Positions 1 to 42,000 of a DNA stretch of 42,000 bases are shown here, piece after piece. Numbering within the stretch: the stretch's first letter is position 1; each line of letters starts with the position of its first letter. The notes under the pieces were generated by a model. That model saw only the letters and a program-made list of their open reading frames with translations. It was not told the origin of the DNA and did not search any database. The stretch lies in the IMG/VR virus record IMGVR_UViG_3300028800_000170, positions 1 through 42,000 of that record. The stretch is one strand, 5' to 3'. This DNA comes from a virus. The position numbers were made by a program, and so were the translations under genes.

Positions 1-133
1 GTCGCCTGACATGAGTGATGCTCAGTTTGTCTGGTGCCAAGAGTATATTTCTAAGAAGGAGGCTGAAAATAGATTTCCTGACAAAATCAATGTTATCGCG
101 CCAATGGCGGGAACTCCACAACGCTACGGATCT
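1..133. repeat. Terminal redundancy, first copy
   Basis: These 133 bases recur at 41868-42000 with a single difference (C at 127, T at 41994). The repeat lies inside the portal reading frame, and the frame continues from the end of the window into its start. The simplest reading is a circular or circularly permuted genome of 41867 bp. The window stops at 42000, so the overlap may be longer. The mismatch is synonymous (TAC/TAT) and suggests two population variants or an assembly overlap, not a fixed packaging repeat. Confidence 0.93.
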
Positions 134-1618
134 TTCTACTTCCTCCCAGAAAATTACAATATGGCGAGGAACGACCTTATGGTCCTCTCATATGTCTGGT
201 ACAAGTGGAAGCGAAAAAAGAAACGCCTCTACTCTGCTAGGAAGAATGCATTTTATGACTTTGCCGGTGGAGAGGAAAACCTTGAGGCAATTCTCTACAA
301 CATCCCTGATCTGGAGGCTGTCGATGTGGAGGTTCCAACATGGAAACTTGCCACCGTCCTTAATGACCAGCTCATGTTCCAAGGTGATAACCCCCTAGGT
401 TTTGATGAGTGTCCTTTCGTGCCTTATTTTTGGAATTATGAGCCTCATATTAATTACTACGACTTAAGAGTTAGATCTTTGGTCCGCACCATGCGCGATC
501 CGCAATTTTTGTTCAATTACAAGGTAATCCAAAATAATGATATAGCTGCTGCAACTATTAATGCTGGCTGGAAGCGTAAAGTTGGTGCTGTTGCTAATGA
601 AGATAACCTAAAGAAGAGCGGACAGGGTTGGGACGTCATCATCAATGATGGCTATGAAATGGCTGACTGTGAGAAGATCATCCCCTCAGCGGTGCCAGAG
701 TCAGACCTCGCGTTGGCACAACAGATGGATGATCTGATCTGGAAGACCGCTGGGATTAACTTAGAAAATTGGTCCGGCCAAAACGATAAGCAGATCAGCT
801 CTCTAACTATGATGATGAAGCAGGCTGCTTCCCTCATGGTGTTCCAGAAGTATTTCGATCAATGGGACTACAGCGACAAACTCTTAGGAAATGTATGTTT
901 GAAGGTGCTCCTGAACAACTGGAATGCAGAAAAGGTCCAACTCTATTTAGGCAGGGAGCCATCCCCCTTCTTTTACTCGAAGGTATTCAGCAAATTTCAG
1001 ACGATTGTGGAAGAGAGCGACCTAACGCCTACACAACAGAACTTGCAGGCGCAGCAAATGCTGGACATGAATCAAATGTTTGGCAGAGAAGTGTTCCCGC
1101 CGAGCAAGATCATTCCTAAGCTCAACATCACCGGCAAAGCAGAGATCATCGAGATGCTCGAACAGCAAGAGCAACAGATGCAGATAATGCAGCAAGAACA
1201 GTCTAATATTGAACACGCTGTTCAAGATGCAGAGCTCAAAAACCTCTACAGTCAAGCTGCCTCTAACATCGCTACAGCGAGGGAAAGACATGGCAGGGCT
1301 CAGGCCGATATTGGGCTCTACGAAGAGCGTCTCAGTGAAATTACTCACAATAGGGCAATGGCTACAAAAGCGAAAATGGAAGCTCTTGAGAAGATGGTTG
1401 ATGTTACTGCTAAACTAGGAGCCATCGAAACTATGGTGAAGATGGGTGAGGTGGAGCAATTTAACGATAATCAATCTATTGCCGAAGATGCCGAAAAAGA
1501 AGATGCTAGAAAGACTAGCGAGTCCAATCAGTTCCTGATGGAGATATTAAAAGAGATCCCGGGTTTGAAACAACCCGAGCAACAAAATCCTACCCAAAAT
1601 GGTCAGGGGATGGTATAA
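2..1618 (+). CDS. Portal protein, main part (continues from 41498-41867)
   Basis: This is the C-terminal three quarters of a P22-type portal, the dodecameric ring at the packaging vertex that docks terminase and the neck. The frame is open from the first base because the gene begins near 41107 and runs through the circle closure; the ATG at 11 is internal. Visible features are the stretch SDAQFVWCQEYISKKEAENR, typical of the portal core, NPLGFDECPFVPYFW, and a glutamine-rich coiled coil near the C-terminus (EQQEQQMQIMQQEQ) like the barrel helices of these portals. If the two interruptions in the 5' part are removed, the protein is about 712 residues, close to P22 gp1 at 725. Scaffold and capsid genes follow on the same strand. 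The family call rests on recalled similarity and synteny, not a search. Confidence 0.85.
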   Translation, partial: SPDMSDAQFVWCQEYISKKEAENRFPDKINVIAPMAGTPQRYGSFYFLPENYNMARNDLMVLSYVWYKWKRKKKRLYSARKNAFYDFAGGEENLEAILYNIPDLEAVDVEVPTWKLATVLNDQLMFQGDNPLGFDECPFVPYFWNYEPHINYYDLRVRSLVRTMRDPQFLFNYKVIQNNDIAAATINAGWKRKVGAVANEDNLKKSGQGWDVIINDGYEMADCEKIIPSAVPESDLALAQQMDDLIWKTAGINLENWSGQNDKQISSLTMMMKQAASLMVFQKYFDQWDYSDKLLGNVCLKVLLNNWNAEKVQLYLGREPSPFFYSKVFSKFQTIVEESDLTPTQQNLQAQQMLDMNQMFGREVFPPSKIIPKLNITGKAEIIEMLEQQEQQMQIMQQEQSNIEHAVQDAELKNLYSQAASNIATARERHGRAQADIGLYEERLSEITHNRAMATKAKMEALEKMVDVTAKLGAIETMVKMGEVEQFNDNQSIAEDAEKEDARKTSESNQFLMEILKEIPGLKQPEQQNPTQNGQGMV

Positions 1619-1637
1619 AAAGTAAAGAGAGGTAATT

Positions 1638-1856
1638 ATGGCCGGTCAAAAAATTAACGATCACTCCTTCTGGGCTGGTAAAGGCTCGAACGGTAGTGTT
1701 TTTCCAATGGGTGCTAAGACTAAAATGGAGTCTAGTGCTGAAGGCGCAGGAGCCGTTGGTGAATACGAAGATACAACTGCGAAAATTAAATCGCAGCAAG
1801 AGAAAGGTATTAGCAAAGCTAAAGGCCATTCTCAGAAACCAATGTATAGAAACTAA
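1638..1856 (+). CDS. Small conserved-looking phage protein after portal
   Basis: A 72-residue protein begins MAGQKINDHSFWAGKG and contains SAEGAGAVGEYEDTT before a basic C-terminus. A ribosome site (AGAGAGG) lies a few bases before the ATG, and the gene starts 19 bp after the portal stop, so it should be cotranslated with the head genes. There is no membrane segment or recognisable domain. The position between portal and scaffold suggests a minor head role, but this is inference only. Confidence 0.6.
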   Translation: MAGQKINDHSFWAGKGSNGSVFPMGAKTKMESSAEGAGAVGEYEDTTAKIKSQQEKGISKAKGHSQKPMYRN

Positions 1857-1937
1857 GTTTTTCCGTCGTCTAATCCTAGGACGTCATGAAATAAAGAAGA
1901 TTAGAGTAAAATCTCTCCGGGAAACATTTGAGGTATT

Positions 1938-2192
1938 ATGAAAAGTGGTTTCAATGACCCTATCGCAATTAAAAAACAGTCACCGGCTGATAAGCCTAAA
2001 GACGGGGCCAATTCGCCATGGGACTTTAGATGTCCACAATATGACGAGCGAAGCTCTTGCTACGTCAATGCGGGTACGCATTACGGTACTGCTCATAAAC
2101 AACCAGTGGGTAGTTCGGCTGCTCCCAAAAAAAGGGTCGCTACCTTGCCGTACGGCAGACCTGGTACAATGGAAGTGGACGAGGTGGGTTAA
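1938..2192 (+). CDS. Small hypothetical protein, head region
   Basis: This 84-residue protein (MKSGFNDPIAIKKQSP...) is lysine- and proline-rich at the N-terminus and has two cysteines (RCPQYDERSSCYV). GAGG lies five bases before the chosen ATG at 1938. A second frame starting at 1945 is open but lacks a ribosome site. The stop overlaps the next start (TAATG at 2190-2194), indicating translational coupling. No family is recognised. Confidence 0.55.
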   Translation: MKSGFNDPIAIKKQSPADKPKDGANSPWDFRCPQYDERSSCYVNAGTHYGTAHKQPVGSSAAPKKRVATLPYGRPGTMEVDEVG

Positions 2193-2410
2193 TGCCAATC
2201 TCAGGAAACGCCCAGCCATTTAACAGGCAACAGCCCGGTAAGTACAAGCCCAACAAACAGGCCCATGTAGCAAACACGAAGTATGGCATGGGTGATAGCT
2301 ATGGCATGGGTGTTAAGGCTAAGATAGGCAAGATGAGGGGGTCATTTACTCCCCCGGTGAATCCTGTGTCTCAGAAGAAGCTGAAGAAGCCTCCTCGAGG
2401 TTTGGCTTAG
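2192..2410 (+). CDS. Small basic hypothetical protein
   Basis: A 72-residue basic protein with MPISGNAQPFNRQQPGKYK at its start and glycine/methionine repeats (KYGMGDSYGMGVKAK). The start overlaps the preceding stop. Its last 65 bases are antisense to the end of the minus-strand gene at 2346-2843, so two convergent genes overlap here. Like its two upstream neighbours it is a small, positively charged protein in the portal-scaffold interval. Function unknown. Confidence 0.5.
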   Translation: MPISGNAQPFNRQQPGKYKPNKQAHVANTKYGMGDSYGMGVKAKIGKMRGSFTPPVNPVSQKKLKKPPRGLA

Positions 2411-2843
2411 GCCACAGTTCGTCATATCTTACTGCCGGGGGCAATTCTAGATATGCCCAATGAGTAACTGGTAAATAAGCAATAATCTCATCTTTATAGT
2501 TCTCAAAGAGGGTGATTCCATATCTACCCATCTTTAACATTCTATGGTTTCCGTAGAGTATCCACTTTCCTTGCTCGGGCTTGTCGTTAACAGAATGCCA
2601 CTCTAACTTCTTTTTTAGGTGCTCTGGAAGTGTATCGAGAGTAGCGAAATTTCCCTCGTTATAATTGTTTCCTACTTTTTCAACCTTAAGCTCTAGATCT
2701 TCCTTTGGCTTAAAGAGAACCTCACCCCGACCAAAAAGACCGGTGCTTCTAAACTTTATAGGGATTTCATTGATCACAAGATCAAATCTTCTTTCAAGAG
2801 TTTTAACTCTGTACTCTAATTGCTCTATTTCGTCTTGCTTCAT
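2346..2843 (-). CDS. DUF551-like protein
   Basis: A 165-residue minus-strand protein. The N-terminal 25 residues look like a short coiled coil (MKQDEIEQLEYRVKTLERR). Around residues 80-135 the pattern WHSVNDKPEQGKWILYG, followed later by VTHWAYLELPP, resembles DUF551 proteins, which have a W-x-V-x-x-x-P start and end near THW-x-x-L-P. DUF551 function is unknown. The tail is rich in Ser and Glu. The start overlaps the end of 2803-3279, so the two form a two-gene operon running against the surrounding head genes. Confidence 0.6.
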   Translation of the reverse strand: MKQDEIEQLEYRVKTLERRFDLVINEIPIKFRSTGLFGRGEVLFKPKEDLELKVEKVGNNYNEGNFATLDTLPEHLKKKLEWHSVNDKPEQGKWILYGNHRMLKMGRYGITLFENYKDEIIAYLPVTHWAYLELPPAVRYDELWPKPNLEEASSASSETQDSPGE

Positions 2844-3279
2844 GGCTTATCTCTCTATAAATACGGTTAATTTCTGCATCTGAAGGATCATCTGGCTCAT
2901 TGGCTGCCAGCTTCTCCCGGTGGTTCTCAAACTCTGCTATCGACCATCCTACGATATCGCTCTCGGTGACATTACCCTTCTTATACTGTGCCCACATGGA
3001 TCTATCAGGGATCATCCAACATATCTTGATGTTATCCGTTCCATGAAGCCATTTGAAAAGCATCGAGTTCGTTTGGGGAGTGGGGCGGGTAAGGCGTGGT
3101 TGCCAGATTAAACGCTTGGTAAACCCATCATCATCCGTGCGGGTGTGAGCGAAGATGTAAAAGGATCTCTCACCAAACGGACGCTGGTCGATAAGATTCT
3201 GACAGCAGTCGGCAATCTGATGGTCTTGGCTCTTAAAGTGTTCCAGTCTAGCCCATGCATCGAGTGTTTTAATCTTCAT
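2803..3279 (-). CDS. Hypothetical protein of reverse-strand island
   Basis: A 158-residue soluble protein beginning MKIKTLDAWARLEHF, with several aromatic residues (KICWMIPDRSMWAQYKKGN) and an arginine-rich C-terminus. It overlaps the next minus-strand gene by 41 bp. The pair interrupts an otherwise plus-strand head module between the small basic genes and the scaffold gene, which fits a later insertion. I do not recognise a family. Confidence 0.6.
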   Translation of the reverse strand: MKIKTLDAWARLEHFKSQDHQIADCCQNLIDQRPFGERSFYIFAHTRTDDDGFTKRLIWQPRLTRPTPQTNSMLFKWLHGTDNIKICWMIPDRSMWAQYKKGNVTESDIVGWSIAEFENHREKLAANEPDDPSDAEINRIYREISHEARRNRAIRVQS

Positions 3280-3355
3280 ACTTGAATATTAATGATATTT
3301 TTATTATTGGACAAGCAAATCCAATCGCCACCGTGCGTTATCGGTAAAGGATATC
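3280..3355. promoter_or_regulatory. Divergent intergenic region before scaffold gene
   Basis: This 76-bp gap separates the minus-strand gene start (3279) from the scaffold start (3356). It holds a dyad, ATTGGA at 3306-3311 and TCCAAT at 3320-3325, and an AT-rich stretch at 3285-3308 suited to a promoter. The scaffold ribosome site TAAAGG ends five bases before its ATG. I cannot assign convincing -35/-10 boxes. Confidence 0.3.
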
Positions 3356-4000
3356 ATGACTACCCCCACACCAGATCAAGCTCAAGTTGAGCAGAAATCA
3401 AACGACAAAGAGATCAACTTCGCCCAGATGAGGCAGAAGTATGAACGAGAACTGGCAGCTAAGAATGCCCAAATCGAAGAGATGCAAAGGGCTGTTCAAA
3501 GTAAAGCCGTTGTACAAGATGATGATGATGATGACTCTGACCCATATATTGACAAGAAAAGGCTAAGAAAAGAGCAAGCTAAACTTTCTCAGAATATTAA
3601 GCAGGAAACTTCCAGTGAGATACAAAGAGCGGTTAACCAGGCTCTACAAGAGGAAAGAAAGCAGAATTGGCTTAAGCAGAACAGCGACTTCTATGAAGTG
3701 CTTCAACATGCTGATAAGTTCGCCCAGCAAGACCCTGAGCTTGCAGAGACAATCCTACAGATGCCTGAAGGTTTCGAAAGGCAGAAGCTAGTCTATAAGA
3801 ACATTAAGGCTCTAGGAATCCATAAGCCTGCTGTTAAAGAGAGTTCCATACAAGACAGGATAGACGCCAACAAGAAGTCTCCATATTATCAGCCGAGCGG
3901 TCCGGGTTCTGCCCCTTATTCTCAGGTGGGCGACTTCTCCCGTCAAGGACAGGAACAGGCTTACAAGAAGATGAAAGAGTTGCAGAATAGGTTGAGGTAA
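3356..4000 (+). CDS. Scaffolding protein (putative)
   Basis: A 214-residue, highly charged and mostly helical protein with predicted coiled coil (EINFAQMRQKYERELAAKNA), an acidic run DDDDDDSDPYID near residue 55, a second helix-rich segment and a basic C-terminus ending KKMKELQNRLR. Immediate position before the major capsid gene, small size, helix content and a basic tail are the hallmarks of phage scaffolds, which direct procapsid assembly and leave before packaging. No sequence signature proves it. A weak hairpin follows the stop. Confidence 0.7.
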   Translation: MTTPTPDQAQVEQKSNDKEINFAQMRQKYERELAAKNAQIEEMQRAVQSKAVVQDDDDDDSDPYIDKKRLRKEQAKLSQNIKQETSSEIQRAVNQALQEERKQNWLKQNSDFYEVLQHADKFAQQDPELAETILQMPEGFERQKLVYKNIKALGIHKPAVKESSIQDRIDANKKSPYYQPSGPGSAPYSQVGDFSRQGQEQAYKKMKELQNRLR

Positions 4001-4034
4001 AAAAAAGGCACCCTTACGGATGCCGGTCCTTTTA
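4001..4034 (+). terminator. Weak hairpin terminator or attenuator after scaffold
   Basis: GGCA at 4007-4010 pairs with TGCC at 4021-4024, and CC/GG pairs inside one mismatch with a TTAC loop. A short T-run (TTTT) follows after five bases. This could partly separate scaffold from capsid transcripts or set their ratio. It is weaker than the hairpins at 6471 and 20202. Confidence 0.4.
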
Positions 4035-4049
4035 GTTAGAAGGAGAAAT

Positions 4050-4124
4050 ATGACTTCAAAATTCGGGCTGAGCAAGGAAATCACAAAGCCCGAAAAACCC
4101 GGAGGTACAAAGCTCTTGGTTTAA
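4050..4124 (+). CDS. 24-residue leader peptide before capsid gene
   Basis: A very short frame, MTSKFGLSKEITKPEKPGGT plus four residues, has a strong ribosome site (AAGGAG at 4040-4045) five bases before its ATG. It lies between the scaffold hairpin and about 200 bases of untranslated leader before the capsid gene. It may be a real minor peptide, a leader peptide, or the remnant of a larger gene. No homology is recognised. Confidence 0.4.
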   Translation: MTSKFGLSKEITKPEKPGGTKLLV

Positions 4125-4321
4125 ACAAATAATAGCATGATTAAAAAACTCTGGAAAGTAAATTCCACTTGTTTTATTGGAAAGTTTCGCCAGTGATGCG
4201 TTACTCACTAAAATAATCTTTTGCGTAAGAAGGCTCGCAACTTCGACAGGTGTTTGGGAACAGCGTAGGAAAGTTCGCTTACTGACCAACATCAAATACT
4301 AACCTCTTCTATGAGGTAACT
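4125..4321 (+). promoter_or_regulatory. Structured leader of the major capsid gene
   Basis: This stretch of about 200 bases has no convincing gene. I see several short hairpins: AGTGA/TCACT near 4193, TTGCG/CGCAA near 4222, AGCG/CGCT near 4262, and CCTC at 4303-4306 with GAGG at 4313-4316. The last one includes the capsid ribosome site itself. GGAAAGT occurs three times. A minus-strand frame of 79 codons is present but has no protein-like features. The region probably shapes capsid mRNA stability or translation. Confidence 0.35.
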
Positions 4322-5290
4322 ATGTCGATTACGACAACAGGGAATCTAGGCCCGCTTATTCTCCAGTCGCTTGCGCCTGCGATGTTGTACGTGCCTACTC
4401 CTACAATGAATTACATTACAGTCTGCGATAAAGTTAGTATGCCTGCAAACGGCGGTACTACTTGCAGATTCATGCGCCCTCGCGCACTACAACCGCCCAC
4501 TACACAGTTGGGTAACTCCGGGATTGATCCACCAGCACAAGTTCCGCAGAGAGACATAATTGATTCTCAAATGGCATTCTTTGGTACCGGCTGCATCATT
4601 AATGAGCAGGTTATCCTCCAAGACCAAGAAGGCGTTTTGGCATGGGTTTCTGAGCGTTTGGCAGTTGCTATGCGTCAGGCTGAAGACTTGATCCTTCGTG
4701 ATTATATTGTTTCGGCTGCGTCTGAAATCAACGCTGGTGGCGGTACTAACGGCGACAACCCTTCAAACCTTGGTTTGTCGGACTTCTCGCTTGTTGCTAC
4801 TACTCTAGACACAAACAACGCCTACAAATTCATGTCGGGTATCGAAGGGATGGATCGGTTTGGTACCGGCCCAATTCGTTCGAGTTACTTCATGCTTTCG
4901 AGCACTGAACTACAGACTGACTTTGACGCGTTGACAGGTTCTGGCGTATTTAACAACTGGAACTATCCAAACAACACATCGGCTCTTCCTTCCGAGTGGG
5001 GTTCCGTATATAACCTACGGATTCTTACTAGCTCTGAAGCACCCGTTGCACGTGGAGCGTCTGCCAATGGTAACGATGTTTACTACAACACAGTGTTGGG
5101 TAAGCAAGCTATCACGCACATTAACCAAGACGGTTATAGCATGAATCTTATCTATAGAGATCCATACTATTCTGGCATGTTGGCACAAAATGCCACTTTG
5201 GCCGTGAAGTTCGCCCAGGCCCAGGCAATCACCCAAGATACCGCTATCCGTAATTTGCTATGCACAAGACTTAGCAATCTAGGAGTGTAA
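4322..5290 (+). CDS. Major capsid protein (N4 gp56-like)
   Basis: A 322-residue protein starting MSITTTGNLGPLILQSLAPA, the usual N-terminal pattern of N4 gp56-family HK97-fold capsid proteins. The middle contains PPAQVPQRDIIDSQMAFFGT and a helix-rich segment SERLAVAMRQAEDLILRDYI, matching the spine helix of that fold. The C-terminus (NATLAVKFAQAQAITQDTAI) also fits the family's closing segment. It follows the putative scaffold and precedes head decoration-type proteins. The start is fixed by GAGG five bases upstream. The call is from motif pattern and synteny. Confidence 0.8.
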   Translation: MSITTTGNLGPLILQSLAPAMLYVPTPTMNYITVCDKVSMPANGGTTCRFMRPRALQPPTTQLGNSGIDPPAQVPQRDIIDSQMAFFGTGCIINEQVILQDQEGVLAWVSERLAVAMRQAEDLILRDYIVSAASEINAGGGTNGDNPSNLGLSDFSLVATTLDTNNAYKFMSGIEGMDRFGTGPIRSSYFMLSSTELQTDFDALTGSGVFNNWNYPNNTSALPSEWGSVYNLRILTSSEAPVARGASANGNDVYYNTVLGKQAITHINQDGYSMNLIYRDPYYSGMLAQNATLAVKFAQAQAITQDTAIRNLLCTRLSNLGV

Positions 5291-5291
5291 T

Positions 5292-6434
5292 ATGACTGAG
5301 TATAACAAAATGGCAAAAGGCTCTTTTACAGCAGCCTCCGGGCAGACAACAGCGGTTATTAACCTGCCGTTTCAGCCGACACGTGTAGAACTTTGGAACT
5401 ATACGAACATCAAAGCATCCCCAGCTAACAACCTCTTCCTAAGAGCGTGGTGGTTCTCCAATCTTATTGATGGAGCTAACAACCCTACCATGATCGAAGC
5501 GTATAGCGGTGCTGCTGCGGTTGAATTTGACACTATCGCAACAAATGGTATCTCTACCTTTAATGCTGGTCTGGCTCTTCAATATGGCCCAACACAGCAA
5601 GTTATTGGCATCACCAAAGCAGCCCTAGCAAGGGTGAACGTAACAGCTCACGGATATAATGTCGGTGACACTGTTATCCTTCAAGGCATTGCTACTGGTG
5701 TGACAAATAACGCTATGCGGTTATTGAATACCATTCCATTTACCATTGAAGCGGTAAGCGATGCTAACCACTTCGATATCCAGTGGAATACTAACCAATC
5801 TAACTACACCGCTATCTCGGCTTCTCCGGCTGGCGCTTTAGTTAAAAAGGTTCTTTATCCATTCCTATATTTGCCAGAAGATAACTTTGTATCTGCTATC
5901 ACTACCGGCGCTACTACTACAGTTGTTACAACTATGTACCACAACTTTGAAGTAGGCCAAGAGATTGCGTTCAGAGTGCCTAACTTCTGGGGTACCTATC
6001 AGTTGAATTCGTTGCCGAACGTGCTTATCCCAGGTCAGCCGATCTATGGATATGTGACTTCGATCACGGATAACTGGACGTTTGTTTGCAGTATTAACTC
6101 AACAAGCTTTACTGCGTTCACTACGAACCAATCCACTATCCCAACCAACGTTACACCAGCTCAGGTATTAGCTGTGGGTGATGTGAATACAGGTGGTAAT
6201 ATTATTACCGCTACTTCACCTCTCTACCCATCGCCACAGTTCCCGACATCGACTAATAGAGTGCCGACTATCAACGGCCCTGCTATCAGAGGTGCTTTCG
6301 TTAATAACACCTCGCAAGGGTTTATTATCGGTGCTGGAGCAGCCACTACAGACTCAACTACTGTTATCTTGACACCTAGCCAAGCTAACGTGATTGCGTG
6401 GGTAGCGTACTACGACGATATCAACAGCCCATAA
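5292..6434 (+). CDS. Virion surface or decoration protein with repeated domain
   Basis: A 380-residue beta-rich protein directly after the capsid gene (AGGAG before the ATG). It has three parts: an N-terminal sheet domain, a middle segment with VTAHGYNVGDTVILQG and NPIPF-type beta motifs typical of ubiquitous phage beta-modules, and a C-terminal domain around residues 195-300 (TTVVTTMYHNFEVGQEIAFR). That last domain recurs as the separate protein at 6503-6928. It is probably a capsid decoration or head-fibre protein. The exact role is unknown. Confidence 0.55.
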   Translation: MTEYNKMAKGSFTAASGQTTAVINLPFQPTRVELWNYTNIKASPANNLFLRAWWFSNLIDGANNPTMIEAYSGAAAVEFDTIATNGISTFNAGLALQYGPTQQVIGITKAALARVNVTAHGYNVGDTVILQGIATGVTNNAMRLLNTIPFTIEAVSDANHFDIQWNTNQSNYTAISASPAGALVKKVLYPFLYLPEDNFVSAITTGATTTVVTTMYHNFEVGQEIAFRVPNFWGTYQLNSLPNVLIPGQPIYGYVTSITDNWTFVCSINSTSFTAFTTNQSTIPTNVTPAQVLAVGDVNTGGNIITATSPLYPSPQFPTSTNRVPTINGPAIRGAFVNNTSQGFIIGAGAATTDSTTVILTPSQANVIAWVAYYDDINSP

Positions 6435-6467
6435 TAAGGCTTGTGATAAATAGTAATATCAAATATT

Positions 6468-6493
6468 GGAGGGGGAGAAATCCCCCTTTATTT
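6468..6493 (+). terminator. Rho-independent terminator
   Basis: GGGGGA at 6471-6476, GAAA tetraloop, TCCCCC at 6481-6486, then TTTATTT. This is a classic intrinsic terminator behind the capsid and decoration genes and would reduce read-through into the downstream neck and tail genes. Confidence 0.85.
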
Positions 6494-6502
6494 AAGGACT
6501 AA

Positions 6503-6928
6503 ATGGCATTTCCATACCCGATCACGGGGCCCATAGCGCCCTACACCAACTTGCCTATCGAGCCACAGAACTACAATCCCAATGCATTCTTCATTTCTAC
6601 GATTACTTTAGGACAGTCCACCACAGTCACCACTACCGTAAACCTCAACTTCGTGATAGGCCAGCTTTGCAGGCTTATCATACCCCCTACATTCGGCTGT
6701 AGACAGCTCAACGAGACACAAGGGTATGTTACCTCTATCCCCGCTCCCAATCAGGTTGTATTGAGCATTAATTCAAGTCAGAACGTAGACAACTTCAAGA
6801 CGTCGACAGCCTTTACCCAACCGCAGATTCTGCCAGTAGGAGATATAAATAACGGAACAACCAACGCTACCGGTAGAGCCAACACAGGCACCTACATACC
6901 GGGAAGCTTTATAAACGTAAGCCCATGA
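6503..6928 (+). CDS. Single-domain paralogue of the preceding virion protein
   Basis: This 141-residue protein repeats the C-terminal domain of the protein at 5292-6434. TTVTTTVNLNFVIGQLCRLI matches TTVVTTMYHNFEVGQEIAFR, GYVTSIP matches GYVTSIT, and QILPVGDINNG matches QVLAVGDVNTG. It is likely a duplicated virion surface module. It begins nine bases after a strong terminator, so it should be expressed at a lower level or from another promoter. No enzymatic motif is seen. Confidence 0.6.
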   Translation: MAFPYPITGPIAPYTNLPIEPQNYNPNAFFISTITLGQSTTVTTTVNLNFVIGQLCRLIIPPTFGCRQLNETQGYVTSIPAPNQVVLSINSSQNVDNFKTSTAFTQPQILPVGDINNGTTNATGRANTGTYIPGSFINVSP

Positions 6929-6935
6929 GGACAGC

Positions 6936-7514
6936 ATGCCAAGACCAAGAAAAATAACCACCAGCGCAGAACAAGAACTGGAGAAAGTAGAAGTCCAATT
7001 CAAAGATTTTGACAACCAAGTCAAAGAGTTGACTATGGACCGCCTCAATGAGACTCCCAAGCAAGAGGTAGAGCCTCAAACTAAACTAGCCCAGAGCGAG
7101 ATCAATAAATCTGCCGACATCTACTTAAAACCCAAGAAAACCATCGGTTCTGGTCAAAAATTCAATGAAAAGTACCGTGATGACTACAATTACGATAAGG
7201 AATTTGTACAGTTTATCGCAGAGAATAGAGAGATTATCGGTGAGAATATCGAGCTATGGACACGCCCATATGGTGGTATGCCCGCTGAATACTGGGAGGT
7301 TCCCACGAACAAACCTGTATGGGGTCCGAGATATCTAGCTGAGCAGATCAAACGGAAGTTCTACCACAGATTGGTTATGCAACAGTCTATGAGCAGCCAA
7401 GAAGGCGGACACCAGTTCTTTGGAAACATCGTTGCCGACACCACTATTCAGCGCCTAGACGCTCATCCGGTAAGCCAACGTAAGTCACTCTTTATGGGTG
7501 CAGGAGCCTTTTAA
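6936..7514 (+). CDS. Conserved-looking head or neck protein
   Basis: A 192-residue protein with a charged helical N-terminal half (MPRPRKITTSAEQELEKVEV) and a more compact C-terminal half containing ENIELWTRPYGGMPAEYWEV and VWGPRYLAEQIKRKFYHRLV. The aromatic, well-ordered second half looks conserved. It overlaps the next gene by TAATG, and the position between capsid and adaptor genes suggests head completion. I do not know a named family. Confidence 0.5.
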   Translation: MPRPRKITTSAEQELEKVEVQFKDFDNQVKELTMDRLNETPKQEVEPQTKLAQSEINKSADIYLKPKKTIGSGQKFNEKYRDDYNYDKEFVQFIAENREIIGENIELWTRPYGGMPAEYWEVPTNKPVWGPRYLAEQIKRKFYHRLVMQQSMSSQEGGHQFFGNIVADTTIQRLDAHPVSQRKSLFMGAGAF

Positions 7515-8722
7515 TGCAGTTACTAAGTGATATTATTACTTATGTCCGTAGAATAATTAAGAGTCCGTCAGATGCAGTTATTTCTGATCAGCTTATCATT
7601 GATTATATTAACCGTTTCTGGGTAAATGACGTTGACGCTCGGATGCAACTCTTTGATCTTAAGACAAAGTATCAATTCACTACCGCTCCCGGGGTAGATC
7701 GGTACAACATGCCGATGTACTCCGTCCAGGTCGAACCTACAGGACCCGGAAGCCAATCTGTAGGTATGTATCCCGTCTATCAAGGCTTTACCGGTACTGC
7801 GTATGTAGAAGGCGTGCAAGTGCCTATGCAGTCAGAAAAAAGCTCTTTCTTCAATATATGGCCCAATGTAGTACAATCTCTCCCGGTAGTCGCAACCGGT
7901 AATGGAACCGCTGGGCCATATACCATCAACTTCCCAATAGTATCTAATCAGACGCCATCTAATCCGCCTGTAAACGGGATCTTGAGAGGGCATGTAGATA
8001 TAGCAGGGGTTGTTGCTACAGGAGTCAATGTAGACCCTCCTTTTGGGGCTACACTTAACCCTAACATCCAGATGCAAAACATCGACGCTGCCGTCTTTAT
8101 CACCTCTTTGGATAGCTCTGGAAACAACGTAGTAGTATGCGATAGCGGTCAATTTTATAATGATGGGATTACAAATTGGGCTAACTATGGACTCTTGATG
8201 ACTCCGGGACCTGCCCCTTTCGGTTATTCTGTACTTCCGGGTGGCTATAGCTTAACATCCAACACAGTAAACTACATTACTGGAGTCGCTAATGTTACTT
8301 TCCCTGTTGATATTCCGGTTGGCAATGATATCAACGTACAGTGCTTTTTCTTCCAAACAGGTCTACCCAGAGGAATCCTTTTCTACAATAATGTTATTAC
8401 TTTACGTTCTCCTCCTGACCAGCAATATCTGGTCGAACTCGATGCTTACCTATCCCCTTCTTGCTTTCTAAACACCACAAACGGCATACCTTTTGCTTAT
8501 ATGTGCGAGTATATCGCCAGAGGGGCGGCTAGGAAGATCTTGAGCGATACAGGAGATGTTGAGCAGTTTATGTTCTATGAGCCACTCTTTAGAGAGCAAG
8601 AGATGCTGGTATGGAAGAGAAGCCAGAGACAATTTACAAGTTCACGCACAAGTACCATCTATAGCCAAGGGATCAACCAAGGCCAATCAGGATTTAACAA
8701 CCTCGGAGGCTCGACGCTTTGA
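7514..8722 (+). CDS. Head-to-tail adaptor / neck protein (putative)
   Basis: A 402-residue protein. The N-terminal 50 residues (LSDIITYVRRIIKSPSDAVI, then DYINRFWVNDVDARMQLFDL) resemble the helical start of podovirus adaptor proteins that bind below the portal, functionally like P22 gp4. The rest is beta-rich, and the C-terminus returns to helices (EYIARGAARKILSDTGDVEQ), which suggests an insertion in an adaptor core. It is coupled to neighbours on both sides (TAATG; TTGA). Confidence comes from architecture and gene order. Confidence 0.5.
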   Translation: MQLLSDIITYVRRIIKSPSDAVISDQLIIDYINRFWVNDVDARMQLFDLKTKYQFTTAPGVDRYNMPMYSVQVEPTGPGSQSVGMYPVYQGFTGTAYVEGVQVPMQSEKSSFFNIWPNVVQSLPVVATGNGTAGPYTINFPIVSNQTPSNPPVNGILRGHVDIAGVVATGVNVDPPFGATLNPNIQMQNIDAAVFITSLDSSGNNVVVCDSGQFYNDGITNWANYGLLMTPGPAPFGYSVLPGGYSLTSNTVNYITGVANVTFPVDIPVGNDINVQCFFFQTGLPRGILFYNNVITLRSPPDQQYLVELDAYLSPSCFLNTTNGIPFAYMCEYIARGAARKILSDTGDVEQFMFYEPLFREQEMLVWKRSQRQFTSSRTSTIYSQGINQGQSGFNNLGGSTL

Positions 8723-9303
8723 GTACATTCACCTATTACCCTAACCTACCCAATCCTCCAGACTATCCCGGAGATGACGCTCCCGGCATGCAAACTAATG
8801 CTGGCTCTATTGCAGGCATCATCGCTCAGGATCACGTTGCATTTAACACCTCTGGAGGCGGTAAACACGTACAGTCTACCTACATCCAGAACACTAACGA
8901 TCCTGTACTCTCTGGTACAGACATTGCCGTGTACGGAAAGGCGGTGGCAGGTGTCACCCAACTCTTTGTGGAACTGTCTAGTGGTACAGTGATTCAGCTC
9001 ACCGGATCAGCAACTACATCAGGTGGAGCAGGCCCTCCTCCCACCTATGCAGGTAGCATCGTACTTACCGGTGGAGTCATTATGAAGTGGGGTAACGTAG
9101 TTGTCTCATCAAGTGGCACGACGACGGTCACTTTTCCAATAGCCTTCCCAACAGCTTGCTTTGGGGTACAGATGACAGTTAACGCTACGGGCGCACCCAC
9201 ACAGTCGATTGTGACTGATAACTACCCTACAAGAACAGCTTTTGTCGCTAGGATCAACGGACCTTCTAACCAGAATTGCTTCTGGGTGGCACTGGGGATC
9301 TAA
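8719..9303 (+). CDS. Tail fibre protein with gp53-like C-terminal domain
   Basis: A 194-residue protein. Its C-terminal 85 residues carry the fibre-tip pattern GGVIMKWGNVVVSSSGTTTV, then FPIAFPTACFGVQMT, ending QNCFWVALGI. This matches the gp53-like fibre C-terminal domain (K-W-G near the start, FP-x-AFP, aromatic closing strand). The start is TTG at 8719, overlapping the previous TGA, with CGGAGG nine bases upstream. A 21-bp segment of its DNA is repeated exactly in the next gene. Confidence 0.7.
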   Translation: MSTFTYYPNLPNPPDYPGDDAPGMQTNAGSIAGIIAQDHVAFNTSGGGKHVQSTYIQNTNDPVLSGTDIAVYGKAVAGVTQLFVELSSGTVIQLTGSATTSGGAGPPPTYAGSIVLTGGVIMKWGNVVVSSSGTTTVTFPIAFPTACFGVQMTVNATGAPTQSIVTDNYPTRTAFVARINGPSNQNCFWVALGI

Positions 9304-11933
9304 TGCCTGAGCAAATCTATATTGGTGACTTCAAACAGGGGCAGACTACTTCCAGACTGCCATTCAATATAGACAATGACGCTTTCCCCAGCCTTGTAAA
9401 CTCCTATTGCTGGAGAGGAAGGGTGAAGAGAAAGCGGGGCACTTACCTTTTAGGACAGCTAGAGTTGCAGTTTTCGGGTACCTTTACACTTGCAGCTGGG
9501 GCTGCCAACCTTATAACCCAGCTTAGTTTACCGGCTACCACCACTATCACTCCCGGATCTATTAGCTTTGTCTTAGGAGGCAATACATACACCGAACCGG
9601 CTACCCCAGACGGGACACTTGTAGGCGTCCCAGCAGGTACCGGAACGATAGACTATGCAACAGGTGCCGTTACTATCACAGGTGGAGGAGGTGGAACTGT
9701 AACGGCTACTTTCTCTTACTATCCCGGCCTTCCAGTGATGGGATTAAGAGACTTCGTATCCTCTACAGCAGCCTCAAACTTCCCACTTCTACTTGCTTTC
9801 GACACAAAATATAGCTATCAGATCAACCAAACAGGCGCTAGCGTAAACTTTTACAACGTTAACTACTATAAAGGGTCGGATGTACCTTTTGTCTGGTCTG
9901 GAGATGATTTTCAGCTCTTTTGGACTACAAACTATGCAAGTGCGTTATGGGCAACCAACAATTTACCCGGTTTAAACTTCTTAAATGGTACATATTCTGC
10001 TGGAACTGGCACGACGACGGTCACTTTCAACTTTAAAAGCTCCGGAGTAAACTTTACAACCCTCGTTGTAGGCGATAAACTCTGGTTTAATGAGTGGACT
10101 ACAGGCGGATCTACTGTAAGTGGGATGCTTGGCACCGTTTCTAACATTGCTGGAGCTGCTGCCGGTAACTATGTGGTTACATTTGCGGTTGCACCCACAG
10201 TTGCAGGCACAGGTATAGCGCAGATGCTCACCAATACTATCCCCGGACAGGATGGGATTAAGTGGTATGACGGCGACCCAACAAGCGGAACTGGACTACC
10301 AACGGCCACAGGAATGGGATGGGTTAACTTTGCTCCCCCACTAACAGCTTCGGCAGTGTCTATAGATAGCACCCCAGCAGCTTTATACTACCTCGTGGGC
10401 GCTCTCGCTATTGTTCCCTACAAGGACAGGCTGATATTCTTCTCTCCTTGGATACAAACAAGTTCTGGAGCACCTATACAGCTTCAAGATACCGCCCTAT
10501 GGAGCTGGAACGGTCCCCCTTACTACAACTCTCTCACTCCCGCAGGTGAGACGTTCGACATTAGGGCCTATTACGTAGACCAGACTGGCTTTGGAGGCTA
10601 TCTACCTGCTGGTATCGCCCAACCTATAGCCACCGTTTCTAACAATGAGGACGTGCTTCTTGTAGGGTTTGGAGGGCAGGGCAGAAAAACACGCTTTGTA
10701 TACATAGATGACGATGCCGACCCTTTCCGCTTCTATACCATCAACTCCGAATTGCCTTCTACTTCCACCTTCTCTAGCATCACATTGGATCAGGGAGCTA
10801 TAGATATAGGTACATATGGCATCTGCATGACAGATCAGCAGAGCGCCCAGAGGATAGATTTACCGATACCCGATAGCGTTTTCCAGATCCAGACGCTAAA
10901 TAATGGGGTGCAGAGGGTAAATGGTATTCGAGACTTTCAAAGAGAGTGGATCTACTTTAGCTTCCCGTACTCTACAAGCCCTTGGAAGTTCCCCACCCAA
11001 ACCTTCCTATTCAACTATAGGGACAACACTTGGAGCGTTCTATATGAAAACTTCACGGCGCACGGCAACTACAGAAAGCAAAAGAAATATTCTTGGCTTA
11101 CAATTCCTTTCGCTTCATGGGAGCAATGGCAAGAGCCTTGGAACGGTGGTTCTACTACTCCACTTATTCCCAACATCGTGGCGGGGAATCCTCAAGGGTA
11201 TGTGCTTGTAATTGGGCAGGGAACTGGTGAAGGTGCGTCCGGCACTATTACCGCCATTTCCAACAACGGAGGTCTTACTCAGATCACTTCCACGAACCAT
11301 TGCGTCACATCTAGCAACCCACTCACCAAGACAGGCGACTATCTGCTGTTTCAGAACTGCATTGGCTCAACCTACCTCAATATGCAAATCGGACAGGTGA
11401 CAAAGAATGTGGATGCTAATAATTTTGTTGTTGATATTCCTTTTCAAGCAGGTACTTACCTAGGACTAGGGCAGTATGTAAGGCTCTCCCAACCATTGAT
11501 CCAGACTAAACAGTTCCCTTTCTACTGGAATGAAGGCAGACAGACACGCCTAGCAGTGCAGAAATACCTTATGGACTACACACCCGATGGGCAGGTATCG
11601 GTTAATATCAACCTATCCCAAGATCCAGTTAGTATTTGGAATAGCCCAGCATATAACCCACCGCCTAACTCGCTAGTGTATACTCAATTGCTGTATACTT
11701 GCCCAGAAAGCACTAACATTGGCCTCACTCCATCCAACACCAACCTACAGATGCCGACCGCAGAGAGTCAATTCCAGATATGGCATAGGATGAACACCTC
11801 GCTTATTGGTGACTCTGTACAGATAGGTATCACATTAAACGATGCCCAGATGAGAAACTACCAGTTTGCTACCTCCGAAATTGCATTGCATGGTATCCAA
11901 CTAACCGTAGACAGAGGACCGCTCCTAGCATGA
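9303..11933 (+). CDS. Neck/tail stabilisation protein, beta-propeller-like (P22 gp10-like role)
   Basis: An 876-residue beta-rich protein beginning MPEQIYIGDFKQGQTTSRLP. Features such as VNSYCWRGRVKRKRGTYLL near the start, repeated Phe-Asp-Thr sheet motifs, and SDVFQ-type segments (QRIDLPIPDSVFQIQ) followed by GIRDFQREWIYFSFPYST and RDNTWSVLYENF recall the beta-propeller stabilisation proteins that close the neck of P22-like virions. It is almost twice as long as P22 gp10 because of inserted Thr/Gly-rich sheets. The ATG at 9303 overlaps the previous stop; an upstream TTG at 9276 is less likely. Confidence 0.55.
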   Translation: MPEQIYIGDFKQGQTTSRLPFNIDNDAFPSLVNSYCWRGRVKRKRGTYLLGQLELQFSGTFTLAAGAANLITQLSLPATTTITPGSISFVLGGNTYTEPATPDGTLVGVPAGTGTIDYATGAVTITGGGGGTVTATFSYYPGLPVMGLRDFVSSTAASNFPLLLAFDTKYSYQINQTGASVNFYNVNYYKGSDVPFVWSGDDFQLFWTTNYASALWATNNLPGLNFLNGTYSAGTGTTTVTFNFKSSGVNFTTLVVGDKLWFNEWTTGGSTVSGMLGTVSNIAGAAAGNYVVTFAVAPTVAGTGIAQMLTNTIPGQDGIKWYDGDPTSGTGLPTATGMGWVNFAPPLTASAVSIDSTPAALYYLVGALAIVPYKDRLIFFSPWIQTSSGAPIQLQDTALWSWNGPPYYNSLTPAGETFDIRAYYVDQTGFGGYLPAGIAQPIATVSNNEDVLLVGFGGQGRKTRFVYIDDDADPFRFYTINSELPSTSTFSSITLDQGAIDIGTYGICMTDQQSAQRIDLPIPDSVFQIQTLNNGVQRVNGIRDFQREWIYFSFPYSTSPWKFPTQTFLFNYRDNTWSVLYENFTAHGNYRKQKKYSWLTIPFASWEQWQEPWNGGSTTPLIPNIVAGNPQGYVLVIGQGTGEGASGTITAISNNGGLTQITSTNHCVTSSNPLTKTGDYLLFQNCIGSTYLNMQIGQVTKNVDANNFVVDIPFQAGTYLGLGQYVRLSQPLIQTKQFPFYWNEGRQTRLAVQKYLMDYTPDGQVSVNINLSQDPVSIWNSPAYNPPPNSLVYTQLLYTCPESTNIGLTPSNTNLQMPTAESQFQIWHRMNTSLIGDSVQIGITLNDAQMRNYQFATSEIALHGIQLTVDRGPLLA

Positions 11934-12415
11934 CACAAGTATCTTCTGATAATCTTAAAGCTCCTTATCTTAGGGATCAAAGACAGTTCCCTACCACGGA
12001 CGCTAAACTTCTAGCCAAGCAAGTGGATCAAGCGTACATAGATATTGCCGCCAAGGTCAATAGACGCTCGATAGGGATCTATCCTAAAGACTTCCTATCG
12101 GCTACAGGTGACAGGTGGTTTTTTGCTGGATCAAGCAAAGCGCAACAGAGCTTTAGGCAGATATACACCTTCACAGCCACAGGAAATATACCACACGGCT
12201 TGACATGGGCAGAGGTATCAAGTATATCACCAAATAGCTATGGATCGTATACAGATGGGACTAATTGGTATGGCGCAATTTATGCAGGTAGCACAGCAAT
12301 TGCAGGACAGGTAACGTTCTATGTCACCTCTAGTAATATCGTCGTGGTTGGAGGTGCAGGCGCACCAGCAATTACTAGTGGAACTATAGTGCTAGAATAT
12401 ATATCGTTGTATTGA
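11930..12415 (+). CDS. Small tail spike/fibre-tip-like protein
   Basis: A 161-residue protein overlapping the neck gene by ATGA. The first 50 residues are helical (DAKLLAKQVDQAYIDIAAKV) and the remainder is beta-rich (QIYTFTATGNIPHGLTW, YGSYTDGTNWYGAI), ending in a hydrophobic strand. A helical anchor followed by a small beta domain is typical of short receptor-binding or collar proteins in environmental podoviruses. No enzyme motif is visible. The role is inferred from position and architecture. Confidence 0.45.
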   Translation: MTQVSSDNLKAPYLRDQRQFPTTDAKLLAKQVDQAYIDIAAKVNRRSIGIYPKDFLSATGDRWFFAGSSKAQQSFRQIYTFTATGNIPHGLTWAEVSSISPNSYGSYTDGTNWYGAIYAGSTAIAGQVTFYVTSSNIVVVGGAGAPAITSGTIVLEYISLY

Positions 12416-12422
12416 GGTAAAT

Positions 12423-13037
12423 ATGAGTTTTTCAATGGCACCAATGAGTGGCACACCAAGCGGACCAGCAGGGTATAGCTCTGGTATGGGATCAGCAGGC
12501 ATGGGCAATAAGATCCCTAAAGGACATGAGCTTGCTAGAGTGCAAAACTTCACGCCTGAACAAATGCAACTCTTTCAAAGCATGTTCGGTCACCTAGGAC
12601 CCGATAGCTTCTTAGGTAAGCTTGCAAGTGGTAGCCAAGAGGGGTTTGATCAACTAGAGGCACCTGCATTGAGACAATTCCAAGAGTTAAGCGGACAGTT
12701 AGCCTCTCGATTTAGCGGTGGAGGCAGTCGTAGCGGTGTAGGTGGATCTAGAGGAATGAGCGCAAGAAGTGGTAGTGGATTCCAGAACGCCTCGCAGTCA
12801 TACGCCTCACAGTTTGCTCAAGATTTGCAGGCGCAGAGGATGGGGATACAGAGACAATCGCTACAAGATCTTATGGGTATGTCCAACTCACTACTTAACC
12901 AAAGAGCCTATGATCAATCAGTCGTAAAGAAGCCTGACAGTATGTTACAACAGCTTTTGCCAGGTTTATTTGGCGGAATCACTAAGATGGGTACCGATAT
13001 AGGTACTGGATACTTTAGTAAACTTTTGGGGATTTAA
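12423..13037 (+). CDS. Ejection / internal virion protein 1 (putative)
   Basis: A 204-residue protein rich in Gly, Ser, Met and Gln. A flexible N-terminus precedes FTPEQMQLFQSMFGHLGPDS and a Gly/Ser/Arg segment (RFSGGGSRSGVGGSRGMSA), then helices (ASQFAQDLQAQRMGIQRQSL). It is first in a run of three helical proteins after the neck genes, the place where P22-like phages encode proteins ejected into the host with the DNA (gp7, gp20, gp16). GAGG lies before the ATG. Confidence 0.55.
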   Translation: MSFSMAPMSGTPSGPAGYSSGMGSAGMGNKIPKGHELARVQNFTPEQMQLFQSMFGHLGPDSFLGKLASGSQEGFDQLEAPALRQFQELSGQLASRFSGGGSRSGVGGSRGMSARSGSGFQNASQSYASQFAQDLQAQRMGIQRQSLQDLMGMSNSLLNQRAYDQSVVKKPDSMLQQLLPGLFGGITKMGTDIGTGYFSKLLGI

Positions 13038-13038
13038 T

Positions 13039-13929
13039 ATGATTCAGTTTTACACTCCTCCGCCAACCTTCAAAGAGAGAATCGGCGCAGAGATTGGACA
13101 GGGTATTAAAGAGGGTATCGGGCAGGCTCGAGATAGAAAATACAAGGGAGAAGCCGAAACACTATCCCACGAAAGAGAATTAGGTAAGCTTAGCCTTCAA
13201 GGACAGATACAAAAAGAGATACAGCAAGAAAAATATGGATATGAAAAAGAATTGCAGAAAGAGAAGTATCAATTAGAGGGGCAAAAGGCTAAAGAAACTA
13301 AGCCAACACCTTTTGAACAAGAGTTTCAAAAGAAAATGGCAGGTGAATACTTTACCCTTCAAGAAGATATAGATAAAATTGACGCTTCAGAACAAGATCT
13401 GGACTACATTCAAAAAGAATTGGCACCAGAAGCAAGAAGCTCAAGGGGCTTGCTAGGTACTGCCACTGGTGGTTACTTAGGAAGTGGCGCAGGTAAAGAA
13501 CTCGACACTGTAGCACATGCGCAGTTACAACCAGTTATTAAGGTGTTCAACAAAGCAGGACCTCTTGCACAAAAGAAACTAGAGCTTTTGCAAAACATTT
13601 ATATCCCTAAATCAACAGACAGCTTAGAAGTGATTAATAGAAAAATCGACGGTCTTAGAAGATTAAACAAGAGAACTAGGGAAATTTTAAGCGCCAAGAA
13701 AGAATACATTGAAAACATGGGTGGCATTGGAAGCATTTCACCTCAAATGATGAATAGGATAGATGATGAAGTATATAAAGGCTTAAATAGTGAAGTCGAT
13801 ATGTACAACACAGAAACAAATGATCAGGTAACAGGATTAGTTGGCGCACAGAATGGAAAAAAACTTAAGCCAATGTCTAGACAACAAGCTACACAATTGA
13901 TTGAACAGGGATTGGCCACTTATGGTTAA
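13039..13929 (+). CDS. Ejection / internal virion protein 2 (putative), coiled coil
   Basis: A 296-residue, strongly helical, charged protein. Residues 45-90 contain an extended coiled coil (KEIQQEKYGYEKELQKEKYQ). A small glycine-rich turn (TATGGYLGSGAGKEL) separates it from a second helical region. It starts two bases after the previous stop and overlaps the next start. The composition fits internal virion proteins that form a trans-envelope channel, but there is no direct motif. Confidence 0.5.
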   Translation: MIQFYTPPPTFKERIGAEIGQGIKEGIGQARDRKYKGEAETLSHERELGKLSLQGQIQKEIQQEKYGYEKELQKEKYQLEGQKAKETKPTPFEQEFQKKMAGEYFTLQEDIDKIDASEQDLDYIQKELAPEARSSRGLLGTATGGYLGSGAGKELDTVAHAQLQPVIKVFNKAGPLAQKKLELLQNIYIPKSTDSLEVINRKIDGLRRLNKRTREILSAKKEYIENMGGIGSISPQMMNRIDDEVYKGLNSEVDMYNTETNDQVTGLVGAQNGKKLKPMSRQQATQLIEQGLATYG

Positions 13930-16366
13930 TGCAGACCCACTAGCAGGACTGTACGAAGATGAACAAGACAATGATCCTTTAGCAGGCTTGTATGAGGAAG
14001 AAGAGGAAAAACCAGCCAAGAAGAAAAAGCCTTTCTTAGAAAGACTAGAATCAGGTGGAGAAGAAGCACCGTCAACAAGTGAAATATTCCAATATACTAT
14101 GACACCTGCCACTAGCATGATATCAGGAAGGACGCTAGGAGCTTCAGAACATATACCCTTCATGAAGCCACACCCTGAACGCACAGGCATGACTATGCTA
14201 GGTGAAGCAACTGGGGCAATGAGTCCTATATCCTTACTTCACAAAGGCGTTAGTATTCCTTACAAAATACTTTCTGAAAGCGCACCTATACTTAAGCAAC
14301 CAGCCAAGATTGTAGGTAATTGGCTTGCTTCAGGCACTACAGGCGCACTATATGAAGGGGCAAAAGAAGCTATTCAAGGTAAAATGCCTTCAGTAGATGA
14401 TATGCTAGAACATGGCGCTATCTGGATGGCTTTAGATGCATCTTTAGGTGCCGCGGGATCTGTTGGACGTTTTGTGAAGGGACTATTCAACAAAGCAGAA
14501 CAAGTAAAAAAACCAGCCACCGCCGTTCTGAAAGATCTTACTAGACAAATGAATCATGAAGGTGTTGCGTACAACGAAAAGATAGGTGAGAAGGCTCTCA
14601 ACATCCTAGAATCCCCAGACTTCATGAAGAAAGGGGCGAACGGAAAGACATTACCCGTCAAAGAAATAACCAATGAGCAAGTGGACGCACTAAACAATAA
14701 AGTGGTAGAGCTTGCAACACCTGAAAGACCGAAAGCTGTAGACTTCAACCAGTCTGTTAAAGATGCTTCACAATCAGCTTTAGAAAGTAAACTCGACAAC
14801 TTCCACCCACAAGCTGAAGATAGTTTACAATTAGGTGAGCAAATACAGAACGATGTTGTAGGTAACTTTGAGGCTGAAGAAGCCATCTATACTCCTAAAT
14901 ATGATGAAGCGGAAAGAGTAGCAACAAAAAGCTACGTAAATCCAAAAACTACAAACAAAACTGCTGTTCGTGCTCTTAATCAGATCAGAAAACTTAAAAC
15001 AAAGCCCTCTGGATATGCAACCGTAGAAAAAGCACTCGAGGATATCATAGCCGATACTAGCGATGTTATTTCTACCGTAAGAGGTGAAGCACCACACCCA
15101 GCCGTTCAAGGTAGTAAGCTTATCGAGCTTGGCAGAAGACTAAACAAGATCATCAAGTATGATATTATCGGACATGACATATCAGGCTTGCTAAAACCAG
15201 TAAATAGAGCTGTCAAAGGGGATGCGAGAAAAGCACTCTCTCACGATGAAAATGCACTGCGCTTGTTCAATGAAGCTGAGTTGGATTTTGCTAGGACAGC
15301 TCAACGCTTCGGTGCTGATTCTATTCACAGCATTAGAGGGGAGAAAGCACTAGAGAAGATTGCTGATAAAGTAACTTCAGCGTCGACACTAAAAGAGCTA
15401 AGAGACGTACTAGACCCTATGCAAATGCGCAGGGTTGAAAGAGCTGTACTTGATAAGATTGCGGAGATGCCACACGCTAAAGCTGTCAAAGAGATAAGAG
15501 AACTACGCCGTCAATTATCTAAGGACGCTCAAAAGGTAGCCGATGAAATTGTTGCCATGAAGTCACCCTTTGGATCATTGCAACATAGACAAGCGTTAAG
15601 AGACAGCATTAGAAAAGATATTACTAAGAGCGTCGAGAATGGGGAAAGGCCAAAGACAGCATTAGATCTATGGCGTACTAAAGAAGGGCAAAAGCTAGTC
15701 ACTGAAGCAACGAACGGTCTAAAGAATCAAAAGCAAGTGTTGAATTATCTACGTGATCAATCGGTTAATGATTACTTCGCCAAAGCCATCACTCCCGAAG
15801 GTAAAATAGACTTTAAAGAATTCAATGAGATGTTTAGAGACAAGCAAGCCATCGAAGATCTAAGGACGATAGGTGGAGAGAGTGCGGTTACATTCTTTAG
15901 AAACCTAGAGCGCATGAGCAAGCAACTAAAAAGAAACGTGAGTATGTTGGAGAGATTGCCAACTACACACCAAAAAAGTGGAAAACTAGTTGAGTCGCCT
16001 AGAGGGGAAGAAAAGCTAAGAAAGACAAGCGAGAAGGCACAAGAAAGGCTAACAAGTCTTGAAGCAAGAGAGCATCCAGTCTTAACTAAAGTGAATGAAC
16101 TACTTGAACATTTTCCGAAGGAAGTACAGACGGCCTTGCACGTATTAGGGGCAGTATCTTACGCTCCAGCTTGGGGAACGGTTGTTGGAAGTAAAGCTAT
16201 ATTGAATCTTATGGCTAAGTCACCACGGTTTAGAAAGGCTGTAATAGATGCTAGTAAGCCTAGATCTTCTTTAGGGTCGCTTTTTTCGGCTCTTTCGGCG
16301 ATGGAGGGTTCATTAGCCATTGATAAAAAAGACCGCCAAGAACGAAATAAGCTACTAAGTAAATAA
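13922..16366 (+). CDS. Large ejection / internal virion protein 3 (putative)
   Basis: An 814-residue helical protein. I choose the ATG at 13922, inside the previous stop region, rather than a TTG at 13901. The N-terminus carries an acidic tandem repeat (DPLAGLYEDEQDN then DPLAGLYEEEEE). Around residues 130-200 are small hydrophobic and glycine-rich helices (GTTGALYEGA; ASLGAAGSVGRFVKGL) that may contact membranes, followed by about 500 residues of helix and a second small hydrophobic patch near residue 745 (LHVLGAVSYAPAWGTVVGSK). This is the pattern of the largest DNA-ejection protein of P22-like phages. Confidence 0.55.
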   Translation: MVNADPLAGLYEDEQDNDPLAGLYEEEEEKPAKKKKPFLERLESGGEEAPSTSEIFQYTMTPATSMISGRTLGASEHIPFMKPHPERTGMTMLGEATGAMSPISLLHKGVSIPYKILSESAPILKQPAKIVGNWLASGTTGALYEGAKEAIQGKMPSVDDMLEHGAIWMALDASLGAAGSVGRFVKGLFNKAEQVKKPATAVLKDLTRQMNHEGVAYNEKIGEKALNILESPDFMKKGANGKTLPVKEITNEQVDALNNKVVELATPERPKAVDFNQSVKDASQSALESKLDNFHPQAEDSLQLGEQIQNDVVGNFEAEEAIYTPKYDEAERVATKSYVNPKTTNKTAVRALNQIRKLKTKPSGYATVEKALEDIIADTSDVISTVRGEAPHPAVQGSKLIELGRRLNKIIKYDIIGHDISGLLKPVNRAVKGDARKALSHDENALRLFNEAELDFARTAQRFGADSIHSIRGEKALEKIADKVTSASTLKELRDVLDPMQMRRVERAVLDKIAEMPHAKAVKEIRELRRQLSKDAQKVADEIVAMKSPFGSLQHRQALRDSIRKDITKSVENGERPKTALDLWRTKEGQKLVTEATNGLKNQKQVLNYLRDQSVNDYFAKAITPEGKIDFKEFNEMFRDKQAIEDLRTIGGESAVTFFRNLERMSKQLKRNVSMLERLPTTHQKSGKLVESPRGEEKLRKTSEKAQERLTSLEAREHPVLTKVNELLEHFPKEVQTALHVLGAVSYAPAWGTVVGSKAILNLMAKSPRFRKAVIDASKPRSSLGSLFSALSAMEGSLAIDKKDRQERNKLLSK

Positions 16367-16398
16367 ACGTCATATGTACCTCTGTTATAACAATCGTA

Positions 16399-16578
16399 TC
16401 ACCTATTAGATTTACTGTCACGCTCTAGTTTTTCCTTGATTGCGCACGTTACCCAATAGTTTAGTGATATATGCTGATAGCCCTGCATGTCGATTGACTT
16501 GGCTAGCTCTTTAAGAATGGCTTGTACTAGTAGGGGATGAATGCGGATGGTGAGGCGATGGATGGCGACCTGGTGTTT
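16399..16578 (-). pseudogene. Ribbon-helix-helix-like fragment in frame behind small terminase
   Basis: Fifty-nine codons are open immediately after, and in the same frame as, the TGA of the small terminase gene. They encode HRLTIRIHPLLVQAILKELA, then ISLNYWVTCAIKEKLERD. The order strand, helix, N-Y-W-V turn, helix ending KLER fits Arc/CopG ribbon-helix-helix DNA-binding proteins. There is no ATG, GTG or TTG before the domain, so it is either a decayed gene, starts at a rare codon, or is made by TGA read-through as an extension of the terminase subunit. Confidence 0.45.
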
Positions 16579-17019
16579 TCAATTATTTTCTTTATGCTGT
16601 AACTTGTCTACTGAAGCCATAAAATTGGTTAACAGCTTAGCTTGTTCGGGTGTGTATGTGTCTTGGTTGTTTTTAAGGGAGGCTTCATACTCCATTTCTT
16701 GACGATGTTCTTGTTTTAAAAACTCGTCGTAAACTTTTGCATTCAAATCGTAAGCCTTTACGTGTAAGGTACCTTCAGCGAGTTTTCTCTCTCTTCTTGC
16801 GCCTAATTGTGCCTTGGCATACTCATACGCTGAACAAAAGTGTTTATCTTCTCTAGCCCATCTTGTGATATATGTAGGGGGTAACATATTGTCAGCACAG
16901 AAGCCATTTAAGTTGGATGAATCTTCTTTCTTAGACCATTCAATGAGCTTTTCAGCCCATTCGTCTAAGTCATGCTCTCTAGGCCTACCAAACGGGTTCT
17001 TCCTCTCTTTAGCAGTCAT
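16579..17019 (-). CDS. Terminase small subunit (putative)
   Basis: A 146-residue protein with a GRPREHD start after a basic tip, then LDEWAEKLIEWSKKEDSSNL and GFCADNMLPPTYITRWARED, a helix-turn-helix-like region that in small terminases binds the packaging site. A long helical oligomerisation segment follows (SAYEYAKAQLGARRERKLAE), then an acidic/Gln tail. The pattern matches small terminase proteins I recall from environmental phages. Its ATG overlaps the stop of the 60-residue gene upstream (ATGA). It is unusual in lying some 20 kb from the large subunit gene and on the other strand. Confidence 0.55.
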   Translation of the reverse strand: MTAKERKNPFGRPREHDLDEWAEKLIEWSKKEDSSNLNGFCADNMLPPTYITRWAREDKHFCSAYEYAKAQLGARRERKLAEGTLHVKAYDLNAKVYDEFLKQEHRQEMEYEASLKNNQDTYTPEQAKLLTNFMASVDKLQHKENN

Positions 17020-17198
17020 AGTGTCCAACTTACCCTTATAATAGTCTCTTCCACATCAGTCTTAAAGCTTGCTTTAGCCTTAGCAATACATTCTTTAACA
17101 ATGCTATCCTCTACACTAATCGCATAAGCCTCATAAATCAAAAACTTTTCTTTATAAGTCTTGTCGTCGCTTTTTAGGATCACTGTCAACTCGCTCAT
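17016..17198 (-). CDS. Small hypothetical protein cotranscribed with terS
   Basis: A 60-residue protein, MSELTVILKSDDKTYKEKFL, acidic at the N-terminus and ending in beta-type residues. Its stop overlaps the next start as ATGA, so the two are translationally coupled. The ribosome site is weak (AAAGAAAA). It looks like a small alpha/beta protein; no family is recognised. Confidence 0.5.
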   Translation of the reverse strand: MSELTVILKSDDKTYKEKFLIYEAYAISVEDSIVKECIAKAKASFKTDVEETIIRVSWTL

Positions 17199-17243
17199 AG
17201 TTTTTTCTTTATCACATATTCATACCCATCACAATCTTTTTGC

Positions 17244-17273
17244 TTGCACATATAAATCATAATCTTGTATAGT
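17244..17273 (+). promoter_or_regulatory. Sigma70-like promoter of the small-gene operon
   Basis: TTGCAC at 17244-17249 and TATAGT at 17268-17273 with 18-bp spacing lie about 30 bp before the first plus-strand gene of this operon, within an AT-rich divergent region (17199-17302). The opposite strand must also carry a promoter for the small terminase genes, but I cannot pick boxes for it. Confidence 0.5.
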
Positions 17274-17302
17274 TTAATCAATAACAAAATAGGAGGTACA
17301 AG

Positions 17303-17587
17303 ATGGAACAACCACTACATAGACAAATAATCAACAACAAACTTTATACAGTTTATGATGATGGTGAAGGTTTTTGGCAATTTCTAAACGATCTTGATTT
17401 TCCCGAAGAAGAAAAAAACGATTACATATCTAAATTTGAAAGATATCAAATAGGTTCCTACTTGGTCGAAAGATCAAAAAAATGTGAATGTTGTAATCAA
17501 TGGGTAATAGAAGACGCAGTAGGAGGTATAATTTGCGAAGATTACGAAGAGGCGATTACCCAATATCGCGAAGACTATAACGCTTAA
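17303..17587 (+). CDS. Small acidic protein with Cys cluster
   Basis: A 94-residue acidic protein, first of the operon, with AGGAGGTACA before its ATG. Visible features are DDGEGFWQFLNDLDFPEEEK and a four-cysteine group CECCNQW...GGIICEDYEE that could bind one metal ion. There is no signal peptide or membrane segment. Early position behind a strong promoter suggests a host-takeover protein, by analogy only. Confidence 0.6.
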   Translation: MEQPLHRQIINNKLYTVYDDGEGFWQFLNDLDFPEEEKNDYISKFERYQIGSYLVERSKKCECCNQWVIEDAVGGIICEDYEEAITQYREDYNA

Positions 17588-17597
17588 GTCTTACCCT

Positions 17598-17618
17598 AGC
17601 TCGCCTATCAGGTGGGCT
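17598..17618 (+). other. Intergenic RNA hairpin
   Basis: AGCTCGCCT and AGGTGGGCT form a nine-pair stem (with two G-U pairs) around an ATC loop between the first two genes of the operon. No T-run follows, so it is more likely a processing or stability hairpin than a terminator. Confidence 0.4.
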
Positions 17619-17644
17619 ACGATTAACACTTAAGGAGGTACAAA

Positions 17645-17893
17645 ATGAAATACCCTGATCCCGAAGACTACTACCAAACAGTAGACTTTCAAGGCAAAAC
17701 ATACAAGCTTATCGAAGATCCATATATCAAAGAGATTCACGGTTGTGCCTTTTCTATGAAATATTATCAGGCGTGCGTTGAGGACGATGAGGGCAACGCC
17801 TACAATCTAATATGGGACAATGTGGATTGGAGTGCCGTTGACAAATCAGAAGCATGCGACTGGGAAAATCCCGATGATATAGAAGCATTTTAA
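17645..17893 (+). CDS. Small acidic hypothetical protein
   Basis: An 82-residue protein with strong acidic bias (MKYPDPEDYYQTVDFQGKTY; CDWENPDDIEAF at the end). It has the operon's repeated ribosome site AGGAGGTACA. The acidic, DNA-mimic-like charge would suit an inhibitor of a host nuclease or DNA-binding protein, but that is speculation. No family is recognised. Confidence 0.6.
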   Translation: MKYPDPEDYYQTVDFQGKTYKLIEDPYIKEIHGCAFSMKYYQACVEDDEGNAYNLIWDNVDWSAVDKSEACDWENPDDIEAF

Positions 17894-17909
17894 ATTTAGG
17901 AGGTACAAA

Positions 17910-18314
17910 ATGAAATTAATGAGAGACAGAACAAACGTTTCAGCCATCGTAATCCTTAAAGATGGCAAGTATTTGGGTAAAGTCTTAACCCATTACAGTA
18001 AATCAGGTGTTGTTTCAGTAGAGGTATACGACAACTATAAACTAGTACACAAAGGCAAGGCTGGGGGGCACGGATACGATAAATTTGCCTCTGCAATTAG
18101 TGGCGCTATCATAGATGGACACAAGATCACTGATCATTGCGAGGAACAACTAGAGCCACCTACAAAAGAGGGGTTCCCAAAAGACTTCAAGCCCCCATTA
18201 GGCTATTGGCTAGCAAACTTTAGCAGTGACACCATGACATACAGTCATTGCTATAAAATACCTCGCTTAGACTATCTTCATGAATTGGGCTATACATTAA
18301 TTTACGTTATTTAG
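17910..18314 (+). CDS. Hypothetical protein
   Basis: A 134-residue protein with a beta-rich N-terminal half (NVSAIVILKDGKYLGKVLTH), a glycine/histidine motif KAGGHGYDKFASAISGAIID, and a C-terminal part containing PPLGYWLANFSSDTMTYSHC and ending LGYTLIYVI. AGGAGGTACA precedes its ATG. The pattern is that of a compact soluble alpha/beta protein of unknown role. Confidence 0.6.
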   Translation: MKLMRDRTNVSAIVILKDGKYLGKVLTHYSKSGVVSVEVYDNYKLVHKGKAGGHGYDKFASAISGAIIDGHKITDHCEEQLEPPTKEGFPKDFKPPLGYWLANFSSDTMTYSHCYKIPRLDYLHELGYTLIYVI

Positions 18315-18324
18315 GAGGTACGCA

Positions 18325-18663
18325 ATGAAAAGAAAAATCTATACAACATGCTGGGGTTGTCGAGAAGATGGAGAATGTTACGGTGTCTCTGTAACCTTTC
18401 TGCCAAATACCGATGACGAAGAAACCAAGCATTATGGGCTATATGGTAAATCCATATATGACAATACAATACATGACGGCACCCTTGGCTCTCAAATATG
18501 CTGGGAATCGGGATCTACTATTACGGCAACGCCTAAAACTTTTGAAAAGATTATGAGGCGTTATATTAGCAAATTGAAGCGTGATTTTCTTAAACAATAT
18601 GAAGACTATTCACGCCCTTGGTATGAATTTTTTCCCTTAAAGGAGGTACAAAATGAAGAATAA
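18325..18663 (+). CDS. Hypothetical protein with Cys motif
   Basis: A 112-residue protein beginning MKRKIYTTCWGCREDGECYG with three close cysteines, then a helical C-terminus (TFEKIMRRYISKLKRDFLKQ). The ribosome site is AGGAGGTACG. The last bases overlap the start of the next gene, whose ribosome site lies in this coding region. No family is known. Confidence 0.6.
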   Translation: MKRKIYTTCWGCREDGECYGVSVTFLPNTDDEETKHYGLYGKSIYDNTIHDGTLGSQICWESGSTITATPKTFEKIMRRYISKLKRDFLKQYEDYSRPWYEFFPLKEVQNEE

Positions 18664-19021
18664 AGAAGAAGCTACAACACAGATTGCAATGAGTCTCTAT
18701 CTCTTGGTAGAGGCTCTCCCATACATCGAAAGTGATAGGATACGCAATCTATTTTTAAAAGAGCTAGAAAACATTGATAACGCTATGGGTGTTATCACAG
18801 AGGAGAAACCAATGGATGAGAAAGATATTGATAGTGAATATAACGAAGTGGATCAGGCTCTAAGAGACTTGTTTTCAAGTAGAAACATATCTCCAGAGGA
18901 TACACTTTCCCACATTGCAGTATTTTTCATGACGCTATGTAAATTTATAAACCTGGATAATTCACAATTTGACGCCCTATGTCGCTACATGGAAAAAACC
19001 TACAAAGGAGAAACCACATGA
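18653..19021 (+). CDS. Helical hypothetical protein
   Basis: A 122-residue mostly helical acidic protein (ATTQIAMSLYLLVEALPYIE; VDQALRDLFSSRNISPEDTL). It carries the fifth and last copy of the AGGAGGTACA ribosome site in the operon, and its stop overlaps the next start as ATGA. No domain is recognised. Confidence 0.6.
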   Translation: MKNKEEATTQIAMSLYLLVEALPYIESDRIRNLFLKELENIDNAMGVITEEKPMDEKDIDSEYNEVDQALRDLFSSRNISPEDTLSHIAVFFMTLCKFINLDNSQFDALCRYMEKTYKGETT

Positions 19022-19263
19022 ATAAGAAAGAGTACTATACCATTATAAATAACTTGATCCAAGAAAACGGCGACCTAATCGACCTAGTTAGAGATCTTAT
19101 CCGCGAGTGTTGGAAAGATGATCCTAGGACAATGAATTTTGCCCTAAACCATTTTGATACTAGCGTTGAAATGTCAGCGGATTATGGGGGTATCCCATCG
19201 CTACAAGGAATAAAATATAGACTTGAAAGTTTACTTAAACAACAAGAGGAGAAAAAACCATGA
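19018..19263 (+). CDS. Small hypothetical protein
   Basis: An 81-residue helical protein (MNKKEYYTIINNLIQENGDL). The ATG at 19018 overlaps the previous TGA and has AAAGGAG upstream, so it is preferred over an earlier in-frame ATG at 18979. The stop overlaps the start of the ParB-like gene (ATGA), giving a coupled chain of four genes from 18653. Confidence 0.6.
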   Translation: MNKKEYYTIINNLIQENGDLIDLVRDLIRECWKDDPRTMNFALNHFDTSVEMSADYGGIPSLQGIKYRLESLLKQQEEKKP

Positions 19264-19985
19264 CTAAAATAGAAAGCACTACAGACTACGAAAGCTTTCA
19301 CTTTTTTGAAGGCAACCGTAGAGTATTTGACAGCCATGTAAAAACACTGGTTAGAGAGATCAAGAAGAACAACCTCTTACACCTATGTCCAATTTTGGTC
19401 GACAGAGATTTTTTCGTGATTGACGGACAACACCGATTATTTGCAGCCAAGGCCCTAAACGTACCTATCTACTATATGATAGCCGACAAGGGAGGGAGCA
19501 ACCTTATAGGTACCCTTAACTCCGCTAGAAAAGCATGGCTATCCGCAGACTACGTTAACTATTTTGTATCGCAAGGCAACGAGGACTATAGGAGGCTAGA
19601 TGCTTTCTGCAAGAAGCACAACGTGGATGTAACTCTAGTCCTAAAGATGAGGGATCAAAAGGATAACAAATTTAAGGACGGCCTCTATAAGTTTATGACA
19701 CCCGAGGAGGAAAAAACTCTAGTAGTCGCTTTGGATAAACTGGCCGACACAAAAGCCTTGATAGATCTAAGATCATTTATCGAACATAAATCTACGATTT
19801 TTAAGTCTTTTTGTTTCCAGAAACCTCTTCTTACCCTTTTCCTTAGGGAGGATTTTGACTATGATCATTTCCGGAAAAACCTGGAGCTACTGATGGATAG
19901 GTTTAAGAAGTGCTCTAACAAAGAGAGCTTCTACAATCTTTTCATTGAGATTTACAACTATAGACGTAAGGAAAGGATCGAATGA
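19260..19985 (+). CDS. ParB-like nuclease-domain protein
   Basis: A 241-residue protein whose N-terminal 80 residues have the ParB/Srx fold signature: an R-x-F...V-x-x-L region (NRRVFDSHVKTLVREIKKNN), PILVDRDFFVIDGQHRLFAA with the diagnostic DGQHR, and ALNVPIYYMI. In this fold the GxxR-type loop binds nucleotide, and phage members act as CTP- or ATP-binding DNA proteins or nucleases. The C-terminal half is helical with no standard HTH. No ParA partner is present, so plasmid partition is not supported. Coupled on both sides by ATGA. Confidence 0.75.
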   Translation: MTKIESTTDYESFHFFEGNRRVFDSHVKTLVREIKKNNLLHLCPILVDRDFFVIDGQHRLFAAKALNVPIYYMIADKGGSNLIGTLNSARKAWLSADYVNYFVSQGNEDYRRLDAFCKKHNVDVTLVLKMRDQKDNKFKDGLYKFMTPEEEKTLVVALDKLADTKALIDLRSFIEHKSTIFKSFCFQKPLLTLFLREDFDYDHFRKNLELLMDRFKKCSNKESFYNLFIEIYNYRRKERIE

Positions 19986-20164
19986 AGAAGCCCGATAAAG
20001 AGCTATGTAAGAATGATAAGAACATCTTGGTTAGGGTGAAATGGCCTATGTGGTACAAGATCTCTAAGCAGGCGTTGGATGAGGGGGTAACCCGCAATGC
20101 TCTTCTTACTAAATGTTTTGAGGAATATTTCGAGAGGCTTGAAAAGAAAGATGTCACTGAGTAA
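19982..20164 (+). CDS. Small Arc-like DNA-binding protein (putative)
   Basis: A 60-residue basic protein coupled to the ParB-like gene. NILVRVKWPMWYKISKQALD followed by GVTRNALLTKCFEEYFERLE fits a ribbon-helix-helix unit: one short strand, then two helices joined by a polar turn. Such proteins act as dimeric repressors. It is the last gene before a strong terminator and may autoregulate the operon. Confidence 0.55.
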   Translation: MKKPDKELCKNDKNILVRVKWPMWYKISKQALDEGVTRNALLTKCFEEYFERLEKKDVTE

Positions 20165-20201
20165 GATACTCTCAGTTTCATATATAAATCTGATTAGTTG
20201 G

Positions 20202-20224
20202 GGAGAGGGCAACCTCTCCTTTTT
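20202..20224 (+). terminator. Rho-independent terminator of the small-gene operon
   Basis: GGAGAGG at 20202-20208, GCAA tetraloop, CCTCTCC at 20213-20219 and five T bases. It ends the plus-strand operon just before the convergent minus-strand block. Confidence 0.9.
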
Positions 20225-20258
20225 AATGCCCGTCACTTTCAAGTCCACGGGCGCAGGA

Positions 20259-20417
20259 CTATATAAGACCTCTTTTCTCTAAGTGCTTCTCAAACCACCA
20301 GGGAGTTTTCTTCCATGCCGGTTTGGGTGGCTTTCGCTCCATGAAGTTTTTATTAGACTGAGCGATTAACTTTTGCCGTTCATTTTCTGACAGCGGTTTT
20401 TTTCTTACCTTTGACAC
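20259..20417 (-). CDS. Short basic protein, end of minus operon
   Basis: A 52-residue frame from GTG at 20417 with a GGCGGGG ribosome site just upstream. It encodes a lysine-rich product containing SENERQKLIAQSNKNFMERK and the tryptophan-rich PAWKKTPWWFEKHLEKRGLI. The start overlaps the end of the previous minus gene in another frame. The protein-like composition and spacing support a real gene; an internal ATG would give only 28 residues. Function unknown. Confidence 0.45.
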   Translation of the reverse strand: MSKVRKKPLSENERQKLIAQSNKNFMERKPPKPAWKKTPWWFEKHLEKRGLI

Positions 20418-20568
20418 TGATCCCCGCCTTTTTAGCTTTGTCTATAATAGGGTCCCTTACCTTTTCATCGTAGTCTGCAAGCTTAGCGTTGTTTTTCTCC
20501 GCCCGCTTAACCAACTTCTCCGCTTTCTTTAGTGGCTTCCCCACTTGCTTGCGCATCTTCTCGTCCAT
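20380..20568 (-). CDS. Small lysine-rich protein
   Basis: A 62-residue highly basic protein (KPLKKAEKLVKRAEKNNAKL; KGKKKTAVRK at the end). Several starts are possible; ATG at 20568 has GAGG six bases upstream and is chosen. The first 60 bases overlap the end of the GroES-like gene in a different frame. The composition suggests nucleic-acid contact, nothing more specific. Confidence 0.5.
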   Translation of the reverse strand: MDEKMRKQVGKPLKKAEKLVKRAEKNNAKLADYDEKVRDPIIDKAKKAGISVKGKKKTAVRK

Positions 20569-20827
20569 CTTTAGCCTCATATCCTAGTAAGCATTCTTCT
20601 TTAACTAGGTAAATCTTTTTCTCTTTGTCTACACAGTCCCGCAGCTCATATCTTCTAAAATAAAGAATATTCTTATTAGGGACTAGGGTTGAAGCAACCT
20701 TGTACCCCTCATCGAGGAGCTCGCACCTAACAATAGGCTCTTGCTCTTCTTCCACCATTATAAAGCTATGCTTCTTTGGCTTTTCTAGCACCTTAACGAG
20801 GAGGTACTCGCCGTATGGGATTATCAT
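20507..20827 (-). CDS. GroES-like co-chaperonin (putative)
   Basis: A 106-residue protein. The pattern IPYGEYLLVKVLEKPKK at the start, a short loop, CELLDEGYKVASTLVPNKNI, ILYFRRYE and IYLVKEECLLGYE at residues 75-87 follow the beta-strand order of GroES/Cpn10: R-V-V-K near the N-terminus, a G-V-x-A-G strand, 'GD-x-V-x-F', and a closing L-x-x-x-D-I-L-A strand. Phage co-chaperonins (T4 gp31 type) replace GroES on GroEL so that phage capsid protein folds. The mobile loop looks short. A hydrophilic 20-residue tail follows. It is coupled upstream by ATGA. Confidence 0.55.
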   Translation of the reverse strand: MIIPYGEYLLVKVLEKPKKHSFIMVEEEQEPIVRCELLDEGYKVASTLVPNKNILYFRRYELRDCVDKEKKIYLVKEECLLGYEAKDGREDAQASGEATKESGEVG

Positions 20828-21168
20828 TTTTTACCTCTCAGTTTATCAGACTCGACCTTCTCATGAAACGCTACCTCTTTCCTAAGATGGGTCGGCACCC
20901 TCTTGGACACCTCTAACTTCCCGCTCTTCAGGTTCTTCCCAGCAAGCTCATGTTTAGGCAGCTTAGCATCTACCTTCTTCATGGCTTTATATCCCTTTGG
21001 AAATCTCTTTTTTTCTTCTTTATCTGCTGCTTCATGTGCTGATGGGTACTTTTTGGATTGTTGGGGATAGCCTTTATCGCTGATTTTATCTTTGGTTTCA
21101 TACTTCTCCGTGTGGTAAGTAGGAGGGTGGTGAGGTGATCCGCAGTGGGTGCAACGGCGATGGTTCAT
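20824..21168 (-). CDS. Basic protein with N-terminal zinc motif
   Basis: A 114-residue lysine-rich protein. The N-terminus (MNHRRCTHCGSPHHPPTYHT) holds CxxC plus histidines that could bind zinc; the rest is charged and probably extended (HEAADKEEKKRFPKGYKAMK). Start and stop both overlap neighbours by ATGA, within a coupled chain of minus-strand genes. No family is recognised. Confidence 0.55.
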   Translation of the reverse strand: MNHRRCTHCGSPHHPPTYHTEKYETKDKISDKGYPQQSKKYPSAHEAADKEEKKRFPKGYKAMKKVDAKLPKHELAGKNLKSGKLEVSKRVPTHLRKEVAFHEKVESDKLRGKK

Positions 21169-21320
21169 TTCTCTGTTCTCTCCCTTTCAATATCAAAAGT
21201 GCTATCGCAGGCGGGGCATATCCAATAGGCATCAGACCAAGGTTGCCTCTCCCTCACGTAATCGCATGGTTTCTTGCACCTGTCACAAGTCCGTCCGATA
21301 ACAATCGTTTGGTCGTTCAT
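21165..21320 (-). CDS. 51-residue zinc-ribbon protein
   Basis: A short gene with ATG at 21320 overlapping the previous stop (ATGA) and its own stop overlapping the next start. The product contains TCDRCKKPCDYV and, 20 residues on, WICPACDSTFDIE: two CxxC knuckles in a classic zinc-ribbon spacing. Phage zinc ribbons are often regulators or nucleic-acid binders. Both gene overlaps strongly support it despite its size. Confidence 0.65.
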   Translation of the reverse strand: MNDQTIVIGRTCDRCKKPCDYVRERQPWSDAYWICPACDSTFDIERERTEK

Positions 21321-21457
21321 TTCTTCTTCTTTTTTTTTGACATGCCGGCCTTAGACATGGCTATGGCGACAGCTTGGCGTTGGGGCTTTCCATGTTCCAT
21401 TTCTGTCTTTATGTTTGACGACACAACTTTTTTGGATTTGCCTTTCTTGAGGGGCAT
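21317..21457 (-). CDS. DUF6496 family small protein
   Basis: A 46-residue protein beginning MPLKKGKSKKVVSSNIKTEM and continuing HGKPQRQAVAIAMSKAG before a lysine run. This is the recognisable pattern of the phage protein family DUF6496 (K-K-G-K-S, NI-x-x-EM, GKPQ-x-QAVAIA-x-x-KAG). Function unknown. Its 5' two thirds overlap the coding region of the membrane protein at 21351-21563 in another frame; its stop overlaps the next start by ATGA. Confidence 0.75.
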   Translation of the reverse strand: MPLKKGKSKKVVSSNIKTEMEHGKPQRQAVAIAMSKAGMSKKKKKK

Positions 21458-21563
21458 TGCGGGACTCCTTGTCTTTTAGGTATGCATGTGAGAAAAAGAT
21501 ACAGCCCATGACGAGGATACAAAAGGCAGCTACGCCGAAAAGGAAGAGTTGGATATTTGTCAT
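21351..21563 (-). CDS. Single-pass membrane protein
   Basis: A 70-residue protein with one clear membrane helix at the N-terminus (IQLFLFGVAAFCILVMGCIF), then a charged soluble tail. The ATG at 21563 has GGAAAAG upstream; a GTG at 21578 is also possible. The tail overlaps the DUF6496 gene for 107 bp in a different frame, so the natural 3' end may matter little. With no other lysis gene recognised, it is one candidate for a holin or spanin-like protein, but nothing proves that. Confidence 0.45.
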   Translation of the reverse strand: MTNIQLFLFGVAAFCILVMGCIFFSHAYLKDKESRNAPQERQIQKSCVVKHKDRNGTWKAPTPSCRHSHV

Positions 21564-21595
21564 TTCAGTCTTTTCCACGTCTCTTAATTATGCTC

Positions 21596-21907
21596 TCAGG
21601 CATCACTTAAAGCAAGCTTTTTAGTTAACTTTTCTGCCTTCTGATGGAAGCCCGGTGCGCATCTTTTCACCCGCTTCAAAGTGTCGGCGTGGTGGTGGGC
21701 TAGCTTCGAGAGCAGGAACGCAGTTCTGGCGAGGCGAATGTCTTTTACGTTTTCCCAGCCTACAACATCGGCTACCCAGTCTTCCACCTCATCGACGTTA
21801 TAAAGCCTTACTATCTCATAGATATCTTCTATCAATTGAACAAACTTATCACATCTATAAATAGACAATATCTTTGACATTTCTTCATTGTAATCGTCCA
21901 TTGACAT
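21596..21907 (-). CDS. Helical hypothetical protein
   Basis: A 103-residue helical protein (MSMDDYNEEMSKILSIYRCD; VDEVEDWVADVVGWENVKDI) with a basic C-terminus. The start overlaps the end of the DUF1064 gene by 23 bp. No family is recognised. It is part of the minus-strand replication and accessory operon. Confidence 0.55.
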   Translation of the reverse strand: MSMDDYNEEMSKILSIYRCDKFVQLIEDIYEIVRLYNVDEVEDWVADVVGWENVKDIRLARTAFLLSKLAHHHADTLKRVKRCAPGFHQKAEKLTKKLALSDA

Positions 21908-22223
21908 ATAGCTTCAGCTCCGGGAAATACTTCTTAAACTTTTTGATTTTACTTTTAGACCTCTGATCCATCCAACCCTTCACCTCGTGCCATGTTACCG
22001 TCCCATCGTTTTCCGTGACGCTATAGTCCGGCTTGTAGTTGACCGGGCCCCGCTTCTCGCCTTCAAAGTAAAAGGTTTGGGGCTCATATGCCCAGTCCAC
22101 GATCTTGCCGGCCACTTTCTTGGCCTCTAGCATCTTGGCGTAGACTACCTCTTTTTTGCTTTTGGAGTAAAAGCGTTTACCGCCGATCTCTACCCAAGCT
22201 GCTGAGTTGCCAAATTTAGTCAT
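21885..22223 (-). CDS. DUF1064 endonuclease-like protein
   Basis: A 112-residue protein with the DUF1064 pattern: RFYSKSKKEVVYAKMLEAKK, then WAYEPQTFYFEG, NYKPDYSVTENDGTVTWHEV and KGWMDQRSKSKIKKFKKYFP. The E near residue 25, D of KPDYSV and E-x-K of HEVKG form the PD-(D/E)xK nuclease core. Family members are phage nucleases thought to act in recombination or replication. The length matches the family. Confidence 0.8.
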   Translation of the reverse strand: MTKFGNSAAWVEIGGKRFYSKSKKEVVYAKMLEAKKVAGKIVDWAYEPQTFYFEGEKRGPVNYKPDYSVTENDGTVTWHEVKGWMDQRSKSKIKKFKKYFPELKLYVNGRLQ

Positions 22224-22299
22224 CGCTCATCGCATGTTTGAGGGCGTCCGCCAGGAGGATACCCAGCGTGACGCTTATGACGTGTAGGAAGAACTCCAC
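22216..22299 (-). CDS. 27-residue hydrophobic peptide
   Basis: A frame from GTG at 22299, overlapping the preceding TAG, to TAA inside the start of the DUF1064 gene. The product (VEFFLHVISVTLGILLADAL, then KHAMSDD) is one predicted membrane helix. Overlaps at both ends fit the style of this operon, but the size makes chance possible. A small membrane peptide could modify host membrane or lysis. Confidence 0.35.
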   Translation of the reverse strand: MEFFLHVISVTLGILLADALKHAMSDD

Positions 22300-22775
22300 T
22301 AAAGGTCTTCCCAGCAATCGTTCTTATCAACCATGTAAGCCTTAACGTCCGTGAAGAATGCTTTACAGTGGCTTTTATCTGCATCGAAATAAACAAACAA
22401 CTCATCATCGTGTGTAAACCGGGAGCTGTTACCGTCCACGTTGTAGATTGATCCGTCCCTGCAGTGAACAGAGTAGGAAAACTCGCATTCGCTTTCTGAT
22501 GCCTCTTCCTGCTCTTTTAGGTCTAGTAGGCTACCCAGACATGGCTCGCATGGCGATTGCTCTTCCTTGGTGCCTTTATGTGCGTCATGGACATGTTTAA
22601 GGAAGCTTTCGAAGTTGTCATTCATGATCTTGTCCCATTCCTCGTCGTCCGGGGTGAGCTTTTGAAAGGACTCTTTCACCTCATTGAGCGTTTGGAGCGT
22701 TAGGCTGCCGGTTATGTAGAGCTCTACTAGGTCTTTGGCTATCTTTACTAATAAATTCTTTTCTTGTTGTTTCAT
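22299..22775 (-). CDS. Hypothetical acidic protein
   Basis: A 158-residue acidic protein with a helical N-terminal half (NLLVKIAKDLVELYITGSLT) and a beta-rich C-terminal half (FSYSVHCRDGSIYNVDGNSS; DELFVYFDADKSHCKAFFTD). Six cysteines are present, two as CEPC. The start overlaps the stop of the gene upstream by ATGA. No named family. Confidence 0.55.
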   Translation of the reverse strand: MKQQEKNLLVKIAKDLVELYITGSLTLQTLNEVKESFQKLTPDDEEWDKIMNDNFESFLKHVHDAHKGTKEEQSPCEPCLGSLLDLKEQEEASESECEFSYSVHCRDGSIYNVDGNSSRFTHDDELFVYFDADKSHCKAFFTDVKAYMVDKNDCWEDL

Positions 22776-23122
22776 AGTTTCTCCTCTTTATTTTTTCTTT
22801 TACTTTCATAGTCTTGCAGAGTTTTGATTTCTTTCCAAGCCCAATTGTTTACACTAACTAAGGCTTCTTTACACTCATTTACAAAGGCATAATATCCCTG
22901 ATGCACAGGCACCGGATGTGCCACGCTATACATCGCTTTCCCCTTTGGCGCCGAAAATCCAATCCACGCCACCATCTCGTCGGTAGCCATGTAAAGATAA
23001 ATATTCTTTTGCCTTTCAGGATTAGCGTCCACATAGTTTTCTTTAAAATATTTTACATTTTTCGCATGATCTGGGTGATCCTCTTTTCGAATGTCGGCAC
23101 CTAAGCCCCCTTTAAGTTTCAT
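22772..23122 (-). CDS. Hypothetical protein next to initiator gene
   Basis: A 116-residue protein with MKLKGGLGADIRKEDHPDHA at the start and a compact aromatic core (NIYLYMATDEMVAWIGFSAP). It overlaps the 3' end of the replication gene by 11 bp and the next gene by ATGA, so expression should be tied to replication. Unknown function. Confidence 0.55.
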   Translation of the reverse strand: MKLKGGLGADIRKEDHPDHAKNVKYFKENYVDANPERQKNIYLYMATDEMVAWIGFSAPKGKAMYSVAHPVPVHQGYYAFVNECKEALVSVNNWAWKEIKTLQDYESKRKNKEEKL

Positions 23123-24089
23123 CTGGCACCATCCCGATCAGCGAAAGGAAGGCGTTCTTGAACGCCGAGGGCTCCATCTTCAACGAAAGCTCTTTGCCTG
23201 TATCGGGAATGACAAGCCAGTTACCGGTGCAGTACATGGTCTGCAAGATCTCTACTTCGGGATTATCTCGCTTACACTCCATAAAGAAATCTTTATTTTC
23301 ATTAACAATCTTCCAATCCGGAACCTCCGTAGAGCTGCTAGGTGTTTTCTTCTCCTGAAGGAAGATGTCGTGCACCCAACCGCCCTGCTTGAAGACCATG
23401 TAGTCGTTCTTGTACTTCGAGCCGTTCACCGCCTTCTGGTACTCCACCTTGTCGAGCCCTCGATCTAGCCAGTCGCCATAGAGCTCCTTGAGCTTGAGAT
23501 ACTCCTCCTCGGTTAAGAACACATGCTCTCTATAAGCTTTCAAATCTTTTCTTTTAAAATCCTCACCAGTTTTTTTCTCCTTAAAAATATCTTCTTTGGG
23601 TTTCTTATATTGGGTATCTTCTTCCTTATATATAGTTTGCGGGTTTTCCGCATTCCAGTTTTCGGGAATGTCGCCATCCAGTTTCGGGTTTTCCGCAAAC
23701 TTGTTTCGGGTTTTCCGCAAACTGGATTCGGCCATCCTATCCGTGTAGGCTTGAAGAATCGCTTCATCGTTTAGTTTAAAATATCTTCTTGCCGGTACGC
23801 CAAACACATTGACGGTTATGAAGCCGAGCTTCACAAGCTTTTTGACGCAAGTAGCCTGCTCATCCTTGGTAAGACCCAGCCTCTCTTCAATGCCTTGAAT
23901 AGTCTGATAGAAAAGCTCCTCCCCATACTCGGGATGGGTTATGAGTTCCCCTCGGTTCCGGTGGTATTGGCGCTTCTCTACAAGTTCCGACAAAAAGCAA
24001 GCTGTGTTAAGTGACCCGGTGATGGTGACCATCTGCCGGTTATAGATTCCATAAGACTCTCTATTAAGAAAGAAAAGAGGCTCAATCAT
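23112..24089 (-). CDS. Replication initiator, winged-helix type (putative)
   Basis: A 325-residue protein. The first 140 residues (PLFFLNRESYGIYNRQMVTI; GIEERLGLTKDEQATCVKKL; VKLGFITVNVFGVPARRYFK) show the winged-helix order of phage replisome organisers: two helices with a polar turn, a leucine-rich recognition helix, then a beta-wing ending R-R-Y-F. A hydrophilic linker follows, then a helical C-terminal domain, a layout like DnaD-type or lambda O-type initiators. The linker is encoded by the iteron-like repeats at 23635-23723. I choose ATG 24089 with AAAGGGA upstream; a longer form from GTG 24224 would run through strong dyads. Confidence 0.6.
   Translation of the reverse strand: MIEPLFFLNRESYGIYNRQMVTITGSLNTACFLSELVEKRQYHRNRGELITHPEYGEELFYQTIQGIEERLGLTKDEQATCVKKLVKLGFITVNVFGVPARRYFKLNDEAILQAYTDRMAESSLRKTRNKFAENPKLDGDIPENWNAENPQTIYKEEDTQYKKPKEDIFKEKKTGEDFKRKDLKAYREHVFLTEEEYLKLKELYGDWLDRGLDKVEYQKAVNGSKYKNDYMVFKQGGWVHDIFLQEKKTPSSSTEVPDWKIVNENKDFFMECKRDNPEVEILQTMYCTGNWLVIPDTGKELSLKMEPSAFKNAFLSLIGMVPDET
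23635..23723. repeat. Four iterons at about 22-nt spacing: candidate replication origin
   Basis: Two perfect 21-nt copies start at 23681 and 23703 (GTTTCGGGTTTTCCGCAAAC plus T). A third close copy starts at 23635 and a degenerate one near 23658, giving intervals of 23, 23 and 22 nt, about two helical turns. Each perfect copy can form a hairpin (AGTTT/AAACT plus CGG/CCG). The bases just before, 23581-23634, are strongly AT-rich. Copies occupy different reading frames of the host gene, so the repeat is conserved as DNA, not as protein. This matches the lambda origin inside gene O. Confidence 0.6.
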
Positions 24090-24256
24090 AATTTCCCTTT
24101 TGTTAAGGAAACTAATCTTGGCGGTAATTATCAGATCTGATATATTGGAGATCCAATTGTAACTGCCTGAATCAGTTTCGATGGTAAATGGGTAAAGACG
24201 TTTACAGTCGTCATCTTTACCCACGAGGATTAATAAAAGCTTAAGATACCCTTTTG
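24090..24256 (-). promoter_or_regulatory. Promoter/operator region of the initiator gene
   Basis: On the minus strand TTGGAT (24156-24151) and GATAAT (24132-24127) are 18 bp apart. The perfect 14-bp palindrome TATCAGATCTGATA at 24129-24142 overlaps the -10 box. Upstream lies a long dyad, GGGTAAAGA at 24190-24198 and TCTTTACCC at 24214-24222, with a nested GTAAA/TTTAC dyad, and TTGGA/TCCAA at 24145-24156. This looks like a regulated promoter with several protein sites, possibly bound by the initiator itself or by the Cro-like protein. Confidence 0.5.
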
Positions 24257-24287
24257 AGGAGATTCCTTGAAAGGGTTTTCTTTTTTA
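24257..24287. repeat. 31-bp direct repeat, copy A
   Basis: This sequence (beginning AGGAGATTCCTTGAAAGGGT and ending in a T-run) is identical to 24683-24713. The two copies bracket the zinc-protein gene, with a unit length of 426 bp. Copy B encodes the C-terminus of the gene at 24680-24919, so copy A appears to be a duplicated piece of that gene's end created when the zinc gene was inserted. Confidence 0.9.
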
Positions 24288-24668
24288 TATGCGGTCGCTT
24301 AAACCACCCCAACGAACAAAATGTGAGGCGAAATCATTATCATAAACTCTTTTCTTTTCGCATTTTTTATTTAAAACCTCATATGGTATTGGCTTAACCG
24401 GTTTTCTCTTGGCTTTTTCCTTAGAGTTATCAATTACAGGCACGCTTTTACTTAGGGTGGAATAGCCTTTAGAACAACATGGCACACATTTCTTGGTGTC
24501 ATTGGGGCTATAAAAGCCTTCATTACATGAAGAGCATATTCTGTTAGGCACCCGCTTTGCCTGCATTCTTATTGATTCACTACAGGGAAAACATGTTTCA
24601 AGATTTGAGGATTCCTTGGAAAACACCCTGTTACATTTAGTGCAGATCTTAGTATGATAGTTACTCAT
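24285..24668 (-). CDS. Zinc-finger protein between direct repeats
   Basis: A 127-residue protein with four Cys pairs in two knuckle groups: CTKCNRVFSK ... CFPC and CSSCNEGFYSP ... CVPCC. The C-terminal half is basic (KAKRKPVKPIPYEVLNKKCE). The N-terminal zinc arrangement resembles that of phage homing endonucleases, including the HNH protein of this phage, but no catalytic domain is present. ATG 24668 is chosen. It is flanked by perfect 31-bp repeats and seems to be a recently inserted cassette. Confidence 0.6.
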   Translation of the reverse strand: MSNYHTKICTKCNRVFSKESSNLETCFPCSESIRMQAKRVPNRICSSCNEGFYSPNDTKKCVPCCSKGYSTLSKSVPVIDNSKEKAKRKPVKPIPYEVLNKKCEKKRVYDNDFASHFVRWGGLSDRI

Positions 24669-24679
24669 AATAATCAAAT

Positions 24680-24919
24680 TTAAGGAGATTCCTTGAAAGG
24701 GTTTTCTTTTTTAAGACCCTTCAATTCCCTTGACTTCTTTGTAAAGGGCGTTATCAGAATGTTGTCCATTGTCGCACGGCCCGGCGCATCCATATACACC
24801 CACCCTTGCATATCCACATCGGCATACCAACGTATACCTGACCCCTCTTCCAACCATATGTCGCCATTCCGGTAATAGATGGGTGGCGTCTTAGATATCC
24901 ATGTCATACGCTCACTCAT
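24680..24919 (-). CDS. Hypothetical protein downstream of SSB-like gene
   Basis: A 79-residue beta-rich protein (MSERMTWISKTPPIYYRNGD; GIRWYADVDMQGWVYMDAPG). It begins directly after the stop of the SSB-like gene. Its last ten codons (KKENPFKESP) are the sequence duplicated at 24257-24287. No named family. Confidence 0.55.
   Translation of the reverse strand: MSERMTWISKTPPIYYRNGDIWLEEGSGIRWYADVDMQGWVYMDAPGRATMDNILITPFTKKSRELKGLKKENPFKESP
24683..24713. repeat. 31-bp direct repeat, copy B
   Basis: Second identical copy of the repeat at 24257-24287, at the 3' end of the 24680-24919 coding region. Because this copy is part of a reading frame, it is likely the original and copy A the duplicate. 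Confidence 0.9.
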
Positions 24920-25243
24920 CTAAAATGGAAGCTCCTCTTCTTCATGCATCATCTGCTCTTTGGGTGTAGGTGGCGTTGGCTGAAACTTTCGAATTGCCTC
25001 TATCACTGCCCGGCCAAAAGCATCGCCGTGGTTCCTGTCCCGGAAGCGCACCTGCTGCATGTATTTTTTCTGCCCCTCTTTGTCGGTATACTCTTTAGAT
25101 GGCATAGAAATCCACTCCTTCCCGTCCTTGCGGAAGTAGGTCAGGTTGTGTATCTCAAGCCCACTACGTGGTAAATATACATCAACGAAGCCCACCATGT
25201 GGCCTTTGTTCATTTCTTTATAATTAATTATTTCAACGCTCAT
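24920..25243 (-). CDS. SSB-like / SpoVG-like single-strand binding protein
   Basis: A 107-residue protein. VEIINYKEMNKGHMVGFVDV, then LPRSGLEIHNLTYFRKDGKEW and MPSKEYTDKEGQKKY follow the SpoVG-like beta-fold used by several phages as a small nucleic-acid binder. The last residues, EEEELPF, are the acidic tip with closing Pro-Phe seen in bacterial SSB (D-D-I-P-F), which recruits repair and replication partners. A phage SSB working with the ERF and YqaJ proteins and the initiator is the natural reading. Confidence 0.65.
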   Translation of the reverse strand: MSVEIINYKEMNKGHMVGFVDVYLPRSGLEIHNLTYFRKDGKEWISMPSKEYTDKEGQKKYMQQVRFRDRNHGDAFGRAVIEAIRKFQPTPPTPKEQMMHEEEELPF

Positions 25244-25425
25244 TTCTTCTCCAAATCATTTTTTGTTACTTTTCCACCCGTTGCATCTTCTATCCTCGTT
25301 ATCAGTCTCTCGCTATATAGACCGGTATTCATAGCCCGGCAGAGGGTGACCCGGTGGACTCTAAGGATATGGCTAAATTCTTCCTGAGACAGGCAATTTA
25401 AGTGTAGATATTTCTTTAACTCCAT
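25240..25425 (-). CDS. Cro-like helix-turn-helix regulator
   Basis: A 61-residue protein with a helix-turn-helix at residues 12-34: LSQEEFSHILRVHRVTLCRA, where Q-E-E-F/H-I-L is the first helix and V-H-R-V-T-L-C-R-A the recognition helix, then ERLITRIEDATGGKVTKNDL typical of Cro/CI-type domains. It is the first gene of the minus operon, divergent from the recombination operon, the right position for a switch regulator. GGAGG precedes the ATG. Confidence 0.75.
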   Translation of the reverse strand: MELKKYLHLNCLSQEEFSHILRVHRVTLCRAMNTGLYSERLITRIEDATGGKVTKNDLEKK

Positions 25426-25558
25426 CTTTCCTCCGTATAAAGTTATACCTTGAAGTTATAATTTTTTACAAGAATTTACTTTGGGCTATGCAAAAATGTA
25501 GCGTTATGTTACATTTAAGGTACTCGGAAACACCGAGCAACTGAAAAAGAGGATATAC
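25426..25558. promoter_or_regulatory. Divergent control region with two promoters and operator dyad
   Basis: Minus strand: TTGTAA (25471-25466), 18 bp, TATAAC (25447-25442), just before the Cro-like gene. Plus strand: TTGGGC (25481-25486), 18 bp, TATGTT (25505-25510). A dyad, AAATGTA 25494-25500 and TACATTT 25510-25516, covers the plus -10. AAGTTATA is repeated at 25440 and 25453 around the minus -10. An RNA hairpin CTCGG/CCGAG (25523-25537) lies in the plus leader. The design resembles an immunity-type switch. Confidence 0.5.
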
Positions 25559-25945
25559 ATGAAAAAACTATTACTACTTTCGTTACTAGCCCTAGGAAGT
25601 GTCTACGGCGACAACCTCGACGAGGAGTTCAACGATATCACAGAAGCCCCTAATGCTCTCCTACAGCTACAGGCGAAAGCTCCAGTGTTTCAACGCTTTG
25701 AAACCTATAATGTTGGTAGCACTAAGATGAATGGTGCCACCCTTCACACCGCAACCTATTTAGACGGCACAGTGATTCTTACAGCTCTTGATGGTCCTCA
25801 AAAAGGGTATCAAGAGGTTTATGTAAACGGCGTTCTTGAGACCTATAATTCAACCTGCCAGCATGGAAAAGATTATTTTTATCACCAATACGAGAGAGGT
25901 AAAGTAACCACCTACTCTAATAGACAAATTATTGAGCTATACTAA
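25559..25945 (+). CDS. Exported protein with signal peptide
   Basis: A 128-residue protein with a clear Sec signal (MKKLLLLSLLALGSVYGDN, likely cleavage after G), then an acidic segment and beta-rich repeats of the type ATYLDGTVILTALDGPQKGY and YQEVYVNGVLETYNSTCQHG. First gene of the recombination operon. It would act in the periplasm or envelope; superinfection exclusion or host-surface change are possibilities, with no direct evidence. RBS GAGG at -10. Confidence 0.6.
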   Translation: MKKLLLLSLLALGSVYGDNLDEEFNDITEAPNALLQLQAKAPVFQRFETYNVGSTKMNGATLHTATYLDGTVILTALDGPQKGYQEVYVNGVLETYNSTCQHGKDYFYHQYERGKVTTYSNRQIIELY

Positions 25946-25976
25946 TACTGGGGCCTCGTGCCCCTCTGGAGAAACT

Positions 25977-26117
25977 ATGTGCGAGTGTCAAGAGTACGAG
26001 GAAGAAGAAGAAAAAGAGACGTCGTGGCTGGATGAGGAAGATCATGAAGAGCTTCTGGAAGAGAGACGGCAAGACAGAGAAGAAAGATTAAGAGAGAGGA
26101 TTTATGACAGATATTAA
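25977..26117 (+). CDS. Small acidic/charged protein
   Basis: A 46-residue protein from ATG 25977 (GGAG six bases upstream). MCECQEYEEEEEKETSWLDE precedes an arginine/glutamate helix (LLEERRQDREERLRERIYDR). An upstream TTG at 25932 would lengthen it but lacks a ribosome site. It overlaps the next gene. The composition suggests a charged single helix. Confidence 0.45.
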   Translation: MCECQEYEEEEEKETSWLDEEDHEELLEERRQDREERLRERIYDRY

Positions 26118-26295
26118 AATGGCAATAGAAAAAATACAATGGAGAATTCGTAATATAGTTGATAACATATCAACGTGCCTTCTTTTAGAGAAAAGAAAAG
26201 AAATTGATCTACATATTAAAGATCTTAACATTGCATTGGATGTACTTAATAAATTAAAAGAGGTGGAAAATGAACCAATCAGAACAGCTGAATGA
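26104..26295 (+). CDS. Small helical protein before ERF
   Basis: A 63-residue protein (MTDIKMAIEKIQWRIRNIVD; HIKDLNIALDVLNKLKEVEN) predicted to be helical, with heptad-like spacing. It overlaps the gene before and the ERF gene after. No family is known. Confidence 0.5.
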   Translation: MTDIKMAIEKIQWRIRNIVDNISTCLLLEKRKEIDLHIKDLNIALDVLNKLKEVENEPIRTAE

Positions 26296-26923
26296 GTTAG
26301 CTACAGCTTTAGCCAAGGCACAAGCAGAGATAGGCAACGCAGAAGAGGATAAGTCCAACCCTCACTTTAAAAGCAAGTATGCCACCTTAGCATCTATCTG
26401 GGACGCTTGCCGTGGACCGCTCACCAAGTATGGGCTATCTATCTCGCAGATGGCAACCGTAGAGGATGGTAAGCCCGTGTTTGTCACCCTCCTTATGCAC
26501 TCCTCCGGGCAGTGGATCAGGTCAACATTCCCTATCACACCGACCGTCAAGGTGCAGGAGACCGGTAGCCAGATCACCTACCTAAGACGTTATTTCCTTA
26601 GCTCGATAGCCGGCGTTGCGCCAGGTGAAGTGTTAGACGACGACGATGATGGAGAGGTAGCTATGGGCAGGAAGCCTGTCAAAACGACCTATCAAAGTGA
26701 TAGTCACAATGACACTCCTATGCCACCTCAGCCTCCAATAGCTTCTAAAGATGACGTTGATACACTCATGTCTCTAGTAAACAAGTGCCCTAAAGAGAAG
26801 CAAGAAAACTTTGCCAAGATCATCGTCGATAAGTACGAGGGTGATAAGTACAAGATGGGTAAGAAGTTTTGCGAGACGCAGACGCAGGGAGCGCTTAAGT
26901 TCTTAGGGGAGCAGGCGTGTTAA
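26270..26923 (+). CDS. erf: ERF family single-strand annealing protein
   Basis: A 217-residue ERF-superfamily recombinase, as in P22 Erf, that anneals complementary single strands. Diagnostic pieces are NELATALAKAQAEIGNAEED, NPHFKSKYATLASIWDACRG and the core ETGSQITYLRRYFLSSIAGV, close to the family's G-S-A-I-T-Y-A-R-R-Y. A flexible Asp-rich linker (LDDDDDGEV) leads to a helical C-terminal part. It pairs with the YqaJ exonuclease three genes downstream. Length is usual for the family. Confidence 0.9.
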   Translation: MNQSEQLNELATALAKAQAEIGNAEEDKSNPHFKSKYATLASIWDACRGPLTKYGLSISQMATVEDGKPVFVTLLMHSSGQWIRSTFPITPTVKVQETGSQITYLRRYFLSSIAGVAPGEVLDDDDDGEVAMGRKPVKTTYQSDSHNDTPMPPQPPIASKDDVDTLMSLVNKCPKEKQENFAKIIVDKYEGDKYKMGKKFCETQTQGALKFLGEQAC

Positions 26924-27118
26924 GTGGATTGGATTGATCTTGAGAAAGAATGGCCACTTCCCGGTACAGTAGTAGATGTTTTACTAGTTGATAAATATGG
27001 TTCGTCACATATTGCATATAATGTTTTTTACACACAAATAGATTACAGAGCAGCTAATTTTATGAAAGAAGTTAAATGGCGGTATCATATACCGACCGAA
27101 GAGGAGAGGGGATGTTAA
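26924..27118 (+). CDS. Small DUF551-like protein (putative)
   Basis: A 64-residue protein from GTG at 26924, immediately after the ERF stop. DWIDLEKEWPLPGTVVDVLL and KWRYHIP resemble the W-I-x-V-x-x-x-x-P-x-x-G-x-x-V-L-V strand order of DUF551. Its last bases contain the ribosome site and first start codon of the methyltransferase, and its stop directly touches the second start at 27119. Confidence 0.45.
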   Translation: MDWIDLEKEWPLPGTVVDVLLVDKYGSSHIAYNVFYTQIDYRAANFMKEVKWRYHIPTEEERGC

Positions 27119-28107
27119 ATGGGTTGGATCTTTTTAGCGGAATTGGGGGAATCTCAAAAGCCCTCGAGCAATGGGTTAGAACAATCGCCTATTGCGAAAT
27201 CGACCCATATTGTCAAGGAGTCCTCCTCTCTAGAATGGAATCTGGAGATATTGACAAAGCCCCAATCTGTACCGACATCAAAAGTTTACAACTTCCATCT
27301 CCGCTCAACAATTGTGTCGATATCATATTCGGGGGATTTCCTTGCCAAGGGGTTAGTGTTGCAGGACTTGGAAAAGGCTTGGCAGATGAGCGAAGCGGAC
27401 TATTTTATGAGATCGTCCGGCTCTGTCGCGAAATTAAGCCCCGATTTATCTTCTTGGAAAACGTGCCAGCCATCACTACTAGAGGAGGAACAGAAGTGGT
27501 CAGGGAAATTGCCGCGTTGGGGTATGACTGTAGATGGTGCGTTATATCCGCTGCGTCCGTTGGAGCATTACATCGTAGAGAGAGATGGTTCTTATTGGCT
27601 CACGCCAAGCACCATGGAACATCTGCCGGTGAGAGAGGGGGAAGCCCTGGAGAATGCTCTACATCGGGGCAAGAACAGGGACAGCCGGAGGAAGGTATCG
27701 GGAAGGTTGAACGAACAGGTGGCTTATCCTCAGATGTGGCCAACACCGTCCGCCAGGGATTGGAAGGATTCGGGAGACGAGCCGGCAGCTCAAGCGAGGA
27801 AGAGTCCTTGCCTTCCAGCAGCTGTGAAGATCAGAATGGCAACACCGACAGCCAGCCAAGCAACAAAACCGATACTTGCACCGGTTCCATCGGTAGTAGC
27901 GGGGAAGCATGGAGAGACGACGCAGCAGAGTGTTGGCCGTTTGAATCCAGAGAGCATTGGCAAGAGGTTGTGTCCACGATGGGTAAGTGTTCTGATGGGA
28001 TTTCCCACCACGTGGACAGATTGCGAGCCTTGGGTAATAGCGTGGTTCCAGTCCAAGTCAAAGAAGCGTTCGAAATCTTAATGGGTATTAAAGATGGGAA
28101 GAATTGA
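27112..28107 (+). CDS. DNA cytosine-5 methyltransferase
   Basis: A 331-residue m5C methyltransferase. Motif I is LDLFSGIGG (SAM binding), the catalytic motif IV is GGFPCQGVSVAG near residue 80, motif VI is FIFLENV, motif VIII LHRRERWFLLA, and motifs IX-X RLRALGNSVVPVQ. The region between VIII and IX is low in complexity (GSSSEEESLPSSSCEDQNGN), and this is where the +1 frame looks most protein-like. Start ATG 27112 has AGGAG five bases upstream. It likely modifies phage DNA against host restriction. No partner endonuclease is seen. Confidence 0.93.
   Translation: MLNGLDLFSGIGGISKALEQWVRTIAYCEIDPYCQGVLLSRMESGDIDKAPICTDIKSLQLPSPLNNCVDIIFGGFPCQGVSVAGLGKGLADERSGLFYEIVRLCREIKPRFIFLENVPAITTRGGTEVVREIAALGYDCRWCVISAASVGALHRRERWFLLAHAKHHGTSAGERGGSPGECSTSGQEQGQPEEGIGKVERTGGLSSDVANTVRQGLEGFGRRAGSSSEEESLPSSSCEDQNGNTDSQPSNKTDTCTGSIGSSGEAWRDDAAECWPFESREHWQEVVSTMGKCSDGISHHVDRLRALGNSVVPVQVKEAFEILMGIKDGKN
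27119..28081 (+). CDS. Overlapping +1-frame gene inside methyltransferase
   Basis: A 320-codon open frame shifted +1 from the methyltransferase, lying almost wholly inside it. The protein is not random: SSWKTCQPSLLEEEQKWSGK, LPRWGMTVDGALYPLRPLEH, MWPTPSARDWKDSG and PRWVSVLMGFPTTWTDCE match a pattern I know from phage methylase-associated proteins (repeated W-P-T-P-x-A-x-D and a closing L-x-P-x-W-V-x-x-L-M-G-x-P-x-x-W-T-D). The ATG at 27119 lies seven bases from the other start and seven from GGGG of the shared ribosome site. Function unknown; it may be a separate protein or reached by frameshifting. Confidence 0.6.
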   Translation: MGWIFLAELGESQKPSSNGLEQSPIAKSTHIVKESSSLEWNLEILTKPQSVPTSKVYNFHLRSTIVSISYSGDFLAKGLVLQDLEKAWQMSEADYFMRSSGSVAKLSPDLSSWKTCQPSLLEEEQKWSGKLPRWGMTVDGALYPLRPLEHYIVERDGSYWLTPSTMEHLPVREGEALENALHRGKNRDSRRKVSGRLNEQVAYPQMWPTPSARDWKDSGDEPAAQARKSPCLPAAVKIRMATPTASQATKPILAPVPSVVAGKHGETTQQSVGRLNPESIGKRLCPRWVSVLMGFPTTWTDCEPWVIAWFQSKSKKRSKS

Positions 28108-28771
28108 TATAAAGCAGGGGAGCCCTAAATGGAAGGCTCTCCGGCAAACAAAGATCACCGCTACCATGGCTTCTTCTATCATGGCTATGAACCCCTATAA
28201 GAGCGTCTATCAGCTCTTTGAAGAACTAACAGGGCTAAAGGAAGAAACACCCCCCAATGAAGCGATGCTCCGTGGCACTGCACTTGAGCCTTTAGCTCTT
28301 GATGCCTTTAATACCGAAACAGGTTTTCTTTTTTGCCCCGCTGTTTGGCAATCTGACGAGCACCCTTGGGCGATGGCCTCTCTTGACGGAGCCGTCGTTA
28401 TTGGTTCTGAAGTGAGAGCCATTGTCGAGATTAAATGCGGGAAGACAGCTTTTAAACAAGCATTGAAGGGTGAGATAGCTCCTTATTATCATTGCCAGAT
28501 GATGCATCAGATGATGGTTTGTAATGTCCCTGAGATGGAATACTATGCCTATTGGGAAGGGAATGGTGTCAGAATTAAAATAGATCGGGATCAGGAGTTT
28601 ATAGATAAGATGGTGATAGCTGAAGAAAAGTTCTATAACGACTGGCAGAACCTTATTCCACCTGTAATTGAATCGGCTATATGGGACGTTCCTTATGAAA
28701 GTTATATTGAACAATGCGACCAAATCGGACTCGCTATTAAAGAAGAGTTGACCAAGGATAAGAAATGTTAA
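28094..28771 (+). CDS. YqaJ-family exonuclease (lambda Exo type)
   Basis: A 225-residue recombination nuclease. Motifs are SPKWKALRQTKITATMASSI at the N-terminus, RGTALEPLALDAF (acidic E), the catalytic ASLDGAV and VEIKCGK (E-x-K), and YYHCQMMHQMMV, all in the order of YqaJ/lambda Exo PD-(D/E)xK enzymes that degrade 5' ends and feed single strands to an annealing protein, here ERF. It overlaps the methyltransferase end by 14 bp. Length is normal. Confidence 0.92.
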   Translation: MGRIDIKQGSPKWKALRQTKITATMASSIMAMNPYKSVYQLFEELTGLKEETPPNEAMLRGTALEPLALDAFNTETGFLFCPAVWQSDEHPWAMASLDGAVVIGSEVRAIVEIKCGKTAFKQALKGEIAPYYHCQMMHQMMVCNVPEMEYYAYWEGNGVRIKIDRDQEFIDKMVIAEEKFYNDWQNLIPPVIESAIWDVPYESYIEQCDQIGLAIKEELTKDKKC

Positions 28772-29049
28772 ATATTGCTTTGTTTTTAATGACCGTGACG
28801 TCGTTCACTGGCTTTGAAAAGAACTTTGAGAGAAACCTCATGTTCTACCGCCTTTATCTAGGTAACGATCAAGAGCTGAATCACTTGGGATATCTCCACC
28901 TGAAAGGGCTTAAATACCTCATCGACCTGAAGCTGGGAGACTATAGGGCTATAAATCAGGACGTGGTAGATATCTTTGAGCTGATTGACCAAGACGACTA
29001 TCTCTACGATGAATTCTTCAAAAAGTACACTGCTGAGTTACCTCATTGA
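28765..29049 (+). CDS. Helical hypothetical protein, end of recombination operon
   Basis: A 94-residue helical protein (NFERNLMFYRLYLGNDQELN; HLGYLHLKGLKYLIDLKLGD). The start overlaps the YqaJ stop. The hydrophobic first 15 residues are not long enough for a confident membrane helix. No family is recognised. A hairpin follows. Confidence 0.55.
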   Translation: MLNIALFLMTVTSFTGFEKNFERNLMFYRLYLGNDQELNHLGYLHLKGLKYLIDLKLGDYRAINQDVVDIFELIDQDDYLYDEFFKKYTAELPH

Positions 29050-29074
29050 AAAAGGGCTCCTTGCGGAGCCCCGA
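29049..29074 (-). terminator. Terminator of the fibre operon (minus strand)
   Basis: GGGCTCC at 29054-29060, TTGC loop, GGAGCCC at 29065-29071; on the minus strand five T bases follow. It ends the minus-strand fibre transcript and, as a hairpin, may also stop the plus-strand recombination transcript from running into it. Confidence 0.75.
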
Positions 29075-29097
29075 GGATACACCCATGAATAAGCGTA

Positions 29098-30597
29098 TTA
29101 AGTTATATACTCTGTCACCACAACTAAACCATCTGAGCCATTTCCACCGGCTGCTCCTGATGCGGTAGAGTTGCCTACTGCTCCACCCGAGCCACCGCCT
29201 CCGTAATTACTACCATTATATCCATTTTGTGTTGTATTACTTGTGTTTATCGTGCGGTTAACTGCTCCGCCTCCATAAAAACTGCTTCCGCCATTACCGC
29301 TGTTAACACCTATTCCAGAAGCTGTATAAATACCAAAAGATGATTCTCCGCTTGACCCATTAGCGTTAATATCGCCTCCCGACCCTACACCGCCATATCC
29401 ACCAGAAAACTGAGTCACTGCATATGCTGTGCTATTTCCCTGTCCATAAGATCCGCCTGAAGCGTTTAAGATAGCTCCGAATGAGCTTGTTCCACCGTTA
29501 GCTCCATTTGAGCCCGTATTGTTTCCGCCAGATCCACCACCTCCTATAGTCACTGTTTGAGATGAGCCTATAGCTGCTGCAGTAACGACCTTACGGCTAT
29601 ATCCACCACCTCCGCCACCGCCCGTACAATTGACAGTTGTTGCTCCTGTACTACTTACCCCTCCTCCACCACCGCCAGCTCCTATCACTTCGACTATAGC
29701 ATATGCAAGATTGGCATGTGGAAAGTAAGTATATGTTCCTGCACCTGTAAATACTTGCACGTTGATGGAATTGAAGGCTCCCCCTCCACCAACTAGGGCA
29801 ACGAAACCATTGGCGTCTACGGAAAACTGGGTGTTATTAAAAGCTGCCAGACCTACTTTGGTGACGTCTGTAGAGGCTATAGCTGCCGAGACCTGCACGT
29901 CGATCTTCTCGGTATGCGCTACGGGTGACTCGGTATATACCGCTTTAGCATGGGTGCCGTTAGCTACTACTAAGCCAAGGAGGTTAATATTACCTGAAGA
30001 GTCGGGTGTTACGGCAACGCTATCATCGCCTGTGATCTTCTCAACAACTCCGCTTGCTGCTAGGTTGATGTTGATCTGGTGAGCGGTACCCTGACTAGTA
30101 GTGATGCCACCTGTACCGTGGATGATGATTGTTGCTGGGGTGCCGGTAGGTGTCTCGAAAAGGCCGTCATCTGTTTGAAAACGTTGGACAGCTGCTGTAC
30201 CGCCGGGGAGATCCCAGTTGATTGTATTGGTAGAGCCGGTGATAGCGATAGAGCCACCGGTAGAGGTATAGGTGACGAACCCGGAGCTATCTGGAAATAC
30301 AGGTGAGCTGCCAAGTGGGACGTTGAAGCCTAGAACGTCTCCTGATCCCGCACCGCCAAGCTCTTTCCACATGGCCGTTTGTGTCTCTTGAACCACCGGT
30401 AGGCTTTCAAGTATCCACTCGGATGGAGGGCTTGTGTTGAAGTTAATCCACCGCTTTTGAACGGGGTAGTTGACGTCTGAGGTCGTAGGGTTGCGGAGAG
30501 AGTAGACCGTGATAAAGGGGTCGGTTGAGGTGATACCTGAGTTGTAAGAGTACGGCCCTTGAGGGAGTGTGGTGTTATTTGTTGGGGGGTTTGTCAT
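29098..30597 (-). CDS. Tail fibre with glycine-rich adhesin tip
   Basis: A 499-residue fibre. The N-terminus resembles that of the 37159-38175 protein (YPVQKRWINF versus YPIGKRWDYL). Residues 190-270 contain a module (VANGTHAKAVYTESPVAHTE; VGLAAFNNTQFSVDANGFVA) shared with 33983-35962. The C-terminal 190 residues are a glycine-rich domain (VEVIGAGGGGGGVSSTG; TGGGGGGGYSRKVVTAAAIG; VTIGGGGSGG) of the kind found in phage adhesins with polyglycine helices. It probably contacts the host receptor. Last gene before the terminator. Confidence 0.75.
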   Translation of the reverse strand: MTNPPTNNTTLPQGPYSYNSGITSTDPFITVYSLRNPTTSDVNYPVQKRWINFNTSPPSEWILESLPVVQETQTAMWKELGGAGSGDVLGFNVPLGSSPVFPDSSGFVTYTSTGGSIAITGSTNTINWDLPGGTAAVQRFQTDDGLFETPTGTPATIIIHGTGGITTSQGTAHQININLAASGVVEKITGDDSVAVTPDSSGNINLLGLVVANGTHAKAVYTESPVAHTEKIDVQVSAAIASTDVTKVGLAAFNNTQFSVDANGFVALVGGGGAFNSINVQVFTGAGTYTYFPHANLAYAIVEVIGAGGGGGGVSSTGATTVNCTGGGGGGGYSRKVVTAAAIGSSQTVTIGGGGSGGNNTGSNGANGGTSSFGAILNASGGSYGQGNSTAYAVTQFSGGYGGVGSGGDINANGSSGESSFGIYTASGIGVNSGNGGSSFYGGGAVNRTINTSNTTQNGYNGSNYGGGGSGGAVGNSTASGAAGGNGSDGLVVVTEYIT

Positions 30598-30606
30598 ATG
30601 CTCCTT

Positions 30607-31383
30607 TTATGCTGAAATGTAAGATCCTGACCAAGTGGTTGCGCCAGCCGATCCACCGCCTAAATTTACAGTTTTAGTACTGTTGTTGGCAAAAAAAGTC
30701 ACAGTTGCTGTATCACCCGATGTCATTGGTGCAGTAACAGACCAAGGTAAAACTAATGTAGAATTACCTGACATTGCAAAAGGATTAACTGTATAACAAT
30801 AATATGTCCCACCGGATAAAATCAGATTTATATTTTGTTGTGTATGCCCTCCTCCATAACCGTAACCGTAACATGCGCCTGTAAAAATGTACTTTCCTGT
30901 TTTAGGCGCTGTAAAAGTAAATGTGCCGGTATTAAAACAAGATGAAACATTATAAGAAGTGGTATTAAATTGTATTGTGTAGGTTGTACCATCTCCTGTC
31001 ACATTCGTTTGGTTTCCAGTCAAATAAGCCTGAAAAAGCGCTTGAGTTGATCCTCCACCGGCAGCTTGAAAAGTTGGAGCTAATCCAGCCCCATTCGATG
31101 TGAGGACATAAGTTGCTGTACCCACTGCTGTGGTGACTAAGCGAGTTCCATCATAGTAAACCACACCGTCTGTATTAGCCATTGATGTCGCATTGGTTCC
31201 ACCATTAGATATGCCTAAGGTGCCGATGATGTCTAAAGTGGTGCCTGAACCTGTTGTTGTAAGTCCGGTAGTTCCCCCGGAGATAGTAACGGTTGACCCT
31301 GTAACTGATCCAGTGTCGCCGTTGATGGTAATAACTCCACCTCCACCTCCACTTTGAGCAACGATAAGTTGAATTTGGCTCAT
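30607..31383 (-). CDS. Tail fibre with C1q-like head domain
   Basis: A 258-residue fibre. The N-terminal 100 residues are Gly/Thr/Ser-rich repeats (NGDTGSVTGSTVTISGGTTG; TYVLTSNGAGLAPTFQAAGG). The C-terminal 140 residues (FQAYLTGNQTNVTGDGTTYT; FTFTAPKTGKYIFTGACYGY) match the C1q/TNF-like jelly-roll, a trimeric binding head also seen in other phage fibres. The start overlaps the preceding stop by ATGA. Likely a receptor-binding tip. Confidence 0.7.
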   Translation of the reverse strand: MSQIQLIVAQSGGGGGVITINGDTGSVTGSTVTISGGTTGLTTTGSGTTLDIIGTLGISNGGTNATSMANTDGVVYYDGTRLVTTAVGTATYVLTSNGAGLAPTFQAAGGGSTQALFQAYLTGNQTNVTGDGTTYTIQFNTTSYNVSSCFNTGTFTFTAPKTGKYIFTGACYGYGYGGGHTQQNINLILSGGTYYCYTVNPFAMSGNSTLVLPWSVTAPMTSGDTATVTFFANNSTKTVNLGGGSAGATTWSGSYISA

Positions 31384-32678
31384 GATGTTAGCTCCTGTGC
31401 TGTTACTTCAAGGTTCAAAATTGATGCTGTGCCACCTGTTACAGCTTGTAACTGTATATCAAACCAATAAGCAGTTCCAGCACTTAATCCTGTAATGATA
31501 ACGTCTTTTGCGAATGGAACCCCGTTAGTCAAAAGGCTTGTTAGAGCTGTCCAAGTGATTGTCGATCCTACTGTGGTTCCAGAAGCTGCTGCTGCGTTGG
31601 CTGGTGCTGTGCCTGTTCCATAGGCTACTAAGATCTGCACGCCATCGCCGTTGGTGTTATTTGTACACTGACCGTCTATCGTAACTCTAACAACGGTATA
31701 AGCTGTGGGGGTAAGTTTCCACGTGGAACCTAAACCCATCATCTTGAATGCAGCTGTGGATGTCGTTCCAGTGGGGTTAGAGGGTGAGGTTTGAAGAGAT
31801 GCTACACGAGGAACAATATTAGCTTGGAAAGTAGGCTGAGCCGAAGCTCCGTTGCTTGTCAAAACTGCGTTCGTGTTACTTCCAGGGGCTATGAAATTTA
31901 TGGCATTGGATGCTCCGCCACTGAGGACGTTATATTGTGTAAGAGCTTGGGTTCCAAGTTGACTAGCGGAAGAATCAATGGTTACAAGAACTGGATTTGA
32001 AGCTGTTACACCATTGATGCCATATATAAAAACAGTACTTATTTGTTGTGTTCCAGTTCCTGTTGCTGCCCCTATTCTAAGCGTGTTACTTTCTGCTGCT
32101 ACTCCAGGATTGTTTAAAAGGATATTGCTAGACTCTGAACCTGTATAATTTGTTCCTGCTTGATATCCTATAGCAATATTATAATTTCCAGAAGTTCCAG
32201 CAAAAGAATTTAGTGCCTGATATCCCACTCCGACATTACCTGTACCTGCTTTAACTAATGCACCAGTTCCAATTGCAACATTACCCGCTGTCGAACTTGT
32301 TAAATTTCCTTTTCCTAATGCTACATCATTAGTTCCTGATCCATTTCCTGAACCATTTCCTATATATGTTGAACCGTTCGCATTTGTTAGCGTTAAACTT
32401 GATTCAATACCAGAACATGAAAATAGCACGGATTGACCGCATATATTTCCCGCATTGTTTGCATAAATAGTAACGGTCGATCCAGTTATTGATCCCGAAT
32501 CACCATTTATTGTTGTGATACCAGCTGCTATGGTTTGAAAAGAGGGTGCTAGTCCTGTTCCGTTGCTTGTAAGAACCTTTCCGCTTGTTGATCCATCCAC
32601 ACCAGAAAAGGTGCCAGTTCCATTAAAATATACAGTTCCTTGAGAGGAAATATTTGCTGCATTGTTTGTTCCTACCAT
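31380..32678 (-). CDS. Tail fibre protein, tandem copy 1
   Basis: A 432-residue fibre paralogous to the next gene (MVGTNNAANISSQGTVYFNG versus MVGTNNALNISSQGTVYFDG; shared ends GLSAGTAYWFDIQLQAVTGG and GLTAGTAYWIDLQLEAITGG). The middle has YadA-head-like repeats (GNVAIGTGALVKAGTGNVGV; YNIAIGYQAGTNYTG) that form a beta-roll. The C-terminal 130 residues are a common beta-domain. The start follows the previous TGA after one base. Confidence 0.75.
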   Translation of the reverse strand: MVGTNNAANISSQGTVYFNGTGTFSGVDGSTSGKVLTSNGTGLAPSFQTIAAGITTINGDSGSITGSTVTIYANNAGNICGQSVLFSCSGIESSLTLTNANGSTYIGNGSGNGSGTNDVALGKGNLTSSTAGNVAIGTGALVKAGTGNVGVGYQALNSFAGTSGNYNIAIGYQAGTNYTGSESSNILLNNPGVAAESNTLRIGAATGTGTQQISTVFIYGINGVTASNPVLVTIDSSASQLGTQALTQYNVLSGGASNAINFIAPGSNTNAVLTSNGASAQPTFQANIVPRVASLQTSPSNPTGTTSTAAFKMMGLGSTWKLTPTAYTVVRVTIDGQCTNNTNGDGVQILVAYGTGTAPANAAAASGTTVGSTITWTALTSLLTNGVPFAKDVIITGLSAGTAYWFDIQLQAVTGGTASILNLEVTAQELTS

Positions 32679-32679
32679 A

Positions 32680-33981
32680 TCAGTACTGTAGCTCCTGAGC
32701 CGAAAAATCTAAATTTTTAACACTCGCTGTTCCTCCTGTAATTGCCTCTAATTGGAGATCAATCCAGTAGGCTGTTCCAGCAGTCAAACCAGTTATAATC
32801 ACCGTTTTTTTAAATGGCACGCCATTTGTAAGCAAACCAGTTAAAGCTGTCCATTTTTGCAGCGCATTTCCTACAACTGTACCTGTAGCTGCTGCTGCAT
32901 TGGCTGGCGCTGCGCCTGTTCCGAAAGATATTTTTAAAGCAACACCATCTCCAGTTGTCCCATTAGTCATTTGACCAGTAATTACAGCTTTAACCTTAGT
33001 ATAATTTTTAGGAGTAATTGCCCATGTAGAACCCAATCCCATCATGACAAAAGCTGCTGTCGATGTTGTTCCTGCGGGAGATGCTGATTTTCCAAAAACA
33101 GTTGCTACACGAGTTCCATATGCTCCGAGTTTAAATGTTGGCTGTGCTGCTGCACCGTTAGAGGTGAGGACAAAACCAGCCGTACTGGGAGCTTGAAAGT
33201 TAACAGCATTTGTAGCCCCTCCTGTTAATACATTATATTGAGTAAGAGCTTGTACTCCTAATTGGCTTGTTGTTGAATTTATTGTTATTAGAACAGGATT
33301 TGAAATAGTATTTCCATTAACACCATATATATAAGTTTTATTTAATTGTTGAGTGGAAGATCCTGTTGCTGACCCTATAATTAGGCTATTAGCAACTCCT
33401 GATCTTTGGTTTAATGATATTGAACTATTTCCAGATAAAGTACTATTGGCAAAATAACCAATTGCTGCATTATTTGAATGATCAGTTTGTAAATTTGTAT
33501 TAGAACCTATTCCAACATTATTAGAAAGAGTGCTAATGGCTCTTAAACTAGAATATCCTATACCAGTATTAAAATTTCCTGTTGACAAATTTTGATATGA
33601 AAAATAACCTAGCCCAACATTACTTGATCCTGATGGAATGAATTCACCAGCTAAATATCCTAATATGGTACTATTATGAGAATCTGTTACATTAAGTGTT
33701 GATGTAGTTCCTGAATTAACAAATTCAACCGAAGATCCACAAAAAGCTGTTGCTTGACCAGCTGCAACATATATAGATGATGCAGAAACTGAACCGCTAT
33801 CTCCATTTAAAGTCAATATGCCAGAACCAGAAATTGTTTGAAAAGAGGGTGCTGTTCCGGTTCCATTTGAAGTAAGGAGGAATCCTGCCGTAGAACCATC
33901 AATTTCTGAGAATGTGCCGTTCCCGTCGAAATATACTGTGCCTTGAGAACTGATATTTAGAGCATTGTTTGTTCCGACCAT
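32680..33981 (-). CDS. Tail fibre protein, tandem copy 2
   Basis: A 433-residue paralogue of 31380-32678. Ends and C-terminal domain are well conserved, while the YadA-like middle (SNVGLGYFSYQNLSTGNFNT; NNAAIGYFANSTLSGNSSIS) has diverged. The junction to the previous gene (TGA, one base, ATGGT) is the same as at 32678, so the whole unit looks duplicated. Diversified middles with conserved ends are expected if these segments adapt to hosts. Confidence 0.75.
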   Translation of the reverse strand: MVGTNNALNISSQGTVYFDGNGTFSEIDGSTAGFLLTSNGTGTAPSFQTISGSGILTLNGDSGSVSASSIYVAAGQATAFCGSSVEFVNSGTTSTLNVTDSHNSTILGYLAGEFIPSGSSNVGLGYFSYQNLSTGNFNTGIGYSSLRAISTLSNNVGIGSNTNLQTDHSNNAAIGYFANSTLSGNSSISLNQRSGVANSLIIGSATGSSTQQLNKTYIYGVNGNTISNPVLITINSTTSQLGVQALTQYNVLTGGATNAVNFQAPSTAGFVLTSNGAAAQPTFKLGAYGTRVATVFGKSASPAGTTSTAAFVMMGLGSTWAITPKNYTKVKAVITGQMTNGTTGDGVALKISFGTGAAPANAAAATGTVVGNALQKWTALTGLLTNGVPFKKTVIITGLTAGTAYWIDLQLEAITGGTASVKNLDFSAQELQY

Positions 33982-33982
33982 A

Positions 33983-35962
33983 TCACGCCATCGTCCATGA
34001 TCCCACTGAGTTTAATCCCCACCACTTTGTCCCAGTAGTCCTATATACTAAAGTAATGGCGTCACCAGCTGCTACGTTTGTAGCTGTACCTGCGGATGTG
34101 GAAACCGAAGTGGAAAGTTCAATAGTCTGACCAGTGTTAGCCCTTAAGACTATGGCGGTGGTAGTGCATATAAAAGAGATTGTATCACCTTCAGAGGGAG
34201 AGGCTGGTAAGGTCGCTGTAAGTGCTGCCGTGCAAAAATACCCATTAGATTTAGCTGCTGCAAAGCTGATCGCTTGGTCTGTCCAGGTTATAGAAGAAGA
34301 GGGGACGGCTTGGAAAGTAGGAAGAGATCCCGATCCCGTTGAAGTGAGGACATAACCACTCGTAGAAAGCCCTGTAGATGCAACCTGTAAGGCGCCTGTA
34401 GCTGTCGTACCTGCACATACTGGGGCATAGGCTGTTGTCATCGTTGCTACGCCTGTACCGCCATTGCTTACGATTAAAGTACCGCCTAATGTCTCCGTTG
34501 TGCCAGATCCAGCAAAGGTTAGACCTGTTGTACCACCTGTAAACGTGAACGAAGATCCAGTAAGTGCACCTCCTGAATCACCTGTAATTGAGATATTTCC
34601 TGAAGGTATTGAAGCAACGCCCAATTGTCCAGTTGCAGAATTGATTGTCACCATCTCGGTATTTGATACTGTTACACCAACGATACCAGCTATGTAACAT
34701 TTATTTTGTTGCGCTGCTCCTGAACCTTGCGTGCCAATATGAATTGCGTTAGATTCTGAAGTAATACCATTTGAACCGATAACGATATTATTGGATTCGG
34801 ATGAAATGTAATTTCCTCCAGAACTTTGACCTATAGAAATTATATTTGCACCAGTTAAACTTCCAACAAGAGCATTGTAACCTATAGCTACAAAGTTATT
34901 ACCTGTTACTGTTCCAGATCCGGCAAATGCTCCAATTAGTGTGTTTGTGCCAGTTGTGCTTAGTGTACCAGCCTGATATCCAATTAGCGTCTGTTGGGAA
35001 CCGCTTGTCATAGAAGCGCCCGCTTGATATCCTAAAGCGGTACATTCTAGATAAGCTTGTCCTAATTTTCCCGCTCCTGATCCTATTATTGTGTTATGAT
35101 TTGAGTCAGTAACTTGCAGAGTAGATATGGTTCCAGAATTAATAAATTCTACAGATTGCCCCGCTCCTAGAGAAGCATTATTGGCATAAATGGTAACCAC
35201 TCCAGCAGACGGTGAAATTGAACCACTATCACCATCTATAGTTATAATAGCCCCCGAAGCCGATACTGCCTGAAAGGTTGGATATGCTGCACCGCCATTA
35301 GAGGTGAGTACATATCCAGATGTATTTGGAACTATCAATCCAATGGTTGTAGATCCTTGCCCAACGAGGACGTTATATTGAGTTAACCCTGTAAGCTGTG
35401 TTGTAAGTGTGCTTGTTCCGGGGTTTCCTGCAATTGTAATTGAACCTGTACCGACCGTGTTAATATTCCCCGCTGTCGGTCCGACGGCACCCCCGCTATT
35501 TCCTGTAAGAGTTTCAGGAATAGAAGCACCATTTGTGCTCACAAATCCGTTTGCATCTACTGTAAATTGAGCGCTGTTAAAAGCAGCTAGACCAACCTTA
35601 GTGACATCTGTAGCCACTATAGCTGCCGCGAGCTGAACATCTATCCGCTCTTCATGAGCAACTGGAGATTCAACAAAAACGGCTTTAGCATGGGTGGCGT
35701 TAGCGACAACATTACCAAAAAGATTGATGTTACCAGCTAAAGGGGTAACTACGACAGAGTCATCACCTGTAAGAGTTTCAACTCCTATAGCCCCAGTAAA
35801 AGATATCGTGACTGTATTTCCAGCTCCAGAGGTGGTTATGTCAGTTCCGCCAAAAATATTAAGCGTATTTGCAACCGGAACAGCTGTTCCAGAGTCAGTA
35901 ACGAATGATGTAGGGATCTCTGGGTGAGCCGCTATAACATCAAGTACTTCAAAATGGCTCAT
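33983..35962 (-). CDS. Long tail fibre protein
   Basis: A 659-residue fibre. Module order: short helical start (MSHFEVLDVIAAHPEIPTSF), beta-repeats with GDDSVVVTPLAGNINLFG, the THAKAVFVESPVAHEERIDV and VGLAAFNSAQFTVDANGFVS module, LTQYNVLVGQGSTTIG, YadA-head-like repeats around 300-400 (QTLIGYQAGTLSTTGTNTLI), and a C-terminal domain (ISFICTTTAIVLRANTGQTI). It is the largest of five fibres. Coupled upstream to the coiled-coil gene by ATGA. Confidence 0.75.
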   Translation of the reverse strand: MSHFEVLDVIAAHPEIPTSFVTDSGTAVPVANTLNIFGGTDITTSGAGNTVTISFTGAIGVETLTGDDSVVVTPLAGNINLFGNVVANATHAKAVFVESPVAHEERIDVQLAAAIVATDVTKVGLAAFNSAQFTVDANGFVSTNGASIPETLTGNSGGAVGPTAGNINTVGTGSITIAGNPGTSTLTTQLTGLTQYNVLVGQGSTTIGLIVPNTSGYVLTSNGGAAYPTFQAVSASGAIITIDGDSGSISPSAGVVTIYANNASLGAGQSVEFINSGTISTLQVTDSNHNTIIGSGAGKLGQAYLECTALGYQAGASMTSGSQQTLIGYQAGTLSTTGTNTLIGAFAGSGTVTGNNFVAIGYNALVGSLTGANIISIGQSSGGNYISSESNNIVIGSNGITSESNAIHIGTQGSGAAQQNKCYIAGIVGVTVSNTEMVTINSATGQLGVASIPSGNISITGDSGGALTGSSFTFTGGTTGLTFAGSGTTETLGGTLIVSNGGTGVATMTTAYAPVCAGTTATGALQVASTGLSTSGYVLTSTGSGSLPTFQAVPSSSITWTDQAISFAAAKSNGYFCTAALTATLPASPSEGDTISFICTTTAIVLRANTGQTIELSTSVSTSAGTATNVAAGDAITLVYRTTGTKWWGLNSVGSWTMA

Positions 35963-36585
35963 TGACGAGTCCTCTTTTCAACCACTTTGTAAAGCATCTC
36001 TGCATGGTTGGCTTTATCTACTGCTTTAGCTACCTCAATCTCAAACACCCGCATCTTATGGGTAACGGTATCTTTCAGGTCTTGTATATTAGGTGGAGTC
36101 TCAGGGATCTGCTTCAGATTATCGGCTAAGCCATCCTTGAGCTGATTGGCCATATCTTGCTTGTACTTGGCTAGATCATTATCAAGGTCGACCAGCTCTT
36201 TGAGCCAGCGAGCCTTGAACTCTTCAAGCTCTTTATAAATACGGTCTATATATTTATCTAAATCAGTCAACTTGCATTTTAGAAATACATCACAATCACA
36301 AATGGCTTGTGTAATTTCATTAACACTAGAATCTAGTTTAACAACCGATTTATACAAATAGTCTTTAGCTATATAAGCTTTAACAAGCTCATCACTATAG
36401 TTGTTCTTCAACGATTCATGATGAGCTGTTAGGAGTCTTACTTGATCATTTAATTGGGAGACGTGATTTTCAAGGTCATCCACCTTATCGAACTGCTTAA
36501 TGATGGATGCCTGCTGAGAAACAATATGGTCGTTATAGGCTTGGTTTTGCTTTAGCCTGTTAAGTATTGCTTCCTCATCATTCAT
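35959..36585 (-). CDS. Coiled-coil structural protein (putative)
   Basis: A 208-residue protein that is almost entirely coiled coil (MNDEEAILNRLKQNQAYNDH; DDLENHVSQLNDQVRLLTAH; KANHAEMLYKVVEKRTR). Tightly coupled to the fibre gene that follows and the small beta protein before. It may be a fibre connector or chaperone-like scaffold for fibres. No family is named. Confidence 0.55.
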   Translation of the reverse strand: MNDEEAILNRLKQNQAYNDHIVSQQASIIKQFDKVDDLENHVSQLNDQVRLLTAHHESLKNNYSDELVKAYIAKDYLYKSVVKLDSSVNEITQAICDCDVFLKCKLTDLDKYIDRIYKELEEFKARWLKELVDLDNDLAKYKQDMANQLKDGLADNLKQIPETPPNIQDLKDTVTHKMRVFEIEVAKAVDKANHAEMLYKVVEKRTRQ

Positions 36586-36923
36586 TAAAACGCCGGTACG
36601 GTTGAATACATTGTTTCTAAGTAAACACTGTTCTTTGTGGGTGCTGTCCCGGTGTACTTAGCCCAGAACTGTGTTCCCTGAGCAACTAAAAAGGGGTTGG
36701 TTCTTTGGGTGTTTGTCTGGACGTCATACACAAGAGATGTTCCCGCCGGAAGGAAGAAGTTAGCATTTACTCCATCAAGCGAAAAGAACATGTCTCCATC
36801 AGTGGCATTGGTTAAACGGAAAGCGTGACTCCCGTTCGATAGCGGTGTTCCTATAGCAGCATAGCCTGAGTTTGTAATCGAGCTATAAACTAACGATCTA
36901 AGGGTTTCAAATGACGTTGCCAT
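36585..36923 (-). CDS. Small beta-rich virion protein (putative)
   Basis: A 112-residue beta-rich protein (AFRLTNATDGDMFFSLDGVN; FFLPAGTSLVYDVQTNTQRT; TQFWAKYTGTAPTKNSVYLE), like the small decoration or fibre-attachment proteins in phage structural operons. It overlaps both neighbours. No enzyme motif. Confidence 0.5.
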   Translation of the reverse strand: MATSFETLRSLVYSSITNSGYAAIGTPLSNGSHAFRLTNATDGDMFFSLDGVNANFFLPAGTSLVYDVQTNTQRTNPFLVAQGTQFWAKYTGTAPTKNSVYLETMYSTVPAF

Positions 36924-37149
36924 CGGGTGCCTTTGGTTGTTCTGCCGGGGCTTCTACTGGAGCTACAGGAGCTGCCGGTGGTTGAGCTGCTTCGGCTTTC
37001 TTTTTCGCCTCTTCTTCAATTCCAAGAATAAGACTCATAAACTTACCCAATGCTTCCTTAATGGATGACGTTGGGCTGTCATTGTCTAACACCATGTGAA
37101 AGACTTTCTCGCCAATGATCTGTTCTAGCGTTAATTTTTGCTTAATCAT
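36907..37149 (-). CDS. Small protein with Pro/Ala tail
   Basis: An 80-residue protein: helical first 50 residues (MIKQKLTLEQIIGEKVFHMV; IKEALGKFMSLILGIEEEAK) then an extended PPAAPVAPVEAPAEQPKAP tail. Long Pro/Ala tails serve as flexible linkers. Position inside the fibre operon suggests a tail assembly helper. Unknown family. Confidence 0.5.
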   Translation of the reverse strand: MIKQKLTLEQIIGEKVFHMVLDNDSPTSSIKEALGKFMSLILGIEEEAKKKAEAAQPPAAPVAPVEAPAEQPKAPDGNVI

Positions 37150-37158
37150 GTATTCCTC

Positions 37159-38175
37159 TTAGGTAAATGTTAATCCTGTTAGACCGCTTCCCCCGATGAC
37201 GGTAAACTCAAGGTTTGCCACTGTGCACATTAGAACGACTGAGCAGTGAATAGCTCCTGCAAGTGTTCCTGTTGCTCCGTTAGTTGTATGGCTAGTGTTA
37301 GCCCAGATCTCTTGAGATGCAGCCTGTGTAATGATCCATCCAGAGGTGTTACCTGTAGCAGATGTGATAATGAAGGTATCACCTACCGCTGCTGTAGTTG
37401 GCAGAGCAAAGGAGGTTTGGGCTGCTTGAGTTACGTTATAGGCGTTCTGAACGGCAATTGTTCCACCAGTTGAAGGTGTATTAATGTTAAAGCCATTGTG
37501 TTGAACGTCGATAGCTAGAGCTGCCGCACCTGTAGTGAACTTGATGCCTGTAGAAGTGGTCAATGTACCGAAAGCTGGATCTGCACCTGTTGAGCCAAGA
37601 AGCACCTGTCCGTTAGTACCTGCCGTAGTAGCTGCAAAGGCCGAAGCACCTTCAGCGATAACAACGCCGTGAGCAGTAAGACCTGATCCAAAACCGATGG
37701 CTTGGAAAGCGGGATCGGCGCCTGTTGCGCCAGTAAGAACTTGACCTGTGGTACCAACTGCTAGCTTAGTGATAGTGGCGGTGCCTGCGCCGACTAGAAC
37801 AGCGTGGTTAGTAAGACCTGTAAGCTCTACAGTGGCTGTGTTGGTAGTTCCAACGGTTGTAATGCTTCCTGTACCAAGGACGTTAATGTTGCCATTGGAG
37901 TCTGGAAGGACGATAACTGAGTCTGAAGTGGTCACTTCGGCTACGACACCTGTAGATTTAGTGGAAAGTGCCCATGTAGCTGTTGTAATACCCGCTGAAG
38001 TTGTCAATCCAAGAAGGATATACTCTGCGTTATTAAGGTAATCCCATCTCTTCCCGATTGGGTACATCCAGTCCGAAGAAGTGGGTGCTCTGTTGGCAAT
38101 TACTGGGATTTCGACGTTCTCTGGATAGATACCGCCATTCTGACTGTAAAGATTTTGTCCGGGTTGGTATGACAT
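37159..38175 (-). CDS. Tail fibre protein, first of the array
   Basis: A 338-residue fibre with MSYQPGQNLYSQNGGIYPEN at the start, SDWMYPIGKRWDYLNNAEYI, and tandem beta-repeats (TTGQVLTGATGADPAFQAIG; TNGQVLLGSTGADPAFGTLT) that are the common 'shaft' repeat of environmental phage fibres. A C-terminal domain (FALPTTAAVGDTFIITSATG) closes it. It is the promoter-proximal fibre and probably the virion-attached one. Confidence 0.7.
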   Translation of the reverse strand: MSYQPGQNLYSQNGGIYPENVEIPVIANRAPTSSDWMYPIGKRWDYLNNAEYILLGLTTSAGITTATWALSTKSTGVVAEVTTSDSVIVLPDSNGNINVLGTGSITTVGTTNTATVELTGLTNHAVLVGAGTATITKLAVGTTGQVLTGATGADPAFQAIGFGSGLTAHGVVIAEGASAFAATTAGTNGQVLLGSTGADPAFGTLTTSTGIKFTTGAAALAIDVQHNGFNINTPSTGGTIAVQNAYNVTQAAQTSFALPTTAAVGDTFIITSATGNTSGWIITQAASQEIWANTSHTTNGATGTLAGAIHCSVVLMCTVANLEFTVIGGSGLTGLTFT

Positions 38176-38251
38176 GACTTACCTTTTGTTAAATCATGCC
38201 AATGCAATATCGGACTATTTATGTAAATAGGTCAGGAAAATAAATGTGACG
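38176..38251 (-). promoter_or_regulatory. Control region before the fibre operon
   Basis: A 76-bp gap between the zinc-protein stop and the first fibre start. It holds the dyad CTATTTA/TAAATAG (38215-38230, 2-bp spacer) and, at its edge, the perfect palindrome GTGACGTCAC (38246-38255). AAAAGG near the fibre ATG serves as ribosome site. Late regulation by a phage protein is likely; no consensus promoter is clear. Confidence 0.4.
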
Positions 38252-38617
38252 TCACGTGCTAAGGATAAATTGAAAAACAGATAGAATCGTTTTCATGTCA
38301 GAGTGATTGACCGGGGCATATAGCGCTTCAGCGGGGAGGTTGTCATAGCTGTTTATCAACTCGCTTAGAGCTTCTAGAGCCTCTTCCTTTGTCGGCTTGT
38401 CTTTTTTAGGAGGTTCTTCTGCTATCTCTTTTACATAAGGGGCGAATTCTTTACCCTCTTCGTCAACCCGGAGAAAGTTATCCCAGTTCTTAGCCCCGCA
38501 ACGGAGACCCTCGCCGGCGTCAACAAAGATCTCCTTACAGGTGCATTGAACGAAGTCAAAGGAATGGAAGCTTTCGATAATTGAATTACAAAGTTTACAT
38601 TTAGCGCGATTTCTCAT
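38252..38617 (-). CDS. Zinc-binding protein, DUF7695-like
   Basis: A 121-residue protein with MRNRAKCKLCNSIIESFHSF, then DFVQCTCKEIFVDAG: two CxC/CxxC groups about 20 residues apart, the pattern I associate with DUF7695. A proline/lysine linker leads to a helical end (SELINSYDNLPAEALYAPVN). It diverges from the large terminase with only 11 bp between the two start codons. Confidence 0.65.
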   Translation of the reverse strand: MRNRAKCKLCNSIIESFHSFDFVQCTCKEIFVDAGEGLRCGAKNWDNFLRVDEEGKEFAPYVKEIAEEPPKKDKPTKEEALEALSELINSYDNLPAEALYAPVNHSDMKTILSVFQFILST

Positions 38618-38628
38618 AAGCTGTTAGT

Positions 38629-39912
38629 ATGCAAGAACCATTCTCTCCCAAGCAACTAGAATTTATAAAGAACTGCACCGCCAAGTGGAATATGGCTCAT
38701 GGCTCCGTCAGGACTGGCAAGACCGTTTGCACCACCTTCGCCTTCCTCCATGCAGCTTGGAAATGCCCAGACAGCAAGATCTATATAGTAGGGCACACTT
38801 TTGATACTGCCTATAGAAACGTAGTGCGTCTGATAATGGAAAGTACCGAGCTGGCAATGTTTCGTCCTTATTGTACTTGGTCGGGTAAGAAGCTCTTCTT
38901 TGCCGATAAAACAATAACCGTATTGGGAGCAAAGGATGAGGGCGCCATCGGTAACTTTCAGGGTGACACCCACTCAGTGACCTATTGCGACGAGATCACT
39001 TTATATCCCGAAAGCATCATTGACATGATCGACTCTCGCCTTTCCCAACCCCACTCTATAGCCTTCGCCTCGATGAACCCTTCCCATCCATCGCACAAGG
39101 TTAAGGGATGGATTGATAAGGCTATTGAGGGTGATCCCAATTACTACCAGCTACACTTTACCCTAGAGGATAATCCCTATGTCCCACAAGAGTATAAAAA
39201 TAGACTGCGAGATTCCGCTTCCGGGATATTCTATAAGAGGAACTATCTTGGCTTATGGTGTATGGCTGAGGGTGCTATTTTCGATTTTTTCGATAGGAAG
39301 ATACACGTTGTTAAACGGCCCCCTCGCGCTGCTGAGTATTGGATTGCTGGTATTGACTATGGGACTAATAACAGCTTCGCCTGTGTTCTTATTGGCGTAT
39401 CTACTGGTGTTAGGCAGCAAATTGGTAAGTCTCTTTGGGTAGAGAAGGAATATTACTGGGATAGCGTTAAGAAGGGGAGGCAGAAGACTAACTTGGAGTA
39501 TGCTAAAGATGTGCGGGATTTCTTGGGAGACTATGATGTTAAGGGTATTTATGTTGATCCTTCTGCTGCTTCTTTCAAGTTAGAACTCAGGAGAATGGGG
39601 ATGACGGTTATAGATGCTGAGAATGAAGTCGTTGATGGCATTAACCATATGGCCAGTGAAATGCATAACGGCACCCTGTTAGTTTGCGAAAACTGCACCA
39701 ATATTATTAGAGAGATAGAAGGATACGTCTGGGACCCGAGCGCTGCTAAGAAGGGGGAAGATAAGCCACTAAAGGTAAACGATCACGCTGTCGACGCTGC
39801 CCGGTACGCCCTATACACACATAAGGTGCCAACCTATACACCTTATAAGGATACCGGTGGCGGAGAGCAATATATGTCAGGAAGATTTAATCCAGGAACA
39901 AGAAGGTTTTAA
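38629..39912 (+). CDS. terL: Terminase large subunit
   Basis: A 427-residue packaging motor. Walker A GSVRTGKT at residues 25-32, Walker B VTYCDE near residue 121, coupling motif ASMNPSHPSH, and nuclease residues D in GIDYGTNNS, D in IYVDPSA and D in NDHAVDAARYAL. This places it in the PBSX/Terminase_3-6 type that cuts by headful, agreeing with the circular permutation. There is no ribosome site before the ATG; the -10-like TAAGCT is so close that the message may be leaderless. Length is normal. Confidence 0.93.
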   Translation: MQEPFSPKQLEFIKNCTAKWNMAHGSVRTGKTVCTTFAFLHAAWKCPDSKIYIVGHTFDTAYRNVVRLIMESTELAMFRPYCTWSGKKLFFADKTITVLGAKDEGAIGNFQGDTHSVTYCDEITLYPESIIDMIDSRLSQPHSIAFASMNPSHPSHKVKGWIDKAIEGDPNYYQLHFTLEDNPYVPQEYKNRLRDSASGIFYKRNYLGLWCMAEGAIFDFFDRKIHVVKRPPRAAEYWIAGIDYGTNNSFACVLIGVSTGVRQQIGKSLWVEKEYYWDSVKKGRQKTNLEYAKDVRDFLGDYDVKGIYVDPSAASFKLELRRMGMTVIDAENEVVDGINHMASEMHNGTLLVCENCTNIIREIEGYVWDPSAAKKGEDKPLKVNDHAVDAARYALYTHKVPTYTPYKDTGGGEQYMSGRFNPGTRRF

Positions 39913-40142
39913 TGAATTTGCCAGAAATAACAAAAGAAGAATTTTTAGAGTCGATTCGAAATGGTGTTAAAGATGCAATTCTCACCATGACAGAAAGTGG
40001 AGATGGACTTACCGGTGTCATTATTCGAGAGCCTTTTTTAGAGGCTATTCGAAATGGAACATATGATGCTCTTTATATTGGGTCTGGAGATTGCTATAGA
40101 GCTATTTATAATGGAGTCAGAGATGGAACCAGCTCCTCTTAA
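39912..40142 (+). CDS. Small protein with internal repeats
   Basis: A 76-residue protein overlapping the terminase stop (TAATG). It contains a repeat: FLESIRNGVKDAIL at residues 11-24, FLEAIRNGTYDALY at 42-55 and a shorter AIYNGVRDG at 64-72. The repeats may form stacked helical hairpins. It overlaps the next gene by 20 bp. No family is known. Confidence 0.5.
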   Translation: MNLPEITKEEFLESIRNGVKDAILTMTESGDGLTGVIIREPFLEAIRNGTYDALYIGSGDCYRAIYNGVRDGTSSS

Positions 40143-40341
40143 TGAAGATCTCATTGATGAATTTATCGAGAAAATTACTGATATTTTCAATGAAAATGAA
40201 ATAAATCACGCAGAAGGAGCTATGATTCTTTTGGGAATGCTTCGAAATATAGCATTGGCTCATGGTGAAGTTTATGAAGACTATTTACATATGATTAAGG
40301 TTTTATCTGAAGACTTTAAAGACGACTGGCCTATTGGATAA
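40123..40341 (+). CDS. Small acidic helical protein
   Basis: A 72-residue protein from ATG 40123 with GGAG seven bases upstream; an upstream ATG at 40054 is less likely. LIDEFIEKITDIFNENEINH and MILLGMLRNIALAHGEVYED look like two or three helices. Located between the terminase and portal genes, where packaging helpers occur. Unknown. Confidence 0.5.
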   Translation: MEPAPLNEDLIDEFIEKITDIFNENEINHAEGAMILLGMLRNIALAHGEVYEDYLHMIKVLSEDFKDDWPIG

Positions 40342-40440
40342 TTAGTATTTGTGTTATAATATTCGTAAGCCTAGGGGGCACCCGAAAGGCGGTTTCCGAC
40401 CGCTTGGCTTGCTTTCATTCGGATCAACTACGGAGGTTGT
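40342..40440 (+). promoter_or_regulatory. Extended -10 promoter and structured leader of the HNH gene
   Basis: TGTTATAAT at 40352-40360 is a perfect extended -10 box. The transcript leader can fold as a three-way junction: AAGCC 40367-40371 with GGCTT 40406-40410, enclosing GGG/CCC (40374-40383) and GCGG/CCGC (40389-40403). A last hairpin CAAC/GTTG (40425-40439) holds the ribosome site GGAGG in its loop. The endonuclease thus has its own promoter and possibly controlled translation. Confidence 0.55.
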
Positions 40441-41028
40441 ATGTCAAAAAAATGCATTTCCTGCGATGAGATTTTAAGCATCAAAGCTAAAAAAGATGCC
40501 TGCAAAGCTTGTCGAAAAAAAGAAACAGCCAAAAAGTACATTCAAAATCATAAAGAAAAATTTAATACTTACCAAAAAGAATACAGAGAAAAAAATAGAG
40601 AACTTTGTAATGAGAGAGTTAGAAAAAGCTATTGGAAAAATCCGCAAAAATATAACGAAAAGGGCAAGATCCATTATAGGGAAGTAAACGGAATTCCCTT
40701 AGATTCTCCGTTTAAAAAAAAGAAAAATGGTGAGGGCAATATAGATGCTCAGGGATACAAAACTATCACTAAAAAGGGGCATCCAAATCAAATGGATGCA
40801 AAGGGACGTATAAGAGAGCATATCTTTGTTATGTCTGAACACCTAGGTAGACCTCTTTTTAAGGGAGAAACGGTACATCATAAGAACGGTGTGCGAACTG
40901 ATAATCGAATAGAAAATCTTGAACTTTGGAATAGGGGACAACCACCCGGCCAAAGAGTTGAGGATAGAATCGCCTATTACATCGAATTCTTAAAGCAATA
41001 TGGTTATGAAGTAAATCGCTTGCCTTAA
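40441..41028 (+). CDS. HNH homing endonuclease
   Basis: A 195-residue protein. The N-terminus carries two zinc knuckles (CISCDEI, CKACRKK), then a basic coiled region, then an HNH_3-type domain: GYKTITKKGHPNQMDAKGRI, REHIFVMSEHLGRPLFKGET, VHHKNGVRTDNRIENLELWN. The catalytic H-H...N...N order is complete. Such enzymes nick or cut intron- or insert-free alleles of a neighbouring gene. It lies free-standing between terminase and portal, 80 bp before a portal gene that holds an intron and a coding gap. Confidence 0.9.
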   Translation: MSKKCISCDEILSIKAKKDACKACRKKETAKKYIQNHKEKFNTYQKEYREKNRELCNERVRKSYWKNPQKYNEKGKIHYREVNGIPLDSPFKKKKNGEGNIDAQGYKTITKKGHPNQMDAKGRIREHIFVMSEHLGRPLFKGETVHHKNGVRTDNRIENLELWNRGQPPGQRVEDRIAYYIEFLKQYGYEVNRLP

Positions 41029-41106
41029 AATATAACATGTTTTATTGAGAGAATAGACGTAAGCGACCCGTCATCGCGGTGAAAGTTTTAACGCGAGGAG
41101 GGCGAC
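41029..41106 (+). promoter_or_regulatory. Portal leader with hairpin and AGGAGG site
   Basis: The leader holds a hairpin CGCG (41075-41078) / CGCG (41092-41095) and the ribosome site AGGAGG at 41096-41101. In the portal frame, stop codons occur at 41080 and 41089, so translation must start after 41091. Confidence 0.5.
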
Positions 41107-41296
41107 ATTTCTTTTTATTATCCACCTTGGAACAATGCTCTGGAACCTAATCAGGGTAATGTAAGACAGTGGCTTGATAATCTTTATTCGAAATTTCAAC
41201 CGATCGAACAGTCTTTTTTTTAAAAGCGGGACTGTTAATAGAAAAGTGGAGTGCGCTGGAATCAGTCAAATATTGATACCCTTTTCTATGCAGGCT
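41107..41296 (+). CDS. Portal protein, 5' exon (interrupted by a 39-nt gap)
   Basis: The N-terminus of the portal reads SFYYPPWNNALEPNQGNVRQ, WLDNLYSKFQPIEQSF (41107-41217), then after a 39-nt gap WNQSNIDTLFYAG (41257-41296, ending in the first base of the next codon). Both parts are in the same frame as the rest of the gene. The usual portal pattern in this family joins ...PIEQSF directly to W-N-E-x-x-I-D-T-x-F-x-A-G. The only possible start is ATT at 41107, five bases after a perfect AGGAGG; no ATG, GTG or TTG is available. Removing gap and intron gives a continuous frame. Confidence 0.75.
41218..41256 (+). other. 39-nt in-frame gap with stop codons inside portal gene
   Basis: Thirteen triplets including TAA, TAA and TAG separate ...EQSF from WNQSN.... 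The frame is the same on both sides. The gap's left edge forms a hairpin: AACAGTC 41207-41213 with GACTGTT 41230-41236, a T8A4 run inside. CAGTC also occurs again at 41263-41267. A GGAG lies six bases before the resuming TGG codon. These are features of a ribosomal bypass (T4 gene 60 type), but matching take-off and landing codons are not obvious. Other explanations are RNA removal, assembly error or inactivation. Confidence 0.5.
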
Positions 41297-41497
41297 TGAG
41301 GTACGGGGCCTGTTTAAATCTCCTCTAATTGACTTGGACCTCCCTATGGGAAGACAAGGGGCAAGCGAAAGCAGCCTGAACGACTAAATGAGGAGACCTA
41401 GCAATAGGAAGCGATAGTCTGAACTCTATGGTAACATAGAGAGGGAGATCCGAAGAGGTCACCCCGCCACGAAAGTGGTCACAAAAGTAACAGACGG
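41297..41497 (+). ncRNA. Group I intron in portal gene
   Basis: Core elements in order: P1, exon GCAGGCT (41290-41296) with guide GGCCTGT (41307-41313) and U-G at the splice site; P3 CTCCTC 41320-41325 with GAGGAG 41390-41395; P4-P6 between, with GAAA loop; P7 GACTA 41382-41386 with TAGTC 41415-41419, in contexts AACGACTAAATG and GAAGCGATAGTC matching the conserved R and S elements; P8 CCTA-GCAA-TAGG 41397-41408; P9 CTCTATG-GTAA-CATAGAG 41424-41441. The terminal G is at 41497. Splicing joins GGC-T to CA-CAA and restores the portal frame (YAG-SQTFVN). It encodes no protein. Confidence 0.88.
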
Positions 41498-42000
41498 CAC
41501 AAACTTTCGTTAATAGATACTTCAACTTTTCGCCCACGACGTCGTACCAACAGTACTACTTCAATATTATACAACAGCCCGTAAACATGATCACGGGCTA
41601 TGAGCGCCAACACCGTAAAAACTTCACCTATGTTCCCACTGAAGGTGCCGACCCTCAAACCACCGACGACTACACCACCTTAATGACCCACGTCTGCAAT
41701 GCGGGTGACATTCATGAGCAGAAATCCAAAGCAAAAGAACTCGCCTGTGTCTCAGGCATGGTACTCCTACAGCCCTACCTAGATTATACTGGTGATGACC
41801 AGGCACAAGGGACGTTGCGCACAAAGGTCTGGGAATATAATGCCTTCCTAGTAGATCCTTACTTTAGGTCGCCTGACATGAGTGATGCTCAGTTTGTCTG
41901 GTGCCAAGAGTATATTTCTAAGAAGGAGGCTGAAAATAGATTTCCTGACAAAATCAATGTTATCGCGCCAATGGCGGGAACTCCACAACGCTATGGATCT
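41498..42000 (+). CDS. Portal protein, 3' exon (continues at position 1)
   Basis: The exon begins with the last two bases of a split codon and reads SQTFVNRYFNFSPTTSYQQY, YFNIIQQPVNMITGYERQHR, KNFTYVPTEGADPQTTDDYT and KVWEYNAFLVDPYFRSPDM. Helical NxI...VNMI-x-G-x-x-R-x-x-R followed by F-L-V-D-P-Y-F is the signature stretch of P22-type portals. An in-frame TAA at 41488 lies upstream within the intron, so this exon depends on splicing. It runs across the closure of the circle into 2-1618. Confidence 0.85.
41868..42000. repeat. Terminal redundancy, second copy
   Basis: Second copy of positions 1-133, differing only at 41994 (T for C). See the first copy for interpretation. Confidence 0.93.

Follow-up and report, generated by a model that had tools for sequence, protein, structure and literature searches.

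Can a single stretch of phage DNA encode both halves of a cytosine-5 DNA methyltransferase in two overlapping reading frames? The question is raised by an m5C methyltransferase gene in positions 1 to 42,000 of IMG/VR virus record IMGVR_UViG_3300028800_000170, a 42-kb virus contig. Here, "the window" refers to this whole 42,000-nucleotide stretch. An earlier note, made from the sequence alone, reported that a 320-codon +1 frame stays open inside the gene and proposed either a widely conserved overlapping gene of phage Dcm-type enzymes or a C terminus reached by frameshifting. We find that the observation is correct and that the first proposal is supported. The +1 product, which the note did not identify, very probably supplies the half of the enzyme that picks the DNA target.

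The methyltransferase open reading frame (ORF) (frame 1, here called alpha; 331 amino acids) spans positions 27112 to 28107, and the +1 ORF (beta; 320 amino acids) lies wholly inside it at 27119 to 28081; both are on the plus strand. The two ATGs are 7 nt apart and share the Shine-Dalgarno stretch AGGAGAGGGG (27102 to 27111), in which AGGAG ends 5 nt before the alpha ATG and GAGGGG ends 7 nt before the beta ATG. The motifs W-P-T-P-x-A-R-D-W, PRWGM...G-x-LYPL, and LMGFP-x-x-WTD, reported in the earlier note, are present in beta. The gene lies between an ERF-family recombinase gene and a YqaJ-family nuclease gene (26270 to 28771). Megablast of the window against phage records gave no match.

The open +1 frame is not due to chance. 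The note's estimate of about 2e-7, from (61/64)^320, is correct, but a fairer null model keeps the frame-1 protein and permutes its synonymous codons. This procedure produced 7.0 stops on average in the +1 frame, and none of 20,000 shuffles had zero. Conversely, permuting the synonymous codons of beta produced 14.4 stops on average in frame 1 and never zero in 5,000 shuffles.

Homologs were found far beyond the window. Beta relatives keep the nesting in viral contigs, in genomes (presumably prophages) of Acinetobacter, Pseudomonas, Chromobacterium, and others, and in named phages such as Acinetobacter phage ABMM1 and Salmonella phage S9-5. Because sampling by beta could bias this result, the search was repeated with alpha alone. 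Of 80 viral loci, 66 carry motif IX in a nested +1 ORF, 1 has it in frame 0, 10 gave no hit to the motif expression, and 3 had no clear ORF. Of 160 further loci found with beta, 148 are nested by at least 100 codons, all in +1. Homologs with the same nesting occur in hundreds of loci, although some contigs occur in more than one scan and about 160-170 are non-redundant. Usually only one of the two proteins is annotated, but Paenibacillus phage Jacopo annotates both nested genes, and many mycobacteriophages annotate two adjacent "DNA methylase" genes. Escherichia coli PT62 carries two DNA cytosine methyltransferase genes in one prophage region (locus L453, 43 to 1029 and 3001 to 3738), the second of which is a near relative (94.5%) of the S9-5 nested gene.

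Substitution patterns were used to determine which frame is constrained. In a +1 overlap, the third codon position of alpha is the second of beta, and the third of beta is the first of alpha. In 24 pairs that share no locus, substitutions at alpha positions 1, 2, and 3 number 71/43/212 in motifs IV-V and 54/37/112 around motif X, which is normal for alpha, but 403/182/168 in the variable region and 105/45/54 at motif IX, which is normal for beta. The inversion in the variable region is seen in 23 of 24 pairs, so the +1 frame is the constrained one there. In 62 loci, +1 stops observed versus expected from synonymous shuffles were 0 versus 50 in motifs IV-V, 0 versus 121 in VI-VIII, 0 versus 75 in the variable region, and 2 versus 32 at motif IX. 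Frame 1 is also kept open, with 13 stops in the variable region of 196 loci against 700 expected. Alpha in this region is rich in S, G, E, Q, and R and poor in hydrophobic residues, which reads as a tether to motif X.

The catalytic motifs are located in alpha. Alpha matches PF00145 (1.2e-35) over residues 3-171 only and phrog_363 (3.5e-61). It contains motif I (LDLFSGIGG, 27124 to 27150), motif IV (GGFPCQ, with the catalytic Cys, 27331 to 27348), motif VI (LENVPAI, 27454 to 27474), motif VIII (RRERWF, 27574 to 27591), and, after a low-complexity stretch, motif X (ALGNSVVP, 28027 to 28050). The +1 reading of the stretch leading into motif VIII is the conserved beta sequence LPRWGMTVDGALYPL (27509 to 27553), and both frames are constrained here.

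Motif IX is found in beta only, at 27968 to 28015 (LCPRWVSVLMGFPTTW). A profile of the conserved beta block LNPxWVEWLMGxPxGWT scored 41.8 bits in beta of the window and at best -3.8 in alpha. Scanned over seven canonical enzymes, its top position is motif IX in five: four retrieved enzymes (in three of them 29-30 residues before motif X; in the fourth, the motif X expression found nothing) and M.HhaI. The other two did not rank motif IX first. A local hhalign run with a small canonical set was inconclusive, the global run placed the beta block on motif IX, and a fragment alignment that placed beta pieces on alpha was discarded. Joining alpha to beta on paper after motif VIII extends the PF00145 match of the window protein from residue 171 to 301, but with a gain of only 3.4 bits, and three other paper fusions did not extend that far. 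In the window type, the W of motif IX and the G of motif X are exactly 17 nt apart in 287 placements in related loci. Three loci (L237, L412, and L451) keep the cassettes described below in +1 but motifs IX and X in the alpha frame, with 39 nt between them, a difference of 22 nt that also changes the frame; as three loci share this arrangement, it is taken as a variant. In two viral records that appear to come from isolate genomes (L103 and L137), an apparent indel puts motif IX in the alpha frame, and these are possibly decaying genes.

Single-frame and split relatives link these states. Mycobacteriophage Tweety gp72 and other actinophage enzymes hold motifs I-VIII, LPTP cassettes, IX, and X in one frame, and 21 viral loci were scored as fused. 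Eagle (gp78/gp77) and kin split them as I-VIII and cassettes-IX-X, with about 60 codons of +1 overlap. Two related contigs (L366 and L367), one split in +1 and one single-frame, may represent a recent transition. An AF2 model of a single-frame relative (L392; pTM 0.66) aligns to M.HhaI at Z 22.8 over 231 residues and 3.4 A. Its catalytic, IX, and X parts are confident (IX and X segments at pLDDT about 80-91), while most of the cassette stretch stays below pLDDT 50.

After motif VIII, beta is a string of one to six segments, most of 28-44 residues, each opening with xTP. The window has three such cassettes, at 27596 to 27733 (WLTPSTMEH...), 27734 to 27835 (MWPTPSARDWKDSG...), and 27836 to 27967 (MATPTASQATKP...). 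Thirty-seven cassette pairs are at least 75% identical between enzymes whose alpha parts are under 60% identical, and 30 of these are in a different slot. This is the behavior expected of exchangeable target-recognizing domains, and the cassettes are best read as such; that each reads one target is an inference.

The position at which the +1 frame opens maps the likely beta start in each group. The 137 NELALF-group loci have no +1 stop from the alpha start to motif VIII bar one. The LDLFSGIGGF and remaining loci have stops at the expected rate until about 10 codons before PCQ (motif IV) and almost none after, which provides an internal control. The window's group has none from 50 codons before PCQ on. 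In the NELALF group (e.g., loci L253 and L269), the tandem starts read (G/A)TGAATGAG; alpha often starts with GTG, and the beta ATG follows 4 nt later. All 38 non-NELALF loci with an upstream +1 stop have a start codon between that stop and 20 codons past PCQ, 27 of them with a Shine-Dalgarno-like 4-mer.

Taken together, these data support, with high confidence, a two-subunit cytosine-5 DNA methyltransferase encoded twice in one stretch of DNA. Alpha is the catalytic and AdoMet-binding domain (motifs I-VIII and X), and beta carries the cassettes and motif IX. Beta is probably initiated independently, here at the ATG 7 nt after the alpha ATG and in other clades at +4 nt or at an internal start just before motif IV. 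We infer from sequence alone, without expression data for beta, that beta is translated and docks on alpha to supply the small DNA-reading domain, giving an enzyme that methylates phage DNA against host restriction, with specificity set and swapped through the cassettes. A broader reading, somewhat more likely than not, is that a large phage family encodes its DNA specificity as a recombining array of recognition cassettes in a second frame laid over the catalytic gene, so that one exchange event rewrites both the specificity subunit and the linker of the catalytic subunit while both frames stay open, with fused, split, and nested states traceable within one family.

The strongest alternative, although unlikely, is frameshifting, as proposed in the earlier note; in this reading, ribosomes slip into +1 after motif VIII to make one chain of motifs I-VIII, cassettes, and IX, and unshifted ribosomes make alpha with motif X. 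Single-frame relatives show that the fused chain is a natural form, and the paper fusion of the window protein extends the PF00145 match to motif IX. However, a shift near motif VIII does not need +1 to be open across motifs IV-VIII, where no or almost no stop is seen; the frame is kept open for 100+ codons upstream of the first cassette, starting at a clade-specific point that offers a start codon. In the NELALF group, +1 is open from the alpha start in 137 of 137 loci, with an ATG at +4 nt in 124 of 230 loci overall, and the fused product would lack motif X. It is still less likely that beta is a separate protein with another role (regulator, inhibitor, or host-targeting factor) that happens to overlap the methyltransferase. 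Beta alone has no Pfam or NCBIfam match, a PDB sequence search with the beta profile gave nothing meaningful, and beta modeled alone is poor (pLDDT 64.5, no PDB match), but motif IX is in beta and missing from alpha, and beta is homologous to the C-terminal part of single-chain methyltransferases. That +1 is open only as a by-product of frame-1 composition and conservation is contradicted by the synonymous shuffles, the inverted codon-position pattern, the fused and split relatives with the same peptide in an ordinary frame, and cassette exchange, although in motifs I-V conserved beta residues largely mirror conserved alpha residues and substitution is alpha-like.

Long same-strand overlaps with selection shown in both frames are rarely established in prokaryotes and their viruses. 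This one spans almost a whole gene and recurs across phages and prophages of many bacterial groups. It makes alpha-only annotations and clonings of these phage enzymes suspect, as they would lack motif IX and probably the recognition domain. The fused, split, and nested series also offers a natural system for asking how overlapping genes arise.

The architecture itself is known. M.EcoHK31I (YGGCCR), a two-polypeptide m5C methyltransferase (Lee, Kam and Shaw 1995), has motifs I-VIII and X on the large subunit and motif IX only on the small subunit (PMC3404938), and its beta gene appears to lie inside alpha in another frame. The literature places the predicted TRD of that enzyme on alpha; in the present loci, the constrained variable region and the cassettes are in beta. 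M.EcoHK31I is a restriction-modification enzyme, and the present loci are phage or prophage genes, many with several cassettes. Apparently new are the prevalence in phages and prophages, the evidence of selection in both frames, the placing of the recognition cassettes in the hidden frame, and the fused, split, and nested series; our literature searches, which covered few subscription papers, returned no description of a phage version. M.AquI likewise has its catalytic and recognition parts in two polypeptides, but motifs IX and X are both on beta, a partition matched by the Eagle-type relatives (gp78/gp77); in the window, motif X is on alpha and the genes are nested. The multispecific Bacillus phage m5C methyltransferases (SPR, phi3T, and H2) carry target-recognizing domains in tandem (cited in PMC8936443) but are single chains, while here the tandem array is read from a second frame of the catalytic gene. 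Beta is a member of PHROG 1008 "DNA methyltransferase" (E value, 1.4e-17; residues 71-302), a label that does not say that the product is the out-of-frame half of the enzyme. In one locus (L004, 2967 to 4304), alpha is interrupted after motif III by an inserted stretch with an HNH-like sequence, while the downstream beta frame is intact. This may be compared with the ShiLan insertion in actinophage methylases (PMC11855218), which, like beta, is an out-of-frame ORF inside a phage DNA methylase but is an HNH homing endonuclease inserted as a mobile element and not part of the enzyme.

What the first reader, a model, noticed from the sequence alone, without database searches (positions are those of the whole stretch)
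41107..41296. Portal gene contains a 39-nt coding gap resembling a ribosomal bypass, next to an HNH gene
Seen: ...PIEQSF and WNQSNIDTLFYAG are in the same frame, separated by 39 nt with TAA, TAA and TAG. The left edge can form a hairpin (AACAGTC/GACTGTT around a T8A4 run) and GGAG sits just before the resuming codon. Known: in T4, a homing endonuclease (mobE) and the 50-nt bypass gap of gene 60 form a mobile cassette, with the gap near codon 46. Here an HNH gene lies immediately upstream and the gap falls after codon 37. Against: no identical take-off and landing codons at the aligned edges; CAG/CAG is the only near match and would drop five residues. A portal cannot be dispensable, so some mechanism must join the parts if the assembly is right.
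Basis: partly seen in the sequence, partly recalled or inferred. Interest (0 to 1): 0.83.

Follow-up and report, generated by a model that had tools for sequence, protein, structure and literature searches.

The report
Core-less mini-intron in phage portal gene
The 39-base gap in this phage's portal gene looks like an intron stripped down to its splice-site guides with no catalytic core, always found just upstream of a complete self-splicing intron that probably cuts it out; as far as I could find, such sharing of one ribozyme by two introns has only been described in engineered RNAs.

Summary
The gap is real (41215-41253) but does not look like a ribosomal bypass. Removing both restores the portal sequence of 107 uninterrupted relatives: ...IEQS-R-WNQSNIDTLFYAG-S-QTFVNRYF... 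The 39-nt piece carries group I splice-site anatomy without a catalytic core: P1 (AACAGUCU/GGACUGUU, U.G at the splice site), P10 (AGCG/CGCU) and a terminal G.

I found 31 such core-less minis (29-59 nt) in portal, major-head and P22-type coat genes. All have U before and G at the end. P1/P10 pairing far exceeds shuffles (summed score 377 vs 191±8), with strong covariation. All 31 lie upstream of a full group I intron in the same gene, usually 54-94 nt from its core. Among 137 portal loci, 16/16 with minis have a full intron, versus 2/121 without.

Best reading: the neighbour's core splices both introns (inferred, untested). The upstream HNH gene is probably the homing endonuclease: HNH genes flank 23/28 interrupted but 12/106 intact portals. 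Eleven relatives carry 47-60 nt hairpin gaps at the same codon with no group I intron nearby; for those, bypass remains possible.

The parts
40364..40425 (+). int-alpA-like RNA in the leader of the HNH gene
   Evidence: Rfam RF02996, 29 bits, E=0.0017, below its gathering score; a full-score copy (49.5 bits) lies upstream of the HNH gene in L008
40441..41028 (+). free-standing HNH endonuclease gene, probable homing endonuclease for the portal site
   Evidence: PF13392 and PHROG HNH matches; association with interrupted portals
41107..41214 (+). portal exon 1, apparent start codon ATT
   Evidence: homology to uninterrupted portals
41215..41253 (+). 39-nt core-less group I mini-intron
   Evidence: boundaries from homology; U before it, G at its end
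41207..41214 (+). 5' exon strand of the mini's P1 (AACAGTCT)
   Evidence: pairs with 41229-41236; covaries in relatives
41229..41236 (+). internal guide of the mini (GGACTGTT), U.G at the splice site
41225..41228 (+). P10 strand of the mini (AGCG), pairs with exon 2 41254-41257 (CGCT)
41254..41296 (+). portal exon 2, RWNQSNIDTLFYAG plus first base of the next codon
   Evidence: homology
41297..41497 (+). complete group I intron (201 nt), proposed provider of the catalytic core
   Evidence: boundaries from 78 homologues; core fold with covariation; P1 41291-41296 with 41307-41312; ATTGACTTGGA 41328-41338; P7 strands 41382-41386 and 41415-41419
41498..42000 (+). portal exon 3, continuing at 2-1618 across the record's ends
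2..1618 (+). rest of portal exon 3
   Evidence: PF16510, phrog_156

Best explanation
The 39 nt are a core-less group I intron. It keeps only the substrate side of a group I intron: a guide that pairs with exon 1 (P1, with the U.G pair that marks the 5' splice site), a stretch that pairs with exon 2 (P10) and a terminal G. It has no P3-P9 core. The complete group I intron that starts 43 nt further on supplies the core: the mini's P1 docks there, GTP cuts after U41214, the mini's terminal G enters the G site and exon 1 is joined to CGC; then the full intron's own P1 docks and it removes itself. The insert sits where the upstream HNH endonuclease probably cuts, so it protects the site, and mini, full intron and HNH gene spread as one cassette. 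Shown by comparison: exact boundaries, P1/P10 covariation, U and G at the ends, a full intron always downstream, HNH association. Inferred: that splicing happens, that the neighbour's core does it in cis, the order of steps, and the HNH target.
For: Removing both inserts restores the protein of relatives. 31 minis all have T before and G at the end; summed P1+P10 score 377 versus 190.8 (sd 8.4) in shuffles; 91.8% of P1/P10 cells paired versus 50.6% shuffled, covariation 1.00 versus 0.22. All 31 precede a full group I intron, mostly 54-94 nt from its core motif; 16/16 mini-bearing portal loci versus 2/121 others have one. L055 and L327 have two minis, each with its own downstream intron. HNH upstream in 23/28 interrupted versus 12/106 intact portals. 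Portal under strong purifying selection. Engineered ribozymes can do this reaction (PMC4094466).
Against: No RNA or protein evidence at all. Guide position was chosen for best pairing in each mini, so alone overstates (one search corrects for that). Loci share ancestry, so p-values are guides. Four coat-gene minis have a U.U mismatch in P1 and are individually not significant. How the core would release its own P1 for the mini's is unknown. Minis outside the portal came largely from loci fetched because they hold a core motif.
Confidence: 0.78

Rival explanations
1. Same mini-intron, but spliced in trans by any free, already excised group I intron; the neighbouring full intron only reflects joint inheritance by homing.
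For: Minis and full introns travel with HNH genes; trans-excision works in engineered systems.
Against: A full intron always lies downstream, mostly at 54-94 nt, at changing sites, and one per mini when there are two.
Confidence: 0.1
2. Ribosomal bypass of 39 nt, as in T4 gene 60.
For: In-frame stops, hairpin at the left edge, neighbouring HNH gene.
Against: No matched take-off and landing codons; P1, P10 and terminal G covary; a second interruption 43 nt on must be removed from the RNA anyway.
Confidence: 0.04
3. A decayed intron remnant: the core was deleted and the portal of this genome is dead or made only by rare events.
For: No core in the insert; L218 shows that cassettes decay.
Against: Same anatomy in 31 diverse loci with compensatory changes; amino acids conserved while synonymous sites are saturated.
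Confidence: 0.04
4. An alternative 5' splice site for the downstream intron, giving an exon-2-skipped product.
For: Two P1s upstream of one core; exon skipping is known in phage Twort (PMC10136302).
Against: The mini has its own P10 partner and terminal G at a 3' site that restores S-R-W; skipping exon 2 (43 nt) would shift the frame.
Confidence: 0.02
5. Assembly or sequencing error.
For: T8 run at the left edge; single metagenomic record.
Against: Homologous but different minis at the same codon in independent assemblies.
Confidence: 0.01

Closest known systems
Phage group I introns (for example Twort, Bastillevirinae; PMC11878797, PMC10136302)
   Same: P1 with U.G, P10, terminal G, insertion in essential genes, linked endonuclease genes; the downstream 201-nt intron is an ordinary member
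   Different: the mini has no P3-P9 core and is 29-59 nt long
Engineered trans-excision ribozymes and spliceozymes (PMC4094466)
   Same: a group I core removes an internal segment that is not part of the ribozyme and joins the flanks
   Different: natural; the segment carries its own guide; the core lies on the same RNA, 54-94 nt downstream as a rule
Tandem group I introns around a short exon, with exon skipping (Twort orf142, Coxiella 23S rRNA; cited in PMC10136302)
   Same: two introns around a short exon in one transcript
   Different: there both introns have cores; here only the downstream one does
Degenerate group II (group III) introns and twintrons of organelles (PMC8393795)
   Same: introns that lost catalytic domains
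   Different: group II chemistry and nested arrangement; here group I ends and side-by-side arrangement
T4 gene 60 bypass with the HNH gene mobA
   Same: short non-coding gap at a probable endonuclease hot spot with a free-standing HNH gene; the class B hairpins resemble it in size
   Different: the window's gap lacks take-off and landing codon match and has splice-site anatomy

Membership tests
group I intron (39-nt mini) | P1 between exon end and guide with U.G at the 5' splice site | tested here: met
   8 bp in the window; covaries over 31 minis
group I intron (39-nt mini) | P10 with the 3' exon and terminal G | tested here: met
   AGCG/CGCU; G at the end in 31/31
group I intron (39-nt mini) | catalytic core P3-P9 with the P7 G site | tested here: not met
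   39 nt hold only P1, P10 and a tail; so it is not filed as a group I intron but as a core-less derivative
group I intron (39-nt mini) | excision from RNA | not testable with these tools
   no transcripts available
group I intron (201-nt insert 41297-41497) | core helices P3-P9 with covariation, P1, terminal G | tested here: met
   27 introns, 36 of 42 pairs with two-sided changes; no Rfam hit; P7 read by eye
T4-type ribosomal bypass | matching take-off and landing codons | tested here: not met
   TCT or TTT on the left, CGC on the right
T4-type ribosomal bypass | uninterrupted mRNA, nascent-peptide effect | not testable with these tools
   needs RNA and translation assays
twintron | one intron inserted inside another | tested here: not met
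   43 nt of portal exon 2 separate them
split (trans-splicing) group I intron | two RNA pieces that together form one core | tested here: not met
   the downstream intron has a whole core of its own; the mini contributes none
homing endonuclease cassette | endonuclease gene linked to the interrupted site | tested here: met
   23/28 interrupted versus 12/106 intact portals
homing endonuclease cassette | enzyme cuts the uninterrupted allele at the insertion site | not testable with these tools
   needs purified protein

The most novel reading that the evidence does not exclude
Phages carry a family of non-autonomous, core-less group I introns (29-59 nt) that are spliced by the catalytic core of the next group I intron in the same transcript: one ribozyme serving two introns, a natural counterpart of the engineered spliceozyme and a group I parallel to the loss of catalytic parts proposed for spliceosomal introns.
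Probability: 0.75. Interest if true: 0.95.

Novelty: new variant of a known kind. Interest (0 to 1): 0.88.

Why it matters
Group I introns are defined by carrying their own ribozyme. Here are repeated, covarying cases in which an intron has kept only its splice-site guides and seems to depend on a neighbour. If confirmed, it is a natural example of introns coming to share a catalyst, the step postulated on the way from group II introns to the spliceosome, and it can be tested with a transcript of about 500 nt. These would be the smallest group I-type introns I know of. They would also explain essential phage genes that annotation now calls broken, and they show one endonuclease hot spot occupied by two unrelated kinds of insert.

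Tried and rejected
Rfam on the window gave no group I hit; five other loci that hold such introns gave none either, so its silence is no evidence against. tblastn of a 137-aa portal piece against GenBank phages: no relative. Ribosomal bypass: rejected for the window (no codon match, covarying P1 and P10, terminal G, second interruption). The first class B pattern had a mistake in its right arm; repeated correctly. The genome collection gave only four loci on MAG contigs of mixed phyla, so no host was assigned. Single-strand folding of minis is no more stable than shuffles and says nothing either way. In one search the window row used a wrong anchor and was redone. Short gaps on the opposite strand or at low identity were discarded as alignment noise. 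Ten literature searches of open-access papers found no natural core-less group I intron; subscription papers could not be searched.

Full report
OBSERVATION. Exon 1 begins at 41107 (ATT), stops TAA, TAA and TAG lie in the gap, and WNQSNIDTLFYAG resumes in the same frame. The record is a circular virus genome: bases 1-133 repeat 41868-42000 with one mismatch, so the portal continues at 2-1618 (P22-type portal, PF16510 and phrog_156).

WHAT RELATIVES SHOW. IMG/VR holds hundreds of related portals (275 stretches, 343). In the uninterrupted ones the protein reads ...FQPIEQS-R-WNQSNIDTLFYAG-S-QTFVNRYFNF.... The insert in the window is therefore 41215-41253, between Ser TCT and Arg CGC (an early notebook entry is one base off). 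Bypass of the first gap alone would run into TGA at 41297.

THE SECOND INSERT is a complete group I intron. Twenty-seven introns of this type, with boundaries set by homology, share a long set of invariant core bases and fold into P3, P4, P5, P6, P8 and P9-type helices; 36 of 42 pairs show two-sided changes. P7 (GACT/AGTC) was read by eye because the fold program does not draw pseudoknots. Rfam does not report it; weak blastn matches fall in Staphylococcus, Bacillus and other phage records.

THE 39-NT INSERT has the two ends of a group I intron and no core. Exon AACAGUCU pairs with the guide GGACUGUU with a U.G pair at the splice site (P1); AGCG pairs with CGCU of the next exon (P10); the last base is G. 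The roles of P1, P10 and the terminal G are standard knowledge (PMC3984707).

IT IS ONE OF A FAMILY. A pattern scan for inserts at the same codon, a systematic search for short coding gaps in 236 loci and two further portal samples gave 31 core-less minis of 29-59 nt. Portal sites are PP|W, WL|D, QP|I and QS|R. Other host genes are the major head gene (phrog_1357) and a P22-type coat gene (phrog_283, PF11651) in a separate phage group. All 31 have T before and G at the end. With free choice of guide position the summed P1+P10 score is 377 against 190.8 (sd 8.4, maximum 219 of 1000) for dinucleotide shuffles. On the aligned guides 91.8% of cells pair (shuffled 50.6%, sd 2.2) and the covariation score is 1.00 (shuffled 0.22; slid registers 0.13-0.28). 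Compensatory changes occur within single sites: QS|R CAGUCU/GGACUG versus CAGGCU/GGCCUG or GGUCUG; WL|D AGUGGCU/GGCCACU versus CGUGGCU/GGCCACG, with P10 CGAC/GUCG, CGAU/AUCG and AGAC/GUCU; coat gene GCUGUGGU/GCCUCAGU versus GCAGUGGU/GCCUCUGC, with one U.U mismatch throughout.

ALWAYS UPSTREAM OF A FULL INTRON. For every mini a full group I intron follows in the same gene. In 28 of 31 the core motif begins 54-94 nt after the mini's end; in L213 it begins at 121 nt, L067 has the variant ATTGACTTGAA at the same place, and L128 has a diverged core. In 137 distinct portal loci, 16 of 16 mini-bearing loci have a downstream intron and 2 of 121 others have one (p=5e-19). The mini site WL|D is followed by full introns at four different sites, and L055 and L327 carry two minis, each with its own downstream intron. 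This points to a need for a core nearby on the same RNA, not to one particular partner. Some loci were fetched by insert-pattern scans, and loci share ancestry, so p-values are guides only.

MECHANISM. Most likely the downstream core splices the mini in cis and then removes itself. Engineered precedents are trans-excision ribozymes and spliceozymes (PMC4094466). Splicing itself, the cis requirement and the order are inferred. The portal is not a dead gene: nonsynonymous differences are few (pN about 0.12-0.20) while synonymous sites are saturated (its L009 row is misaligned by an indel and is ignored).

THE HNH GENE. An HNH gene lies directly upstream of 23 of 28 interrupted portals and 12 of 106 intact ones (p=1e-12). 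L218 keeps a visibly deleted remnant of it. L080 and L502 have an HNH gene and a full intron but no mini, which fits the idea that any insert near the target suffices. The HNH is probably a homing endonuclease whose target is destroyed by the insert.

A SECOND CLASS OF GAP. Eleven relatives (L014, L018, L031, L034, L054, L207, L214, L232, L235, L360, L498) carry 47-60 nt at the same codon made of a long hairpin (z -5.7 and -9.6 in two folded cases). It always begins CGG (11/11 versus 3/103 Arg codons of intact portals, p=6e-13), usually returns at CGN (9/11), has in-frame stops and no group I intron nearby. Most have the HNH gene. These are better candidates for bypass than the window, but L018 and L498 lack CGN at the right edge and shift frame by two, so the mechanism is open.

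NOVELTY. I found no report of natural core-less group I introns in the open-access literature; the Bastillevirinae intron survey PMC11878797 was checked by key terms only. Known relatives are full introns, split introns, twintrons and tandem introns with exon skipping. I file the mini as a new, non-autonomous variant derived from group I introns; by the core criterion it is not itself a group I intron.

Noticed in passing
L014, L018, L031, L034, L054, L207, L214, L232, L235, L360, L498, portal S-R-W codons (for example L014 2354-2404): A second, unrelated kind of insert at the same codon: 47-60 nt hairpins that begin CGG and mostly return at CGN, with in-frame stops, usually next to the same HNH gene and with no group I intron near. 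Possible bypass elements; a pattern scan of IMG/VR found this hairpin type only at this site.
   Followed up: partly
window 41107-41109 and relatives: Portal genes of this phage group often seem to start at ATT, ATC or ACG (50 of 108) with a GGAGG-like site just upstream; in most such cases no ATG, GTG or TTG lies in the short open stretch before.
   Followed up: partly
window 40364-40425; L008 3614-3678: Rfam int-alpA RNA (RF02996) in the leader of HNH genes: below the gathering score in the window, above it in L008; a similar motif in L074.
   Followed up: no
L055 about 3990-4620; L327 3274-3850 of the reverse strand: Four interruptions (mini, full, mini, full) within the first 45 or so codons of one portal gene.
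   Followed up: partly
L074 2928-3446; L224 1578-2552: Intein-like sequence in the large terminase gene (ends like ...NFVANGIVISNC, read by eye), in L224 with an HNH frame inside.
   Followed up: no
L218 9050-9280, reverse strand: Remnant of the window-type HNH gene with its middle deleted, next to an intact mini and full intron.
   Followed up: no
window 1-133 and 41868-42000: End repeat of the record with one mismatch: circular or circularly permuted genome of about 41.9 kb.
   Followed up: yes

Follow-up and report, generated by a model that had tools for sequence, protein, structure and literature searches.

We found that the portal gene of an IMG/VR virus very likely yields a pre-mRNA with two introns and only one ribozyme, in which the catalytic core of a full-size group I intron would splice out a coreless 39-nt mini-intron lying upstream of it and then splice itself. 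The gene lies in record IMGVR_UViG_3300028800_000170, of which we analysed positions 1 to 42,000 as one 42,000-nt stretch (hereafter the window). The reading is backed by the positions of the two inserts, their pairings and covariation, the dependence of the mini-intron on a downstream core, and the exact restoration of the portal protein.

The interrupted gene encodes a P22-like portal protein (Pfam P22_portal PF16510, E 3e-29). The first 133 bases of the window repeat positions 41868-42000 with 99% identity as a direct terminal overlap, which suggests that the genome is circular or terminally redundant, and because the record is terminally redundant the portal gene runs on at the window start (Table 1). 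IMG/VR holds more than 200 relatives of this portal. In 54 non-redundant intact relatives the first 50 codons are unbroken, typically reading SFYYPPWNNALEPNQGNVRQWLDNLYSKFQPIEQSRWNQSNIDTLFYAGSQTF. These relatives therefore fix both ends of the 201-nt intron, and they show that 41215-41253 is also foreign to the portal. A strong Shine-Dalgarno sequence (41095-41102) stands ahead of the ATT at 41107-41109. Across the portal family, start codons are mostly non-AUG with a strong Shine-Dalgarno sequence (TTG 18, ATT 16, ATC 9, ACG 8, GTG 6, ATG 6).

Table 1 Features of the interrupted portal gene and its upstream neighbourhood, in window positions.
Feature	Position	Strand	Evidence
int-alpA-like RNA (RF02996), upstream of HNH gene	40364..40425	+	29 bits, E 0.0023, below gathering
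Free-standing HNH endonuclease gene, 195 aa, HNH_3, directly upstream of portal	40441..41028	+	Pfam PF13392 E 3e-9; PHROG 20891
Portal exon 1, MSFYYPPWNNALEPNQGNVRQWLDNLYSKFQPIEQS	41107..41214	+	Alignment with relatives; apparent start ATT
P1' hairpin, 41207-41214 with 41229-41236, U41214•G41229 at 5' junction	41207..41236	+	Pairing, MFE
Coreless mini-intron, 39 nt, in-frame stops, last base G41253	41215..41253	+	Absent in 54 intact relatives; same-site counterparts; scan score
P10', 41225-41228 (AGCG) with exon 2 start 41254-41257 (CGCU)	41225..41257	+	Pairing
H2' (P2-like helix), 41238-41246 with exon 41281-41289	41238..41289	+	Pairing, MFE, covariation at codon third positions
Portal exon 2, RWNQSNIDTLFYAG, 43 nt	41254..41296	+	Relatives' sequences
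Full-size group I intron, 201 nt, P1 + P3-P9, terminal G41497, no ORF	41297..41497	+	Structure, covariation, nhmmer
Portal exon 3	41498..42000, then window 134-1618	+	PF16510 match; terminal overlap

A sequence-only reading of this DNA had proposed a 201-nt group I intron without an internal gene in the portal. The intact relatives bear out its ends, since U41296 joined to C41498 gives ...YAGSQTFVNRYF, which is present unbroken in the 54, and the segment contains no ORF. The pairings that had been claimed all exist, namely P1 (41291-41296 with 41307-41312, CAGGCU with GGCCUG, the pair U41296•G41307 lying at the 5' splice site), P3 (41319-41325 with 41390-41396), P7 (41382-41386 with 41415-41419), P8 (41397-41400 with 41405-41408) and P9 (41424-41430 with 41435-41441), and P4, P5 and P6 are likewise present. 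The P10 of this intron is weak (1 bp). When nine related introns were aligned, P1-P9 were paired in 91.4% of cells and 57 cells were changed on both sides; in controls with the partners slid by one to three columns, pairing was 36-47% and double-sided changes numbered at most 11. Within the core, which includes the P3/P7 pseudoknot, P3 was 98% paired and P4, P6, P7 and P8 were 100% paired, with double changes at 21 pairs.

The suggested check against the group I model with Infernal and Rfam came out without a match although the structure is sound: no group I match (RF00028) was obtained for the window at gathering or at E ≤ 5, nor for introns from six relatives at E ≤ 1. The missing match is a limit of the curated model. 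Since Rfam was silent, the intron call rested on a local profile, covariation and intact homologues. The nhmmer local profile, which was built with this intron included, matched it at E 4e-46, and P1 was located by script in 158 of the 187 related core matches listed. The P7-P8 stretch gave weak matches to phages such as Lak, AR9 and Staphylococcus phages. By its structure, 41297-41497 is a real, ordinary small group I ribozyme, for which GTP-dependent self-splicing is predicted.

Two further statements of the sequence-only reading fared less well. Introns in portals of this type had been thought rare, but intron-split portals recur in IMG/VR at several sites. Splicing had been said to restore the frame exactly, which is true of the downstream junction but not of the whole gene, where the second insert at 41215-41253 holds in-frame stops; the 201-nt intron alone therefore cannot account for a working portal. 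Both this interruption and the adjoining HNH gene, which tracks with inserts, had been overlooked. A related intron splits a P22-like coat gene in the podovirus isolate ctn9Y15 (L220, MW202674.1, 1685-3200), where the record is annotated with two coat CDSs and a hypothetical protein.

The second insert lies 43 nt upstream of the 201-nt intron, starts after a U, and has same-site counterparts in L028, L064, L200, L209 and L211. It shows a P1 with U•G, a P10 and a terminal G, as a group I intron does. In P1', the exon end AACAGUCU pairs with GGACUGUU inside the insert, which puts a U•G pair right on the junction, where group I introns have it in P1; the P1' pairing includes a change of UA to GU/GC in L209/L211. 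The AGCG of P10' is formed by the four bases directly before G41229. The third helix, H2', joins AUAGAAAAG in the 3' half of the mini-intron to CUUUUCUAU in the exon, abutting the P1 of the full intron. An unguided MFE fold of 41200-41500 drew P1', H2', P1 and P3 together (z -3.4). The insert has no catalytic core P3-P9 of its own, for which 39 nt leaves no room. From these elements, it looks like a group I-like intron in function that is incomplete as a group I intron.

About 22 coreless mini-introns of 28-55 nt were found in uncultured phages, in genes that include those for portal and coat proteins. Seven cases had been seen by eye, at EQS^R (the window, L028, L058/L064), PP^W (L015, L042, L031) and QP^I (L031), and the scoring rule was framed after them. 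A script then looked upstream of each full intron for a P1' with U•G, a P10', a terminal G and a helix to the exon beside P1. It was run on 117, later 185, full introns among the matches listed, with 3700 dinucleotide shuffles as controls. Fifteen of the 185 listed full introns scored at least 21.5, against none of the 3700 shuffles (maximum 20.3); the window mini-intron scored 22.8. Matches independent of the rule-framing cases include L157, L118, L112, L208, L129, L209, L200 and L211. New portal cases are L118, L200, L209 and L211. Coat genes carry mini-introns in L129 and, by a relaxed scan, in L094 and L306, while that of L112 lies at the C-terminus of a capsid-like protein and that of L208 in a second capsid-like gene; further cases are L157 and L247 (33 nt).

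Across 18 mini-introns, P1' formed 124 of 126 pairs, P10' 69 of 72 and H2' 154 of 162, with U•G at every junction, and exchanging partners among the 18 left 73, 32 and 77 pairs, respectively; the arms were chosen for pairing, and the real controls for these counts are the shuffles and the portal junctions fixed by intact proteins. H2' carries one mismatch each in L209 and L306 and needs a 1-nt bulge in L028 and L308. At ten loci, U^...G^ removal at both the mini and the full site gave the conserved portal protein exactly. Because the mini-intron lengths fall in all three reading phases, a tolerated in-frame peptide is ruled out, and an in-frame stop is found in 20 of 21 mini-introns (expected 14.4). 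A second core pattern listed 70 further full introns, mostly from other lineages, and none had a mini-intron above the threshold, so the system is confined to part of the family. In a genome collection with five core matches, only L215 drew a candidate, whose score of 20.0 lies inside the shuffle range. A high-scoring mini-intron in L167 was not counted, as it is weak and its 117-nt exon still holds stops. Several structural genes have multiple full and mini-introns in series (L129, L145, L131, L208, L309, L031), and the portal genes of L031 and L309 have two of each.

Co-occurrence indicates that the mini-introns depend on a core downstream. We searched IMG/VR without regard to the core, using exon-only patterns with a 25-55-nt gap. 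Type A inserts at EQS^RW turned up in eight contigs, all with a full core downstream, and a full core followed the insert in 3/3 cases at QP^IEQ and 3/3 at PP^W. The distance from mini-intron to full intron was 36-55 nt at these three portal sites. L231 carries a full intron at DNL^YSK while its PP^W site is uninterrupted. A full intron can thus stand at the same site with no mini-intron, and the dependence is one-way.

Ribosomal bypass is known from T4 gene 60, where a short hairpin insert lies in a coding gene beside the HNH-type homing gene mobA. The small size of the 39-nt insert, its hairpin, its in-frame stops and the adjoining HNH gene all recall that pair, which would fit a programmed bypass of the insert with splicing of the 201-nt intron only. 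We rejected this explanation on codon grounds and consider it very improbable. The window's take-off and landing codons, TCT and GTG, are unmatched, and at PP^W, where the codon of the invariant Trp is split as T^GG and GGG AAT AAY follows in the DNA downstream, a hop would give Gly whereas U^...G^ splicing gives Trp. Nor does bypass predict the U•G, P10', the terminal G or the dependence on a downstream core.

A separate class of insert, type B, occurs at portal EQSR^W with a length of 47-53 nt (L018, L032, L055, L068, L071, L203, L212, L307). It forms a long near-perfect hairpin with a conserved stem (GGTCTARCGCC...GGCGYTAGACC), an A-rich tail and in-frame stops, and often has an HNH gene upstream. 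Type B inserts were first taken for mini-introns, but they have neither the U•G nor a downstream core and represent a different phenomenon. They resemble bypass of the T4 gene 60 type, with take-off CGG and landing CGN in 6/7; the landing codon of L068 is mismatched.

Mini-intron and exon covary at EQS^R, where five distinct mini-introns were 98.8% paired and double-sided changes numbered 12; slid controls reached 37-51% pairing and no more than one such change. One H2' pair reads A-U, C-G, U•G, U-A and G-C in the five phages in turn. Where pairs vary, the exon partner is mostly a synonymous codon third position, which indicates that the mini-intron follows the synonymous drift of the exon, and the PP^W and coat sites add further compensatory changes. 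RNAalifold on an unanchored MAFFT alignment, in which variable loops misalign H2', did not recover this helix, and the counts were made again after the helix arms had been anchored by hand.

H2' acting as P2 would also let the U41214 site join the distal G41497, so that mini-intron, exon 2 and full intron left as a single 283-nt intron. Such exon skipping has a precedent in phage group I introns (Landthaler and Shub 1999, cited in PMC11878797). We nevertheless think it highly improbable here. Exon 2 is 43 nt long, so that the frame would be lost without it; RWNQSNIDTLFYAG is conserved among relatives with mainly synonymous changes, and a single large intron would give no reason for the mini-intron to have a P10' and a terminal G.

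Just as hard to credit is excision of the insert in trans, by another ribozyme copy or by host factors instead of by the downstream intron in cis, although group I trans excision does work in engineered systems (PMC4094466). Against it, the core-blind scans placed a core 36-55 nt downstream of every such insert. H2' also always targets the exon beside the core, even when the core is at another site: in L308 the H2' of the QP^I mini-intron is directed to the exon before an AGS^Q intron, whereas in L118, L309 and L310 the partner exon precedes an ID^T intron. That the portal is a pseudogene in decay or was created by misassembly, as two interruptions and an ATT start might hint, is scarcely believable, given that the remaining 538 codons are open, that the same architecture with compensatory changes appears in independent metagenomes, and that ATT, ATC and ACG starts are used by intact relatives too.

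In splicing by the downstream core in cis, the elements would be arranged 5' to 3' as P1', H2', a loop holding the 3' end of the mini-intron and exon 2, the second H2' strand, P1 of the full intron and, last, the core. If H2' is taken as P2, the order would be the canonical P1'-P2(H2')-P3...P9, the full P1 standing as an extra hairpin before P3, so the downstream core could accept P1' as its own P1. We infer the chemistry and the order of reactions as follows. An exogenous G would attack at U41214, and G41253, positioned by P10', would then occupy the guanosine site. Exon 1 would be ligated to exon 2 and the mini-intron would depart with one strand of H2', after which the full intron's own P1 could dock and normal splicing would give EQS-RWNQSNIDTLFYAG-SQTF. 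Were the full intron to be spliced out before the mini-intron, its core would go with it; this would account for H2' keeping P1' close to that core. The in-frame stops, by halting ribosomes ahead of the ribozyme, may protect its folding.

Of 20 portals with inserts, 15 have an HNH gene at this place, against 1 of 54 portals that lack inserts, a comparison that ignores kinship and counts type B hairpins among the 20. The HNH protein is probably the homing endonuclease of the insert cluster, and we infer that this neighbouring enzyme would mobilise the inserts. The int-alpA RNA scores above gathering in relatives (L015:3983-4047, L028:4339-4408), upstream of the HNH gene or of the portal, and is possibly unrelated to the insert system. 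Upstream of the portal in L042, the large terminase apparently contains an intein (CIVGDTLVKTG...NFVANGIVISNC).

Group I introns are regarded as self-contained, each with its own ribozyme. Our results make it likely that one natural group I core serves more than one intron and that non-autonomous mini-introns of 28-55 nt have spread through the structural genes of uncultured phages. Gene callers will split these genes wherever an insert is so short that it is not taken for an intron. A word-based search of open-access papers yielded no description of a natural coreless group I intron that borrows the core of another. A natural analogue lies in Euglena chloroplasts, whose group III introns of about 100 nt are thought to be derived from group II introns, with catalytic parts lost and the core supplied from elsewhere; those act in trans, whereas the mini-introns here would be group I and act in cis. 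T4 gene 60 shares with our system a hairpin insert and a homing gene, but its mechanism is translational, needs matched codons, and involves no P1, P10, terminal G or ribozyme. For the origin of the spliceosome, a path has been proposed from self-splicing introns to a division between catalyst and substrate. If our reading is true, short introns that shed their ribozyme and use that of a neighbour would be the group I counterpart of this division of labour, offering a small, concrete and testable natural model of it.

Phage group I introns such as those of T4 td/nrdB/nrdD, Twort and Bastillevirinae (PMC11878797) share with the portal system a P1 with U•G, a P3-P9 core, a terminal G, seamless exon joining and nearby homing endonucleases. 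Each of them has its own core, whereas the second, coreless intron here would rely on that of its neighbour, and the endonuclease is encoded ahead of the portal, not within the intron. As far as we found, such a division of labour among group I introns has so far only been engineered. In spliceozymes and trans-excision-splicing ribozymes (PMC4094466, PMC6155759), a group I ribozyme likewise removes a separate short intron via P1/P10-type pairings and joins the exons. Those systems are man-made, act in trans and have the P1 guide in the ribozyme, whereas the portal system would be natural and act in cis, its guide being located in the mini-intron, which a P2-like helix would tie to the core.
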